59,497 nt of DNA. Origin: Defluviicoccus sp. (GTDB lineage: Bacteria > Pseudomonadota > Alphaproteobacteria > MPNO01). The notes beneath the pieces are model-generated. The model saw nothing but the letters and a program-made list of their open reading frames with translations, did not search any database and was not told where the DNA came from. The DNA lies in the NCBI GenBank assembly GCA_028820505.1, contig JAPPIT010000222.1, forward strand, positions 1-59,497, read 5' to 3'. Positions 1 to 59,497 of the stretch are shown here, in pieces; the first letter of the stretch is position 1; the number at the start of each line of letters is the position of its first letter. Position numbers and translations under genes: made by a program.

Positions 1-289
1 GCCCGGACTTGTTCCGGGCATCCACGCCCCTCCGCCGCCTCGCCCGCTCCCGGCTGGCACCGCGATGCCGCAAGACGTGGATGCCCGGAACAAGTCCGGG
101 CATGACGTGATGGGGGAGACGGCGGCGCGCCGAAATTCGCGGCCCGAGCCGGCCGATCCATCGGAAACCCTCCGCTACGCAGGCCGTTCGCCCGGTCGGC
201 CGGAATTGAACCGGACAGCAATGGAACAAGTCCGGGCATGACGGAGGGAGGGGTGCCGGGTACGGCGCGCGCGGCAGGATCGCGGAAAG
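1..289. repeat. Intergenic palindromic repeat region
   Basis: No gene is seen here. Bases 1-26 and 76-101 form a perfect 26-base inverted repeat; since the window begins at base 1, the left arm may extend outside. A 21-base part of the right arm (87-107) recurs as a direct repeat at 223-243, and the same 21 bases occur inverted at 58845-58865, near the other end of the window. This looks like a dispersed intergenic palindrome (REP-like) of the kind common in GC-rich alphaproteobacteria. The copies could also act as transcription terminators downstream of ptsN, but there is no clear T-run. Confidence 0.75.
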
Positions 290-754
290 TCAGGCGGCGC
301 GAACGCCGTTCTCGGAGGTGAGCACCGCGTAGAGCGCGTCGGCGTCGGCGGCGGAGCGCAGGCCGTCGCGGACCTCGGGGTCGCGCATGAGCCGCGAGAC
401 CCGGGCAAGGGCCTTCAGATGGTCCGCGCTCGCCCCTTCCTGCGCCAGCAGGAGGAACACGAGGTCGACCGGCCGGTCGTCGATCGAGTCGAAATCGACG
501 GCGCCGTCGAGCCGGACGAACAGGCCGCAGAGCCCGTCGAGATCGGCGATCTTGCCGTGCGGAATCGCGACTCCCTCGCCCACCCCGGTGGTCCCCAGCC
601 GTTCGCGCTCCAGCAGGACGCTGAACACCGCGCGCTCGTCGAGGCCGGTCATCTCGGCGGCCCGCCGGGAGATTTCCTGGATCACCTGTTTCTTGCTCGC
701 AGCGGGCAGGCGGTCGACCACCCCGTCGCTGGTCAGCAGGTCGCCGATGTCCAT
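290..754 (-). CDS. ptsN: Nitrogen-regulatory PTS EIIA protein (PtsN)
   Basis: This 154-residue protein is a EIIA-Ntr, the terminal phosphoacceptor of the nitrogen-related PTS. In related bacteria it regulates potassium transport, stress responses and nitrogen/carbon balance rather than sugar uptake. The phosphorylated histidine is His66 in the motif AIPHGKI, and the full length matches the family. It is the last gene of the minus-strand lpt-hpf-ptsN block and starts at ATG one base after the hpf stop region, so it is almost certainly co-transcribed with hpf. The upstream PTS components (ptsP, ptsO) are not in the window. Confidence 0.93.
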   Translation of the reverse strand: MDIGDLLTSDGVVDRLPAASKKQVIQEISRRAAEMTGLDERAVFSVLLERERLGTTGVGEGVAIPHGKIADLDGLCGLFVRLDGAVDFDSIDDRPVDLVFLLLAQEGASADHLKALARVSRLMRDPEVRDGLRSAADADALYAVLTSENGVRAA

Positions 755-755
755 C

Positions 756-1364
756 CTAGCCTCTCCGCGGACCGGATTCGGTCCCGTCCGCGCCCGCCGG
801 GTCGAGCCAGCCGAGATTGCCGTCGGCGCGGCGATAGATCACGTTGAGCCCGCCATGGGCGGCGTTGCGGAAGACCACCACCGGCTGCGCCGCGAGATCG
901 ATCCGCATGACGGCTTCGCCCACGGTCATCGACTCGATTTCCGAAACCGTCTCGGCGATGACCAGCGGGCTGTCGCCGTCGGTCTCGTCATCCGCCCGGT
1001 CCCCGGGGTCGGCCAGGATGACGTGCTGCGCGGTGAGCGCCTCCTCGCGCCGCGCCGATCCCGACTTGCGATGGTGGTCGCGCAACCGGCGCTTGTTGCG
1101 CCGCAGGCGCTTCGCGATCCTTTCCATCGCCAGGTCGAAGGCGTTCTGCGCGTCCTCCGCCGCGCCGTGCCCCTGCACCTGGATCCCGCGGCCGACATGG
1201 ACCGAGATGTCCGCCCTTACCAGCGGCCCCTCCGGCTCGAAGACCACGTGCGAATCCAGCGCATGGTCGAAATACTTCGCGACACCGTCGTTGAGGCGGG
1301 CTTCGACATGACGGCGAAGCCGCTCGCCCAGGTCCATGTGTCGTCCGGTGAGTCCGATTTTCAA
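756..1364 (-). CDS. hpf: Ribosome hibernation promoting factor, long form
   Basis: The protein has 202 residues. The N-terminal half (about 1-105) is the HPF/RaiA (YfiA) domain that binds the 30S decoding region. A linker follows, and the C-terminal 60 residues (motif VVVFRNAAHGGLNVIYRR) form the dimerisation domain typical of long HPF, which joins two ribosomes into inactive 100S dimers. The first possible start in frame is TTG at 1364, giving MKIGLTGRHMDLG, which aligns with the usual beginning of the family; there is no strong Shine-Dalgarno. It lies just before ptsN. In many proteobacteria rpoN precedes it; here 239 non-coding bases do. Confidence 0.9.
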   Translation of the reverse strand: MKIGLTGRHMDLGERLRRHVEARLNDGVAKYFDHALDSHVVFEPEGPLVRADISVHVGRGIQVQGHGAAEDAQNAFDLAMERIAKRLRRNKRRLRDHHRKSGSARREEALTAQHVILADPGDRADDETDGDSPLVIAETVSEIESMTVGEAVMRIDLAAQPVVVFRNAAHGGLNVIYRRADGNLGWLDPAGADGTESGPRRG

Positions 1365-1603
1365 ACGCTTACGCGCCCGTCGTCCGGACGCGCTCCCTTC
1401 GGGTCTGCCGCCCCGGCGCCGCTTCCCGCCGGATTTGCGCGGGCGCGGAACCTATTGTTCGGTCCGCGGCCGAGTCAAGCGCGCGCGGACCTGAAAAAGA
1501 GTCTGCATGCTTTGTCGCCGGTTCGCAACAGAACAACGGGGCGCGCGCGGCGGGGAGCTGTGCATAACGGGGAAACCGCCGCCCGCGGCAAGCGCCGCCT
1601 GCG
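1365..1603. other. Non-coding gap between lptB and hpf
   Basis: These 239 bases contain no supportable gene. In many proteobacteria this is where rpoN (sigma-54, about 1.5 kb) lies, between lptB and hpf; no trace of its coding sequence is visible. The gap probably holds a promoter for hpf-ptsN, but I cannot define its -35 and -10 boxes. Confidence 0.6.
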
Positions 1604-2368
1604 TCAGAGGCTGAACCGTTCGCCGAGATAGACGCGCCGGACCTCGTCGTTCGCGACGATCTCGGACGGCGCGCCCTCCATCAGTACGCGACCTTCATTC
1701 AGGATGTAGGCCCGGTCGACGATGTCGAGCGTCTCGCGGACGTTGTGGTCGGTGATGAGCACGCCGATGCCGCGATCCTTGAGATGGCCCACGAGCGCAC
1801 GCACGTCGTTCACCGCGATCGGATCGATCCCGACGAAGGGCTCGTCGAGCAGGATGTATCCCGGCGAGCTTGCGAGGGCCCGCGCGATTTCCACCCGCCG
1901 GCGCTCGCCGCCCGACAGCGCCGGTGCGGGCGTGTGCCTGAGATGGGTTATCGAGAACTCGCCGAGCAGCGCATCGAGGCGGCTCTCCCGGAGTTCCGCC
2001 GCCGGCTCGGTCACGTCCAGCACCGCGCGTATATTGTTCTCCACCGTCATGCCGCGGAAGATCGAGGCTTCCTGAGGCAGGTAGCCGATACCGATCCGCG
2101 CACGGCGATACATCGGAAGCCGGGTGATGTCCTGGCCGTCGAGCGCGACCGCGCCGGTGTCCGGCTGGATCAGTCCGGTGAGGATGTAGAACGAGGTCGT
2201 CTTTCCGGCTCCGTTCGGTCCGAGCAGGCCCACGACCTCGCCCCGCTCGAGCCTGAGACTGACATCGCGCAGCACGGGACGCTTCCGGAACCGCTTACTC
2301 AGCGAGAAGGCTTCCAGGCCGCTCGAAAAGGAGATCAGGCGGGGTCCGCCGCCGGTGTTCTCGGTCAA
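1604..2368 (-). CDS. lptB: LPS export ABC transporter ATP-binding protein LptB
   Basis: LptB is the ATPase that powers lipopolysaccharide extraction from the inner membrane by LptB2FGC. The 254-residue sequence has Walker A GPNGAGKT (50-57), the signature LSGGE (151-155), Walker B YILLDEP (171-177) and the H-loop histidine about 208 (ITDHNV). The C-terminal YLGERF ending is typical. The start is TTG at 2368, overlapping the lptA TGA (TTGA, 2365-2368), which implies translational coupling. The first 17 residues precede the conserved region, so the true start could be slightly downstream. Confidence 0.95.
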
Positions 2369-3198
2369 TTCCCTGTCTTCCCCTCTCGACCGGTATCGTT
2401 CTCCGGCACGGGCCGGGCAGGCGGAACGAACACGCCCTGCACACCGCCCTCTCCGCCCAGCATCCGGCTGGTTCCGGTCTTCAAATTGAGCACGGCCGAC
2501 TGGCCCCTGAGTTCGTTGCCGCCCTGGGAGATCCGCACCGAACCCTCGAGCTTGAGGCGTTCGCCGACGGCATCGAAATCCGCCCGGTCGGCGTGAAACA
2601 CCTCGTCCGGCGACGTGAAGACGACGCGGCCCACCGCCACCAGCCGCCTGAGCTTGTCGCTTTCCTTCCCGCCCGGTTCGAAGGTCGCGGTGAGCGTTTC
2701 GGCCTTGATGGTCCGGTCCTCCCGCATCGCGACCGCGTTGCCCCGGGCTACGGCCCGGTTCAGGGCCTGCGAATATTCCAGGCTCCTCGATGCGCTGATC
2801 CGTTCCGCGCCGGACGTGAACTTCGGCTTGCCGGTCAGCACCAGCAGTTGCTTGTCCACGTCGTAGGTCCCCTTGCCCCCCGTCGCGACCTGATCGTTAC
2901 CCGCGATGCGGACGGCGCCTTCCGCGTCGATGCGCCATATCTCGGTTCCGCCGTCCTCGCCGGTCCGGTAATGCGCGGTGATCGTCTCGGCCCGCAGGGT
3001 AACGTCGCCCTGCCGGGCGCGGGCATTGCCGCGGGCGACGAAAACCCGCTTCTTCTGCTGCCACTCGACACTGCCGTCGACGGCGATTTCTATGCTGCCG
3101 GAACCGTCCCGGAACGGCAGGCCGCCGGTCTGGGCCGCGGCATCCGGCGCGCCCAGGAGGACGCCGACCAGGACAAGGGGGGCGAAGCGCGCGTTCAC
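2365..3198 (-). CDS. lptA: LPS transport periplasmic protein LptA
   Basis: This 277-residue OstA/LptA-family protein has a cleavable signal peptide (about residues 1-22, ending PDAAAQ). It forms the beta-jellyroll bridge that carries lipopolysaccharide from LptC to LptD across the periplasm. Repeated short segments of the type '[13 protein letters not shown]…HYRTG' reflect its repeated beta-strands. The start is GTG at 3198, overlapping the lptC stop (GTGA), and its stop overlaps the lptB start, so lptC-lptA-lptB are a tightly coupled operon. Confidence 0.9.
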
Positions 3199-3824
3199 CG
3201 CTGCGGTTCCTCCGCGTCCGGGAAGAGGACGAGACGGGCGGGGCCCGCAAACTCCAGCCGGTCCTCGTCGCGGCTGATGCGGAAACCGGCCGCGTCCACT
3301 TTAGCCCACGCCCCCCTGCCGGTCACCTGCGCCGTGCTCCAGGCGACGGCCTCGCCGAAATCGATCGTCGCCCGGTCGGTCCGGAACTGGTAGCCGGAGT
3401 CGTGATAGAAGCTGACATTGCCTTCGAGATCCACCTGTCGGGCCTCGCGGGCGAACTTGCCGCCCGAGGCGGAAACGGCGATCCAGGCGCCGGCTGCGGT
3501 CGTGAAATCCGCCTCGGGACTGTTGAGCATGACCCTGTCGGGGTCCGATTTCTGTTGCACGACCGATTCCGCCGCCAGGGTATAGGGGTTCCGGTTCCGG
3601 TCGGTGCCGGAATACCGGGCATTGATCATGCGGTGGCCGCCCGCCGCTTCGGAAGCGCTCAACTTCATGGCGCCGATCTCGAACCGTTCCGGCATCTGGT
3701 ACAGCTGGGACCACGAAAACAGGAGGGCGATCACCACCGCCGCGCCCAGCGGCAGCGCCACCTTCATCACCGCCACGAAGCGGGAATAGCCGCTCTCGAT
3801 CCGCGTTGGGGCGATCGTCGCCAT
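3195..3824 (-). CDS. lptC: LPS export protein LptC
   Basis: LptC is the single-pass inner-membrane protein that receives lipopolysaccharide from LptFG and passes it to LptA. The 209-residue product has one membrane segment at about 17-38 and then a periplasmic beta-jellyroll domain. I chose ATG 3824 because the protein then starts immediately before the membrane anchor; longer versions of this frame run through kdsD in the wrong frame. The stop overlaps lptA by 4 bases, and kdsD lies 11 bases upstream. Confidence 0.9.
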   Translation of the reverse strand: MATIAPTRIESGYSRFVAVMKVALPLGAAVVIALLFSWSQLYQMPERFEIGAMKLSASEAAGGHRMINARYSGTDRNRNPYTLAAESVVQQKSDPDRVMLNSPEADFTTAAGAWIAVSASGGKFAREARQVDLEGNVSFYHDSGYQFRTDRATIDFGEAVAWSTAQVTGRGAWAKVDAAGFRISRDEDRLEFAGPARLVLFPDAEEPQR

Positions 3825-3835
3825 GCCCGGTTTCC

Positions 3836-4834
3836 TCAATCGACTCCCGCGCGCAGGCAATCGTGAATGTGGAGAATGCCCACGGGCCGGTCGTCGGTAA
3901 CGACGAAGAGGCTGGTAATGCTGTTCTCGTTCATCACCCGCAGCGCCTGATCGGCGAGCGCGTCGGGCGGGATGGTCCGCGGGCCCGCGGTCATCACGTC
4001 CGCCGCCGACATCTCGAGCAGCCGTTCGCCCATGTTGCGCCTGAGGTCGCCGTCGGTGATGACCCCGACGAGCCGGTCTTCGCCGTCCACCAGCCCGATG
4101 CAGCCGAAGCTGTGCGACGTCATGATCAGGAGCGCTTCCGACATCGCGATGTCGCGGCGGGCGAGCGGGACGCGGTCGCCCTTGTGCATCAGCCGCTCGA
4201 CCTTGATCAGCCGCTTGCCGAGCTGGCCGCCCGGGTGGCGCAGCTTGAAATCCTCGTGCGAGAACCCGACACGCTCCAGCAGCGCCACCGCCAGCGCGTC
4301 GCCCAGCGCCACCATCATCGTCGTCGACGTGGTCGGCGCGAGGTTGAGCGGACAGGCCTCGTCGGTGTCGGGCAGCGGGATCAGGACGTCCGCGGCGGCC
4401 GCAAGCGCGCTTTCCGCGCGCGCCGTCAGCGCCACGAGCGGAATCGCGTGTCGTTTGGTGTAGGCGATGATATCGGACAGTTCCGGCGTTTCGCCCGAGT
4501 TGGACATCGCGAGCACCGCGTCCCGGGCGGTAATCATGCCGAGATCCCCGTGGCTCGCCTCCGCCGGATGGACGAACTGCGCGGGCGTGCCGGTCGAGGC
4601 GAGGGTGGCGGCTATCTTGCGCCCCACATGCCCGCTCTTGCCCATGCCGGTAACGATCACCCGGCCCCTTCCGTGCACGCGGGAGATTATCTCCACCGCT
4701 TCCGCGAAGGCGGAGTCGACGGAGCGCGCGAGGGCGGCGAGCCCCGCGCACTCGGTCTCCAGCACCCGGCGGGCGACGGCGATGTCCTCGGCCTCCTGCG
4801 ACCGGGCGGATCGGAACTTCTTCAGCTCGGCCAT
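3836..4834 (-). CDS. kdsD: D-arabinose 5-phosphate isomerase KdsD
   Basis: KdsD interconverts ribulose 5-phosphate and arabinose 5-phosphate, the first step of Kdo synthesis for lipopolysaccharide inner core. The 332-residue protein has an N-terminal sugar isomerase (SIS) domain (motifs VTGMGKSGHVGRK, SNSGETPE, TTSTTMM) and two C-terminal CBS domains (VMTAGP and VGILHIHD segments). ATG 4834 is preferred over the in-frame codon at 4885 because homologues begin near MAELKKF. Its position upstream of lptCAB fits a combined Kdo/LPS-export operon. Confidence 0.93.
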   Translation of the reverse strand: MAELKKFRSARSQEAEDIAVARRVLETECAGLAALARSVDSAFAEAVEIISRVHGRGRVIVTGMGKSGHVGRKIAATLASTGTPAQFVHPAEASHGDLGMITARDAVLAMSNSGETPELSDIIAYTKRHAIPLVALTARAESALAAAADVLIPLPDTDEACPLNLAPTTSTTMMVALGDALAVALLERVGFSHEDFKLRHPGGQLGKRLIKVERLMHKGDRVPLARRDIAMSEALLIMTSHSFGCIGLVDGEDRLVGVITDGDLRRNMGERLLEMSAADVMTAGPRTIPPDALADQALRVMNENSITSLFVVTDDRPVGILHIHDCLRAGVD

Positions 4835-4946
4835 CGGCACTCCGGCAAACTCTCGCCCGCAGCCGCCTGCGGCTCGGTCCGACAAGCCATCCTAGTCGAT
4901 TTCCGCGTCCGGTGCAGCCTGACCGGTGGTTTCCGCGGCGCTGGCG

Positions 4947-5558
4947 TCAATGGGCGAAGATGTCCACGTCGCCCCAGCCGCCGAGGTCGAGCGCGGCCCT
5001 GTGCCCGACGAACTCGAAGCAGCGCCGGGCAAGCTCCTCCCGCCCTTCGCGTTCCAGCATCGCGTCCAGCGCGTCCCGGATCGTGTGCAGGTGGAGGACA
5101 TCCGCCGCCGCATATCCACGCTGGGCGTCCGTCAGGGTCTCCGCCCCCCAGTCGGAAGACTGCTGAGCCTTGGAGATCTCGACACCGATCAGCTCGGCCG
5201 CGAGATCCTTCAGCGAATGGCGGTCGGTGTAGGTGCGGGCGATTCTGGACGCGATCTTGGTGCAATAGACCGGCGCCGCCCGGACACCGAGATAGCGCTC
5301 GAGGACGGCGATGTCGAAACGGGCGAAATGGAAGATCTTGGTGACCGCGCGGTCTGCCAGCAGCCCCGCAAGTTCGGGCGCCTCGTAGGCGCCGTCGCGG
5401 AACCGCACCAGATGGGCGTCGCCGTCGCCCGCGCTCAGCTGGACCACGCACAGACGGTCGCGGCCCGGGTTGAGGCCCATGGTCTCGGTGTCGATCGCGA
5501 CCGAGTCGCCGAATTCGAGATCGGCGGGCAGGTCGCCCTCGTGCATCTCTATCGCCAT
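4947..5558 (-). CDS. rnd: Ribonuclease D-like 3'-5' exonuclease
   Basis: This is a compact 203-residue DEDDy exoribonuclease. The catalytic residues are visible: D23 and E25 (AIDTET), D82 (FHFARFD), Y149 and D153 (YAAAD). It is much shorter than E. coli RNase D (about 375 residues) because the HRDC domains are absent, which is common in alphaproteobacteria. ATG 5558 is chosen because GAGGG lies 7 bases upstream; a GTG at 5564 is the alternative. The likely role is tRNA or other RNA 3' trimming. It begins about 57 bases downstream of tRNA-Leu on the same strand and may be co-transcribed with it. Confidence 0.85.
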   Translation of the reverse strand: MAIEMHEGDLPADLEFGDSVAIDTETMGLNPGRDRLCVVQLSAGDGDAHLVRFRDGAYEAPELAGLLADRAVTKIFHFARFDIAVLERYLGVRAAPVYCTKIASRIARTYTDRHSLKDLAAELIGVEISKAQQSSDWGAETLTDAQRGYAAADVLHLHTIRDALDAMLEREGREELARRCFEFVGHRAALDLGGWGDVDIFAH

Positions 5559-5614
5559 AGGCACACCCTCGCCGCCGCGTCCGGGCGCCGAGGAACCGGA
5601 AGCGCGCGGTCCGG

Positions 5615-5701
5615 TGGTGCCCAGGAGAAGACTCGAACTTCCACGACCTTGCGGTCACAGGTACCTGAAACCTGCGCGTCTACCAATTCCGCCACCTGGG
5701 C
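5615..5701 (-). tRNA. tRNA-Leu (anticodon CAG)
   Basis: On the minus strand the sequence folds as a class II tRNA. The acceptor stem is GCCCAGG paired with CCTGGGC, the D-arm contains GGTAGAC, the anticodon stem CAGGT/ACCTG encloses the loop TTCAGGT with anticodon CAG, a long variable arm follows, and the T-arm loop is TTCGAGT. The 3' discriminator A and CCA are encoded (5615-5618). Confidence 0.95.
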
Positions 5702-5731
5702 CGATCGGCGACCGGACGCCTGCTGCGCGCG

Positions 5732-5761
5732 TCCGTACGCCAGCCGCCGCCGGCTTGTCAA
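5732..5761 (-). promoter_or_regulatory. Probable promoter of tRNA-Leu
   Basis: On the minus strand an exact -35 hexamer TTGACA lies at 5761-5756. The best -10 at a spacing of 18 is TACGGA (5737-5732), a weak match. Transcription would start roughly 25-30 bases before the tRNA 5' end at 5701. The -35 is convincing; the -10 is not. Confidence 0.4.
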
Positions 5762-5850
5762 CCGCTTTCGCCGCCGGATCGGGCGACGACGCACCGATGT
5801 TGACGGGTCCGGCCCCAGCCGATATTAGCCGACCGTTCGAGGGGGGCGCG

Positions 5851-6795
5851 ATGTCTACGCCCACAGCAACCGTGTTCGGCGGTTCCGGCTTCGTCGGCCG
5901 CTACACCGTGGGCGAGCTTGCCCGCCGCGGCTATCGCGTCCGCGTCGCCGTCAGGCGGCCGGACCGCGCGCTGTTCCTGAGGCCGATGGGCGATGTCGGC
6001 CAGGTCACGCCGATGGCGGCCAATATCCGAGATGGCGCTTCGGTGGCGGCCGCGGTCGAAGGCGCCGATGCGGTGATCAATCTCGTCGGCCTGCTCTACG
6101 AGGCGGGCCGGCAGCGTTTCCACGCGGTCCATGCCGAGGGCGCGGGACGGATCGCGCAAGCCGCCGCCGCGGCCGGCGTCGAACGCCTGGTTCACGTCTC
6201 CGCCATCGGCGCCGCGCCCGACTCTCCGGCGGCATACGCGCGGAGCAAGGCGGCGGGCGAGGATGCGGTGCGGGGAGCGTTTCCCGCCGCGGTCGTGGTC
6301 CGGCCCAGCATCGTCTTCGGCATAGAGGACGACTTTCTCAATCGCTTCGCGTGGATCGCGCGCCTGGCGCCGGCGATACCGCTGATCGGCGGCGGCAACA
6401 CCAGATTCCAGCCGGTCTATGTCGGCGATGTCGCTTCGGGGGTGGCGCGTATCGCCGGGGACACCGGAATTTCCGGGCGGGCGTACGAATTCGGCGGCCC
6501 GGAGGTCTTCAGCTTCAGGGAGCTGATGGAAACGATGCTGCGGCATATCGGCAGGCGGCGGCTGCTGTTGCCCGTCCCCGGCGCCCTCGCCATGCTCCCG
6601 GCCGGGCTGATGGAACTCTCGCCCTTTCCGCCGATGCTCACCCGGGACCAGATCCGGATGCTGGCGTCCGACAACGTCGCGTCCGGCGATGCGCCCGGGC
6701 TCGCGGACCTCGGCCTCGACCCTACCCCGCTGGACGCGGTCGCTCCCGGCTATCTCGCGCGCTACCGCCGCGGCGGCCGCGCCGCCGGGCGCTGA
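5851..6795 (+). CDS. Complex I NDUFA9-family NAD(P)-binding protein
   Basis: The product (314 residues) is an atypical short-chain dehydrogenase of the NDUFA9/39-kDa complex I subunit type. The Rossmann motif GGSGFVG (10-16) binds NAD(P), and the family lacks the standard catalytic YxxxK; a SAIGA segment and AYARSKAAGE are visible. In alphaproteobacteria and mitochondria these proteins associate with or stabilise NADH dehydrogenase, but a separate role in quinone or lipid metabolism is possible. ATG 5851 follows a GAGGGGGG ribosome-binding site. The gene ends one base from the convergent uppP. Confidence 0.85.
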   Translation: MSTPTATVFGGSGFVGRYTVGELARRGYRVRVAVRRPDRALFLRPMGDVGQVTPMAANIRDGASVAAAVEGADAVINLVGLLYEAGRQRFHAVHAEGAGRIAQAAAAAGVERLVHVSAIGAAPDSPAAYARSKAAGEDAVRGAFPAAVVVRPSIVFGIEDDFLNRFAWIARLAPAIPLIGGGNTRFQPVYVGDVASGVARIAGDTGISGRAYEFGGPEVFSFRELMETMLRHIGRRRLLLPVPGALAMLPAGLMELSPFPPMLTRDQIRMLASDNVASGDAPGLADLGLDPTPLDAVAPGYLARYRRGGRAAGR

Positions 6796-6796
6796 T

Positions 6797-7597
6797 CTAC
6801 AGGTAAACGATCCCGAGCAGGGCCCCGCCCAGGATCGCCCGGTAGATCACGAAGGGCGCGAACGTCGCCCGTCTCAGCCACCCCATCATCGCCGCGATGG
6901 CGATCAGCGCCGCGACGAAGGCGATTCCGCCGGCCAGCAGGGCGTTCGCTTGCAACACCGGATCGCCCGACTCCACGAGTTCCCCGGCGGCGAAAGCGCC
7001 CGCCGCGACGATCGTCGGAATCGACATCAGCATCGAGAAGCGGGCCGCGTCCCGGCGCTCGAACCCCAGCAGCCGGGCCGCGGTCATCGTGACGCCCGCG
7101 CGGCTTGCACCCGGGATCAGCGCGAGCGCCTGCGCCAGGCCGATCGCGAACGCCGACCACAGGCCCATATGCTCGAGCCGGCGCACCGTGAGACCGATGC
7201 GGTCGGACAAGTGCAGAAGGAGCCCGAAGCCGAGCGTGGCCCAGGCGATGACCTCGAGGCTGCTGCGCCATGCCGTGCCGAGAAATTCGGTTACCGCATA
7301 GCCCGCCGCCACGACCGGTATCGTGGCGATCAGCAGGTAAAGCATGAGGCGGACGCCCGGATGCGCCATGCCCGAGCCGAGTCGGATCAGGCCCCCGAGC
7401 ATGGCGAGCACGTCCCGCCAGAGATAGGCGATGACCGCGAGCAGGGTGCCCACGTGCACCGCGACGTCGATCGCCAGCCCCTGGTCCGGCCAGTCGCTCA
7501 GCACGGGGATCAGCCGAAGGTGCCCCGACGAGCTGATCGGCAGGAATTCGGTGATGCCTTGCACGACCGCGATCACGGCCAGCTGAAGCAGCGTCAA
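6797..7597 (-). CDS. uppP: Undecaprenyl-diphosphatase UppP/BacA
   Basis: UppP is a polytopic membrane phosphatase that recycles undecaprenyl pyrophosphate to the monophosphate carrier used for peptidoglycan and O-antigen synthesis; it also gives bacitracin resistance. The 266-residue protein shows the two signature regions QGITEFLPISSSGHL (14-28) and PGASRAG. I place the start at TTG 7597, giving MTLLQLAVIAVVQG, which matches family starts and has GGGGAGAG upstream; a longer frame from 7666 adds 23 unconserved residues. Confidence 0.92.
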   Translation of the reverse strand: MTLLQLAVIAVVQGITEFLPISSSGHLRLIPVLSDWPDQGLAIDVAVHVGTLLAVIAYLWRDVLAMLGGLIRLGSGMAHPGVRLMLYLLIATIPVVAAGYAVTEFLGTAWRSSLEVIAWATLGFGLLLHLSDRIGLTVRRLEHMGLWSAFAIGLAQALALIPGASRAGVTMTAARLLGFERRDAARFSMLMSIPTIVAAGAFAAGELVESGDPVLQANALLAGGIAFVAALIAIAAMMGWLRRATFAPFVIYRAILGGALLGIVYL

Positions 7598-7664
7598 GGC
7601 CCGCTCTCCCCGGTTTGCGGGCTGCCATTGTAGGGGAATCGGTACGGAAAGACCAAAGCCCGAC

Positions 7665-7691
7665 AAATTAGTCTCATTTTGGAACTAATTT
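7665..7691. promoter_or_regulatory. Perfect inverted repeat, possible operator
   Basis: AAATTAGT (7665-7672) and ACTAATTT (7684-7691) form a perfect 8-base inverted repeat with an 11-base spacer. The T-N11-A geometry resembles LysR-type regulator boxes. The site lies about 70 bases from the uppP start and upstream of the probable gltD promoter. A hairpin terminator is unlikely, because no plus-strand gene ends here and the stem is all AT-rich. Confidence 0.45.
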
Positions 7692-7779
7692 TTCGTATGG
7701 AATCGCCGCGCAGCCCGAAATCGGAATGCAATGCGAAAATTTCGTCCATATTTATGGCAATACTTATGACCTATCTGGC

Positions 7780-7807
7780 TTGCTTTTTCCGAATTCCGTG
7801 CTATATT
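7780..7807 (+). promoter_or_regulatory. Probable promoter of gltD-gltB
   Basis: TTGCTT (7780-7785) and TATATT (7802-7807) are separated by 16 bases and resemble a sigma-70 promoter. This would give a leader of roughly 95-100 bases before the gltD ATG at 7911. No clear sigma-54 (GG-N10-GC) element was found here. Confidence 0.4.
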
Positions 7808-7910
7808 GTCAGGACGGGGTTTTCGGTCGATGCGCCGCTGCCGACCGGCCGCGCTGGAGTGACGGCGGAAACAAGAGCAAGCGCCGCCGCCGAGGGGAGA
7901 CAGGGCACGC

Positions 7911-9356
7911 ATGTCCGGCCACATGTTGAAGTTCGTCGATCTGCCGCAGGCGACGCCGGAAAAGCGGAGCGCCGAGACGCGCCGCGCCGACTTCGACGAG
8001 ATCTACGACATCTTCACGACCGACGGCGCGGCGGCGCAGGCGAGCCGCTGCTCGCAATGCGGCGTGCCCTATTGCCAGATCCACTGCCCGGTGCACAACA
8101 ACATCCCCGACTGGCTGATGCTGACCGCCGAAGGGCGGCTTGCCGAGGCCTACGAGGTGTCGTCGGCGACCAACAACATGCCCGAGATCTGCGGCCGGAT
8201 CTGCCCGCAGGACCGGTTGTGCGAGGGCAATTGCGTGATCGAGCAGTCCGGCCACGGCACGGTGACGATCGGCTCGGTCGAGCGCTACATCACCGACACC
8301 GCCTTCGAGCGAGGCTGGGTGACGCCGCCGACGCCGCCGCGCGAACTCGGCCGCTCGGTCGGTATCATCGGGGCCGGCCCCGCCGGGCTCGCCGCGGCGG
8401 AGCAGCTCCGCCGGCGCGGTTACGAAGTCCACGTCTACGACCGGCACGACCGCACGGGCGGGCTGCTGGTCTACGGGATTCCCAACTTCAAGCTGGAAAA
8501 GACGATCGTTGCGCGCCGCGTCGCGCTCCTTGAGGACGGCGGCATCGTATTCCACCGCGGCTTCGACGTGGGCCGCGACGCCAGCCTCGACGACATCCGC
8601 GAACGGCACCACGCGGTATTGATCGCGACCGGAGTGTACCGGGCCCGGGACATCCAGGTGCCGGGGGGCGGGCTCGGCAACATCGTGCCCGCGCTCGACT
8701 ACCTGATCGCGTCGAACCGCAAGGGCCTCGGCGACGCGGTTCCCGCCTTCGACGACGGCCGGCTCGACGCGGCCGGCAAGGACGTCGTCGTGATCGGCGG
8801 CGGCGACACGGCGATGGACTGCGTGCGCACCGCCGTGCGGCAGGGGGCGAAGTCCGTCACCTGCCTCTACCGGCGCGACCGGGAGAACATGCCGGGTTCC
8901 CGGCGCGAGGTGCAGTACGCCGAGGAGGAGGGCGTCAAGTTCTCCTGGCTGGCGACGCCCGAGGCCTTCGTCGGCGACGATACGGTCGGCGGGGTCCGCG
9001 CGCTCAGGATCCATCTCGGCGTGCCCGATGCCGCGGGGCGTCAGACGCCCGAGCCGATCGAGGGATCGAGCTTCGTCACCGACGTCGACCTGGTGATCAA
9101 GGCGCTGGGCTTCGATCCCGAGGACCTGCCCGCGCTGTTCGGCGCACCGGCGCTGAGAGTGACCCGGTGGGGCACGGTCCAGATCGACCACCGGACGATG
9201 ATGACCGCCATCGACGGGGTGTTCGCGGCAGGCGACATCGTCCGGGGGGCGTCGCTGGTCGTCTGGGGCATCCGGGACGGGCGCGACGCGGCCGAGGCGA
9301 TCCACGCCTATCTGGAACGGCGCGACGCGGCCGCCCACGCGGAGGAGGCCGCGTGA
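7911..9356 (+). CDS. gltD: Glutamate synthase small subunit
   Basis: GltD passes electrons from NADPH through FAD and two [4Fe-4S] clusters to GltB, in the GOGAT reaction that makes two glutamates from glutamine and 2-oxoglutarate. The 481-residue protein has an N-terminal cysteine cluster (C47, C50, C55, C59, within SRCSQCGVPYCQIHC) and further cysteines in EICGRICPQDRLCEGNC. A FAD GxGxxG motif (GIIGAGPAGLAA, about residue 147) and a second nucleotide motif (VVIGGGDTAMD) follow. GGGGAG precedes the ATG. It comes before gltB, 19 bases apart, in one operon. Confidence 0.96.
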   Translation: MSGHMLKFVDLPQATPEKRSAETRRADFDEIYDIFTTDGAAAQASRCSQCGVPYCQIHCPVHNNIPDWLMLTAEGRLAEAYEVSSATNNMPEICGRICPQDRLCEGNCVIEQSGHGTVTIGSVERYITDTAFERGWVTPPTPPRELGRSVGIIGAGPAGLAAAEQLRRRGYEVHVYDRHDRTGGLLVYGIPNFKLEKTIVARRVALLEDGGIVFHRGFDVGRDASLDDIRERHHAVLIATGVYRARDIQVPGGGLGNIVPALDYLIASNRKGLGDAVPAFDDGRLDAAGKDVVVIGGGDTAMDCVRTAVRQGAKSVTCLYRRDRENMPGSRREVQYAEEEGVKFSWLATPEAFVGDDTVGGVRALRIHLGVPDAAGRQTPEPIEGSSFVTDVDLVIKALGFDPEDLPALFGAPALRVTRWGTVQIDHRTMMTAIDGVFAAGDIVRGASLVVWGIRDGRDAAEAIHAYLERRDAAAHAEEAA

Positions 9357-9375
9357 GCGCGGCGGGGAGGATCGA

Positions 9376-13923
<4,548 letters not shown>

Positions 13924-13948
13924 GTCCGCGCATCCCGGGAGACAGGGT

Positions 13949-14803
13949 ATGCCCCGCGCGGTGCGAAAGCTGGTCTGCCTCGGCTTCGGCTATTGCGCGC
14001 AGGCCCTCGCGCGCGCGGCCGCCGGCGAGTTCCGGGACATCGCCGGCACCGCGCGGCGGGCCGAGCGCGCGCGCGCCCTTGTCTCCAATGGATTCTCCGT
14101 CTTGCCCATCGACGACCCGGAGCTCCTCCGCGGCGCGACCGACATACTGATCTCGGCCCCGCCGGAGGCCGGCGGCGACCCGGTGCTGGCCGCCTGGGGC
14201 GATGCCATCGGCGGGCTCCCCGGCGTCGAGTGGATCGGCTATCTCTCGACAACGGGCGTCTACGGAGATCGGGACGGCGGTTGGGTGAGCGAGGACGACG
14301 CGCCCAGGCCCGGCGAAGAGCGCTCCCAACGGCGTCTCGCCGCCGAGCGCGCGTGGCTTGCCTTCGGCCGGGCGCACGGGATGCCGGTTCACATTTTTCG
14401 CCTCGCCGGCATCTACGGTCCCGGCCGGAACGTGCTCGACCGGCTCCGCGACGGAACCGCGCGGCGCATCGTCAAGCCGGGACAGGTGTTCTCCCGGATT
14501 CATGTCGACGACGTGGCGGGCGCGCTCCGGGCATCCATCGCCCGTCCGAAAGCCGGGCGGATTTACAACGTCGCCGACGACGAACCCGTTGGCCAGGACG
14601 AGGTGGTCGCTTTCGCCGCCGACCTGCTCGGCATCGCGCCGCCGCCGGAGGAGCCGTTCGAGTCCGCGGCGCTCTCGCCGCTCGCGCGAAGCTTCTATGC
14701 CGAGTGCCGGCGGGTCCGGAACGAGCGCATGAAGCGCGAACTCGGCGTGACGCTGCGCTATCCGACCTATCGCGAGGGGCTACGCAGCCTCGCCGCGCCG
14801 TGA
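13949..14803 (+). CDS. NAD(P)-binding SDR-like epimerase (YeeZ type)
   Basis: The 284-residue protein has a Rossmann-like beginning (LVCLGFGYCAQAL) and the features of the atypical/extended SDR group that includes E. coli YeeZ: STTGVYGD, FRLAGIYGPGRN, FSRIHVDDVAGAL and YNVADDEP. Its substrate is unknown; sugar-nucleotide or related epimerases are the nearest themes. The canonical YxxxK pair is not evident. It follows gltB by 25 bases. The 3' end overlaps the convergent MFS gene by 24 bases. Confidence 0.8.
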   Translation: MPRAVRKLVCLGFGYCAQALARAAAGEFRDIAGTARRAERARALVSNGFSVLPIDDPELLRGATDILISAPPEAGGDPVLAAWGDAIGGLPGVEWIGYLSTTGVYGDRDGGWVSEDDAPRPGEERSQRRLAAERAWLAFGRAHGMPVHIFRLAGIYGPGRNVLDRLRDGTARRIVKPGQVFSRIHVDDVAGALRASIARPKAGRIYNVADDEPVGQDEVVAFAADLLGIAPPPEEPFESAALSPLARSFYAECRRVRNERMKRELGVTLRYPTYREGLRSLAAP

Positions 14804-16210
14804 AGCGCCGGCATCCACCGCGAGCAGCCGGAACATCAGCAAAGCCATCAGCACCGCCGGCGCGAGGTTGAAGCCGAACACGAAGGTCACGGCATCGCCG
14901 ACCGCTTCGCTGGCCATCGAATCGTCGAAACCCGCGATAGTCGTCAGCATTCCGGCAAGCGCCGCGCCGAAGGCGGTGCCGAGCGAGCGCACCGAGGGCA
15001 GCGATGCCGCCGTCAGACCCTCCTCGCCGGGGTCCGCCCGGGCGATGGTCCGGGTAATCAGGTGCACATTGTGGATGCCGACCCCGAAGCCGATGAAAAA
15101 CGCCGCAACCGTCAGCAACACCAGCCCCGGCGCCGTGGTGGTTGCCGTCATCAGCGCGAGCCCGAGGACGACGATCACCGGCCCCCACCAGAGCGCGCGA
15201 CGCTCGCGCGGGCCGGTCCACCCGTTCACCATGAACGTCCCCACCGTCCAGCCGATCGAGAGGACGATGCTGACGAAGCTGACATAGATCGGCGGCACGC
15301 CATGAAAGACCTGGAGCAGCAGAGGCACGAAGAGCGTGATGGAGGTCTGGACGCTGCCGACGAGGAAATGGATCAAGAGGCCGAGCCCGACCACCGAGGA
15401 AAGCGAGAGCGTGCGCGTCGGGAACAAGGGGACCGGCGCTTTCCGGTCCAGCCGGAAGGTTGCCCAGACAAGCGCTATCGCGGCGACGATCAGGATCGCC
15501 CGCAACGCGGTGTCATCTATCGGGCCCGCCGCCGCGACCGCGATCACCCCCGCGGTCAGCACGGTCAGCCGGAAGAAGGGAAACCTCCCGACATGCTCGC
15601 CCCTCTGCGGCCGGGTGTCGGGAACCTTCCACCAGATCAGCGCGGCGTAACAGGCGATGAACGGGATCAGCGACCAGAACGAGCCGCGCCACCAGCCGAT
15701 CTCCGCGAATACCCCACCGAAGACCGGCCCAAGCAGCTGCGCGAACATCCAGACGCCCTGGTAGGCGGCGAGAATGCGTGCGCGCAGATGGGGCGGAAAG
15801 AGCACGCCGATCAGCGCCATTGAGGCGCCGATGATCAGTCCGCCGGCGAATCCCTGGATGCCGCGCGCCGCGATCAGAGTGAAGATATCGGGCGCAAGTG
15901 CACAGCCCGCGGTGGACAGCATGAAAACGGCCGCGACCGCGACATAGCCCACCCGGCGCCCGACCGCGCGGGTGATCGGCTCTACCGTCGCCGCGCCGAC
16001 GATAGAGCCTACGACGTAGACGATCGCCGTCCATGCGTAATAGACCGCGCCGCCGAGGTCGACGACGATGGTCGGCATCACTATCGAAATCACCAGCACC
16101 TGCAGGGCGTGGAGGAGCGTGCCCAGCAGGACGATGGCCGAATAGGTTCCGTGCTCCTTGCGGATCAGGTCGCGCCAGGGCCCGGCCGCGCCCCTGTCGG
16201 GTGCCGCCAT
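14780..16210 (-). CDS. MFS drug-resistance-type transporter
   Basis: The 476-residue polytopic protein resembles the 14-helix (EmrB/QacA-type) drug:proton antiporter branch of the major facilitator superfamily. The motif A-like loop is GRRVGYVAVA after helix 2, and GIQGFAGGLIIG lies in the fourth-helix region. Exported substrates cannot be inferred. ATG 16210 is chosen because the preceding residues in frame are polar and overlap the upstream hydrolase. It lies 7 bases after that hydrolase, so the two are probably one minus-strand operon. The 3' end overlaps the SDR-like gene on the other strand. Confidence 0.85.
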   Translation of the reverse strand: MAAPDRGAAGPWRDLIRKEHGTYSAIVLLGTLLHALQVLVISIVMPTIVVDLGGAVYYAWTAIVYVVGSIVGAATVEPITRAVGRRVGYVAVAAVFMLSTAGCALAPDIFTLIAARGIQGFAGGLIIGASMALIGVLFPPHLRARILAAYQGVWMFAQLLGPVFGGVFAEIGWWRGSFWSLIPFIACYAALIWWKVPDTRPQRGEHVGRFPFFRLTVLTAGVIAVAAAGPIDDTALRAILIVAAIALVWATFRLDRKAPVPLFPTRTLSLSSVVGLGLLIHFLVGSVQTSITLFVPLLLQVFHGVPPIYVSFVSIVLSIGWTVGTFMVNGWTGPRERRALWWGPVIVVLGLALMTATTTAPGLVLLTVAAFFIGFGVGIHNVHLITRTIARADPGEEGLTAASLPSVRSLGTAFGAALAGMLTTIAGFDDSMASEAVGDAVTFVFGFNLAPAVLMALLMFRLLAVDAGASRRGEAA

Positions 16211-16217
16211 GCCGGGG

Positions 16218-16991
16218 TCAGCTCTCGGCCGCGGCGCAGAGCTCGTCCACCGAGGCCCAGATCCGGGCGAGATCCTGCTCCCGCGCCAGCCTGTGATCGC
16301 CGTCCGGCACGAGGAACACCCGGACATCGCCGCTCAGCACGATTTCGGCGATGCGCGACGCCGTCATCCAGGGCACGTCCGGATCGCGCTTGCCGTGCCA
16401 CAGTCTGATCGGGCAGTGGATCGTGATCGGGCGACGCAACAGGAGGTGCCGGCGTCCCTCCTCGATCAGCCGGTAGGCGATGGGATAATCCTCATCGTCG
16501 TAATCGGACGGCACGTGGATGACGCCCTTTTCCTTCAACTCCTCGCGCATATCCTCGCCGTATCGGTTCCACATCAGGTCTTCGGTGAAATCCGGTGCCG
16601 CGGCGATCCCGACCAGCCCCGCGACGCGTTCGGGACGGGCGAGCGCCGCCAGCAGCATGATCCATCCCCCCATCGAGGAGCCGACGAGAACCTGCCGCCC
16701 GCGGGCGACCTCGTCGAGCACCGCGACCGCATCGTCCCGCCAGCTTCCGATGGTGCCGTCGAGGAAATCGCCCGAGGAGTCTCCATGACCGGAATAGTCG
16801 AAGCGGACGTAGGCGCGTCCGGCCGCGCGGCAGGTGGCTTCGAGCGCGGTCGCCTTGGTCCCGGTCATGTCGGACCGGAAACCGCCCAGGAACATCACAC
16901 CTGGCTCGCGGCCGTCGATGCGGCGGTAGGCGATTGCCGCGCCGCCGGGGCGTGATAAGATCGCGGCCGCTTCTGATCCGTCCCCGTTCAC
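16218..16991 (-). CDS. Alpha/beta hydrolase (ABHD10-like)
   Basis: This 257-residue serine hydrolase carries the nucleophile elbow GSSMGG with Ser106, the oxyanion-region motif GGFRSDM (36-42), SGHGDSSG (68-74), an acidic residue near KRDPDVP and the catalytic His in GDHRLAR. The SGHG/GSSMGGW pattern is that of the ABHD10 group (mitochondrial acyl-protein thioesterase/esterase), common in alphaproteobacteria. The actual acyl substrate is unknown. The start is GTG 16991 with GGGAAA upstream. Confidence 0.85.
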   Translation of the reverse strand: MNGDGSEAAAILSRPGGAAIAYRRIDGREPGVMFLGGFRSDMTGTKATALEATCRAAGRAYVRFDYSGHGDSSGDFLDGTIGSWRDDAVAVLDEVARGRQVLVGSSMGGWIMLLAALARPERVAGLVGIAAAPDFTEDLMWNRYGEDMREELKEKGVIHVPSDYDDEDYPIAYRLIEEGRRHLLLRRPITIHCPIRLWHGKRDPDVPWMTASRIAEIVLSGDVRVFLVPDGDHRLAREQDLARIWASVDELCAAAES

Positions 16992-17025
16992 AGGCGGATT
17001 TCCCGGTTTCGTTGGCCCTTGGGGA

Positions 17026-17040
17026 TCGTCGTCGTCGTCG
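17026..17040. repeat. Short TCG tandem repeat
   Basis: Five perfect TCG units lie between the divergent hydrolase and TauE/SafE genes, in a 149-base gap that otherwise holds no gene. Such tracts can vary by slippage; a regulatory role is speculative. Confidence 0.5.
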
Positions 17041-17140
17041 TTTTCCGACCCGCGGACCCTATCACCGAAGCCGAAGCCACGAAAGCTGGTCGCTCTGGAC
17101 GCGACGGCGCAGGCGGGCGGATGCGTTGCGGAGCGCGGCC

Positions 17141-17893
17141 ATGACGGATCCGTTCATCATCGCGGCCATCGCGCTCGTTTTTCTCCTTGCCGGGGGCGTC
17201 AAGGGGCTGATCGGGCTCGGCCTGCCGACGGTGAGTCTCGGGCTTCTGACCGTCCTGCTCGATCTCACCACGGCGATGGTGCTCCTGACCGTTCCCGCGG
17301 CCGCGACCAATGTCTGGCAGGCGTCGGTCGGCGGGCATGCGCGGACGATCGTCCGCCGGCTGTGGCCGTTCATGCTGGCGGCGACGATCACGGTCTGGCT
17401 CGGCGCATTGGCCCTGACCCGGGTCGATCTTGCGCTGCTGTCGGGGCTTCTCGGTCTGATCGTCTTCGTCTATGCGGCGCTCGGTCTCTTCGGCTGGCGC
17501 TTCGCGATGCCGGCGCGCGCGGAGGGCTGGGCGGGCCCCCTGTTCGGTTCGGCGAACGGCATCCTTACCGGGATGACCGGCTCGTTCGTCGTTCCCGGGA
17601 TCATGTACCTGCAGGCGATCGGTCTCGGCCGCGACGCGCTGGTGCAGGCGATGGGGTTCCTGTTCGGCGCGTCGGCTCTCGCGCTCGCCGTGGCGCTCGG
17701 CGGGTCGGGACTTTTTCCCCGCGACACCGGGATCGTATCGGCCGCCGCGCTGGTCCCCGCCCTGATCGGCATGGCGATCGGCCAGCGAATCCGCCGCCGC
17801 CTGTCCGAAGAGCGCTTCCGGCGCATTTTTTTCGTGGGCATCCTCGCGCTCGGCGCCTATATCTTCGCTGCCGCCGTAATGGAACGCCTGTGA
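17141..17893 (+). CDS. TauE/SafE family membrane permease
   Basis: The protein (250 residues) is a polytopic inner-membrane protein of about eight helices, with the family's typical first-helix motif GGVKGLIGLGLPTVSL and a matching second half (NGILTGMTGSFVVPG). Members export or import sulfite, sulfoacetate or other small organosulfur or organic anions; the substrate here is not deducible. ATG 17141 is chosen because the residues before it in frame are not membrane-like or conserved. It is followed by thrS on the same strand. Confidence 0.85.
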   Translation: MTDPFIIAAIALVFLLAGGVKGLIGLGLPTVSLGLLTVLLDLTTAMVLLTVPAAATNVWQASVGGHARTIVRRLWPFMLAATITVWLGALALTRVDLALLSGLLGLIVFVYAALGLFGWRFAMPARAEGWAGPLFGSANGILTGMTGSFVVPGIMYLQAIGLGRDALVQAMGFLFGASALALAVALGGSGLFPRDTGIVSAAALVPALIGMAIGQRIRRRLSEERFRRIFFVGILALGAYIFAAAVMERL

Positions 17894-17968
17894 TCCGCCG
17901 CTTGTGACCGGGTCCGGTTTGCGCTAAATGCGCGCGGTTCGTGCGGCAGCGCACTCGCGAAGGGAGCC

Positions 17969-19927
17969 ATGGCAACCGTAACGCAACCGGAACCGGCGCG
18001 CGTGACCGTCACCCTCCCCGACGGCAACCGGCGGCCGTTCGATGCCCCGCCGACGGGCGCCGAAATTGCCGCGTCGATCGGTCCCGGCCTCGCCAAGGCG
18101 GCGATCGCCGTCAAGGTCGACGGCGAGGTGCGCGATCTCGCGCGGCCGATCGACAGCGACGCCGCGGTGGAGATCGTCACCCGCCGGTCGGACGAGGCGC
18201 TGGAGCTGATCCGCCACGACGCCGCCCATGTGATGGCCGAGGCGGTGCAGGAACTGTTCCCCGGCACCCAGGTCACCATCGGCCCGGCGATCGAGAACGG
18301 CTTCTACTACGATTTCGCCCGGCCGACGCCGTTCTCGACCGAGGACCTCGACGTCATCGAGCGCAAGATGCACGAAATCGTCGCCCGCGACGAGCCTATC
18401 GTCCGCGAGGTGTGGGACCGGAACGACGCGGTCCATCGCTTCAGAGACCAGGGCGAGGCCTACAAGGCCGAGATCATCGAGGGCCTGCCCGACGGCGAGC
18501 CGGTGACGGTCTACCGGCAGGGCGAATGGCACGATCTGTGCCGCGGCCCGCATCTGCCGTCCACCGGACATGTCGGCAAGGGGTTCAAGCTGCTAAAGGT
18601 CGCCGGCGCCTACTGGCGCGGCGATTCCGACAACGAGATGCTGCAGCGCATCTACGGCACCGCCTGGCGCGACGAAAAGGAGCTCAAGGCCCATCTTCAC
18701 CAGCTCGAGGAAGCCGAGCGGCGCGACCATCGCCGGCTCGGGCGCGAAATGGACCTGTTCCACTTCCAGGAAGAGGCGCCCGGTTCCGCGTTCTGGCATC
18801 CCAGGGGCTGGCGCCTCTATCTCCGGCTGATCGACTACATGCGACGGCGCCAGGACGCGGCCGGCTATGTCGAGATCTCGACGCCGGAGCTGATGGACCG
18901 CTCGCTGTGGGAGCTTTCCGGCCACTGGGAGACCTTCCGAGAGCACATGTTCACCTCGGAGACCGACGACGGACGCGTGTTCGCGGTCAAGCCGATGAAC
19001 TGTCCGGGCGGGGTGCAGGTCTTCCGGCAGGGCATGAAGAGCTACCGTGACCTGCCGCTTCGCGTCGCCGAGTTCGGCCGGGTGCACAGGTACGAGCCCT
19101 CGGGCGCGCTGCACGGGCTGATGCGGGTGCGCGCCTTCACGCAGGACGACGCGCACATCTTCTGCACGCCCCGGCAGACCGAGGCGGAATGCCGGACGGT
19201 GATCGCACTGATCATGGACATCTACCGCGATTTCGGCTTCGAGGACGTGCGCATCCTGTTCTCCGACCGGCCGGAGAAGCGGATCGGCTCCGACGCCGTC
19301 TGGGACCAGCTCGAAGGCGCGCTCAGGGGCGCGCTCGACGGCATGGGCCTCGATTACGGCGTCAACCCGGGCGAAGGCGCGTTCTACGGCCCCAAGATCG
19401 AGTTCGTCCTGCGCGACGCCATCGGCCGCGACTGGCAGTGCGGCACGCTCCAGGTCGACCTCAACCTGCCCGAGCGGCTGGACGCCGCCTATATCGGCGA
19501 GGACGGCGAGCGGCACCGGCCCGTGATGCTGCACCGGGCGCTGTTCGGCTCGCTGGAGCGCTTTCTCGGCATCCTGCTCGAACACTATGCCGGGCATCTA
19601 CCGTTCTGGCTGGCGCCGCTGCACGCGGTGGTCGCGACCGTCACCAGCGACGCCGACGACTACGCGGACGAGGTCGCGGCCGCCGCGAGGAAGGCGGGGC
19701 TGCGGGTCGAGCTCGACCGCAGGAACGAGAAGATCGGCTACAAGGTCCGAGAGCACAGCGTCCGCAAGGTGCCGGTCATGCTCGTCGTCGGGCGCAACGA
19801 GGTCGAAGCCCGCACGGTTGCCGTCCGGCGGCTCGGCGGCAGGAACCAAGAAGTCCTTGCGCTCGATACCGCGATCGATAGACTTAAGGTAGAAGCTGCC
19901 GGTCCGGACCAAGACGCCGACGCGTGA
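17969..19927 (+). CDS. thrS: Threonyl-tRNA synthetase
   Basis: ThrRS charges tRNA-Thr. The 652-residue enzyme has the N-terminal TGS domain (about 10-75), the editing domain with its zinc-like HxxxH motif (H83, H87 in [11 protein letters not shown]) and LCRGPH, the class II catalytic core (motif 2 [15 protein letters not shown]; zinc cysteine in MNCPGG) and the C-terminal anticodon-binding domain ([17 protein letters not shown]). Length and motifs are complete. AGGGAG precedes the ATG. It begins the thrS-infC-rpmI-rplT-pheST series. Confidence 0.97.
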
Positions 19928-19958
19928 CTGCAACGAAAGCCGTAAATTGTTGCCTTAT

Positions 19959-20000
19959 CGGCACGGCCCGCGCCGGGGGGCGCGGGCCGCATCCGTGCCG
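19959..20000 (+). promoter_or_regulatory. Two-tier hairpin between thrS and infC
   Basis: A perfect 10-base stem (19965-19974 with 19979-19988, loop GGGG) sits inside a further 6-base stem (19959-19964 with 19995-20000), with six unpaired bases on the 3' side. It has no T-run, so it is not a classical intrinsic terminator. It lies 16 bases upstream of the infC ribosome-binding site and may act as a processing or regulatory leader structure, or may be the 3' end structure of thrS mRNA. Confidence 0.55.
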
Positions 20001-20015
20001 GACGCGTCGTTAACC

Positions 20016-20032
20016 AGGGAGACCGGTCCATA
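20016..20032 (+). promoter_or_regulatory. infC ribosome-binding site and ATA start
   Basis: AGGGAGA at 20016-20022 is the only good Shine-Dalgarno in this leader. Its 7-base spacing selects ATA (20030-20032) over the ATG at 20048. This is the basis of the non-standard infC start. Confidence 0.6.
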
Positions 20033-20566
20033 GCAAGACCACCGATTATGGAGCCGCCCGTTCGCGAGGAACGCGGCGTCAACGAGGCGATCCGGGCTCA
20101 GGCCGTCAGGGTCGTCGATACCAACGGCACCGTCCTCGGTGTCTTCCCCACCGCCGATGCCATCGAACTCGCCGCCGAGCGCGGCCTCGATCTCGTCGAG
20201 GTGTCGCCCAACAGCGACCCGCCCGTGTGCAAGATCCTCGACTACGGCAAGCTCAAATACGAACAGCAGAAGAAGAAGACCGAGGCCCGCAAGAAGCAGA
20301 AGACGATCGAGGTCAAGGAGATCAAGCTGCGCCCGGCGATCGACCGGCACGACTACGACGTCAAGATGCGCTTCATCCGGCGTTTCCTCGACGAGGGCGA
20401 CAAGGTCAAGGTCACCATGCGCTTCCGGGGCCGCGAGATGGCGCACCAGGATCTCGGGCTCAAGGTGCTGTTCCGGGTGCGCGACGAGCTCGAGGAGCTG
20501 GCCAAGGTCGAACAATTTCCCAAGATGGAAGGCCGGCAGATGGTCATGGTGATGGCGCCCAAGTAG
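20030..20566 (+). CDS. infC: Translation initiation factor IF-3
   Basis: IF-3 binds the 30S subunit, prevents premature subunit joining and checks the start codon. The 178-residue product has the N-terminal domain ([15 protein letters not shown]), a lysine-rich linker ([14 protein letters not shown]) and the C-terminal domain ([12 protein letters not shown] … FRGREMAH). A strong AGGGAGA (20016-20022) lies 7 bases before ATA at 20030, but 25 bases before the first ATG at 20048, so ATA is the likely start ([11 protein letters not shown]…). Rare infC starts permit autoregulation by IF-3 in E. coli (AUU); ATA here would serve the same purpose. Confidence 0.93.
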
Positions 20567-20718
20567 CGCCCGCCATCGCCTTGCGCGGGACGGCGCGCGC
20601 CGCTATAACCCGCCGTCTGTTTGGGATCGTCCGGCGAGGCGGCCGGGTCCGACCGGATCCGGAACCGCGGGGCATGCCGAGGCGGTTCGCGTTTTCACGT
20701 CCCGGGACGGAGGATGAA

Positions 20719-20916
20719 ATGCCCAAGCTCAAGTCCAAGAGCGGGGCGAAGAAGCGGTTTCGCACCACGGCGACCGGCAAGATGCGGTCGAACTTCGCCT
20801 TCAAGCGGCACAATCTGCGCAAGCGCTCGCAAAAGATGAAGCGGAAGGCTCGCGGGTCCCGCATCATGGCGCCGGAAGACGCCAGGATCGTGAAATCCTA
20901 CCTGCCTTACGCCTGA
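20719..20916 (+). CDS. rpmI: 50S ribosomal protein L35
   Basis: This 65-residue, highly basic protein matches bL35 from start ([14 protein letters not shown]) to end ([11 protein letters not shown]). A GGAGGA ribosome-binding site precedes ATG 20719. It lies 152 bases after infC and 10 bases before rplT, the standard IF3-L35-L20 order. The spacer (20567-20718) holds no gene; it contains a possible -10 (CTATAA about 20603). Confidence 0.96.
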
Positions 20917-20926
20917 GGAGCGCGCC

Positions 20927-21286
20927 ATGGCCAGAGTGAAACGCGGCGTGACGGCCCACGCCCGGCACAAGAAGGTTCTCGACCTCGCGGCCGGCTACCG
21001 CGAACGCAACCGCACCAGCTTCCGCGTCGCCATCGAGCGCGTCGAGAAGGGGCTGCAATACGCCTATCGCGACCGGCGCAACCGCAAACGCAATTTCCGC
21101 GCCCTCTGGATCCAGCGCATCAACGCCGGTGTCCGCCAGCACGGCCTCACCTATTCCCAGTTCATGAACGGCGTGAAACGGGCCGGGATCGAGGTCGACC
21201 GCAAGATGCTGGCCGACCTCGCGGTGCACGAGCCGGACGCCTTCAAGGCGATCGTCGAGCAGGCGCAGGCGGCGCTCGCGGACTAG
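20927..21286 (+). CDS. rplT: 50S ribosomal protein L20
   Basis: bL20 is a 23S rRNA-binding assembly protein that in many bacteria also represses the infC-rpmI-rplT mRNA. The 119-residue sequence is complete, from [18 protein letters not shown] through [28 protein letters not shown] precedes ATG 20927. Confidence 0.97.
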
Positions 21287-21334
21287 GCGGGCGGGGGCCC
21301 GTCGCCCGGCGGGCCCGAACCGGCGGGGCTTGGG

Positions 21335-22408
21335 ATGGACGACCTCGAACAGCTTCGTTCCGACTTGCTGACGCGGATCGGTTCCGCCGACCTCGACGCG
21401 CTCGAAGGGCTTCGCGTCGAAACCCTCGGCCGCAGGGGTCGCGTGACCGCGCTGATGAAGGAGCTCGGCACCCTCCCGCCGGAGGACCGCCGGGCGGCGG
21501 GCCAAGCGCTGAACGCGTTGAAGACCGTCGTTACCGAGGCGATAGACGCCCGCCGCGCCGCGCTCGAAGCCGGAACGCTGGACGCGCGTCTCGCCGAAGA
21601 GGCGATCGACGTTTCGCTGCCGCCGAGGCCGGAACCCGAAGGGCGCATCCACCCCATCAGCCAGGCCATCGAGGAGATCGTGGCGATCTTCTGCCAGATG
21701 GGGTTTACGGTCGCCGAGGGGCCGGATATCGAGGACGACTTCCACAATTTCACGGCGTTGAACATCCCGCCCGAGCATCCCGCTCGGCAGGACCACGACA
21801 CGTTCTATTTCGAGGAGGGCGAGGACGGCGAGCGGCTGTTGCTCCGGACCCATACCTCGCCGGTCCAGATCCGGACGATGCTCGTCCAGGAGCCTCCGAT
21901 CCGCATCGTCGTGCCGGGACGCACCTACCGCGCCGACCACGACGCCACGCACTCGCCGATGTTCCACCAGGTCGAGGGGCTGGTGATCGACGAGGAGACC
22001 CATATGGGCCACCTCAAGGGTTGCCTGATCGAGTTCTGCCGCGCGTTCTTCGGGGTGGACGACCTGCCGGTGCGTTTCCGGCCCAGCTTCTTTCCCTTCA
22101 CCGAGCCGTCGGCCGAGGTCGATATCGGCTGCAGCCGGTCCGCCGGCGGGCTCACCATCGGGGCCGGGGACGACTGGCTCGAAATCCTGGGTTCCGGAAT
22201 GGTCCATCCGAAGGTGCTGGAGAACTGCAACATCGACCCGGCGCGCTACCAGGGCTTCGCCTTCGGCATGGGGGTGGAGCGTGTCGCAATGCTCAAATAC
22301 GGCATCCCCGACCTCCGGACCTTCTTCGACTCCGATCTCCGCTGGCTCCGCCATTACGGGTTCTCGGCGCTCGATATGCCGAACGTCGCTTCCGGGATCG
22401 CGCAGTGA
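21335..22408 (+). CDS. pheS: Phenylalanyl-tRNA synthetase alpha subunit
   Basis: PheS is the catalytic subunit of the (alpha-beta)2 PheRS. The 357-residue protein has an N-terminal tRNA-binding coiled coil (1-95) and the class II core: motif 2-like [24 protein letters not shown] and motif 3 [18 protein letters not shown]. The TGA overlaps the pheT GTG, so both subunits are coupled. Confidence 0.97.
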
Positions 22409-24804
22409 AGTTCACCTTCTCCTGGCTCCGCGAGCATCTCGAGACCGATGCCCCGCTCGAGGCGATTGCGGACCGGCTGTCGATGATCGGGCTCGAGGTG
22501 GACGCGGTCGACGACCCGGCGGCGGCGCTCGCCGAGTTCGTGGTCGGCGACGTGGTCGAGGCGGGACCCCATCCCAACGCCGACCGGCTGCGGCTCTGCA
22601 CCGTTGACGTCGGCGGCGGCGAACGCTTCGAGGTGGTGTGCGGCGCGCCGAATGCGCGCGCTGGCATGAAGGGCGTGTTCGCCCGCGCGGGGTGTGTCAT
22701 TCCCGGTACCGGGACGAAGCTCAAGAAGTCGAAGATCCGCGGCGTCGAATCGAGCGGGATGCTGTGTTCGGAACGCGAGCTCGGCCTGTCGGACGAGCAT
22801 GAGGGCATCATCGATCTCGACGGGGACTTCGCGGCGGGCACGCCGGCGGCCGAGGCGCTCGGCATCGGCGATCCGCTCGTCGAGATCGGCCTTACCCCCA
22901 ACCGCTCGGACTGCGCGGGCGTTCGCGGCATCGCCCGCGATCTCGCCGCGGCTGGGATGGGGCGCCTGAAGCCGCTCGACACCGCTGCGGTCGAAGGCGG
23001 TTTCGACAGCCCGCTTTCCTGGCGGCGCGACTTCGCGCCGGGCGACGGCGATGCCTGCCCCTTCGTGGTCGGGCGGACCTTCCGCAACGTCCGAAACGGG
23101 CCCAGCCCGAGATGGCTGCAGGACCGGCTGACCGCGATCGGGCTCAGGCCGATCTCCGCCCTGGTCGACATCACCAACTACGTCACCTTCGATCTCGCGC
23201 GCCCGCTCCATGTCTTCGACGCCGACAAGGTGACCGGCGATCCCACCATGCGTCTCGCCAAGGAGGGCGAGAGCGTTGCCGCGCTCGACGGGCGGACCTA
23301 CGCGCTCGATCCGTCGATGACGGTGATCGCCGACGACACCGGTGTGCTGGCGATCGGCGGGGTGATGGGGGGCGAGGCGACCGGCTGCGGGGACGACACG
23401 ACGAGCGTGTTCCTCGAGGTCGCGCTGTTCGATCCGGTGCGGACCGCCACCACCGGGCGCAGGCTCGGCATCGTCTCCGATGCCCGCTACCGCTTCGAAC
23501 GCGGGGTCGACCCGACCTCGGCGCTGTGGGGCGCGGAAGTCGCGGCGAAGCTGATCCTCGATATCTGCGGCGGCGAGGCGAGCGCGCTCACAATGGCCGG
23601 CACGATGCCCGATCGCCGGCGCACGGTCGCGCTCCGCAGGTCCCGCATCGCCTCGCTCGGCGGCGTCGAGGTGGAAAGCGACGCCGCGCACCGCATCCTC
23701 GGCGATCTCGGATTCGAAATCGAAGACGTCGGAGAGGCCCTGACCGCCACCGTGCCGCCCTGGCGCCCCGATATCGAAGGCGAGGCCGACCTCGTCGAGG
23801 AAGTGCTGCGGATCAATGGCTTCGAGGCGATTCCGGCGGTGCCGCTGCGCGCCGCGACCGCGGTGCCGGGCGCGGCGTGGTCGCAGGCGCAGACCCGGCG
23901 CGGCCGGGTCAGGCGTGCGCTCGCCGCGCGCGGGCTGACCGAGGCGGTGACCTTCTCTTTCATGTCCGGCGAGAAGGCGGAAGCCTTCGGCGCCGCCCCT
24001 TCGCTTCGCCTCGCCAACCCGATCAGCGTCGATCTCGTGCAGATGCGCCCATCGATCCTGCCCAACCTCATGGACGCGGCGGCGCGCAACGCCGCGCGCG
24101 GAATCGTCGATATCGCGCTGTTCGAGATCGGGCCGCAATATACCGACGGCAAGAACGTGCAGTCCCAGGCCGCGTGCGGGCTCCGTGTCGGCGGCACCGC
24201 GCCCCGGCACTGGGCCGGAACGCGCGCCGATGTCGATGTCTACCACGCCAAGGCCGATGCGCTGGCGGCGCTGGAAGCGGCGGGCGTGCCCGCGCACAAC
24301 CTCCGTATCGGCGGCGACGTGCCGGGCTGGTGCCACCCGGGCCGCGCGGCATCGCTCATGCTGGGCCCCAAGCCGCTCGCGCGGTTCGGCGAGGTGCACC
24401 CGGCGATGCTGGAGCGTTTCGATTTGCGGGGTCCCGCCTCGGCGTTCGAGGTCATGCTTGACGACGTCCCGGCCCGCAAGGCGTCGAAGGGGAGTTCGCG
24501 CCCCATGCTCCATCTGGCGGCGCTGCAGCCGGTGGAGCGCGACTTCGCCTTCGTGGTCGACGAAGCGACCCCCGCCACGGCGCTGACGACCGCCGCGCGG
24601 GGCGCCGACAAGACGCTGATCGCCGACGTCGCGCTGTTCGACGTCTATCGCGGCCCGGAGCTCGGCGCGGACAGGAAATCGGTCGCGCTCTGCGTCACCC
24701 TTCAGCCGCGCGACGCGACCCTGACCGACGCGGAAATCGAGGCCGTCGGCGAGCGGATCGTCGCCGCGGTCTCCAAGGCGACGGGGGCCGTGCTGCGAGG
24801 CTGA
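22405..24804 (+). CDS. pheT: Phenylalanyl-tRNA synthetase beta subunit
   Basis: PheT (799 residues) contains the N-terminal B1 ([14 protein letters not shown]), the EMAP/tRNA-binding OB domain (about 40-150), the B5 DNA-binding-like fold, the B3/B4 editing domain and the C-terminal anticodon-binding FDX-ACB domain ([12 protein letters not shown] … ALCVTLQP). The GTG start 22405 overlaps the pheS stop (GTGA). Confidence 0.96.
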
Positions 24805-24809
24805 CCGGG

Positions 24810-26612
24810 ATGACCGATCTCTCGCATATCCGCAATTTCGCCATCATCGCTCATATCGACCACGGCAAGTCGACCCTTGCCGACCGGCTGATCCTGACCT
24901 GCGGCGGCGTCGAGGAACGCGAGTTCCGCGACCAGCTTCTCGATACGATGGAGCTCGAACGCGAGCGGGGCATCACCATCAAGGCGCAGACCGTGCGCCT
25001 TCCCTACAAGGCGCGGGACGGCCGGACCTATCAGCTCAACCTGATGGACACGCCCGGCCATGTCGATTTCACCTACGAGGTCTCGCGCTCGCTCGCCGCC
25101 TGCGAGGGCTCGATCCTGGTGGTCGATTCGACCCAGGGAGTCGAGGCGCAGACGCTCGCCAACGCCTATCTCGCGATCGAGGCCGACCACGAGATCATCC
25201 CGGTCCTCAACAAGATCGACCTGCCGGCCTCGGAGCCCGGGCGGATCCGGACCCAGGTCGAGGACGTGATCGGCCTCGCCGCCGAGGACTGCATCTCGGT
25301 CTCGGCCAAGACCGGCGAGGGGATCGAAGAGATTCTGGAGGCGCTGATCGAGCGTCTTCCGCCGCCCCGGGGCGACCGGGAAGCGCCGCTCGGCGCGCTC
25401 CTGGTCGATTCCTGGTACGACGCCTATCTCGGCGTGATCATCCTCGTCCGCGTGCGCCACGGGGAGATCAGGCGCGGCATGAAGGTTCGGATGATGGCGA
25501 CCGGCGCGGTCCACCAGATCGACCGGGTGGGCACCTTCACGCCGAAGCGCACCGAAGTCGATGCCCTCGGACCGGGCGAGATCGGCTTCATCACCGCCAG
25601 CATCAAGCATGTCGCCGAGACCCAGGTCGGCGACACCATCACCGAAGAACGGCGCCGCACCGACGCGCCGCTCCCCGGTTTCCGGCCGAGCGTGCCGGTG
25701 GTGTTCTGCGGGCTGTTTCCGGTCGACGCGGCGGATTACGAGGATCTGCGCGAGAGCCTGGCGCGTCTGCGGCTCAACGATTCGAGCTTCCATTACGAGC
25801 CCGAAACCTCGGCCGCGCTCGGATTCGGATTCCGCTGCGGCTTCCTCGGGCTCTTGCACCTGGAGATCGTCCAGGAGCGGCTGGCCCGCGAATTCGACCT
25901 CGACCTCATCACCACCGCGCCGTCGGTGGTCTACCGGGTCCATACCAATGACGGCGACGTGGAGGAAATCCACAACCCGGCCGACATGCCCGACCCTGTG
26001 CGCATCCGGAAGGTCGAGGAACCCTGGATCAAGGCCACGATCATGGTGCCCGACGCCTATCTCGGCGCGGTGCTCGCGCTCTGCGAGGACCGCCGGGGAA
26101 CCCAGATCGAGCTCACCTATGTCGGCGGGCGGGCGATGGTGGTTTACCGCCTGCCGCTGAACGAGGTGGTGTTCGACTTCTACGACCGGCTCAAGTCGGT
26201 GAGCCGGGGGTATGCGAGCTTCGACTACCAGCTGGAAGCCTACGAGGAGGGCGATCTCGTCAAGCTCTCGATCCTGGTCAACGCCGAGCCGGTCGATGCG
26301 CTCTCGATGATAGTCCACCGCAGCCGGTCGGAGCAGCGCGGGCGCGCGATCTGCGTCAGGCTGAAGGACCTGATCCCGCGCCAGCTCTTCAAGGTGCCGC
26401 TGCAAGCCGCGATCGGCGGCAAGGTAATCGCGCGCGAGACCATCAGTGCGCTCAGGAAGGACGTGACCGCCAAGTGCTATGGTGGCGACGTGACCCGCAA
26501 GCGCAAGCTCCTCGAACGCCAGAAGGAGGGCAAGAAGCGCATGCGCCAGTTCGGCCAGGTCGAAATCCCGCAATCCGCGTTCATCGACGCGCTCCGCATC
26601 GGCGACGAGTAG
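24810..26612 (+). CDS. lepA: Elongation factor 4 (LepA)
   Basis: LepA is a ribosome-dependent GTPase that can back-translocate stalled ribosomes and aids 30S biogenesis. The 600-residue protein has G1 AHIDHGKST (14-22), G3 DTPGHVDF, G4 NKID, domain II and III, the EF-G-like domain V and the unique C-terminal domain ([18 protein letters not shown]). It starts 5 bases after pheT and ends the translation cluster. It faces the convergent amidase across a palindromic spacer. Confidence 0.97.
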
Positions 26613-26617
26613 ATCGC

Positions 26618-26720
26618 CCTTCGATACGCCGCTTCGCGGCTACCCAGGGTGAGGGACGGTGGGGCAGCAAATGGATTCCCTCATCCCGAGTAGGCGCGAC
26701 AGCGCCGTATCGAGGGAAGG
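26618..26720. repeat. Imperfect long inverted repeat between lepA and the amidase
   Basis: The arms 26618-26656 and 26677-26720 are near-complementary (both built around CGATACG…CGC…CTAC…GATGAGGGA-type sequence), separated by about 20 bases. The left arm also holds an internal short palindrome (GCCGCTTCGCGGC). It resembles a dispersed palindromic intergenic repeat and may terminate transcription from both convergent genes. No coding sequence is present. Confidence 0.6.
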
Positions 26721-26730
26721 CCGATCGGCT

Positions 26731-28068
26731 CTACAGCACCGTCAGCAGCCCCGCCGCAGCGCCGAACAGGGCCGCGTCCTGGTTGACGAAGCCCATCGCC
26801 TGGAGACCGAGCGGCAGGCCGTCGACCTCCATGACGGGCATCGTCAGGGCGGGGATGCCGAGGAGCGAGGCGGGGACGTTGAACACCGGATCGCCGGTCG
26901 AGTCGAGCCCGACCGGCGCCGGCCCGGTGGCGCCGAGGGTGATGCAGATCTCGCAGCTCCCGGCCAACCCGGCCCAGGCGGCGCGCGCGCGGTCGCGGTC
27001 CGCCAGCAGGCCAAGGTACTGCTCCTGGGTCATCCCCTCGGCCTCGGCGAGGCGGTCGGTCGAGACCTCGCTCAGCCCGGACCGGTCCATGTCCTTGGCA
27101 TAGGTGTTGAGCGGCCAGCGGGTTTCCCAGGCGTTGACGCTACGGGCCAGCGGAACCGCGTCGGCGATCGCGTCCTCGACGCCCGCGACCGTCTCGTCCG
27201 AGCGGCGGTCGGCACATTCGATGCCCGCCGCCTCCAGCCGTTCGCGGACCGACGCGAAGGCGCCCTTCGCCGCATCGCCCGCGACCTCCCAGCCCGCGGT
27301 TTCCAGCACGGCGATGCGCCCCGGCCGCCGGGCCGCCGGCCGCACCATGGGGCCGGAAACGCCCGGATAGCCCGGGTCGCCGCCGCAGCGCGCGGACATT
27401 TCCCGCGCCACGACCCAGGTCTCGTCGACGGTCGCGGCGATGGTCCCGGTGCAGCTCTGGCTGAACACGTCGAAGCTGCCGCCCCGGTTGATGCCGCCGA
27501 CGCTCGGCTTGAAGCCGAACACGCCGCAATAGCTCGACGGGCGCAGGATCGAGCCGATCACCTGGGTCCCCAGCGCCGCCGGCACCATCCCGCAGGCGAC
27601 GGAAGCCGCCGATCCGCTGCTCGATCCGCCGGGCGTTCGCGTGAGGTCCCAAGGGTTGCGCGTCCCGCGCGGTTCGGTGGCGGCGAATTCCGTGGTCACG
27701 GTCTTGCCCAGGATCACCGCGCCCGCCTCGCGCAGCGCAGCCACCGCCGCCGCGTCGCGCCCGCCTTCCCAGCCCGCGAACAGCGGCGAACCCTGCTCGG
27801 TCGCCATGTCGGCGGTTTCCATGATGTCCTTGATGCCGACCGGCATGCCGTCAATAGCGGATAGCGGCCGTCCGTCTTTCCACCGCGCCGAGGCCTCGTC
27901 CGCCGCGGCGCGGGCGGCGTCGGGATTGACGGCGACGAAGGCGCCGACCTCGCCATCGCCCGCTTCGATTTTCGCGATGCAGCGTTCGAGGAATTCGCGC
28001 GGACTGTCCTCGCCGGTGGCGAAGGACGCGGTTGCCGCGAAATAGGACCGGGGTTCGGGACGGGTCAT
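26731..28068 (-). CDS. Amidase-signature family hydrolase
   Basis: This 445-residue enzyme has the amidase-signature Ser-Ser-Lys triad: Lys80 (GMPVGIKD), the GGSSSGSA loop (147-154) and the probable nucleophile Ser173 (GTQVIGSILRP). It hydrolyses an amide, nitrile-derived or carbamate-like bond; the substrate is unknown. It lies 30 bases downstream of dctM on the same strand, so it may act on a compound taken up by the TRAP transporter (inference). GatA is excluded since gatB and gatC are not present and the GSDTGGS segment differs. Confidence 0.85.
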   Translation of the reverse strand: MTRPEPRSYFAATASFATGEDSPREFLERCIAKIEAGDGEVGAFVAVNPDAARAAADEASARWKDGRPLSAIDGMPVGIKDIMETADMATEQGSPLFAGWEGGRDAAAVAALREAGAVILGKTVTTEFAATEPRGTRNPWDLTRTPGGSSSGSAASVACGMVPAALGTQVIGSILRPSSYCGVFGFKPSVGGINRGGSFDVFSQSCTGTIAATVDETWVVAREMSARCGGDPGYPGVSGPMVRPAARRPGRIAVLETAGWEVAGDAAKGAFASVRERLEAAGIECADRRSDETVAGVEDAIADAVPLARSVNAWETRWPLNTYAKDMDRSGLSEVSTDRLAEAEGMTQEQYLGLLADRDRARAAWAGLAGSCEICITLGATGPAPVGLDSTGDPVFNVPASLLGIPALTMPVMEVDGLPLGLQAMGFVNQDAALFGAAAGLLTVL

Positions 28069-28098
28069 GGGAAAGCCTTTCCTTCGGGGACTGCCGCG

Positions 28099-29403
28099 CT
28101 ACTGAATCATGCGGTTCGGCAGGAAGAGCGCGATCTCGGGGAAAATAACCAGCACGATCATGCATACCAGCATCGCGCCCCAGAAGGGCAGGATGCCGAT
28201 GAATATGTCGCGCATAGGGACGTCCTCGGCGATCCCCTTGACGACGAACACGTTGACGCCGACCGGCGGGCTGATCAGCCCCATCTCCAGCACGATCACC
28301 ATCAGCACGCCGAACCAGATCGGGTCGTAGCCGAGCTCGACGATCAGCGGATGGACGATGGGAAGGGTCAGGACGAGGATTGCGAACCCCTCCAGGAACG
28401 TCCCGAGGAGGATGAACACCGCAAGCAGGATGGCGAGGATGCCGAGCCGGGGAAGCTCGGTGCCGATCAGGAGCTCGGCCAGGTCGCTCGGGATCTGGGT
28501 CAGCGCCAGGAACGGGTTGAAGATGTGCGCGCCGATCAGGATCAAGAACGCAAACGCGCTGGTCCGGACGGTCTCCAGCAGGGTGAAGTTGAGCGAGGAC
28601 GGCGTGACGCTGCGACGCGCGAGCGCAAGGAGGAAGGCGAGGAAAGCGCCCACGCCGGCGGCCTCCCCGGCGGTGAAGAATCCGGAATAGATACCCCCGA
28701 TGGTGATGACCACGATGCCGATCATCGCGGTCGCCCGACCGGTCGCCCGGAACCGCTCGGCCAGCGGAAGCACGGGCCCGGGCGGGCCGAGCGCGGGTCT
28801 GAACCGGGTCTGGATCGCGATGGCGACCATGAACAGCGCGGTCAGCAGCAGGCCGGGGAGGACGCCGGCAAGGAACAGCCGGCCGATCGATTCCTCGGTC
28901 AGGATGGCGTAGATCACGAACCCGGTCGAAGGCGGGATCAGGATGCCGAGCGTGCCGCCGGCCGCGATGGCGCCGGTCGCGAGCCTCGGGTGGTAGGCGT
29001 AGCGCCGCATCTCCGGCAGCGCGACGCGGCCCATCGTCACCGCCGAGGCGACCGAGGAGCCCGAGAGCGCCGCAAATCCCGCGCAGGCCGCGATCGTCGC
29101 CGAGGCGAGCCCGCCGCGCCAGTGGCCGAACCAGGCGTAAGCCGCGCCGTAGAGGTCGCGGCTCATCCCCGACATCGAGGCGAGATTCCCCATCAGCACG
29201 AACATCGGGATGATCATCAGCTCGAAATTGGAGGCGATCACGAAGGGCTCGCTGCCGAGCGTGGACAGCGCCGCCGGCCAGCCGTTCATCACGGCGATAC
29301 CGACGAAGCCCACCAGCATCATCACGATGCCGACCGGCATGCGGACGGACAGCAGTCCGAACAGCGCCAGGATGCCGATGACGCCGATCAGCGAATTACT
29401 CAT
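28099..29403 (-). CDS. dctM: TRAP transporter large permease (DctM type)
   Basis: This 434-residue, roughly 12-helix inner-membrane protein is the large subunit of a tripartite ATP-independent periplasmic transporter. Motifs include SGSSVASAVTMGRVALPEM, GGTLGILIPPSTGFVIYAILTE and LISPPVGVNVFVVKG. The sodium-coupled translocation occurs through this subunit. ATG 29403 is used; its start overlaps the dctQ end by 8 bases. Confidence 0.95.
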   Translation of the reverse strand: MSNSLIGVIGILALFGLLSVRMPVGIVMMLVGFVGIAVMNGWPAALSTLGSEPFVIASNFELMIIPMFVLMGNLASMSGMSRDLYGAAYAWFGHWRGGLASATIAACAGFAALSGSSVASAVTMGRVALPEMRRYAYHPRLATGAIAAGGTLGILIPPSTGFVIYAILTEESIGRLFLAGVLPGLLLTALFMVAIAIQTRFRPALGPPGPVLPLAERFRATGRATAMIGIVVITIGGIYSGFFTAGEAAGVGAFLAFLLALARRSVTPSSLNFTLLETVRTSAFAFLILIGAHIFNPFLALTQIPSDLAELLIGTELPRLGILAILLAVFILLGTFLEGFAILVLTLPIVHPLIVELGYDPIWFGVLMVIVLEMGLISPPVGVNVFVVKGIAEDVPMRDIFIGILPFWGAMLVCMIVLVIFPEIALFLPNRMIQ

Positions 29404-29914
29404 CGGCTCCCCGTCTCGCGATCTCGGGTAGGCCGCATGCGGAGCGGAGGCCGAGGACGACAAGAACGCACGCGAACACCAGCGAGCCGAAGGCGATCAC
29501 GAAGTAGAACGGGTAATGCGGGATGTCGAGGAGGTTGAAACCGTCCCCGAACTCCAGCGCGTCGAGGCCCTGGCTCAGGCTCTGCCAGGCGGCGACGAGG
29601 AAGAACAGCCCGCACGCGATGCGCACCGCGGCGTCGACGGCGGCGAGCCGGCGCGCGGAGACGAAGTTGCCGATCAGGTCGACCGCGATATGCCCGCCGG
29701 TCCAGCCGGAATAGGCCATGGCGAAGAAGACGACGATCGTGAGCCCCGCCTCCGACAGGTCCTGGGTGCCGAGGATCGGGTCGTTGAACTTGCGCAGCGT
29801 CACCGCGACGACGGTGAGCGCCATCAGGCACAGCAGCACCGCCCCGCCGACGACCGCCATCAGGCGCACGCCGGCGCCAACGGATCCCGATAGCCGCTCC
29901 AGCGTGGCCCGCAA
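29396..29914 (-). CDS. dctQ: TRAP transporter small permease (DctQ type)
   Basis: The 172-residue product has four predicted membrane segments and the DctQ-like VTLRKFNDPILGTQDLSE loop and AYSGWTGGHIAVDL region. It forms the membrane domain together with DctM. The first in-frame start is TTG at 29914, 15 bases after dctP, without a strong Shine-Dalgarno; the true start might be a little downstream. Confidence 0.88.
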   Translation of the reverse strand: MRATLERLSGSVGAGVRLMAVVGGAVLLCLMALTVVAVTLRKFNDPILGTQDLSEAGLTIVVFFAMAYSGWTGGHIAVDLIGNFVSARRLAAVDAAVRIACGLFFLVAAWQSLSQGLDALEFGDGFNLLDIPHYPFYFVIAFGSLVFACVLVVLGLRSACGLPEIARRGADE

Positions 29915-29929
29915 GAACCGCGGCCGGAA

Positions 29930-30967
29930 CTAGCTGCCCGCCACCCCCATCGCCTTGAGAATGGCGCTCGCCGGCACGCCCTTACCGTCGAGCGCCTTGA
30001 CCTGCGCCGCCCGGGCCGCCATCAGCCGTGCCACGCCCTCCTCCAGCGCCTTGCCGGCGAGCGCGATGACTTCATGCTTGTCGGACTTCCGCACCCGGTC
30101 GAGCCCCCCGTTGCCGGCGCGCATGTAGAACTGCGCCGCGCGAAGGCTCATCTCCCGCCCGGTCGTGCGCTCGATCAGCGCCTTGTGGTCGTCGGACAGC
30201 TTGTCGAAGGTCCGGTTGTTCATCACCAGGAAGAACGGCGAGCGGCCGAGCGGCCAGCCGGTGGTGTAGTACTTGGCGACCTCGTTGAACTTGAAGCTGT
30301 TGATCGTGCTGGGGCCGGTCAGCACGCCGTCGATGACGCCGGTATTGAGCGCGTTGTAGACCCGGTTGATCGGCATGAAGACCGGCACCGCGCCGAGCGC
30401 CTTGATCGCCTCGCCCTGGGTGCGCGAGGGAACCCGGAACTTGAGGTCCTTCATGTCGGCGACCGAGCGGATCGGTTTCTTTCGGGTCATCAGCACCTGG
30501 CGTTCGTTGGTCCAGAGCGCGAGCAGCTTGACCCGGCGGAACTCGGGCGAGAGCTCGCCCATGGCGTTCCACAGCGCGTCGGTCGCATCCGTCGATGTGG
30601 CGGCGATGCCCGGGAGCTCGACCACGCCGACCCTGGGGAACAGCTTGGAGGTGAAGCCCGGGAGGCCGAAGGCGATATCGGCGACCCCGTCGACCGCTCG
30701 CTTGTATTGCGCGACCGGACCCTTGCCGAGCGCGCCTCCCGGGTAGATGCGCACTTTCAGGCTGCCGCCCGAGATCGCCGCCACATCCTCCGACCAAGGC
30801 CGCATGATGTGGCGGTCCATCGGGTGCTTGGGCGACATGAAATGCGCAAGCTTGAGCTCGGTGGCGTCGGCGACGGCGCCGAGGCCCGGCAGCATGCCTG
30901 CCGCCGCCGCGGCGGCGAGCACCGCGCCCAGAGAAGCCCGGAATGCGGTGGAAAGTCTCTTCGGCAT
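29930..30967 (-). CDS. dctP: TRAP transporter substrate-binding protein (DctP type)
   Basis: This 345-residue periplasmic protein has a signal peptide (about 1-35, ending GAVADA) and the DctP fold: KLAHFMSPKHPMDRH, PGGALGKGPVAQYKRAVDG, RVPSRTQGEAIKALGAVPVFMP and VIDGVLTGPSTI. It captures a carboxylate-type solute; Arg in the RVPSR segment is in the position that normally holds a carboxylate. It is the first gene of dctP-dctQ-dctM-amidase. Confidence 0.93.
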   Translation of the reverse strand: MPKRLSTAFRASLGAVLAAAAAAGMLPGLGAVADATELKLAHFMSPKHPMDRHIMRPWSEDVAAISGGSLKVRIYPGGALGKGPVAQYKRAVDGVADIAFGLPGFTSKLFPRVGVVELPGIAATSTDATDALWNAMGELSPEFRRVKLLALWTNERQVLMTRKKPIRSVADMKDLKFRVPSRTQGEAIKALGAVPVFMPINRVYNALNTGVIDGVLTGPSTINSFKFNEVAKYYTTGWPLGRSPFFLVMNNRTFDKLSDDHKALIERTTGREMSLRAAQFYMRAGNGGLDRVRKSDKHEVIALAGKALEEGVARLMAARAAQVKALDGKGVPASAILKAMGVAGS

Positions 30968-31063
30968 GGGAATCCCCTTCCTGAACCGCGCTGCGCGTAT
31001 CCGCGCTGCGCGCGCGGGCGATGATCGAACCCGCGGAATCCCCTGTCAACCGTCCGCCCGCGC

Positions 31064-31091
31064 TTGCGCCCGCCCCGCCCGATGCTAGAGT
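31064..31091 (+). promoter_or_regulatory. Probable promoter of tRNA-Ser
   Basis: TTGCGC (31064-31069) and TAGAGT (31086-31091) with a 16-base spacer lie immediately upstream of tRNA-Ser, giving a transcription start at about 31098. Confidence 0.45.
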
Positions 31092-31100
31092 GCGCGCGAC

Positions 31101-31190
31101 GGAGGGGTGGCCGAGCGGCTGAAGGCGCACGCTTGGAAAGCGTGTATACCGGAAACGGTATCGTGGGTTCGAATCCCACTCCCTCCGCCA
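31101..31190 (+). tRNA. tRNA-Ser (anticodon GGA)
   Basis: The class II fold is complete. Acceptor GGAGGGG pairs with TCCCTCC (one G-T pair), the anticodon stem CACGC/GCGTG encloses TTGGAAA with anticodon GGA, a long variable arm (TACCGGAAACGGTA) follows, and the T loop is TTCGAAT. CCA is encoded. Confidence 0.96.
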
Positions 31191-31199
31191 GCTAGCGAC

Positions 31200-31712
31200 T
31201 CACCGCGTCTCCAGGATCGAGAACGGAATGTGGACGCCTATCCCGGCGAAGGTGGCGTCCGGGCGGTGGACGAATCCGAATTCCCAGATGAGCTCGCTGT
31301 CCCGGTCCTTCCACTGCACGATCGGCAGCGCTCCGACGCGAAACCAGCCGCGGGAATAGTTCCCGGCGAGCCCGGCATTCAGACCCGCGCGCCAGTCCTC
31401 CGCGATTCCGAACGTGCCGGACAGTCCGACGAACGGTCCCCAGCGCGAATGGGAGTTCCGCGCGATCCCGGCGCCCCACCGGAGCCACTCTCCCATTAGG
31501 GGTCCGCGGACCCCCGCGGAAGGGTGATTGGTGCTGTAGTCCCGTTTCCGCTCCGAGTCGGGATGGGTGCTCTTCAGGAAGGCGAGGTTTATCCGGTACT
31601 CCGGATCGCCGAGGGCCGGGCCGATACCCGCCAGCAGGACCGCGGCGACAAGCACCGGGCGGCACAGCAGCTTGGCCGCGTCGCGACCCGCATCCCGAAT
31701 CCGCCTTTCCAT
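31200..31712 (-). CDS. Small exported protein, probable outer-membrane beta-barrel
   Basis: I do not recognise a specific family. The 170-residue product has an N-terminal basic region and hydrophobic signal-like segment (17-35, ending GPALG). The rest shows alternating polar and hydrophobic residues with many aromatic and glycine residues (WGPFVGLSGTFGI, GWFRVGALPIVQW, LIWEFGFVHRP, GIGVHIPF). This pattern and length suggest a small eight-stranded barrel, such as PagP- or PagL-sized proteins, but no catalytic signature of either is visible. It lies after tRNA-Ser on the opposite strand and 14 bases after the SDR gene. Confidence 0.65.
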   Translation of the reverse strand: MERRIRDAGRDAAKLLCRPVLVAAVLLAGIGPALGDPEYRINLAFLKSTHPDSERKRDYSTNHPSAGVRGPLMGEWLRWGAGIARNSHSRWGPFVGLSGTFGIAEDWRAGLNAGLAGNYSRGWFRVGALPIVQWKDRDSELIWEFGFVHRPDATFAGIGVHIPFSILETR

Positions 31713-31726
31713 CGTTCCGCGCCGCC

Positions 31727-32425
31727 TCAGAAGGACTCCACCCAGGGCCTGACCTCCACCTCCCAGGTCCAGGCGCTGCGGTGCTGGCGGTGGATGTGGA
31801 GATAGGTCTCGGCGATCGCATCGGGGTCGAGCGTGCCGTCCGGCCCGCGCTCGGCCACCCGCGCATCGCCCGCCCGGGCGATGCCGCCGTCGATGACGAA
31901 ATGCGCGACGTGGACGTTCTTCGGCTGGAGCTCGCGCGCGAGGCTCTGGGCGAGGCCGCGAAGCCCGAACTTGCCCATCGCGAAGGAGCACGAGTTGGCA
32001 TAGCCCTTGACGCTCGCCGAGGCGCCGGTGAGCAGGATCGTCCCCGATCCGCGCTCGATCATCTGCCGCGCCGCCTGCTGGGCGACCAGAAAACCGCCAT
32101 AGCAGGTGATTTCGATGACCTTGCGCACCTGCTCGGGATCGAGGTCGACGATCGGTCCGCGCGCCCGGTAGGACGGGTTGAACACGACCACGTCCGGCGC
32201 GCCCATGTCCGCGGCGACCGCGTCGAACAGCGCCGCGACCGACGCCGGATCGGAGGCGTCGCAGGCATGCGCCGAGCCGCCGATTTCGCCCGCGAGGCCG
32301 TCGAGCTTGTCGGCGTTGCGCGCGGCGAGCGCCACCGCCATGCCCTCCTTGTGAAACAGCCGCGCGAGCGAGGCGCTGAGCCCGCCGCCGACGCCCACGA
32401 TGAGTGCCTTTTCCCGATCCGCCAT
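31727..32425 (-). CDS. SDR-family oxidoreductase lacking the catalytic Tyr
   Basis: The 232-residue protein is a short-chain dehydrogenase with the dinucleotide motif GVGGGLSASL (11-20). The canonical YxxxK is FAMGK instead (F148, K152), while a Ser remains near 136-138; this substitution is seen in a subgroup with ending HVAHFVIDGGI. It may be non-catalytic or may have an altered mechanism. It is upstream of the small exported protein and downstream of the acyl-CoA synthetase, separated by 129 bases. Confidence 0.8.
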   Translation of the reverse strand: MADREKALIVGVGGGLSASLARLFHKEGMAVALAARNADKLDGLAGEIGGSAHACDASDPASVAALFDAVAADMGAPDVVVFNPSYRARGPIVDLDPEQVRKVIEITCYGGFLVAQQAARQMIERGSGTILLTGASASVKGYANSCSFAMGKFGLRGLAQSLARELQPKNVHVAHFVIDGGIARAGDARVAERGPDGTLDPDAIAETYLHIHRQHRSAWTWEVEVRPWVESF

Positions 32426-32554
32426 GAACAGCTCCCTCGATTCGAACCGCGACCGTGCGCCGCCACGCCCAAATTGAACAAGCGGATCGCCCGACGCCAG
32501 CGGAAATTGCGGGAATGGCCGGCGCGCGGCCGTCCTCGGCGCACGATCCCGGCG

Positions 32555-34339
32555 CTACCGCGCGTAGAGCGCTTCCAGCGTCTCCCGGTGCGCGGCGACG
32601 ATCAGGTGGCGCCGGATCTTGAGGGAGGGCGTGAGCAGCCCGTTCTCGATCGTGAACGGGTCGCCGTGCAGGGCGAACTTGCGCACCCGCTCGATTACCG
32701 AGAGATCGGCGTTCACGCGGGCCACCGCTTTCTCGATGGCCGCGGCGAAATCGGGATCCGCCGCGAGCCCGGCGAGATCCGGGCTCTTGCCCGCCTGCTC
32801 CGCCCATTCCCCGGCGAACTCTTCATCGGGGACGATCAGCGCCACCAGGTTGGGCTTGCGGTCCCCGTAGACCATTGCCTGGCCGATTTCCGGCTGCAGG
32901 GTGAGGAATCCCTCCACCCTCTGCGGCGAGACGTTGTCGCCCCCGGAATTGACGATGATGTCCTTCTTGCGGTCGGTGATCCGGATATAGCCGTCGCCGT
33001 CGATCGTCCCGATGTCTCCGGTATGCAGCCACCCGTCCCGGATCGCCTCCGCCGTCGCCTCCTCGTTGTTCCAGTAGCCCCGCATGACGAGCTCGCCGCG
33101 CACCAGGATCTCGCCGTCGTCGGCGATCTTCGCCTCCACGTCGACGAGGGGCGGTCCCACGGTGTCGAGCTTGATCCGGTTCGGCGGGTTGCAGCTCACG
33201 ATCGGCGCCGACTCGGTCTGGCCGTAACCCTGCAGGAGCCGCAGCCCGAGCGCGCTGAAGAACAGCCCGATGTCGCGGTTGAGCGGCGCGCCGCCCGAGA
33301 CCAGCCCCTTCAGCCGGCCGCCGAAGCGCGCCCGAACCTTGGCCCGGACGAGCCTGTCGACGACCTTGTCCAGCATCCGTTCGCCGACGGTGAGCGAGCC
33401 GGGTTCCTCGATCTTTCGGGTGCCCAGGGCGACCGCCTTGCCGAACAGCCATGCCCGCGGCCCGCCCGCCTGCTCGATGCCGCGTACGATCCGGCCGTGC
33501 ATGGTCTCGTAGAGCCGGGGCACGGCGGTCATGATCGTGGGCCGCGCCTCGAGCATGTTGCCCGCCAGCTTCTCGATCCCTTCGGCGTAGTAGATCTGGG
33601 CGCCGATCGAGATCGGGAACATCAGCCCCGCCGTGTGCTCGTAGGAATGGGACAGCGGCAGGAAGGAGAGGAACACCTCGTCGTCCACGCCGAGGTCGAG
33701 CAGCAGGTGGTAGGCGCCCTTGCAGTTGCTGAGGATCGCGCCATGGCTCTGCATCACACCCTTGGGCGCGCCGCCGGTCCCGGAGGTGTAGATCAGGCAT
33801 GCCGTGTCGTCGCGCGCGAGGCCGGCGGCGGAAGCGGCCACGTCGTCGGGCGGGCCGTCGTGGCGGCGCAGCGTTTCCCGCCAGTCGGCGCACTCGTAAC
33901 CGTCGGTTTCGGCGGGCGGCTCCATCGTCAACACCCGGTCGAGGCCCGGCACTTCCCGCGCGGCCCGCAGGACGCGGTCGGCGAGCGCGGCGGTGGACAC
34001 GATCGCCGCCCTGGCGCCGCTGTCCGCCATCACGTGGACGTGGTCGCTGACGCTGTTGGTCACGTATGCCGGCACGGCGATCGCACCGGCGGACATGATC
34101 GCCATGTCGGCGATCCCCCACTCCGGGCGGTTCTCCGAGACCAGCATGACGCGGTCGCCGGGCGCGATTCCGATCCCGGTCAGGTGGCGCGAGATCGCCG
34201 CCGCCTGCCGCGCCGCCTCCGTGCCCGACAGGGAATGCCAGGCGTCGTCGCGCTTCGCCCACATCAGCGGCCGCTCGCCCACCTCCCGCGCCATATCGAA
34301 GAACATGGTCGGAAGGTTGGGCCACGAATCGTAGCGCAT
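32555..34339 (-). CDS. Long-chain acyl-CoA synthetase
   Basis: This 594-residue AMP-forming ligase resembles the FadD15/long-chain fatty acid-CoA ligase branch. P-loop YTSGTGGAPKGVM, motif GYGQTES, WLHTGDIG and DRKKDIIVNSGGDNVSPQ are present; the last is the acyl-binding/adenylation hinge. It activates a fatty acid or other carboxylic acid to its CoA thioester. ATG 34339 has GGGGAT 7 bases upstream; ATG 34369, 10 residues longer, is possible. It is divergent from pepF. Confidence 0.88.
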   Translation of the reverse strand: MRYDSWPNLPTMFFDMAREVGERPLMWAKRDDAWHSLSGTEAARQAAAISRHLTGIGIAPGDRVMLVSENRPEWGIADMAIMSAGAIAVPAYVTNSVSDHVHVMADSGARAAIVSTAALADRVLRAAREVPGLDRVLTMEPPAETDGYECADWRETLRRHDGPPDDVAASAAGLARDDTACLIYTSGTGGAPKGVMQSHGAILSNCKGAYHLLLDLGVDDEVFLSFLPLSHSYEHTAGLMFPISIGAQIYYAEGIEKLAGNMLEARPTIMTAVPRLYETMHGRIVRGIEQAGGPRAWLFGKAVALGTRKIEEPGSLTVGERMLDKVVDRLVRAKVRARFGGRLKGLVSGGAPLNRDIGLFFSALGLRLLQGYGQTESAPIVSCNPPNRIKLDTVGPPLVDVEAKIADDGEILVRGELVMRGYWNNEEATAEAIRDGWLHTGDIGTIDGDGYIRITDRKKDIIVNSGGDNVSPQRVEGFLTLQPEIGQAMVYGDRKPNLVALIVPDEEFAGEWAEQAGKSPDLAGLAADPDFAAAIEKAVARVNADLSVIERVRKFALHGDPFTIENGLLTPSLKIRRHLIVAAHRETLEALYAR

Positions 34340-34517
34340 GGCGCGATCCCCGGTCGAAGACGGCAGCATGAGAGAACTCTACCGGCCCGGCGGGGGCGGC
34401 GCGACCGATAACGGACCGATCTCGTCGGGGCGCGATGAAACGTGCCGCGGCGACCGCGCTTCAGGTGGAGTCGTTCTCGCGCGGACGCTATATCCCTGAC
34501 GGATGCCGGAGACCCTT

Positions 34518-36305
34518 ATGACCGATCGGCCGAACACCCAGCCCGTCTACGCCCTGCCCGAGTGGAACCTTGCCGACCTCTACCCGGCGCCCGACAGCCC
34601 GGCGCTCGCGGCTGATCTCGACAGGGCGGAGCGCGACGCCCGGGCGTTCCGGCGGCGCTGGAGAGGGAAGCTCGCGGCGGCAGAAGGCAAGGCGTTCGGA
34701 GGCGCCGTCGGGGCCTACGAGGCGATCTCGGAGCTGGCCGCCCGCGCGGAGAGCTACGCGCAGCTCCTGCATGCGGCCGATCTCAGCGATGCCGGGATCG
34801 GCAAGTTCCGTCAGACGGTCCGGGAACGCGTGACCGCGATCACCGGCGAGCTCCTGTTCTTCACGCTCGAGATCAACCGGATGGAAGACGACGAGATCGA
34901 GAACAAGCTCGCCGACCCGGAAGCCGCCCGTTACCGGCCGTGGCTGCGCGATGTCCGGCTGTCCCGTCCCCACCGGCTGAACGAGGAGACCGAACGTCTG
35001 TTTCATGTGAAGCGTCTCACCGGCCGGGCGGCGTGGACGCGGCTGTTCGACGAAACCATGGCCGCGCTCAGGTTCCCGGTCGGCGGCGAGGACCTGACCA
35101 GCCAGCAGGCGCTTCACCTGCTTTCCGATCCCGACGCCGCCATCCGGAGGGAGGCGGCCGAGTCGGTCGGCCGTATCCTCGGGAACAACGTGCGGCTGTT
35201 CGCCCTGATCGCCAACACGCTCGCCAAGGACAAGGAGATCGAGGACGGCTGGCGCGGATACGACACCCCCCAGGCCGCCCGCCATCTGTCCAACCGGGTC
35301 GAAGCGCCGGTGGTCGATGCGCTGACCCGGGCGGTCACGGAGGCCTGTCCCCGCCTGTCCCACCGCTACTATGCGCTCAAGGCGCGCTGGTTCGGCGTCG
35401 ATGCGCTGGAATACTGGGACCGCAACGCGCCGCTCCCGGGAGATGAGGACGCCGACATTCCCTGGAGCGAGGCGGCGGAAATCGTGCTCGACGCCTATGG
35501 CGCGTTCTCGCCCAGGATGCGCGGGATCGGCGCCCGGTTCTTCGACGGGCGCTGGATCGACGCGGCGCCGCGCGCCGGAAAGTCGCCGGGCGCGTTCTCC
35601 CATTCCACCGTGCCATCGGCGCATCCCTATATTCTGCTCAACTACCAGGGCCGCACGCGCGACGTGATGACCCTGGCGCACGAGCTCGGACACGGCGTCC
35701 ATCAGGTGCTGGCCGGCGCGCAGGGCCGGCTGATGGCGGAAACGCCGCTGACGCTGGCGGAGACCGCCTCCGTGTTCGGCGAGATGCTGACGTTTTGCGC
35801 GCTGCTCGCGCGCGACGGGGATGGGGCGCGGCGGAAGCGGCTCCTCGCCGCCAAGGTCGAGGACATGCTGAACACCGTGGTCCGCCAGATCGCATTCTAC
35901 CGGTTCGAAAGCATCGTCCATGAAGAGCGCCGCGAGGGCGAGCTGACCGCCGAGCGCCTGTGCGATATCTGGCTCGATGTCCAGCGCCGGAGCCTCGGCC
36001 CCGCGATCCGGCTCGGCGACAACTACCGGTACTACTGGACCTATATTCCCCATTTCGTCCATTCGCCGTTCTATGTCTATGCCTACGCTTTCGGGGACTG
36101 CCTGGTGAACTCGCTCTATGCGGTGCATGAGGCGGGAGCGCCCGACTTCCCGGCGAAGTATCTCGCCATGCTGGAGGCGGGCGGAACGCTGCATCACCGG
36201 GAACTGCTGGCGCCGTTCGGGCTCGACGCGTCCGAGCCCGCCTTCTGGGCGAAGGGCCTGTCGCTGATCGAGACGATGATCGACGAGCTGGAGGACGCCG
36301 CATGA
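34518..36305 (+). CDS. pepF: M3-family oligoendopeptidase (PepF type)
   Basis: This cytoplasmic zinc metallopeptidase of 595 residues has the HEXXH motif at H388-E389-H392 (TLAHELGHGVHQ) and the downstream glutamate region (ETASVFGE). The family degrades short peptides of roughly 5-20 residues. ATG 34518 is chosen because GGAG lies 7 bases upstream; ATG 34503 is another in-frame option. Its stop overlaps the AarF-like gene start (ATGA). Confidence 0.9.
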   Translation: MTDRPNTQPVYALPEWNLADLYPAPDSPALAADLDRAERDARAFRRRWRGKLAAAEGKAFGGAVGAYEAISELAARAESYAQLLHAADLSDAGIGKFRQTVRERVTAITGELLFFTLEINRMEDDEIENKLADPEAARYRPWLRDVRLSRPHRLNEETERLFHVKRLTGRAAWTRLFDETMAALRFPVGGEDLTSQQALHLLSDPDAAIRREAAESVGRILGNNVRLFALIANTLAKDKEIEDGWRGYDTPQAARHLSNRVEAPVVDALTRAVTEACPRLSHRYYALKARWFGVDALEYWDRNAPLPGDEDADIPWSEAAEIVLDAYGAFSPRMRGIGARFFDGRWIDAAPRAGKSPGAFSHSTVPSAHPYILLNYQGRTRDVMTLAHELGHGVHQVLAGAQGRLMAETPLTLAETASVFGEMLTFCALLARDGDGARRKRLLAAKVEDMLNTVVRQIAFYRFESIVHEERREGELTAERLCDIWLDVQRRSLGPAIRLGDNYRYYWTYIPHFVHSPFYVYAYAFGDCLVNSLYAVHEAGAPDFPAKYLAMLEAGGTLHHRELLAPFGLDASEPAFWAKGLSLIETMIDELEDAA

Positions 36306-37681
36306 GGCGCCCGCCGCCCCGCCCCGGCGCCGCCGCGCGCCGCGGCGAGGAAAACCGGCTGACCGGGCGGGTCCGGCGCTATACCCGCGCCGGCACCGCG
36401 GTCGGCGGCATCGCGGCACGTTTCGCGGGCGAGCGCTATCTCGGCGTCAGGATGGACCGGGAACGGAACGCCGAGGACCTCAAGCGTGCGCTCGGCGGTC
36501 TCAAGGGCCCGCTGATGAAGGTCGCGCAGCTGATGTCGACCGTCCCCGACGTCCTGCCGCCCGAATACGTCGCCGAGCTCGGCGAGTTGCAGGCGAACGC
36601 GCCGCCGATGGGATGGCTTTTCGTTCGCCGGCGGATGACGGCCGAACTCGGCGCCGGATGGGAAGAACGGTTCGCCAGCTTCGAACGCAAGGCCGCCGCG
36701 GCCGCCTCGCTCGGCCAGGTGCACCGCGCGGTCGGTCTCGACGGGCGCGCGCTCGCCTGCAAGCTCCAATACCCGGACATGGCGTCTGCGGTCGAAGCCG
36801 ATCTGCGTCAGCTCCGCGTCGTGTTCGCCGTCTACCACCGCTACGACAAGGCGGTCGATCCGCGCGAGGTGCAGGCGGAGATCGCCGCCCGGCTCCGCGA
36901 AGAGGTCGATTACGAGCGCGAGCTGCGCCACATGCGGCTCTACCGGCTGATGCACGCGGTCGAAGACGGCGTGCATGTGCCCGAACCCGTCACCGGCCTT
37001 TCGACCGGACGGCTGCTGACCATGACATGGCTCGACGGGCGCAGGCTGCTGGAGGTCGCCGAGGAGGACATCGAGACCCGGAATGCCGTCGCCTACAACA
37101 TGTTTCGCGCCTGGTACGTCCCGTTCTACTATTACGGGGTGATCCACGGCGATCCGCATCTCGGCAACTACACGGTGCGGGCGGACCGGTCGGTGAACCT
37201 GCTCGATTTCGGCTGCATCCGGGTGTTCCCGCCGGCTTTCGTCAAGGGCGTGACCGACCTCTACCACGCGATGGCCCGGGACGACCGCGCCCTCGCGGTG
37301 CATGCCTATGAGAGCTGGGGGTTCGCCGATCTCTCGAACGAGATGATCGACACGCTCAATATCTGGGCGTCGTTCCTCTACGCCCCATTGTTGGAAGACA
37401 AGCCCCGTCCGATCGAGGGTTCCAACAGTCGCGTCTACGGCGCCCAGGTCGCCGGGAAGGTACATCGCGAGCTGCGCCGGCTGGGCGGGGTGCGCCCGCC
37501 CCGCGAGTTCGTGCTGATGGACCGCGCGGCGATCGGGCTCGGCTCGGTCTTCATGCACCTGAGGGCCGAGGTCAACTGGCACCGGCTGTTCCACGACCTG
37601 ATCGCGGATTTCGACGCAGATACGCTCGCCGCACGTCAGTCCGAAGCGATGAAGGCGGCGGGCGTGCCGCCCCCCGCCTAG
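36302..37681 (+). CDS. ABC1/AarF-family atypical kinase
   Basis: This 459-residue protein belongs to the UbiB/ABC1 kinase-like family, linked to ubiquinone biosynthesis and lipid metabolism. The ASLGQVHRA loop, the CKLQYP lysine and the HGDPHLGN plus LLDFGCIR catalytic and metal-binding segments are present. The N-terminal KxGQ motif is KVAQ here (LKGPLMKVAQLMST), so the usual Gly is Ala. It lacks the C-terminal membrane helices of UbiB. It starts within the pepF stop and ends on a CTAG shared with bioA. Confidence 0.85.
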   Translation: MRRPPPRPGAAARRGEENRLTGRVRRYTRAGTAVGGIAARFAGERYLGVRMDRERNAEDLKRALGGLKGPLMKVAQLMSTVPDVLPPEYVAELGELQANAPPMGWLFVRRRMTAELGAGWEERFASFERKAAAAASLGQVHRAVGLDGRALACKLQYPDMASAVEADLRQLRVVFAVYHRYDKAVDPREVQAEIAARLREEVDYERELRHMRLYRLMHAVEDGVHVPEPVTGLSTGRLLTMTWLDGRRLLEVAEEDIETRNAVAYNMFRAWYVPFYYYGVIHGDPHLGNYTVRADRSVNLLDFGCIRVFPPAFVKGVTDLYHAMARDDRALAVHAYESWGFADLSNEMIDTLNIWASFLYAPLLEDKPRPIEGSNSRVYGAQVAGKVHRELRRLGGVRPPREFVLMDRAAIGLGSVFMHLRAEVNWHRLFHDLIADFDADTLAARQSEAMKAAGVPPPA

Positions 37682-38925
37682 GGAAGCTCGCCCACGACCC
37701 GGCGGATCGCGCCGGCCAGCGCGTCGAGCTCGTCCGGCGCGACGACCAGGGGCGGCATCAGGTAAACGACATCGCCCAGCGGGCGGATCCACACGCCTTC
37801 CTCGACGAAGCGCATCCGCATGCCCGCGAGATCGTCGATCCGGTCCAGCTCGACGACGCCCACCGCGCCCAGCACCCGGACATCCACGACCCGCTTCATT
37901 GCCCGGCAGGGCTCCAGAGCCTCGCGCAGGTGGGCCTCGATGCGCCGCGCCTGCTCCAGCCGCGGCTCGCGCTCGAACAGGTCGAGCGACGCGTTGGCCG
38001 CGGCGCAGCCGAGCGGGTTCGCCATGAAGGTGGGGCCGTGCATCAGGGCCCGCTCCGGATCCTCGCTGTCGAAAGCGGCGAACACCCGCTCGTTGGCGAG
38101 CGTGGCCGCGAGGCCGATCGTGCCGCCGGTGAGCGCCTTGGAGAGGCAGACGATGTCGGGCGAAATCTCAGCCTGCTCGAAGGCGAACATCGTCCCGGTT
38201 CGTCCGAAGCCGGTCGCAACCTCGTCGAGGATGAGGAGCCGGTCGTGGCGGCGGCAGGCTTTGGCGATCGCGGCGAGGGCTTCCGGCGGATGAAAGCGCA
38301 TGCCGCCCGCCGCCTGGACCAGCGGCTCGACGATCACCGCGGCGATCTCGCCGGCATGGCGCGCGATGGCGCTCTCGAATTCCCGGGCCGCCGCGCCGCC
38401 GACCGGCAGGTCGAGCACGATCTGCGACGGCACGTAGTTCCCGAGCAGCCGGTGCATGCCGTCCTCGGGATCGCAGACCGACATCGCCCCCAGCGTGTCG
38501 CCGTGATACGCGCCCCGGAAACAGACGAAGCGGTCGCGCCCCTCGATACCCAGGTTGCGCCAGTACTGGATCGCCATCTTGAGGGCGATTTCCACCGAAA
38601 CCGACCCGGAATCGCAGAAGAACACGCGGTTGAGGCCCGAACCCAGCAATCCGGCCAGCCGCCGCGCGAGCCGCATCGCGGGCTCGTGCACCATACCGCC
38701 GAACATGACGTGCGGCATGGCGCGCAGCTGCGCTTCGACCGCCCCGGCGATATGCGGGTGGTTGTAGCCGTGGCACGCCGTCCACCACGACGCGATGCCG
38801 TCGACCAGCTCGCGCCCGTCGGCGAGCCGGATGCGCGCGCCCCGGGTGCCCAACGCCTCCATGGGCGGCGGCATGCCCTTCATCGGCGTGTAGGGGAACC
38901 AGAGGTTCCCGGCCGTCTCAGCCAC
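37678..38925 (-). CDS. bioA: Adenosylmethionine-8-amino-7-oxononanoate transaminase
   Basis: BioA makes 7,8-diaminopelargonate from KAPA with S-adenosylmethionine, the penultimate-but-one step of biotin synthesis. The 415-residue fold-type I PLP enzyme shows [26 protein letters not shown]234-E235 ([12 protein letters not shown]) and the PLP lysine K263 (LSKALTGG). The start is GTG 38925, overlapping the bioB end by 8 bases. Confidence 0.96.
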
Positions 38926-39883
38926 CGGCGCGGCCGTCCGCTTCCATCGGCTCGATCCCCAGCCGGAGGAACAGCCCCTCGTCCTCGGGGACAGCCGGGT
39001 TGGGAGTCGTCAGGAGACGCTCGCCCTGGAAGATCGAATTCGCGCCGGCGAGGAAGCAAAGCGCCTGCGTGGCGTCGTCCATCTCCAGGCGTCCGGCCGA
39101 GAGCCGCACCATCGAGCGCGGCATCATGATCCTCGCGACCGCGACCGTGCGGACGAATTCGAGCGGGTCCAACTCCGGCGCATTCGCCAGCGGGGTCCCC
39201 CCGACGGCGACGAGCCGGTTGATCGGAACGCTTTCCGGCGGTTCGGGCAGCGTCGCCAGGGCGACCAGCATGTCGGCGCGGTCCTGCCGCGTTTCGCCCA
39301 TCCCGAGGATGCCGCCGCAACAGACGGCGATGCCGGCCTCGCGCACCCTGGCGAGGGTGTGGAGCCGATCCGCATAGCGCCGCGTGGTGATTATCTCGCC
39401 GTAATACGCTTCCGAGGTGTCGATGTTGTGGTTGTAGAAGTCGAGCCCTGCGGCGCGCAAGCGTTCGGCCTGTCCCGCTTTCAGGAGGCCCAGCGTCGCG
39501 CAGGTCTCGAGGCCGATTTCCTTGACGCCCGCGATCATCGCCTCGACCGCGCCGAGATCGCGGTCGTTGGGACCGCGCCAGGCCGCCCCCATGCAGAACC
39601 GGGTCGCGCCCGCCGCCTTGGCTTCCCGGGCGGCGTCGAGGACCTCCTCGAGAGGCATCAGCCGCTCGTTCTCGATACCCGTGTCGAAATGGGCGCTCTG
39701 CGGACAATAGGCGCAATTCTCGGGGCAGCCGCCGGTCTTGATGCTGAGCAGCGTCGAGACCTGGACCCGGTTCGGATCGAAATGGCGGCGGTGGACCGCC
39801 TGCGCCTGGAAGATCAGGTCGCTGAAGGGGAGCGAGAACAGCGCAAGCGCCTTGTCCCGCGTCCACGCCACGGTCTCGGACAT
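38918..39883 (-). CDS. bioB: Biotin synthase
   Basis: BioB is a radical-SAM enzyme that inserts sulfur into dethiobiotin. In the 321-residue protein the [4Fe-4S] cluster cysteines are C53, C57 and C60 ([16 protein letters not shown]); NxxxSSEA-type and RIM segments for the [2Fe-2S] site are visible ([24 protein letters not shown]). It precedes bioA. No bioF or bioD is in the window. No Shine-Dalgarno precedes the ATG. Confidence 0.96.
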
Positions 39884-39919
39884 GGCGCGGACTATAGTGC
39901 CGCGCCGGAATTGCCGCCA
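39884..39919 (-). promoter_or_regulatory. Possible leaderless promoter of bioB
   Basis: On the minus strand TATAGT (39896-39891) lies 7 bases before the bioB ATG, so transcription would start at or next to the A of the ATG. The -35 at 17 bases (TGGCGG) is poor. The rpsU terminator lies only 43 bases upstream of the ATG, so a bioBA promoter must be in this short gap unless there is read-through. Confidence 0.4.
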
Positions 39920-39926
39920 GCATGGA

Positions 39927-39949
39927 AAAGGCCGCGCAAGGCGGCCTTT
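39927..39949 (-). terminator. Intrinsic terminator after rpsU
   Basis: A 9-base stem (39927-39935 with 39941-39949, loop 39936-39940) ends with TTTT on the minus strand. It is 25 bases downstream of the rpsU stop and is the clearest intrinsic terminator in the window. On the plus strand it would end TTTCTT, so it may work in both directions. Confidence 0.8.
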
Positions 39950-39974
39950 CTTCAGCCCGACAGGCGCTGCGGGG

Positions 39975-40178
39975 CTAGTAGCCCTCGCGCTCCAGGCGTT
40001 TTCTCTCCAGCTTGCGTGCGCGACGGATCGCTTCGGCCTTTTCCCGCGCGCGTCTTTCCGACGGCTTCTCGTATGAGCGCCGCATCTTCATCTCGCGGAA
40101 GATGCCTTCGCGCTGCATCTTCTTCTTGAGCGCCCTCAGCGCCTGATCGACATCGTTGTCGCGTACCAGAACTTCCAC
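39975..40178 (-). CDS. rpsU: 30S ribosomal protein S21
   Basis: The 67-residue bS21 begins with [23 protein letters not shown] and ends in a long basic helix ([14 protein letters not shown]). It contacts 16S rRNA near the anti-Shine-Dalgarno. The start is GTG 40178 (MEVLVRD), the only position matching the family. Confidence 0.95.
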
Positions 40179-40261
40179 GGTTTCACCGTCTGACCGTTGC
40201 CTTCGTTCGGCACATTATAGCATGGGCACGCCCGGGAAAGGAACGCCCGTGCCGCACGCAC

Positions 40262-40657
40262 CTAAGGAGAAAAATACTGAGCGAGCCCGACCGCCGCGTC
40301 GGACGGGTCGGTGATGATGGCGAAGCGGCCGATTTCGGGCACGTCCATGGGTTCCATGAGGATCTTGCCGCCGAGCTCCGTACATTTGGCGCAGGCCGCG
40401 TCGACATCCTCCACCGTGAGATAGGCCATCCAGTGGGACGGCACGCCCTCGAGCCCCAAAGACTGCATCGACATCATACCGCCGACCGGACGATCGCCCT
40501 GCTTGAAGAAGGTGTACAGGCCGGCCTCCGCCGTCTCGTTCGTGTCGGTGGTCCAGCCCATCAATTCGGTAAAGAACGTCTCGCAGGCCTCGGTGTCGGT
40601 GGTCACCAGCTCGTTCCAGCCGAACGTGCCGGGGGTCATCGGAGGGGTTTCGGACAT
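40262..40657 (-). CDS. VOC family protein (glyoxalase-like)
   Basis: The protein (131 residues) has the vicinal oxygen chelate fold: FGWNELVTTDTEACETFFTELMGW at the start and FAIITDPSDAAVGLAQYF at the end, with two beta-alpha-beta-beta-beta units. Such proteins bind a divalent metal and act as glyoxalase, dioxygenase, isomerase or resistance protein; the substrate is not inferable. It is divergent from ribF. Confidence 0.8.
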   Translation of the reverse strand: MSETPPMTPGTFGWNELVTTDTEACETFFTELMGWTTDTNETAEAGLYTFFKQGDRPVGGMMSMQSLGLEGVPSHWMAYLTVEDVDAACAKCTELGGKILMEPMDVPEIGRFAIITDPSDAAVGLAQYFSP

Positions 40658-40743
40658 CGCGCGCTCCTGTCGTTTGCTCGGGCGCCGGATCATAGCGATT
40701 TTGCCCGCCGGTTCGAGAAATCGCCCGATACCGGACGAGCGGT

Positions 40744-40772
40744 TTGACACCCGAATCGCCCGCCGATAGGTA
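40744..40772 (+). promoter_or_regulatory. Probable promoter of ribF-ileS-lspA
   Basis: An exact TTGACA (40744-40749) is followed after 17 bases by TAGGTA (40767-40772), upstream of the ribF ATG at 40782. The -10 is weak in the usual sense. The leader would be very short. Confidence 0.4.
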
Positions 40773-40781
40773 AGCGCCGCT

Positions 40782-41750
40782 ATGCGCATCGTCCGCCATC
40801 CGTCCGCCATCCCCGACGACGCCCGCGGCGCCGCGGTAACCATCGGGAACTTCGACGGCGTCCATCGCGGCCACGAAGCCGTGATCGGCGCCGCCGCCGA
40901 GGCCGCCCGCGGTCTCGGCGCGCCTCTGGCCGTGGTGACCTTCGAGCCGCATCCCCGGCGCTTCTTCCGGCCGGAAGAGCCGCCGTTCCAGTTGACGCCG
41001 CTGCGCTCGAAGGCGCGCCGCTTCGAGTCCCTCGGCGTCGATACCCTGCTGGCTCTGCGGTTCGACGCCGCGATGGCGCGCGTCGCGCCCGAAACGTTCA
41101 TCGACCAGGTTCTGACGCAGGGTCTCGCGGCGCGCCAACTCACGATCGGCTACGACTTCGTCTTCGGCCACAACCGGCAAGGCAACGTGGAGACGCTGGC
41201 GCGCTGGGCGAACGGCGCGGGGGTCGGGTTCGAGGTGGTTGAGCCGGTCGCCGGCTGGGGCGAGACGGTGTACTCGTCCACGAATATCCGCGCATGCCTG
41301 CGCGACGGCAAGCCGGGCGCGGCGGCGGCGCAGCTCGGCCGCTGTTGGGAAATCGAGGGCCGGGTGCGCGAGGGGGACAAGCGCGGGAGGCTGCTCGGCT
41401 TCCCGACAGCCAACCTCGCGCTGGCCGAGACGGTCCGTCCCGCGCTCGGGGTCTACGCCGTATGGGCGGGGGTGGAACAGGACGGCGGCACGGTCTGGCA
41501 CCCCGGCTGCGCCAATCTCGGCATCCGCCCGACCGTCGGCGGCACGGTGGTGGGGCTCGAAACCCATATTTTCGATTTCGACCGGGACATCTACGGGCGC
41601 TTGCTGCGGGTGGCGCTGGTCGAGTATATCCGGCCCGAGCGCAAGTTCGACGGGCTGGACCGGCTTCGAGACCAGATCGGCAGGGACAGCCACGCCGCGC
41701 GCGAGCTTCTCGCTTCCATCGAATCCGGCGACCCCAGGGCCCCGCAATGA
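40782..41750 (+). CDS. ribF: Bifunctional riboflavin kinase/FMN adenylyltransferase
   Basis: RibF phosphorylates riboflavin to FMN and adenylates FMN to FAD. The 322-residue protein has the N-terminal nucleotidyltransferase domain (GNFDGVHRGHEAVIG, GYDFVFGHNRQGN, STNIRACL) and the C-terminal flavokinase domain (GFPTANL, HPGCANLGIRPTVGG, YIRPERKFDGLDRL). Its stop overlaps the ileS start. Confidence 0.96.
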   Translation: MRIVRHPSAIPDDARGAAVTIGNFDGVHRGHEAVIGAAAEAARGLGAPLAVVTFEPHPRRFFRPEEPPFQLTPLRSKARRFESLGVDTLLALRFDAAMARVAPETFIDQVLTQGLAARQLTIGYDFVFGHNRQGNVETLARWANGAGVGFEVVEPVAGWGETVYSSTNIRACLRDGKPGAAAAQLGRCWEIEGRVREGDKRGRLLGFPTANLALAETVRPALGVYAVWAGVEQDGGTVWHPGCANLGIRPTVGGTVVGLETHIFDFDRDIYGRLLRVALVEYIRPERKFDGLDRLRDQIGRDSHAARELLASIESGDPRAPQ

Positions 41751-44566
41751 CGACCGATTACCGCGCGACCGTCTTCCTGCCCAAGACCGAATTCGGGATG
41801 CGCGCGAGATTGCCGCAGCGCGAGCCCGCGATCCTCGAACGCTGGCAGCGCGACGATCTCTTCGGACGGTTGCGCGAGGCCGCCCGGGGCCGGGAGAAGT
41901 TCATCCTCCACGACGGGCCGCCATACGCCAACGGCCATCTCCATATCGGGCACGCCCTCAACAAGATCCTCAAGGACGTCATCAACCGCTCGCAGCAGAT
42001 GCTCGGGCGCGACGCCAACTACGTGCCCGGATGGGACTGCCACGGGCTGCCCATCGAATGGACGATCGAGGAGAAATACCGGGCCGAGGGCCGCGACAAG
42101 GACGGTGTGCCGCTGATCGAGTTCCGCCGCGAATGCCGCGAGTTCGCCGCGCACTGGATCGAGGTGCAGCGCGAGGAGTTCGAGCGCCTCGGCGTTCTCG
42201 GCGACTGGGAGAATCCCTATACCACCATGTCCTTCGAGGCCGAGGCGCAGATCGTCCGTGAGCTCGGCCAGTTCCTGATCAACGGCGGGCTCTATCTCGG
42301 CGCCAAGCCGGTGCTCTGGTCGGTGGTCGAGAAGACCGCGCTCGCCGAGGCCGAGGTCGAATATCTCGACCACAAGTCGACCACCGTCCATGTGCGCTTC
42401 CCCGTGGTCGGTCCGAGCCATGATGCGCTTGCCGGCGCCTCCGCCGCGATCTGGACCACGACGCCCTGGACCATCCCGGGCAACCGCGCCATCGCCTACG
42501 GGGAAGAGATCGACTACGCGGTCTACGAAGTGACCGAGGTTGCGGCAGACAGCCTCGCCGTTGCCGGCGAAAGGGTGCTCGTCGCCGAAGCGCTGAGCGC
42601 GCAGGTCTTCGCCGAGACCGGCGTGACCGGGACGAACAAGGTTGCGGCCCTTGCCGGCCGGGACCTCGCGGGGACCGTCTGCCGCCATCCGCTCGACGGC
42701 CGGGGCTACGACTTCGACGTTCCCCTCCTGCCGGGCGAGCACGTCACCGTGGAGCAGGGCACCGGGCTCGTCCACACCGCGCCCGGCCACGGCAGCGAGG
42801 ACTTCGAAGTCGGCCGGGCGCACAGGCTCGAGGTTCCCCGCACCGTCGGCGACGACGGCCTGTTCTACGACCACGTGCCGCTGTTCGCCGGCCAGCACGT
42901 CTACAAGGTGGACGGCGCGGTCGCCGATGCGATCGCGGCCGCCGGCAAGCTCATGGCGCGCGGCACCCTGGTGCACGCCTACCCGCACTCGTGGCGCTCG
43001 AAGAAGCCGCTGATCTTCCGCAACACGCCGCAATGGTTCATCGGCATGGCGGAGAACGCGCTGCGGCAGAAGGCGCTCGACGCGATCGCGTGCACCGCGT
43101 TCTACCCCGAGTCGGGGCGTAACCGGCTCGAAGGCATGATCGCCGCGCGGCCCGACTGGTGCGTCTCGCGCCAGCGCGCGTGGGGGGTGCCGATCACGGT
43201 GTTCGTCGACAAGAGGACCGGCGAGCCGCTGCGCGACGAGGCGGTGCTGGAACGCGTCGTCGAGGCCGTCGAGGAAGAGGGCGCGGACGCCTGGTTCGAG
43301 AGCCCGCCCGAACGTTTTCTGGGCGAAGACCGCGATCCCGCCGATTACGAGCAGGTGACCGATATCCTCGACGTCTGGTTCGATTCCGGCGCGAGCCACA
43401 GCTTCACGCTGGAGACGCGCGACGATCTCGTCTGGCCCGCCTCGCTCTATCTCGAAGGATCGGACCAGCATCGCGGCTGGTTCCACTCCTCGCTGCTCGA
43501 AGCCTGCGGCACGCGGGGGCGCGCGCCCTACGAGGCGGTGCTCACCCACGGCTTCGTGCTCGACGAACAGGGCCGGAAGATGTCGAAATCGCTCGGCAAC
43601 GTCGTGGCCCCACAGGAGGTGATGGAGAAGTTCGGCGCCGACATTCTGCGCCTCTGGGTGGTCGCCTCCGACTACTCGGCCGATCTCAGGATCGGCGGGC
43701 ACATCATCGACCAGAACGTCGAGGCGTACCGGCGGATCCGCAACACGCTGCGCTACATGCTCGGCAACCTCGCCGACTTCGACGAGCGCGAGCGGGTGCC
43801 GCCCGAGGCGATGCCGGAGCTTGAGCGCTGGGTGCTGCATCGCCTGCACGCGCTCGACGGCGAGGTGCGCCGGGGCTTCGGAAACTTCGACTTCCACCCG
43901 CTGTTCACCGCGCTGCACAATTTCTGCGCGGTCGAGCTGTCGGCGTTCTATTTCGACATCCGCAAGGACGCGCTCTATTGCGGCCGCCGCGACGATCCGG
44001 TCCGCCAGGCCGCGCGGACGGTGCTCGATGCGCTGTTCTCCTGCCTGACCGCCTGGCTTGCGCCCATTCTCTGCTTCACCGCGGAAGAGGCGTGGCGCGC
44101 GCGCTTCGGAGACGATGCCGACAGCGTCCATCTCCGCCTCTTCCCCGAGATTCCGGAAGACTGGTGGGCGGACGAGATCGCCGGACGCTGGGAGACGGTG
44201 CGCACCGTCCGCCGCGTCGTCACCGGCGCGCTGGAACGGGATCGAGCGGAAAAGCGCATCGGTTCCAGCCTGCAGGCGCATCCGGAAATCTTCGTCGGCC
44301 CGGAAACCGCGGAAATGCTGGAAGGCGCCGCTTTCGACGAGATCGCCATCACCTCCGACGCGACGGTCACCGCCGGCGCGGTTCCGGCCGACGCCTTCAC
44401 CCTGCCCGAGATTCCGGGCGTCGGCGTGATCGTGCGGCTTGCCTCCGGCCGGAAATGCGAGCGCTGCTGGAAGGTGCTGCCCGAGGTCGGCACGCTGCCG
44501 GATTACCCCGATATCTGCGGACGCTGCGCCGACGCGGTGGGACAGTTCGGCGCGGCCGCCGAATAG
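41747..44566 (+). CDS. ileS: Isoleucyl-tRNA synthetase
   Basis: The 939-residue class I synthetase has the HIGH motif HLHIGH (64-69), a CP1 editing domain with TTTPWTIPGN, the KMSKS loop (GRKMSKSLGN) and a C-terminal zinc ribbon with two cysteine pairs (CERCW and ICGRC). The ATG at 41747 overlaps the ribF TGA. It is followed directly by lspA. Confidence 0.97.
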   Translation: MTTDYRATVFLPKTEFGMRARLPQREPAILERWQRDDLFGRLREAARGREKFILHDGPPYANGHLHIGHALNKILKDVINRSQQMLGRDANYVPGWDCHGLPIEWTIEEKYRAEGRDKDGVPLIEFRRECREFAAHWIEVQREEFERLGVLGDWENPYTTMSFEAEAQIVRELGQFLINGGLYLGAKPVLWSVVEKTALAEAEVEYLDHKSTTVHVRFPVVGPSHDALAGASAAIWTTTPWTIPGNRAIAYGEEIDYAVYEVTEVAADSLAVAGERVLVAEALSAQVFAETGVTGTNKVAALAGRDLAGTVCRHPLDGRGYDFDVPLLPGEHVTVEQGTGLVHTAPGHGSEDFEVGRAHRLEVPRTVGDDGLFYDHVPLFAGQHVYKVDGAVADAIAAAGKLMARGTLVHAYPHSWRSKKPLIFRNTPQWFIGMAENALRQKALDAIACTAFYPESGRNRLEGMIAARPDWCVSRQRAWGVPITVFVDKRTGEPLRDEAVLERVVEAVEEEGADAWFESPPERFLGEDRDPADYEQVTDILDVWFDSGASHSFTLETRDDLVWPASLYLEGSDQHRGWFHSSLLEACGTRGRAPYEAVLTHGFVLDEQGRKMSKSLGNVVAPQEVMEKFGADILRLWVVASDYSADLRIGGHIIDQNVEAYRRIRNTLRYMLGNLADFDERERVPPEAMPELERWVLHRLHALDGEVRRGFGNFDFHPLFTALHNFCAVELSAFYFDIRKDALYCGRRDDPVRQAARTVLDALFSCLTAWLAPILCFTAEEAWRARFGDDADSVHLRLFPEIPEDWWADEIAGRWETVRTVRRVVTGALERDRAEKRIGSSLQAHPEIFVGPETAEMLEGAAFDEIAITSDATVTAGAVPADAFTLPEIPGVGVIVRLASGRKCERCWKVLPEVGTLPDYPDICGRCADAVGQFGAAAE

Positions 44567-44583
44567 GTCCCGTGTCCCGCGCC

Positions 44584-45075
44584 ATGCCGAGGGCGGGGCT
44601 CGCGATCGCGCTTGCCGTCGCGCTCGCCGATCAGGCCGCCAAGTGGACGATCTTGCAGTGGCTCCAGGGGGTCGGCCACAAGCTGACCGTGACGCCGTTC
44701 TTCGACCTGGTGCTGGTCTATAACCGGGGCGCGAGTTTCGGCCTCTTCCAGACCGACTCGCCCTGGGGGCCGTGGCTCCTGTCCGGTTTCACGGCCGTCG
44801 TCATCGCGGGGCTGCTGGTCTGGATGATGCGGACCCGGGAACGCCCGCTCACCCTCGCGCTGGGGCTGATCGCGGGCGGCGCGGCGGGCAATCTCGTCGA
44901 CCGGATCTTGCTCGGCCACGTGGTCGATTTCCTCGATTTTCACGTCGGCGCCTATCACTGGCCCGCGTTCAACCTGGCCGACAGCGCGATCACCGTCGGC
45001 GTGGCGATCGTTCTCTACGGAAGCTTGATCGGGAAGCGGACTGACCGTACCGTGTCGGGCCCCACTGGAGAGTAG
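44584..45075 (+). CDS. lspA: Lipoprotein signal peptidase
   Basis: LspA cleaves the signal peptide of diacylated prolipoproteins. The 163-residue protein has four membrane helices and the conserved aspartates in GNLVDRI and AFNLADSAI, plus VVDFLDFH. ATG 44584 is used; GTG 44572, four residues earlier and 4 bases after an AGG, is equally possible. It lies downstream of ileS, as usual, and upstream of a lipoprotein gene that is a likely client. Confidence 0.95.
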   Translation: MPRAGLAIALAVALADQAAKWTILQWLQGVGHKLTVTPFFDLVLVYNRGASFGLFQTDSPWGPWLLSGFTAVVIAGLLVWMMRTRERPLTLALGLIAGGAAGNLVDRILLGHVVDFLDFHVGAYHWPAFNLADSAITVGVAIVLYGSLIGKRTDRTVSGPTGE

Positions 45076-45091
45076 GCATGAGGCGTCTCGA

Positions 45092-45658
45092 ATGAGGTTG
45101 GCAGGCAAAATCCCCATGCTGCTGGGAGTCCTCGCCGCGGCGGGAGTCGCCGGGTGCAGCGACGAGGCGCGACAGAGCATAGGGCTCGGCTACAAGGCGC
45201 CCGACGAATTCGCCGTCGTCACCCGGGCGCCGCTTGCCTTGCCGCCCGACTACAATCTCCGTCCTCCTGCGCCCGGCGCCCGGCGTCCGCAGGAAACCGA
45301 AATCAGGGACGAGGTGAGGCAGACGCTGGTGCGGAGCGCTACCGCCGGCGCGGCCCCGGCCGGAAACGCCTCGCCCGGGGAAAGCGCGCTCCTCCAGCGC
45401 GCGGGCGCCGGCCGGGCCGACCCCGGCATCCGGAGCAAGGTCGATGCCGAATCCGCCGCGCTTGCCGAGTCGGCGACGGGGTTCGTCGACAAGATCGTGT
45501 TCTGGCGCGAGCCCGAGCGCCCGGGCGAGGTGGTCGATGCGAGGAAGGAGGCGCAGCGCCTGCGGTCCAACCAGGCACTCGGCAAGCCGCCCGCCTCCGG
45601 CAGCACGCCGACGATCGAACGCCGTGAGAGCGGATTCCTCCAGGGCCTGTTCAACTGA
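45092..45658 (+). CDS. bamF: DUF3035/BamF-type lipoprotein
   Basis: The 188-residue product has a lipoprotein signal peptide with lipobox VAGC (19-22), so it is anchored through Cys22. The conserved segment PDEFAVVTRAPLALPPD followed by LRPP matches the DUF3035 family, known as BamF in the Caulobacter outer-membrane protein assembly complex. The remainder is low-complexity and proline/alanine rich. Membership is recognised from the motif; the BAM role here is inference. Confidence 0.75.
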   Translation: MRLAGKIPMLLGVLAAAGVAGCSDEARQSIGLGYKAPDEFAVVTRAPLALPPDYNLRPPAPGARRPQETEIRDEVRQTLVRSATAGAAPAGNASPGESALLQRAGAGRADPGIRSKVDAESAALAESATGFVDKIVFWREPERPGEVVDARKEAQRLRSNQALGKPPASGSTPTIERRESGFLQGLFN

Positions 45659-45672
45659 CCTCGGGCGGCCGG

Positions 45673-47052
45673 GTGCGCCCCGTGCCCCGTAGACGCCTGA
45701 CCGCGCCCCGCGCCTCGCTCGCCCGCGCGCTCGGCGTTGTGTCGCTTTCCTTCGCGGCGGTTGCGGGCGCCCCGGTCCAGGCCGGCGTCTTCAACCCCGA
45801 GACCTTCACCCTCGACAACGGGCTCCAGGTCGTCGTGGTCGAGAACGCGCGCGCCCCGATCGTCGTCCATACGGTCTGGTACAGGGCCGGCGCCGCCGAC
45901 GAGCCGCCGGGGAAATCCGGCATCGCCCATTTTCTCGAACACCTGATGTTCAAGGGAACGCCGACCGTTCCGTCCGGGTGGTTCTCGAAGATCGTCGCGG
46001 CGAACGGCGGTTCCGACAACGCCTTCACGAGCCAGGACTACACCGCCTACGTCCAGCGCGTGGCGAGCGACAGGCTGGAACTGGTCATGCGGATGGAAGC
46101 CGACCGCATGGCCAACCTCCGCCTGACCGACGAGAAGGTGGCGCCCGAGCGGGGCGTGGTGCAGGAGGAGCGCCGGCAGCGCACCGGCAACAGCCCCGCC
46201 GCGCAGCTCTACGAGCGCCGCCGCGCGGTGACCTATCTCCGCCATCCCTACAGAATCCCGGTCATCGGCTGGAAGCGGGAGATCGACGGGCTGACGGCGG
46301 AAGACGCGCTCGCCTTCTACCGCCGGCACTACGCGCCCAACAACGCGATCCTGATCGTCGCCGGCGATGCCACCGCCGCCCGGGTGCGCCGCCTCGCGGA
46401 AAAGCATTACGGGCCCATCCCCCGGCGTCCGGTGCCCGGGCGCGTTCGCCCCGTGGAGCCTGACCAGCTCGCCGCCAGGCGGATCACGATGAAGCACCCG
46501 CGCGTCCATGTGCCGAGCGTCTCGATAACCTGGCGTACGCCGAGCTACGCCGCGGGCGAGACCCGGCACGCCTATCCGCTTCTCCTACTGTCCGACATCC
46601 TGGGCGGCGGCAGCACGAGCCGTCTCCACCGCCGCCTCGTGATCGAGGAAAAGGCTGCGGCGGGCGCCGGCGCCGGCTATCTCGGGATCGCGCTCGATAT
46701 GGGCGAGTTCTCGGTCTCCGCATCGGCGCTGGCGGGCGGCGACATCGTCAGGATCGAAGCGCTGTTGAAGGAAGAGATCGAACGAGTCGTCGAACACGGG
46801 GTGAGCGAAGCCGAGCTCACGCGTACCAGGCGGGCGATGCTGGCGGGCGCGATCTACGCCCGCGACGGTCTGCGCGCCGCGCCCCGCGTGATCGGCCGCG
46901 CGCTCACGACCGGCCAGACGATCGCCGACGTGGAGGCCTGGCCCGAGCGAATCCGGGCGGTGACGGCGGCGGAGTTGCAGGACGCCGCGCGCGCGGTCTT
47001 CGTGGAACGGCGTTCGATCACCGCCGTCCTGCTGCCCGGGCCTCCCGGCTAG
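45673..47052 (+). CDS. M16-family zinc peptidase, active subunit
   Basis: The protein (459 residues) has an apparent signal sequence (about 12-38, ending VQAG) and the inverted zinc motif HFLEH (86-90), with a downstream acidic segment (VQEERRQR) holding the third ligand. This is the active half of a processing-peptidase/pitrilysin-like pair, likely periplasmic. The start is GTG 45673; a nearby GTG at 45682 is possible. It is followed 11 bases later by its inactive-type partner. Confidence 0.88.
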   Translation: MRPVPRRRLTAPRASLARALGVVSLSFAAVAGAPVQAGVFNPETFTLDNGLQVVVVENARAPIVVHTVWYRAGAADEPPGKSGIAHFLEHLMFKGTPTVPSGWFSKIVAANGGSDNAFTSQDYTAYVQRVASDRLELVMRMEADRMANLRLTDEKVAPERGVVQEERRQRTGNSPAAQLYERRRAVTYLRHPYRIPVIGWKREIDGLTAEDALAFYRRHYAPNNAILIVAGDATAARVRRLAEKHYGPIPRRPVPGRVRPVEPDQLAARRITMKHPRVHVPSVSITWRTPSYAAGETRHAYPLLLLSDILGGGSTSRLHRRLVIEEKAAAGAGAGYLGIALDMGEFSVSASALAGGDIVRIEALLKEEIERVVEHGVSEAELTRTRRAMLAGAIYARDGLRAAPRVIGRALTTGQTIADVEAWPERIRAVTAAELQDAARAVFVERRSITAVLLPGPPG

Positions 47053-47063
47053 GACGGGCAACG

Positions 47064-48383
47064 ATGGGAAGCGGATTGCGGGCCTGTGCGGGTGCACTGC
47101 TCCTTGCCTTCGCCGCCGTCTGGCCCGCGGCGGCGACCGAGATCCAGCGCGTCCGCTCGCCCGGCGGGATCGAGGCCTGGCTTGTCGAGGACAAGTCGGT
47201 GCCGGTGATCGGCTTCCGGTTCTCGTTCCGGGGCGGCGGCGCGTTGGATCCCAGGGGAAGGTCCGGCCTCGCCAACATGGTCTCCGCGCTGCTCGACGAA
47301 GGCGCCGCCGATCTGGATTCGCAAGCCTTCCAGAGGGCGCTCGAGGACATCGCCGCTTCGATAGGCTTCGACGCGGGGAGAGAGCGCTTTCACGGCACGC
47401 TCAGGACGCTCAGCGAGCACCGGGCGCGCGCCTTCGGATTGCTGCGGAAGGCGCTCGCCGCGCCGCGCTTCGATGCGGAGCCCGTCGAACGCATCCGGCG
47501 CCAGATCGCCGCGGGTATCGAGAGCGGCAAGGACAACCCCCGGAGAATCGCGGGACGGGCATGGTCCGGGCTCGTTTTCGGCGACCATCCTTACGCCAGG
47601 CCGCTGGCCGGGACGCAGCGGGACGTGGCCGCGATCGCCGTCGAGGACATGCGCCGCTTCGTCCGTGAGCGCTTCGTTCGCGACGGTCTGACGGTGGGCG
47701 TCGCAGGCGACATTTCGGCCTCCGAACTGGCGCGAAGACTGGATGAGGTTTTCGGTGAGCTCCCCCTTTCCGGCGTCGCGGCCCACCTCCCCGAACCGCC
47801 GCCGGTTCGCGGTGGGATGGAGATCGTCCGAAAGCCGATCCCACAAAGCGTCGTCGTCTTCGGGCAGGCCGGGGTGAAGCGCGACGACCCCGACTACTAC
47901 GCAGCCTATGTGATGAACCACCTTCTCGGCGGCGGGCGCAACTCGCGCCTCAACGAGGAGCTTCGCGAAAAGCGGGGCCTGGTCTATTCGGTCCACACCT
48001 ATTTTCGATTGTTCCACCGGGCCGGGACGATCGTGGGGCAGCTCGCGACGGCCAACGCGCGTGTCGGGACGGCGCTCGACCTCGTGCGCGGCGAATGGAA
48101 GCGGATGGCGCGCGACGGTGTCGACGCGGACGAGCTCGCCGCGGCCAAGCGCTACATCAACGGGTCGTTCCCGCTGCGCCTCGATTCCACCCGAAGCATC
48201 GCGGGCATGCTCGTCGCCATCCAGCTGAACCGGCTCGGCATCGACTATATCGACCGGCGGCCGGCGCTGATCGACGCGGTGACCGGGGAGGATATCCGCC
48301 GTGTCGCGCGCCGGCTGCTCTCGCCCGACCGGCTCGTGATCGTCGTGGTGGGCGATCCCGAGGGGCTCGAATCGACACGGTAA
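47064..48383 (+). CDS. M16-family peptidase, inactive-type partner
   Basis: This 439-residue exported protein (signal about 1-24, ending PAAAT) has the M16 fold but no HxxEH: the equivalent place reads GLANMVSALLDEG. It retains the R/Y pair of the partner subunit (LREKRGLVYSVHTYF). The two genes are therefore expected to form a heterodimer as in mitochondrial processing peptidase or B. halodurans M16B proteins. The biological substrate is unknown. Confidence 0.88.
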   Translation: MGSGLRACAGALLLAFAAVWPAAATEIQRVRSPGGIEAWLVEDKSVPVIGFRFSFRGGGALDPRGRSGLANMVSALLDEGAADLDSQAFQRALEDIAASIGFDAGRERFHGTLRTLSEHRARAFGLLRKALAAPRFDAEPVERIRRQIAAGIESGKDNPRRIAGRAWSGLVFGDHPYARPLAGTQRDVAAIAVEDMRRFVRERFVRDGLTVGVAGDISASELARRLDEVFGELPLSGVAAHLPEPPPVRGGMEIVRKPIPQSVVVFGQAGVKRDDPDYYAAYVMNHLLGGGRNSRLNEELREKRGLVYSVHTYFRLFHRAGTIVGQLATANARVGTALDLVRGEWKRMARDGVDADELAAAKRYINGSFPLRLDSTRSIAGMLVAIQLNRLGIDYIDRRPALIDAVTGEDIRRVARRLLSPDRLVIVVVGDPEGLESTR

Positions 48384-48451
48384 CGCCGGCCGTGTTCCGG
48401 CCCGTGGACACGGGCTATGATCGGCGCGGCGCCTCCGGTGATGACGACCCG

Positions 48452-49759
48452 ATGCCCTATACCCAGGATCTGACCTCCTGCTTCGCCGAGGCCATCGGGC
48501 GTTCCGGCCTGGACCGCGGCGATTTCGAGGCGGCGCTGGCCGCCACGGCGCCCGCCCTCGACGCGATCCGCCGGGCGCATGCCGACGGCAGCGTGCCGCT
48601 GCTCCGCCTGCCCGGCGAACGCGGCGATCTCGAAGAGGCCGCGCGTCTCGCCCGGCGCTACCGGTCCGAATTCGACCGGATCGTCGTCCTCGGCACCGGC
48701 GGCTCCAGCCTCGGCGCCCGCACCCTCTGCGCCCTCGCCGACCGCGGTTTCGGGCCGCCGGCCGGTACTCCCGAAATCCGCTTCATGGACAATGTCGATC
48801 CCGACACGTTCGCGGCGCTGTTCGCGGCGCTCGATCTGACGCGCACCGGCTGGCTCGCCGTCTCGAAGTCCGGCGGGACGGCGGAAACCCTGACGCAGGT
48901 GCTCGCCGTGCTCGACGCGCTCGCGCGGCGCGGCATCGACCCCTCCGCCCACATGGCCGCCGCGACCCAGCCCGGAGACAGCGCGCTGAGGCGCCTCGCC
49001 GGGACCCGTCGCATTGCGGTGCTCGACTGCGATCCCGGCATCGGCGGGCGCTACTCGGCGCTGTCGGCGACCGGGCTGTTGCCCGCGACGATCGCGGGGC
49101 TCGATGCTCCGGCGGTCAGGGAGGGCGCCGCGTCCGTGCTCGACCCCGTGCTCGCCGGCGCGGCGCCCGACGCGGTTCCGGCGGCCGGGGGGGCCGCGCT
49201 CGCCGTCGCGGCTCTCCGCACCCGCGGAACCTCCCAGACGGTGCTGATGCCCTACGCCGACGCGCTGTCCTCTTTCGCCCTCTGGTTCCGCCAGCTCTGG
49301 GCGGAGAGCCTGGGCAAGGACGGCACCGGCATCACCCCCATCGACGCGCTCGGCACCGCCGACCAGCACAGCCAGCTGCAGCTCTGGCTCGACGGGCCGG
49401 CGGACAAGCTGTTCACCCTGATCGTGCTGGACCGGGCCGGGCAGGGCGCGCGAATCCCCGCCGCCCTCGCCGCCGATCCCGGGCTTTCCTATATACGGAA
49501 CCGGACGCTGGGCGACCTGATGGACGCCGAGCAGAGGGCGACCGCCGAGACGCTGGCGCGCCGGGGCCGGCCGACACGCGTGATTTCGCTCCCGAGGCTC
49601 GACGAAAGGGCGATGGGCGCGCTGATGATGCACTATATGCTGGAAACCGTGATCGCCGCGCACCTGCTGGGCGTCGATCCGTTCGACCAGCCCGCGGTGG
49701 AGGAGGGGAAGGTGCTGGCGCGTTCCTATCTCGCGGCAACCGCTTCGGCGGGTGTCTGA
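48452..49759 (+). CDS. pgi: Glucose-6-phosphate isomerase
   Basis: The 435-residue protein is a short-form PGI with two SIS-like halves: [22 protein letters not shown] (signature 1) and [15 protein letters not shown] with the catalytic His near 'DQH'. It is about 110 residues shorter than E. coli Pgi but similar to the compact bacterial type. It links glucose- and fructose-6-phosphate. The ATG of mutL overlaps its stop. Confidence 0.88.
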
Positions 49760-51534
49760 TGACCATCCGCCGGCTGCCGCCGACGCTGGTCAACCGGATC
49801 GCTGCCGGCGAGGTCGTGGAACGCCCTTCCTCGGCGGTCAAGGAGTTGGTGGAGAACGCGATCGATGCCGGCGCCGGGCGGATCGACGTCGTCTTGCGCG
49901 ACGGCGGGCGGACGCTGATCGCGGTTTCCGACGACGGTTGCGGCATGACCCCGGACGAGCTCGCGCTCGCGGTCGAGCGGCATGCCACGTCAAAGCTTCC
50001 CGATGACGATCTGTCGCGGATCGGCACGCTCGGCTTCCGCGGCGAGGCGCTGCCCTCGATCGGCTCGGTCAGCCGCCTTTCCATCGCGAGCCGCGCCAAG
50101 GGCGCAAGCGAGGCCTGCGCGATCTCGGTCGAAGGCGGGGCGATCGGCGAGGTCCGGCCCGCGCCGCTCGCCGGGGGCACGCGGGTCGAGGTGCGCGACC
50201 TCTTCTACGCGACGCCGGCCCGGCTCAAGTTCCTCAAATCGCCGCGGTCCGAGCTCCGCCACGCGGTCGATGCGGTGCGCCGGCTCGCGCTCGCCGAACC
50301 GGGGATCGCCTTCACGCTCGCGAGCGAGGACCGGACCCACATTCGCTACGCGGCCGGGACCGGCGACATGCTGGATGCGGATGCCGGGCGGCTGGTCCAG
50401 GTCATGGGCGCCGATTTCGTGGAGAATTCGGTCGCAATCGACGCCGAACGGGAAGGGTTGAGGCTCTCTGGCCGGGCGGGACTTCCGACGCTCAACCGGG
50501 GCAACGCCCAGTCGCAGTTCGTCTTCGTCAACGGCCGCCCGGTTCAGGACCGGCTGTTCTCGGGCGCGATCCGGGCGGCCTATACCGACCTGCTCGCCCG
50601 CGACCGGCACCCGCTGATCGTGCTGCGGCTGGAGGTGCCGCACGCGCTGGTCGACGTCAACGTCCACCCCGCCAAGACCGAGGTGCGGTTTCGCGATTCC
50701 GGCCTCGTCCGGGGGCTGATCGTGGGCGCGCTGAAGCATGCGCTCGGCGGCGCCGGACACCGCGCGTCGTCCACCGTCGCCGGTTATGCGCTCGGCAGGT
50801 TCCAGCCCGGCTACGGGTCGGGTTCGCCCGCGCCTCCCACGCTCCATCTCGCCGAGACCGCCGCCCGGTTCCAGGCGCCGCCAAGGTCCGCCGCCGGGGG
50901 ATTCGCGCCCGCCGCGGCGGCGGAGACGAATGAGTCCGCGCCGCAGGATCCGTCCTATCCGCTCGGCGCCGCGCGCGCCCAGCTGCACGGCACCTATGTC
51001 GTCGCGCAGACCGAGGACGGAATCGTCATCGTCGACCAGCACGCCGCCCATGAGCGGATCGTCTACGAGCGCATCAAGGCGGCGGTCGGCGCGGGCGGGG
51101 CGGACCGGCAGGAGCTTCTGATCCCCGAGGTGGTCGAGCTCGACGAGGCGGCCGCCGACCGGGTCGCCGGCCGGGCCGAGGAGCTCGCCGAGCTGGGCCT
51201 GGTCCTCGAGCGCTTCGGGCCGGAGGCGGTGATCGTCCGCGCGGTGCCGGCGCTGCTCGGTGTCAGCGAGGCGGCCGGGCTGGTGCGCGATCTCGCCGAC
51301 GAGCTTGCCGAGCACGGCACCGGGCTCGCGCTGAAAGAGCGGCTCGACGCGGTGTGCTCCACGATGGCCTGCCACGGCAGCGTCCGTGCCGGGCGGCGCC
51401 TGACCGCCGAAGAGATGAACGCGCTCCTGCGTCAGATGGAGGCCACGCCCGGGTCCGGACAGTGCAACCACGGCCGGCCCACCTACGTCGAGCTCAAGCT
51501 CGCCGATATCGAACGCCTGTTCGGGCGGCGCTAG
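49759..51534 (+). CDS. mutL: DNA mismatch repair protein MutL
   Basis: The 591-residue MutL has the GHKL ATPase motifs [33 protein letters not shown] and [14 protein letters not shown]. Its C-terminal part carries [12 protein letters not shown], matching the endonuclease motif DQHA(X)2E(X)4E, as expected in MutH-less bacteria. It starts in the pgi stop (TGATG) and ends on a CTAG shared with the convergent dioxygenase beta gene. Confidence 0.96.
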
Positions 51535-52010
51535 AACGGCACGCTGATTCCGTCGTGGACGGCGTCGCAGTCGACCAGGTCGACCCGCTTCCAGCGGATC
51601 CTGAAGCCGTCCTCTCCGCCGCGCACCAGCCGGTGCCAGGTGGTGCCGGCGAAGACCCTGCGGTTGTCCTGGCGGGACTCGATCATCTCGAACTTGGCGC
51701 GAACCGTAATTTCGCCCCCGTCCTCCTCCTCGACGGTCGGGTTCGCAACGATGCGGCTGGTGCGCGAGACCGGCGTCTGGGCGTGCAGCGCGGCCTCGGC
51801 GAGGCGGCGGATGCGGGTCTCGAGCAGGCGCCGGTCGTCGTAGATCAGCGAGACCGTGTCGCGCGGGTTCGCTTGGCCCTCCTCGAGCGGCACCCAGTAC
51901 CAGCCGTCCTCGGCGAACAGCGCGAGCCAGTCCTCCCACCGCCGCTCGTCGAGCAGGCGGGCTTCGGCGATCAGGAAACTCTCGATCTCGGGCGGGGCGA
52001 GCCCGGTCAC
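51531..52010 (-). CDS. Aromatic-ring-hydroxylating dioxygenase beta subunit
   Basis: This 159-residue SnoaL/NTF2-like protein resembles the small subunit of Rieske dioxygenases (BenB-type): [30 protein letters not shown] and DRRLLETRI segments. It stabilises the alpha3beta3 hexamer. The GTG start 52010 overlaps the alpha-subunit TGA (GTGA), which explains coupled translation. Confidence 0.88.
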
Positions 52011-53329
52011 GGCGCTGCCATGAAACCGAGCCAGGCTTCGTACATGTTCCGGATATAGACCTCGCTGGTCGAATCCACGCCCTCGACGCCGCCCTTGCCG
52101 TCCGGGCGGTCGGTCTCGTAGCCGCGGCCGATCTCGATCCATTCGGCGCCCTCGGAGGTGACGCCGGCGCCGATCCTCCCGTAGGTCTCCAGATCGTCGG
52201 TGAGCACCGGCGAGCCGGTTCCGTTGGTCACGTTGGCGAACGCGACCGTGTCCTCGAACATCCTGGCGGGCGCGCCCTTGAGGCGGAACGCGTAGGTGTG
52301 GACCTCGGTCCGGTCGACCGCCACCGGGTGGACCACGCGGAGCTGTCGGAACTGGCTCATGAAGGAGAGGTTGGGCCAGACGTTCGAGTTCCAGCGCGTC
52401 ACCTCCATGATGCGCCGGGTCTCCTCCGCCCCCTTCTTCGCTTCCAGCGCCGCGACGTATTCGGCGAACGCCGGATCGCCGCTGGCCGCGACCAGCTTCT
52501 CGTCGTCGTGATAGTCGCCGAGGAAGGCGTGCCCGCCCGGATAGGTCCAGATCCCCACCTGCTCGCGCCAGAACTCGTGCGGCGCGCCGTTCTGGCGCAT
52601 CTGGCGGACGGCGATCTCGCCCGCGCCCGTCGTATGCGCGGTGTCGTCCTGCGCCCTGGCGGCGTCGATCGAGGAGCGGTGGACGAAGATCGGGTGCGCC
52701 GCGTCGCACAGATTCTCCAGGTAGAGCTTCCAGTTGCCGTCATAGGCATGCTTGAACACGCCGCCCGCGGCTTCGATCTCGTCGTCCGGCGCGCGGTCGA
52801 CCATGTCGTCGAACGAGGTCGTCATGCAGCCCAGGAAATCCGTCAGCGGAGGCCCGTCCGCGACGAGCGAGGCGAAGACGAAGCCGCGATAGCTCGTGAC
52901 GCGCGGCGCCGCGACCATCGCGGTCCCCGGGTCGTCGGGATCGAAATGGGCCGGATAGCCGTGCTTGAGCGGCACGTGGACCAGCCTGCCGTCGGTGCCG
53001 TAGGTCCAGCCGTGGTAGCAGCACTCGAACCGCTTCGCGTTGCCGCTGTCCTTCGCCACCACCATCGCGCCGCGATGGGCGCACTGGTTGTGGATGACGC
53101 GGATCGAGCCGTCCTCGTGGCGGACCATCACCATCGGCCGCCGGCCGATCCGGGTCCTGACGAAATCGCCCGCCGCCTTCACCTGGCTCTCGTGCCCGAC
53201 ATAGATCCAGGCGCGGCCGAAGATGCGCGCCATCTCGATCTCGAAGATCGCCGGGTCGGCATAGACCCGGCGGTGCACCCGCCCGGGCCGGATCAGCCCC
53301 GCGATCTCCTCACCGGTCGGTTCCGGCAT
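52007..53329 (-). CDS. Rieske dioxygenase alpha (catalytic) subunit
   Basis: The 440-residue protein has an N-terminal Rieske [2Fe-2S] site (C83-x-H85 and C103-x2-H106) and a C-terminal mononuclear iron site (D209, H212, H217 in NLCDAAHPIFVH). It would use electrons from a reductase or ferredoxin, not found in the window, to dihydroxylate or demethylate an aromatic substrate. ATG 53329 has GGGAGAAGG upstream; the earlier in-frame residues are not conserved. Confidence 0.9.
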   Translation of the reverse strand: MPEPTGEEIAGLIRPGRVHRRVYADPAIFEIEMARIFGRAWIYVGHESQVKAAGDFVRTRIGRRPMVMVRHEDGSIRVIHNQCAHRGAMVVAKDSGNAKRFECCYHGWTYGTDGRLVHVPLKHGYPAHFDPDDPGTAMVAAPRVTSYRGFVFASLVADGPPLTDFLGCMTTSFDDMVDRAPDDEIEAAGGVFKHAYDGNWKLYLENLCDAAHPIFVHRSSIDAARAQDDTAHTTGAGEIAVRQMRQNGAPHEFWREQVGIWTYPGGHAFLGDYHDDEKLVAASGDPAFAEYVAALEAKKGAEETRRIMEVTRWNSNVWPNLSFMSQFRQLRVVHPVAVDRTEVHTYAFRLKGAPARMFEDTVAFANVTNGTGSPVLTDDLETYGRIGAGVTSEGAEWIEIGRGYETDRPDGKGGVEGVDSTSEVYIRNMYEAWLGFMAAP

Positions 53330-53478
53330 CGCCTTCTCCCCGGCGGTCCCGGCGCGAGCAACCGCGACCGGGAGACCGTTCGTGCCAAGACTCGACCCGG
53401 CCGACGCCCGCGTCAAGGCGCTGAATCGGCGCAGGCGGCGATCCGCCTGCCGGGCTTTCCTTCGGCATTCCCGGATCG

Positions 53479-54294
53479 TCAGGCACGCGACCTCTTGTAG
53501 GCGGCCAGACGGTCCCTCGCCTCGTCGACCAGCGCCAGCCCGGCTTTCGCATGATCCGAGGCCGGGTCGGCGGTGTGCCCCTCATATTCGTCGAGCCCGA
53601 GAACGCTCGGACGATTGCCCAGCGCCCGCCACCATCGAGCGACGTTCGGCCGGAACTCGAACCATATGTCCAGCCACTTGATCATATCGAGCACCTTGAT
53701 CAGCGGCGCATAACAACATTCGACGAGGGTAAACCGGTCGCCCATGATCCAGGGTCGATCGTCGGACAGGGTTGCTTCCATTTTCTCGAAAATCCGGTCC
53801 CACCCGACGAGCCCGCGCAACACCCACTCCGAATCCATGCCATCCCTGATGACCGATTGTTGGCGCAGCGTTTTTTCGAGATCGGGCTGCTTCCTCCACC
53901 GGCTTTCCAGTTTCCCGACGTCTATCGCCGAGCGAAATCGCGTGACGAAATTCAGGGCGGCGATCCCCGGAAACCCTATTTCATCCGAATCCTTGATCCA
54001 CTCGCGCATATAGGTCCGCTCAAGGAGGCCGTCCGGCTTGAGGGCCGGCTCCGGTTTCAACTCGTCTATGTAATCGCAAATGATCGAGGATTCGCGGATC
54101 GGGTTGCCGTCGTGAACGAGCGTCGGCACGACCGCTTTCGGGTTGATCGCAAGATAGCTTTTATCGAAGTGATCTTCATCGAGCAGATGAATATAACGCG
54201 GCGTCCAGTCCTCGATCCCTTTTTCGATGAGCGTAATAACCGCCCGGTTCGAACATACGGAATCCGCTTCTTTAAGATAGTAGAGCTCGAGCAT
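53479..54294 (-). CDS. Glutathione S-transferase-family protein
   Basis: The 271-residue protein has a GST N-terminal thioredoxin-like domain (1-80: LYYLKEADSVCSNRAVITLIEKG, AVVPTLVHDG, IRESSIICDYID with the glutathione-binding ES) and an all-helical C-terminal half (ending DHAKAGLALVDEARDRL). A conventional catalytic Ser/Cys is in SVCSNR. The gene is visibly more A/T-rich than its neighbours. It is divergent from the second GST and lies in the accessory segment with the dioxygenase. Confidence 0.85.
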   Translation of the reverse strand: MLELYYLKEADSVCSNRAVITLIEKGIEDWTPRYIHLLDEDHFDKSYLAINPKAVVPTLVHDGNPIRESSIICDYIDELKPEPALKPDGLLERTYMREWIKDSDEIGFPGIAALNFVTRFRSAIDVGKLESRWRKQPDLEKTLRQQSVIRDGMDSEWVLRGLVGWDRIFEKMEATLSDDRPWIMGDRFTLVECCYAPLIKVLDMIKWLDIWFEFRPNVARWWRALGNRPSVLGLDEYEGHTADPASDHAKAGLALVDEARDRLAAYKRSRA

Positions 54295-54354
54295 TTCGAT
54301 ATCCTCTCGTCGTCGCCCGACGGGACCGTCAACATTCTACCGCGAGGGCCATCC

Positions 54355-54383
54355 TTGACAAGGTCGCGCCCCCCTGTCCTAAT
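54355..54383 (+). promoter_or_regulatory. Probable promoter of the second GST/AhpD operon
   Basis: Exact TTGACA (54355-54360), 17-base spacer and CCTAAT (54378-54383; 4 of 6 bases match). It would yield a transcript start at about 54390 and a leader of roughly 55 bases before the GST ATG at 54446. An inverted repeat (54405-54426) lies just downstream. Confidence 0.55.
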
Positions 54384-54404
54384 GAAAGCCGGAGAAATTT
54401 GCCG

Positions 54405-54426
54405 AATTCCGCATTCGTTCGGAATT
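54405..54426. promoter_or_regulatory. Inverted repeat downstream of promoter, possible operator
   Basis: AATTCCG (54405-54411) and CGGAATT (54420-54426) form a perfect 7-base inverted repeat with an 8-base spacer, between the -10 and the start of the GST gene. It could be a repressor site or a leader hairpin. Confidence 0.45.
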
Positions 54427-54445
54427 GCGGAACGGGATACGGATT

Positions 54446-55291
54446 ATGGTTGTTGTCGTTCCTGCCAACGTTTCGGTCCTCGAATTAAAGGGTATTCACC
54501 TCTACCACGCCAATCGCTCGAACTGCTCGGCGCGTGTCCGATTGTTGTTGGAGGAAAAAGAACTCTACTGGACGAGCCATCACATCGATCTCGGCAGGAA
54601 GGAAAACATCTCGGAAGAGTATTTCGGGATCAACCCCAAGGGCGTGGTCCCCGCGCTGGTGCATGACGGCACGGTAATTGCCGAATCGAACGACATTATG
54701 CTCTATCTCGAGAAAACGTTTCCGGAGCCGGGATTCCGCGCGGTATCGCCGGACCTTCAACCCGAAATCGACTACTGGCTGAAGATGTCCGGCGACCTTC
54801 ACATACCGGGGATCAAGACCTTTCAGTACTACAAGCTGAACGCGGCGCTTCTGGAGAAGACCGACGAAGAGCTCGCGCTCTACAAGAAGCTGCAGACCGA
54901 CGCCGAGCTGCTGACGTTTCACGATAAACACAGCGAGGGACGGCGCTTTTCCGAAGCCGAAGCCGATGCGGCGGCTGCCCTGCTCGACGAATCCTTCGCA
55001 AGACAGGAGCGGGCGATCGCGGACGGCGGCTGGCTGGTCGGCGCCTCTTACACCCTGGCCGACATCTCCTGGTCGCCGACCGTAACGACTCTGTCGGCCG
55101 GCGGCTTCGACTTCGGCAGGTATCCCAGCATCCAGGAGTGGTACGAGCGCATATCCCGGCGCCCGCAGTTCGAAAAGGCCGTCTTCGAATGGCGCAACCG
55201 GGCGACTTATGCGGTGACCGATCCGACGATCGCCGGCGCGGCGAATACCGCGCGACGATCCGGCGGCGGCACGGGAGAACCAGGACAATGA
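54446..55291 (+). CDS. Glutathione S-transferase-family protein, coupled to AhpD gene
   Basis: The 281-residue protein has an N-terminal GST domain (LKGIHLYHANRSNCSARVRLLLEEK, GVVPALVHDG, IAESNDIMLYLEK with the glutathione-contacting ES) and a longer helical C-terminal half. Ser/Cys near NRSNCS may be catalytic. ATG 54446 is chosen over a TTG at 54425. The TGA at 55289-55291 overlaps the next gene's ATG (55288), so the two are translated in coupling. This suggests that glutathione chemistry feeds the downstream redox protein. Confidence 0.85.
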   Translation: MVVVVPANVSVLELKGIHLYHANRSNCSARVRLLLEEKELYWTSHHIDLGRKENISEEYFGINPKGVVPALVHDGTVIAESNDIMLYLEKTFPEPGFRAVSPDLQPEIDYWLKMSGDLHIPGIKTFQYYKLNAALLEKTDEELALYKKLQTDAELLTFHDKHSEGRRFSEAEADAAAALLDESFARQERAIADGGWLVGASYTLADISWSPTVTTLSAGGFDFGRYPSIQEWYERISRRPQFEKAVFEWRNRATYAVTDPTIAGAANTARRSGGGTGEPGQ

Positions 55292-56394
55292 CCCTCTACG
55301 CGGATTCGCAATACCCGGTACGGGAGGATCTCGACGCCGTTCACGCCAGACATCTGGATCAGCTGGCCGACCCCGGCACCTGGGGCACCGGCGCGCAGCG
55401 CCTGGCGATCGCGAGAGAGGTTCGCCGGGCGTGCTACGACGCGGGTACGCAGGAAGAACCGGAAGACACCGGCCCGCTGAGCGATGTCGAACTGCCGGAC
55501 CCGGTTTGCGGGACGGTCCGGAAACTGGCCGTCACGCCCAAGGACTTCCTCGAGGACTCATACGAAGAGGCCAGGAACGGCGGTCTGAGCGACGAGGAAT
55601 ATGTCGAGATCGTCGGCATCGTGTCGCGCCTGACCGACATGGACGTGTTCGCCCGCGGTATCGGGGTTCCCCTGCGTCCCCTGCCGGCCGCGCGCGAAGG
55701 CCGGCCGTCGCGGGTCCGCCCCCGGGTCGCGAAGAAGGAAATGGCCTGGGTGCCGACCGTGCCGAACCTCCCCGACGGCGGCGAGGAAGCCGCGGAGATT
55801 TACGGCGAGGACTATCGGCCCTACATCATCCGCTCGCTCAGCCTGGTGCCGGACGAGATGCGGCGGCATCTCGAGCTGGAAGAAGTTCAATACCTGCCGA
55901 TGAAGAATGTTTTCGTCGCGGATTATCAGCACCATGAGGGGTTCACCCGCGCCCAGGTCGAGCTGATCGCGGGGCGGGTATCCGCCCTCAACGAGTGCTT
56001 TTACTGAACGGCGGGCCATGCCTGGTTCCTCCGTGAGAGTGGACGCAAGACCGGCCTCGATGTCGATTTGGCGGCGCTGTTCGACCCGGATCGGGACAGC
56101 GGGGTGCCCGGCGGCAGGGAAATCCTGGCCTTCGCCGATGCCGCCATCGGTCCCGACCGGGCCGCGCTGGACCGGGCGCGGCGCAATCTCGCCGACTCCG
56201 TAGGCCCGGCGGCGGTGCCGGCGGCGGCGGCCATCGCCGCGACCTTCACCAAGAACGACCGGATCGCCAACGGCACCGGCATTCCGTCGGAGTTGAGGAT
56301 GCTGCGGAATTCCAGGGGAATCCGGGCGGAATTCGGGATAAACGGCTACCGCTCGTCGGCGAACACCTTCAGACACTACCCCGACGAGCGATAG
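55288..56394 (+). CDS. AhpD/CMD-family selenoprotein candidate (in-frame TGA)
   Basis: This is a 368-residue protein if TGA 56005-56007 is read as selenocysteine (U240). The motif is E236-C237-F-Y-U240-T-A-G-H244, the place of the CxxCxxxH redox site of AhpD and carboxymuconolactone decarboxylase folds. Upstream are family-typical EIVGIVSRLTDMDVFARGIG (about 110-130) and YIIRSLSLVPDEMRRHLELE. After the TGA the frame continues with family-like TAGHAWFLRESG and AATFTKNDRIANGTGIP to TAG 56392-56394. A bSECIS-like hairpin follows the TGA. The expected role is a thiol/selenol peroxidase or related redox enzyme. GGGAGA lies 9 bases before the ATG. The alternatives are a nonsense mutation or a sequencing error, but the maintained frame argues against both. 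Confidence 0.75.
56008..56049 (+). promoter_or_regulatory. Candidate bacterial SECIS element
   Basis: Directly after the TGA lies a bulged hairpin. Pairs are 56023-56047, 56024-56046, 56025-56044, 56026-56043, 56027-56042 (T-G), 56028-56041, 56029-56039, 56030-56038, 56031-56037, with single-base bulges at 56040 (T) and 56045 (G). The apical loop CGTGA (56032-56036) has G as its second base, and 24 bases lie between TGA and loop. This agrees with the general bSECIS rule (16-37 bases to the loop, G in the first two loop positions). I did not compute energies. Confidence 0.6.
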
Positions 56395-56422
56395 GCGGCC
56401 ACCGGAAGGCCGGCGCCGGGCT

Positions 56423-57001
56423 CTACTCGTCGATATAGCCCAGCGTGATCGGGTGCCCCTTGCGTTGTTCTTCCGCCGCCCCGGTGTGTTTTCCGGAGTT
56501 CCAGCCGACGGGGCGCAGCACGCGCTCGGCGAAGTCGATCGATTCCTGGTCGGTGACCGTCGCGATGGTGTCGTTCCAGCGGTTCAGGAAGCCGCCGACC
56601 GCGATCACCGCCAATATCTCGATGATCTGGTCGTTCGAATAGTGCTTGCGCAGTTCGACGTAATTCTCCGGATCGACGACGTTCGGCGAGACGCCCGCCG
56701 CGAAGGCCAGATCGAGCGCCGCCCGCTCCGCATCCGAAAACTCGGGCGAGGTCCGATAGGTCCAGAGCGCCTGGATTTTCTCGTCCGCGACTCCGAGCTT
56801 ATGGAGGTGGTAGGAGCCATGCGACTGACAATGCAGGCATCCGCTTGCCAGGCTCGCGGCGGTGAAGATCAGCTGTTTGAGCTCCCCCTCGATACCGCGG
56901 CCCGGAAAAACGAGCCTCAGGAGATCGTTCACCTTCTCCCGCAGTTCGGGCCAATGGTGCATCTCGAGGTTTTGCCGGCCTTCATATCCTGTCGCTGCCA
57001 C
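56423..57001 (-). CDS. AhpD/carboxymuconolactone decarboxylase-family protein
   Basis: The 192-residue protein carries a two-cysteine redox motif C55-LH-C58-QS-H61 in SGCLHCQSHG, in the manner of uncharacterised AhpD-like peroxidases, and the family's C-terminal helices (EILAVIAVGGFLNRWNDT). The likely reaction is thiol-dependent peroxide reduction or a decarboxylase/isomerase function. GTG 57001 is chosen because GGGAGG lies 6 bases upstream; a GTG at 57109 in frame would leave only 14 bases to the divergent amidohydrolase. The gene converges on the selenoprotein gene, with 28 bases between the stops. Confidence 0.82.
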   Translation of the reverse strand: MAATGYEGRQNLEMHHWPELREKVNDLLRLVFPGRGIEGELKQLIFTAASLASGCLHCQSHGSYHLHKLGVADEKIQALWTYRTSPEFSDAERAALDLAFAAGVSPNVVDPENYVELRKHYSNDQIIEILAVIAVGGFLNRWNDTIATVTDQESIDFAERVLRPVGWNSGKHTGAAEEQRKGHPITLGYIDE

Positions 57002-57123
57002 AAGTTTCCTCCCGGGACCGAATGTCGGCGGTGAGTCCAGTGTGCCGATCGGGTAGTTTATTGTAATGCGTTCGTCGGTTGCATTGGAGGGATAACCGGC
57101 GGCCTGCACAACGGGGAAACGCC
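57002..57123. promoter_or_regulatory. Divergent promoter region, AhpD-like / amidohydrolase
   Basis: The 122-base gap between the divergent genes is relatively A/T-rich in its middle (AGTTTATTGTAATG about 57055). A minus-strand -10-like TACAAT (57065-57060) is plausible, but I cannot define full promoters. Confidence 0.4.
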
Positions 57124-58821
57124 ATGGACTACGACCTCAGGATCGTCGGCGGGACGGTGATCGACGGCAGCGGCGCCGAGCGCTTCCGCGGCGACGTGGC
57201 GCTCAGCGGCGGACGGATCGCGGCTGTCGGCGAGGTATCGGGGTCCGCCGCGCGGACGATCGACGCGGAGGGGTGCGTGGTCGCGCCCGGCTTTATCGAC
57301 ATTCATTCCCACTACGACGCCCAGGTGATGTGGGATCCCATGCTGACCGTCTCGCCGTGGCACGGCGTGACCAGCGTGGTCATGGGCAATTGCGGCTTCG
57401 GCGTAGCGCCCGCGAAGCCCGGCAATCGCCTTCCGCTGATGCAGACGCTCGAGAACGTCGAAGGCATGAGCCTCGCCGCGCTCGAGGAAGGGCTCGACGG
57501 GTGGCCGTTCGAGAGCTTCCCGGAATATCTCGACGCCATCGAGGCGCGCGGCACCGCGGTCAATGTCGGCGCGATGGTGGGCCATTCGGCGGTGCGGCTC
57601 GACGTGATGGGGCTCGACTCGACCGAGCGTCCCGCGCGTCCCGACGAGGTCGAGGCGATGGCCCGGATCGTCGGCGAGGCGGTCGCCGCCGGGGCGCTCG
57701 GCTTCTCGAGCTCGACCTCGCGGCTCCATGTCGGCTTCGCCGGCAAGCCGGTGCCGAGCCGTCTCGCCGACATGGCGTCGGAGACGATTCCGCTGGCCGA
57801 GGCCGTCGGCCGGAACGGCGGCGGCGTCGTGCAGCTCACCAACGGGATCGAGCCCGACTTCGCGGCCTTCGAGAAGCTTGCCCGCGCGGCCGGCACGGTC
57901 ACCTGGACCGCCCTCCTGACCCGTATCGGCGACGACTCGCTGCACGAGCGGCATCGCGAGCAGGCGGCGCGGCAGCACGCGGACGAGCTGCCCATCTACC
58001 CGCAGGTCTCCTGCCGGCCGCTGACGATGGAATTCCAGTTCGCGGCGCCGTTCCCGTTCGACCGGCTCGATTCGTTCAAGCCGGCGACCGCCGCGGACGC
58101 GGACGGCAAGCGGCGGATTCTCGCCGACCCGGCCTTCCGCGCCGCGGTCAAGCGCGAGCTTGCCGAGGGCGCGGCGGTCGAGCCGCAGACCTGGGCGCTG
58201 GTCATGGCGCTCGAGAGTCTCGAGGTCTCGGCCTGCGCCGAACGGCCGGAGCTCGAGGGACGGAACGTGCCCGAGGCCGCCGCCGAGCAGGGCGTCGACC
58301 CGCTCGACCTGACGTTCGACCTCGCGGTCGCCTCCGGCCTGGAGACCCGGTTCCGCATCCCGCTGGCGAACACCAACGAGGGCGCGATCGCCACGCTGCT
58401 GACCGAGCCATTCACCGTGCTCGGGCTCTCGGACGCGGGCGCGCACGCGAGCCAGCTTTGCGACGCCTGCTTCTCGACCCACCTCCTCGGGCGGTGGGTG
58501 CGGGACAAGGGCGCCCTCACGCTCGAACAGGCGATCGATCATCTGTGCGCCCGTCCGGCCGCGATCTTCGGCCTCGCCGGACGGGGACGGCTGGCCCCCG
58601 GCTGGGCCGGCGACGTGGTGGTGTTCGACCCGGAGACCGTCGGGGCGGGGCCGCTCGAACGGGTCCGCGACCTCCCGGCCGGCGCCGACCGGCTGATCTC
58701 GATCCCGACCGGCGTCCGCGCCGTGGCGGTCAACGGAACCGTCGTGCGCCGCGACAACGAGACCCTGCTCGGCGCGGACGATCCCATGCCCGGACAACTG
58801 CTCCGCCGCGCCGTGAACTGA
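57124..58821 (+). CDS. N-acyl-D-amino-acid deacylase-like amidohydrolase
   Basis: This 565-residue amidohydrolase-superfamily enzyme has the metal HxH motif at H61 and H63 (GFIDIHSHYDAQ), the VTSVVMGNCGFGVAP segment, and a C-terminal region with SDAGAHASQLCD carrying the catalytic Asp. The family (N-acyl-D-aspartate/D-glutamate deacylase, amidohydrolase 3) cleaves N-acyl groups from D-amino acids; the exact substrate is unknown. ATG 57124 is chosen because the preceding in-frame codons are not conserved. Confidence 0.87.
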   Translation: MDYDLRIVGGTVIDGSGAERFRGDVALSGGRIAAVGEVSGSAARTIDAEGCVVAPGFIDIHSHYDAQVMWDPMLTVSPWHGVTSVVMGNCGFGVAPAKPGNRLPLMQTLENVEGMSLAALEEGLDGWPFESFPEYLDAIEARGTAVNVGAMVGHSAVRLDVMGLDSTERPARPDEVEAMARIVGEAVAAGALGFSSSTSRLHVGFAGKPVPSRLADMASETIPLAEAVGRNGGGVVQLTNGIEPDFAAFEKLARAAGTVTWTALLTRIGDDSLHERHREQAARQHADELPIYPQVSCRPLTMEFQFAAPFPFDRLDSFKPATAADADGKRRILADPAFRAAVKRELAEGAAVEPQTWALVMALESLEVSACAERPELEGRNVPEAAAEQGVDPLDLTFDLAVASGLETRFRIPLANTNEGAIATLLTEPFTVLGLSDAGAHASQLCDACFSTHLLGRWVRDKGALTLEQAIDHLCARPAAIFGLAGRGRLAPGWAGDVVVFDPETVGAGPLERVRDLPAGADRLISIPTGVRAVAVNGTVVRRDNETLLGADDPMPGQLLRRAVN

Positions 58822-59497
58822 AGGGCGCTCCTCTCCCTCCCCGCCGTCATGCCCGGACTTGTTCCACTACTGTCCGGTTAAGATTTCGGGGCGGGCTCCG
58901 CGCCCATGAGCGACACCGTCTCCGTCCCCCGCTGTCACCCCGGACTTGATCCCATAGGCGCTAACTTGTTCCGGATGGCGGTTGAATGGCGCCGGGTCTT
59001 CCGCGCCACCGGCCCGGAGACCGGGCAAAAGAGAGGAAATCACCGGAGCGGGTCCGGTTCGGTTGGAACCGCTTCGTCCGTTCTCCTCCGTCATGGTCGG
59101 CGAAGGCCGACCATCCACGATTTGTTTTTGGTTCCAGCGCCTTGAAAACTCGTGGATGGTCGGCCTTCGCCGACCATGACGGTGAGGCGGCAGAGGTAAA
59201 GGCGCTTCTATCTGAAACGGGCGGGCTCTCGAACCGGCGGGCGAACCGGCTCGTCGCCACCGTTCGAGCGGTTGAAACGTCTCGAAACACGCCGCAAATC
59301 GCGAAGTTAGCGCTTATGGGATCGGGTCCGGGGTGACAGCGGGGGGAGAAGGACGGCGGAGGCAGGCGGGCCGCGATCCGTGTCCCGATCCGGCGGAAGA
59401 GCCGGAAACCCGCCTGTACCGACGCCTTGTGCCGGGTCCAACCCAACTAAACCGTCATGGTCTCGGCGGTACTGAGCCACCCCGTGGCATGAAACTC
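58822..59497. other. Non-coding region with nested inverted repeats
   Basis: No supportable gene lies in the final 676 bases. Short open frames here have no recognisable motif and overlap repeats on both strands. The region begins with an inverted copy (58845-58865) of the repeat found at 87-107 and 223-243, then carries the composite palindrome at 58926-59345. Confidence 0.7.
58926..59345. repeat. Composite nested palindrome (MITE-like)
   Basis: Outer arms 58926-58967 and 59304-59345 are inverted copies of 42 bases with three differences. A perfect 33-base inverted pair (59088-59120 and 59150-59182) lies inside, each arm itself palindromic (GGTCGGC/GCCGACC). No transposase is encoded. The structure could be a non-autonomous mobile element or two dispersed repeat families that inserted in each other. 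Confidence 0.65.

What the first reader, a model, noticed from the sequence alone, without database searches (positions are those of the whole stretch)
58926..59345. Nested inverted-repeat element
42-base inverted outer arms (3 mismatches) enclose a perfect 33-base inverted pair that itself contains palindromes. The geometry suggests a MITE or an intermediate of repeat expansion.
Basis: seen in the sequence. Interest (0 to 1): 0.5.

Follow-up and report, generated by a model that had tools for sequence, protein, structure and literature searches.

The report
Russian-doll nest of mobile repeats
A 420-base stretch of a bacterial chromosome is a stack of mobile DNA repeats inserted one inside another; each layer is of a known type, but one small jumping element carries a pair of hairpin repeats of a kind thought to have no transposase of its own.

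Summary
In detail: 42-nt outer arms with 3 mismatches, and a perfect inner 33-nt pair. It is a stack of insertions, not one MITE.

From outside in:
- A dispersed repeat Y carries a TGTC-tagged REP palindrome (REP-A).
- REP-A is split by a transposase-less IS4-type element (X). The outer arms are half a REP plus the IS4 terminal repeat.
- X holds a 189-bp MITE (M). M's ends resemble those of an IS630 element in the same genome, and one empty/filled pair shows insertion at CTAG.
- M's core is an inverted dimer of a CGTC-tagged REP (REP-B): the inner arms.

REP-B units number 206 here, against 20, 18, 0 and 0 in four congeners. Of 16 X-type ends, 14 abut REP-A. A complete X-type copy elsewhere (C160) has an exact 11-bp target duplication. 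The window copy has none, at either the X or the M level.

Each layer has published precedent. I met no report of a CGTC-REP dimer carried by an IS630-type MITE. That would be a partial answer to how CGTC REPs spread without a dedicated transposase. But 27 of 67 dimers examined lack M arms, so it is not the whole answer.

The parts
58844..59454 (.). Dispersed repeat Y, here split by the inserted layers. Intact copies are about 320-350 bp, with CGTCATGCCCGGACTTGTTCC-type ends and a REP-A dimer in the middle. The right end of the window copy is truncated.
   Evidence: BLAST of 58751-59497 against fetched loci; intact copies L056, L053, L063
58932..58952 (+). REP-A, left outer half (TGTC tag, stem ACCCCGGA, loop, up to the X junction). 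Junction 11-mer GGACTTGATCC at 58942-58952.
59319..59339 (-). REP-A, right outer half. Junction 11-mer GGATCGGGTCC at 59319-59329; not a direct repeat of the left one (7 of 11; 9 of 11 as reverse complement, counted by eye).
58953..58970 (+). Left terminal repeat of X, CATAGGCGCTAACTTGTT, IS4 type
   Evidence: same repeat bounds the IS4-family element at G000:C8
59304..59318 (-). Right terminal repeat of X, AAGTTAGCGCTTATG
58953..59318 (.). Element X: transposase-less IS4-type element or remnant, containing M
   Evidence: left part shared with C214, C97 and C5; weak internal similarity to IS4 ends
59046..59228 (+). Element M: IS630-type MITE body between the (degraded) TA positions; 59043-59231 counted CTAG to CTAG (189 bp)
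59089..59117 (+). REP-B unit 1: CGTC tag, 9-bp stem ATGGTCGGC, loop GAAG, stem GCCGACCAT, tail CCA
59153..59181 (-). REP-B unit 2, inverted, tag outward

Best explanation
A nest of successive insertions of short mobile DNA. A dispersed repeat Y carries an inverted dimer of a TGTC/CGTC-type REP (REP-A). An IS4-family group of elements inserts at the REP-A palindrome and duplicates 11 bp (GGA-N5-TCC: loop plus 3 bp of stem on each side) (shown by sequence elsewhere in this genome; inferred for the window copy). X is a transposase-less element with the same terminal repeats. A 189-bp MITE, M, sits inside X; M inserts at CTAG with TA duplicated, probably moved in trans by an IS630-family transposase (terminal-repeat similarity and one empty site shown; mobilisation inferred). 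M's core is an inverted dimer of a CGTC-tagged REP (REP-B), so each jump of M would also copy a REP-B dimer (inferred). X with M inside occurs, incomplete, at three further loci. In the window copy the two X flanks come from opposite members of the REP-A dimer, so it is probably a recombinant of two X copies that lost the dimer's inner halves (inferred).
For: M is dispersed: most listed own-genome matches fall within query 116-310 of 420 and align end to end with CTAGAGC...GCTCTAG ends. The M terminal pattern occurs 65 times at <=1 mismatch against 1 for the reversed control. IS630-family element at C21:20530-21583 with such ends; its right end matches the two M ends at 16 and 15 of 18 bases, its left end at 13 and 13, while the best window position reaches 12. 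Empty/filled pair L063/L028: joined flanks match at 91 of 100, no gap (counted from the alignment). REP-B: 206 units, reversed control 0. X: 14 of 16 ends abut CCCGGA-N5-TCC, against 20 matches in 58,800 plus-strand window positions. Exact 11-bp duplications: GGATCAGGTCC at C160 and GGACACGACCC at C8 (read from sequences). IS4-family transposase in the C8 element, 149.6 bits over a cut-off of 115. The X-M junction is shared by window, C214, C97 and C5.
Against: The window copy has no direct duplication at X and has lost TA on both sides of M (CG, TC). TA is kept at only 18 of 32 left and 19 of 32 right M ends, both in 10 of 32 (a few rows mis-anchored). The two ends of the C8 IS4 element are not in REP-A. 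X shares little beyond the terminal repeat with IS4 ends. Only one empty site was found, and there the left junction of the filled copy reads CCAG, not CTAG. The other X(M) copies are truncated or run towards a contig end. Movement was not observed.
Confidence: 0.8

Rival explanations
1. The whole 58926-59345 stretch is one MITE bounded by the 42-nt arms and moves as a unit.
For: Long outer arms. The X-M composite, including the REP-A half, recurs at C214, C97 and C5, so a composite was copied. C214 shares flanks with the window on both sides.
Against: The first 26-27 nt of each arm are half of a REP found 113 times in this genome at <=2 mismatches, and the X terminal repeat occurs next to REP-A without M. 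None of the three other copies has the right outer end.
Confidence: 0.07
2. REP-B dimers are independent mobile units; M is a REP-free MITE into which a dimer inserted, so M is a target rather than the vehicle of REP-B.
For: 27 of 67 distinct dimers have no detectable M arm and 15 have one arm; free dimers share the spacer edges TTTTGTTTT...AAAAACT.
Against: M-borne dimers have more uniform spacers (mean identity 0.86, 25 dimers) than free ones (0.71, 27 dimers; between groups 0.70), as expected if one captured dimer multiplied with M. The 8 short M forms listed were read by eye as deletion forms of the dimer; no clear REP-free ancestor was seen. Capture by a single early insertion is compatible with the main reading.
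Confidence: 0.2
3. The window copy of X arose by insertion without target duplication into a single short REP-A hairpin, not by recombination of two X copies.
For: Short single REP-A hairpins exist (L062); the flanks are nearly reverse complements, as the two halves of one hairpin would be.
Against: Complete X-type copies at C160 and C8 have exact 11-bp duplications; intact Y copies carry a REP-A dimer at this place.
Confidence: 0.25

Closest known systems
CGTC-tagged REPs (Di Nocera et al. 2013, PMC3733652; abstract, passages and section 7 read)
   Same: REP-B and REP-A have the CGTC/TGTC tag, short stem, 4-5 nt loop, CCA tail and inverted-dimer arrangement; high copy number; mainly alphaproteobacterial in the paper.
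   Different: REP-B's 9-bp stem with 4-nt loop is not one of the paper's four stem/loop combinations (REP-A's 8/5 fits family 2). Here many dimers lie inside a TIR element; [quoted passage not shown] neapolitanus dimers inside 41-bp palindromes.
ISRm22, a REP-targeting IS4-family element of Sinorhizobium meliloti (Tobes and Pareja 2006, PMC1525189; passages read)
   Same: IS4 family, insertion at the axis of a REP palindrome; some copies with unequal direct repeats, which the paper explains by recombination between copies.
   Different: 6-bp direct repeats there, 11 bp here; X has no transposase gene; sequences were not compared.
QMITE2 of Coxiella burnetii (PMC5896051; passages read)
   Same: A MITE that carries a REP which serves as target for an IS.
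   Different: GTAG REP and IS1111 there; CGTC REP dimer and IS630-type ends here, and the IS target (REP-A) is not the REP carried by the MITE.
IS630-family elements and their MITEs
   Same: TA target, similar terminal repeats, small non-coding element.
   Different: Core is a CGTC-REP dimer. Only a listing was seen for IS630 MITEs; the TA rule for IS630 is recalled and agrees with the C21 copy.

Membership tests
IS630-type MITE (layer M) | Short, dispersed, no transposase gene, with terminal inverted repeats | tested here: met
   181-190 bp full forms, 107-126 bp short forms; 65 terminal-pattern hits against 1 control
IS630-type MITE (layer M) | Terminal repeats shared with an autonomous IS630 element | tested here: met
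   C21 element ends match M ends at 16, 15, 13 and 13 of 18; IS630 model 111.5 bits over 100 for the C-terminal frame, 61.6 (below) for the N-terminal frame. No similarity test beyond the ends.
IS630-type MITE (layer M) | TA target duplication | tested here: inconclusive
   One empty/filled pair at CTAG; TA at 18/32 left, 19/32 right, both 10/32, background TA 1.2%; window copy lacks TA on both sides
IS630-type MITE (layer M) | Mobilised by the IS630 transposase | not testable with these tools
   needs a transposition assay
CGTC-tagged REP (REP-B) | CGTC/TGTC tag, 8-9 bp stem, 4-5 nt loop, CCA tail, many copies, inverted dimers | tested here: met
   206 units; 67 distinct dimers in fetched loci; 9-bp stem with 4-nt loop is a combination the paper does not list
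CGTC-tagged REP (REP-B) | No associated Y1 (RAYT) transposase | tested here: met
   no PF01797 match in the genome; 5 of 14 control genomes ring
REP-targeting IS4-family element (layer X) | IS4-family transposase | tested here: not met
   X itself has none; the C8 element with the same terminal repeat has one. X is therefore filed only as IS4-type, non-autonomous.
REP-targeting IS4-family element (layer X) | Insertion into REP at a fixed point | tested here: met
   14 of 16 ends abut CCCGGA-N5-TCC; the 2 others are the C8 element's
REP-targeting IS4-family element (layer X) | Direct target duplication of constant length | tested here: inconclusive
   exact 11 bp at C160 and C8; absent in the window copy
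REPIN/RAYT system | RAYT transposase gene (Y1_Tnp) in the genome | tested here: not met

The most novel reading that the evidence does not exclude
CGTC REPs, a large repeat class of alphaproteobacteria with no known transposase, spread partly by being captured as the hairpin core of IS630-type MITEs, and their palindromes in turn serve as landing pads for IS4-type elements, which gives self-feeding nests of repeats.
Probability: 0.3. Interest if true: 0.55.

Novelty: new variant of a known kind. Interest (0 to 1): 0.35.

Why it matters
It offers a concrete, testable route (transport inside an IS630-type MITE) for part of the spread of CGTC REPs, which were described as apparently lacking a dedicated transposase (PMC3733652, abstract). 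It also shows how a geometry that looks like one exotic element can come from ordinary successive insertions. Otherwise the parts are of known kinds.

Tried and rejected
RAYT mobilisation: no PF01797 match in the genome. Known RNA family: 5 Rfam matches at E <= 1 on 58500-59497, all far below their gathering scores (best 50.2 against 105 bits, microRNA hairpin models); taken as hairpin artefacts. PF01609 (DDE_Tnp_1) elements as partner of M: none of the 29 loci carried the M end at <=2 mismatches; the PF13358 search then gave C21, which does, and C89 in this genome, in whose locus (L147) no M end was found at <=3 mismatches. Wider spread of M by exact pattern in genome contigs: one locus only, a Defluviicoccus MAG; records of this genome may be left out there. 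Organism name: not established. Literature: searches showed no paper on a CGTC-REP dimer inside an IS630-type MITE; I saw listings, and passages of five papers. The library lacks most subscription journals.

Limits of the counts. The 67 dimers come from loci L009-L088, L150-L169 and the window, after dropping identical ones. L009-L048 were mostly picked from the BLAST hits (biased towards M), others from REP-A and M-end searches, L150-L169 from the listed part (100 of 206 hits listed). The null contained M copies and was replaced by window 1001-58000. The 32 M pairs include a few wrongly anchored ends (for example L067, L070, L074), kept in the count. In one search, loci L001-L008, L109 and L120 were dropped as duplicates, and the window's right X end, too short for the pattern, is not among the 16. 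One search scored 40 of 336 candidates.

Full report
Observation. Outer arms 58926-58967 and 59304-59345 are 42 nt with 3 mismatches; inner arms 59088-59120 and 59150-59182 are a perfect 33-nt pair. Thirty dinucleotide shuffles reach at most 10 nt of perfect inverted pairing against 33 observed; the RNA-fold z-score is -13.6. The window is a whole contig of G000, 5,494,439 bases in 228 contigs. The feature follows an amidohydrolase gene (57079-58821; PF07969) and ends 152 bp before the contig end.

Copies. The 420 bp give 86 matches in the own genome, with 40 of 336 candidates scored. Most listed matches fall within query 116-310, so the repeated unit is an inner element, M, or only its REP core. 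The first 120 bases match over more than 100 bp at three other places, C214, C97 and C5; at C160, C64 and C30 only about 45 bases match, and elsewhere about 22-27, which is the REP alone. No other copy has both outer ends.

Layer M. Full forms run 181-190 bp from CTAG to CTAG, with CTAGAGCggaTCCGTTTT on the left and AAACGGACAGGCTCTAG on the right around a REP dimer; five forms of 125-126 bp and three of 107-110 bp also appear. The loss of 63 bp in the 126-bp form equals the spacing of the direct repeats at 59093 and 59156. The terminal pattern occurs 65 times at <=1 mismatch, control 1. PF13358 finds two places in this genome. One, C21:20530-21583, is a 1054-bp element, TA to TA, with ends TAGAGCATATCTGTCTTAGAC and TAGAGCGTATCCGTTTTAGAC, lying between CCC and GGG. 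Its right end agrees with the two M ends at 16 and 15 of 18 bases and its left end at 13 and 13; the best window position reaches 12. Its transposase reading is in two overlapping frames; the C-terminal frame scores 111.5 bits on the IS630 model (cut-off 100), the N-terminal frame 61.6, below the cut-off. A programmed frameshift is possible and untested.

Target of M. L063 reads GGGGCTAGGTGTCGG where L028 has M with CCAG on the left and CTAG on the right. The joined flanks of L028 match L063 at 91 of 100 positions without a gap. Over 32 M pairs, TA is next to the end at 18 left and 19 right ends, at both in 10; TA is 1.2% of dinucleotides in the window. The window copy has CG and TC instead.

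Layer REP-B. The core of M is an inverted dimer of CGTC-ATGGTCGGC-GAAG-GCCGACCAT-CCA, usually with about 31 nt between the 30-nt motifs. This fits the CGTC REPs of PMC3733652 (abstract, passages, section 7), except that a 9-bp stem with a 4-nt loop is not among its four combinations. G000 has 206 units at <=3 mismatches, reversed control 0. Of the 26 other genomes of the order searched, 22 have none and four have 20, 18, 27 and 21. Of 67 distinct dimers in the fetched loci, 25 have both M arms, 15 one, 27 none (the sample is biased). M-borne spacers are more alike (0.86) than free ones (0.71; between groups 0.70), as expected if M took up one dimer and multiplied it. What moves the free dimers is unknown; no Y1 transposase was found.

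Layers X and REP-A. REP-A (TGTC-ACCCCGGA-CTTGA-TCCGGGGT-CCA) occurs 113 times in G000 and 101, 43, 13 and 29 times in G002-G005 at <=2 mismatches. Each outer arm is 27 nt of REP-A and its neighbour bases plus the start of a terminal repeat, CATAAGCGCTAACTTGTT. That repeat bounds a 1360-bp element at C8:41481-42840 with an IS4-family transposase (149.6 bits over 115; PF01609), the only match of that protein in this genome. Of 16 such ends in fetched loci, 11 from this genome and 5 from G002, 14 directly follow CCCGGA-N5-TCC at <=1 mismatch; the two exceptions are the C8 element's ends. The same motif has 20 matches in 58,800 plus-strand window positions. Direct repeats of 11 bp are exact at C160 (GGATCAGGTCC) and at C8 (GGACACGACCC). 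The C160 copy itself holds REP-A-like and REP-B dimers, a second nest. Between its ends X resembles IS4 ends only weakly, so X may be an internally deleted relative or a separate non-autonomous element.

Window copy of X. The flanking 11-mers are GGACTTGATCC and GGATCGGGTCC: 7 of 11 alike directly, 9 of 11 as reverse complements. In intact Y copies (L056, L053, L063) such sequences are the outer halves of the two members of a REP-A dimer. Recombination between X copies in the two REPs, with loss of what lay between, would give this; PMC1525189 proposed such hybrids for ISRm22 copies with unequal repeats (passages). This step is inferred.

Order of events (inferred). Y with its REP-A dimer; X into REP-A; M, already with REP-B, into X; then copying of X(M), because window, C214, C97 and C5 share the junction GGAAATC(A/G)CCGG. 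C214 also shares Y flanks with the window, so for that pair duplication of a larger piece is possible. C214 and C5 share a truncated right side.

Assessment. REPs as IS4 targets (ISRm22, PMC1525189), CGTC REPs (PMC3733652) and a MITE that carries a GTAG REP hit by an IS (QMITE2, PMC5896051, passages) are all in print. What I did not meet in searches is a CGTC-REP dimer as the core of an IS630-type MITE. [quoted passage not shown]

Noticed in passing
L049 1087-1486 (G000:C160): A second nest: an X-type element with exact 11-bp target duplication GGATCAGGTCC, containing a REP-A-like dimer and a REP-B dimer, itself inserted in the right REP-A of a Y copy.
   Followed up: partly
L032 3290-3380, L033 1050-1141, L035 1043-1132, L036 1046-1137: The spacer of the REP-B dimer is inverted relative to the M arms in these copies, as if flipped by recombination between the inverted REPs.
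   Followed up: no
L037 and L038 (G000:C56 and C27): Two REP-B dimers with nearly identical flanking sequence at two places, not of M type: a possible larger duplicated unit.
   Followed up: no
G000 contig starts, e.g. C52:23, C64:24, C65:32, C95:23, C97:10: Several contigs begin within a few dozen bases of a REP-B unit: assembly breaks at these repeats, so copy counts are probably low.
   Followed up: no
G002:C51:26450-26562, C61:16092-16236, C100:94-607: REP-A-like units beginning GACCCC lie in direct arrays with regular spacing (46, 62 and about 245-248 bp).
   Followed up: no
L110 3872-3900 (JAJEHI010000079.1): A Defluviicoccus MAG holds an exact match to the left end of M, the only one in genome contigs outside this genome's own records.
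   Followed up: no
L146 about 1836 (G003:C15): A PF13358 element of a congener with a terminal sequence much like that of the C21 IS630 element.
   Followed up: no
L140 1393-2338 (G000:C21): IS630 transposase lies in two overlapping frames with a run of seven A between them: possible programmed frameshift.
   Followed up: no
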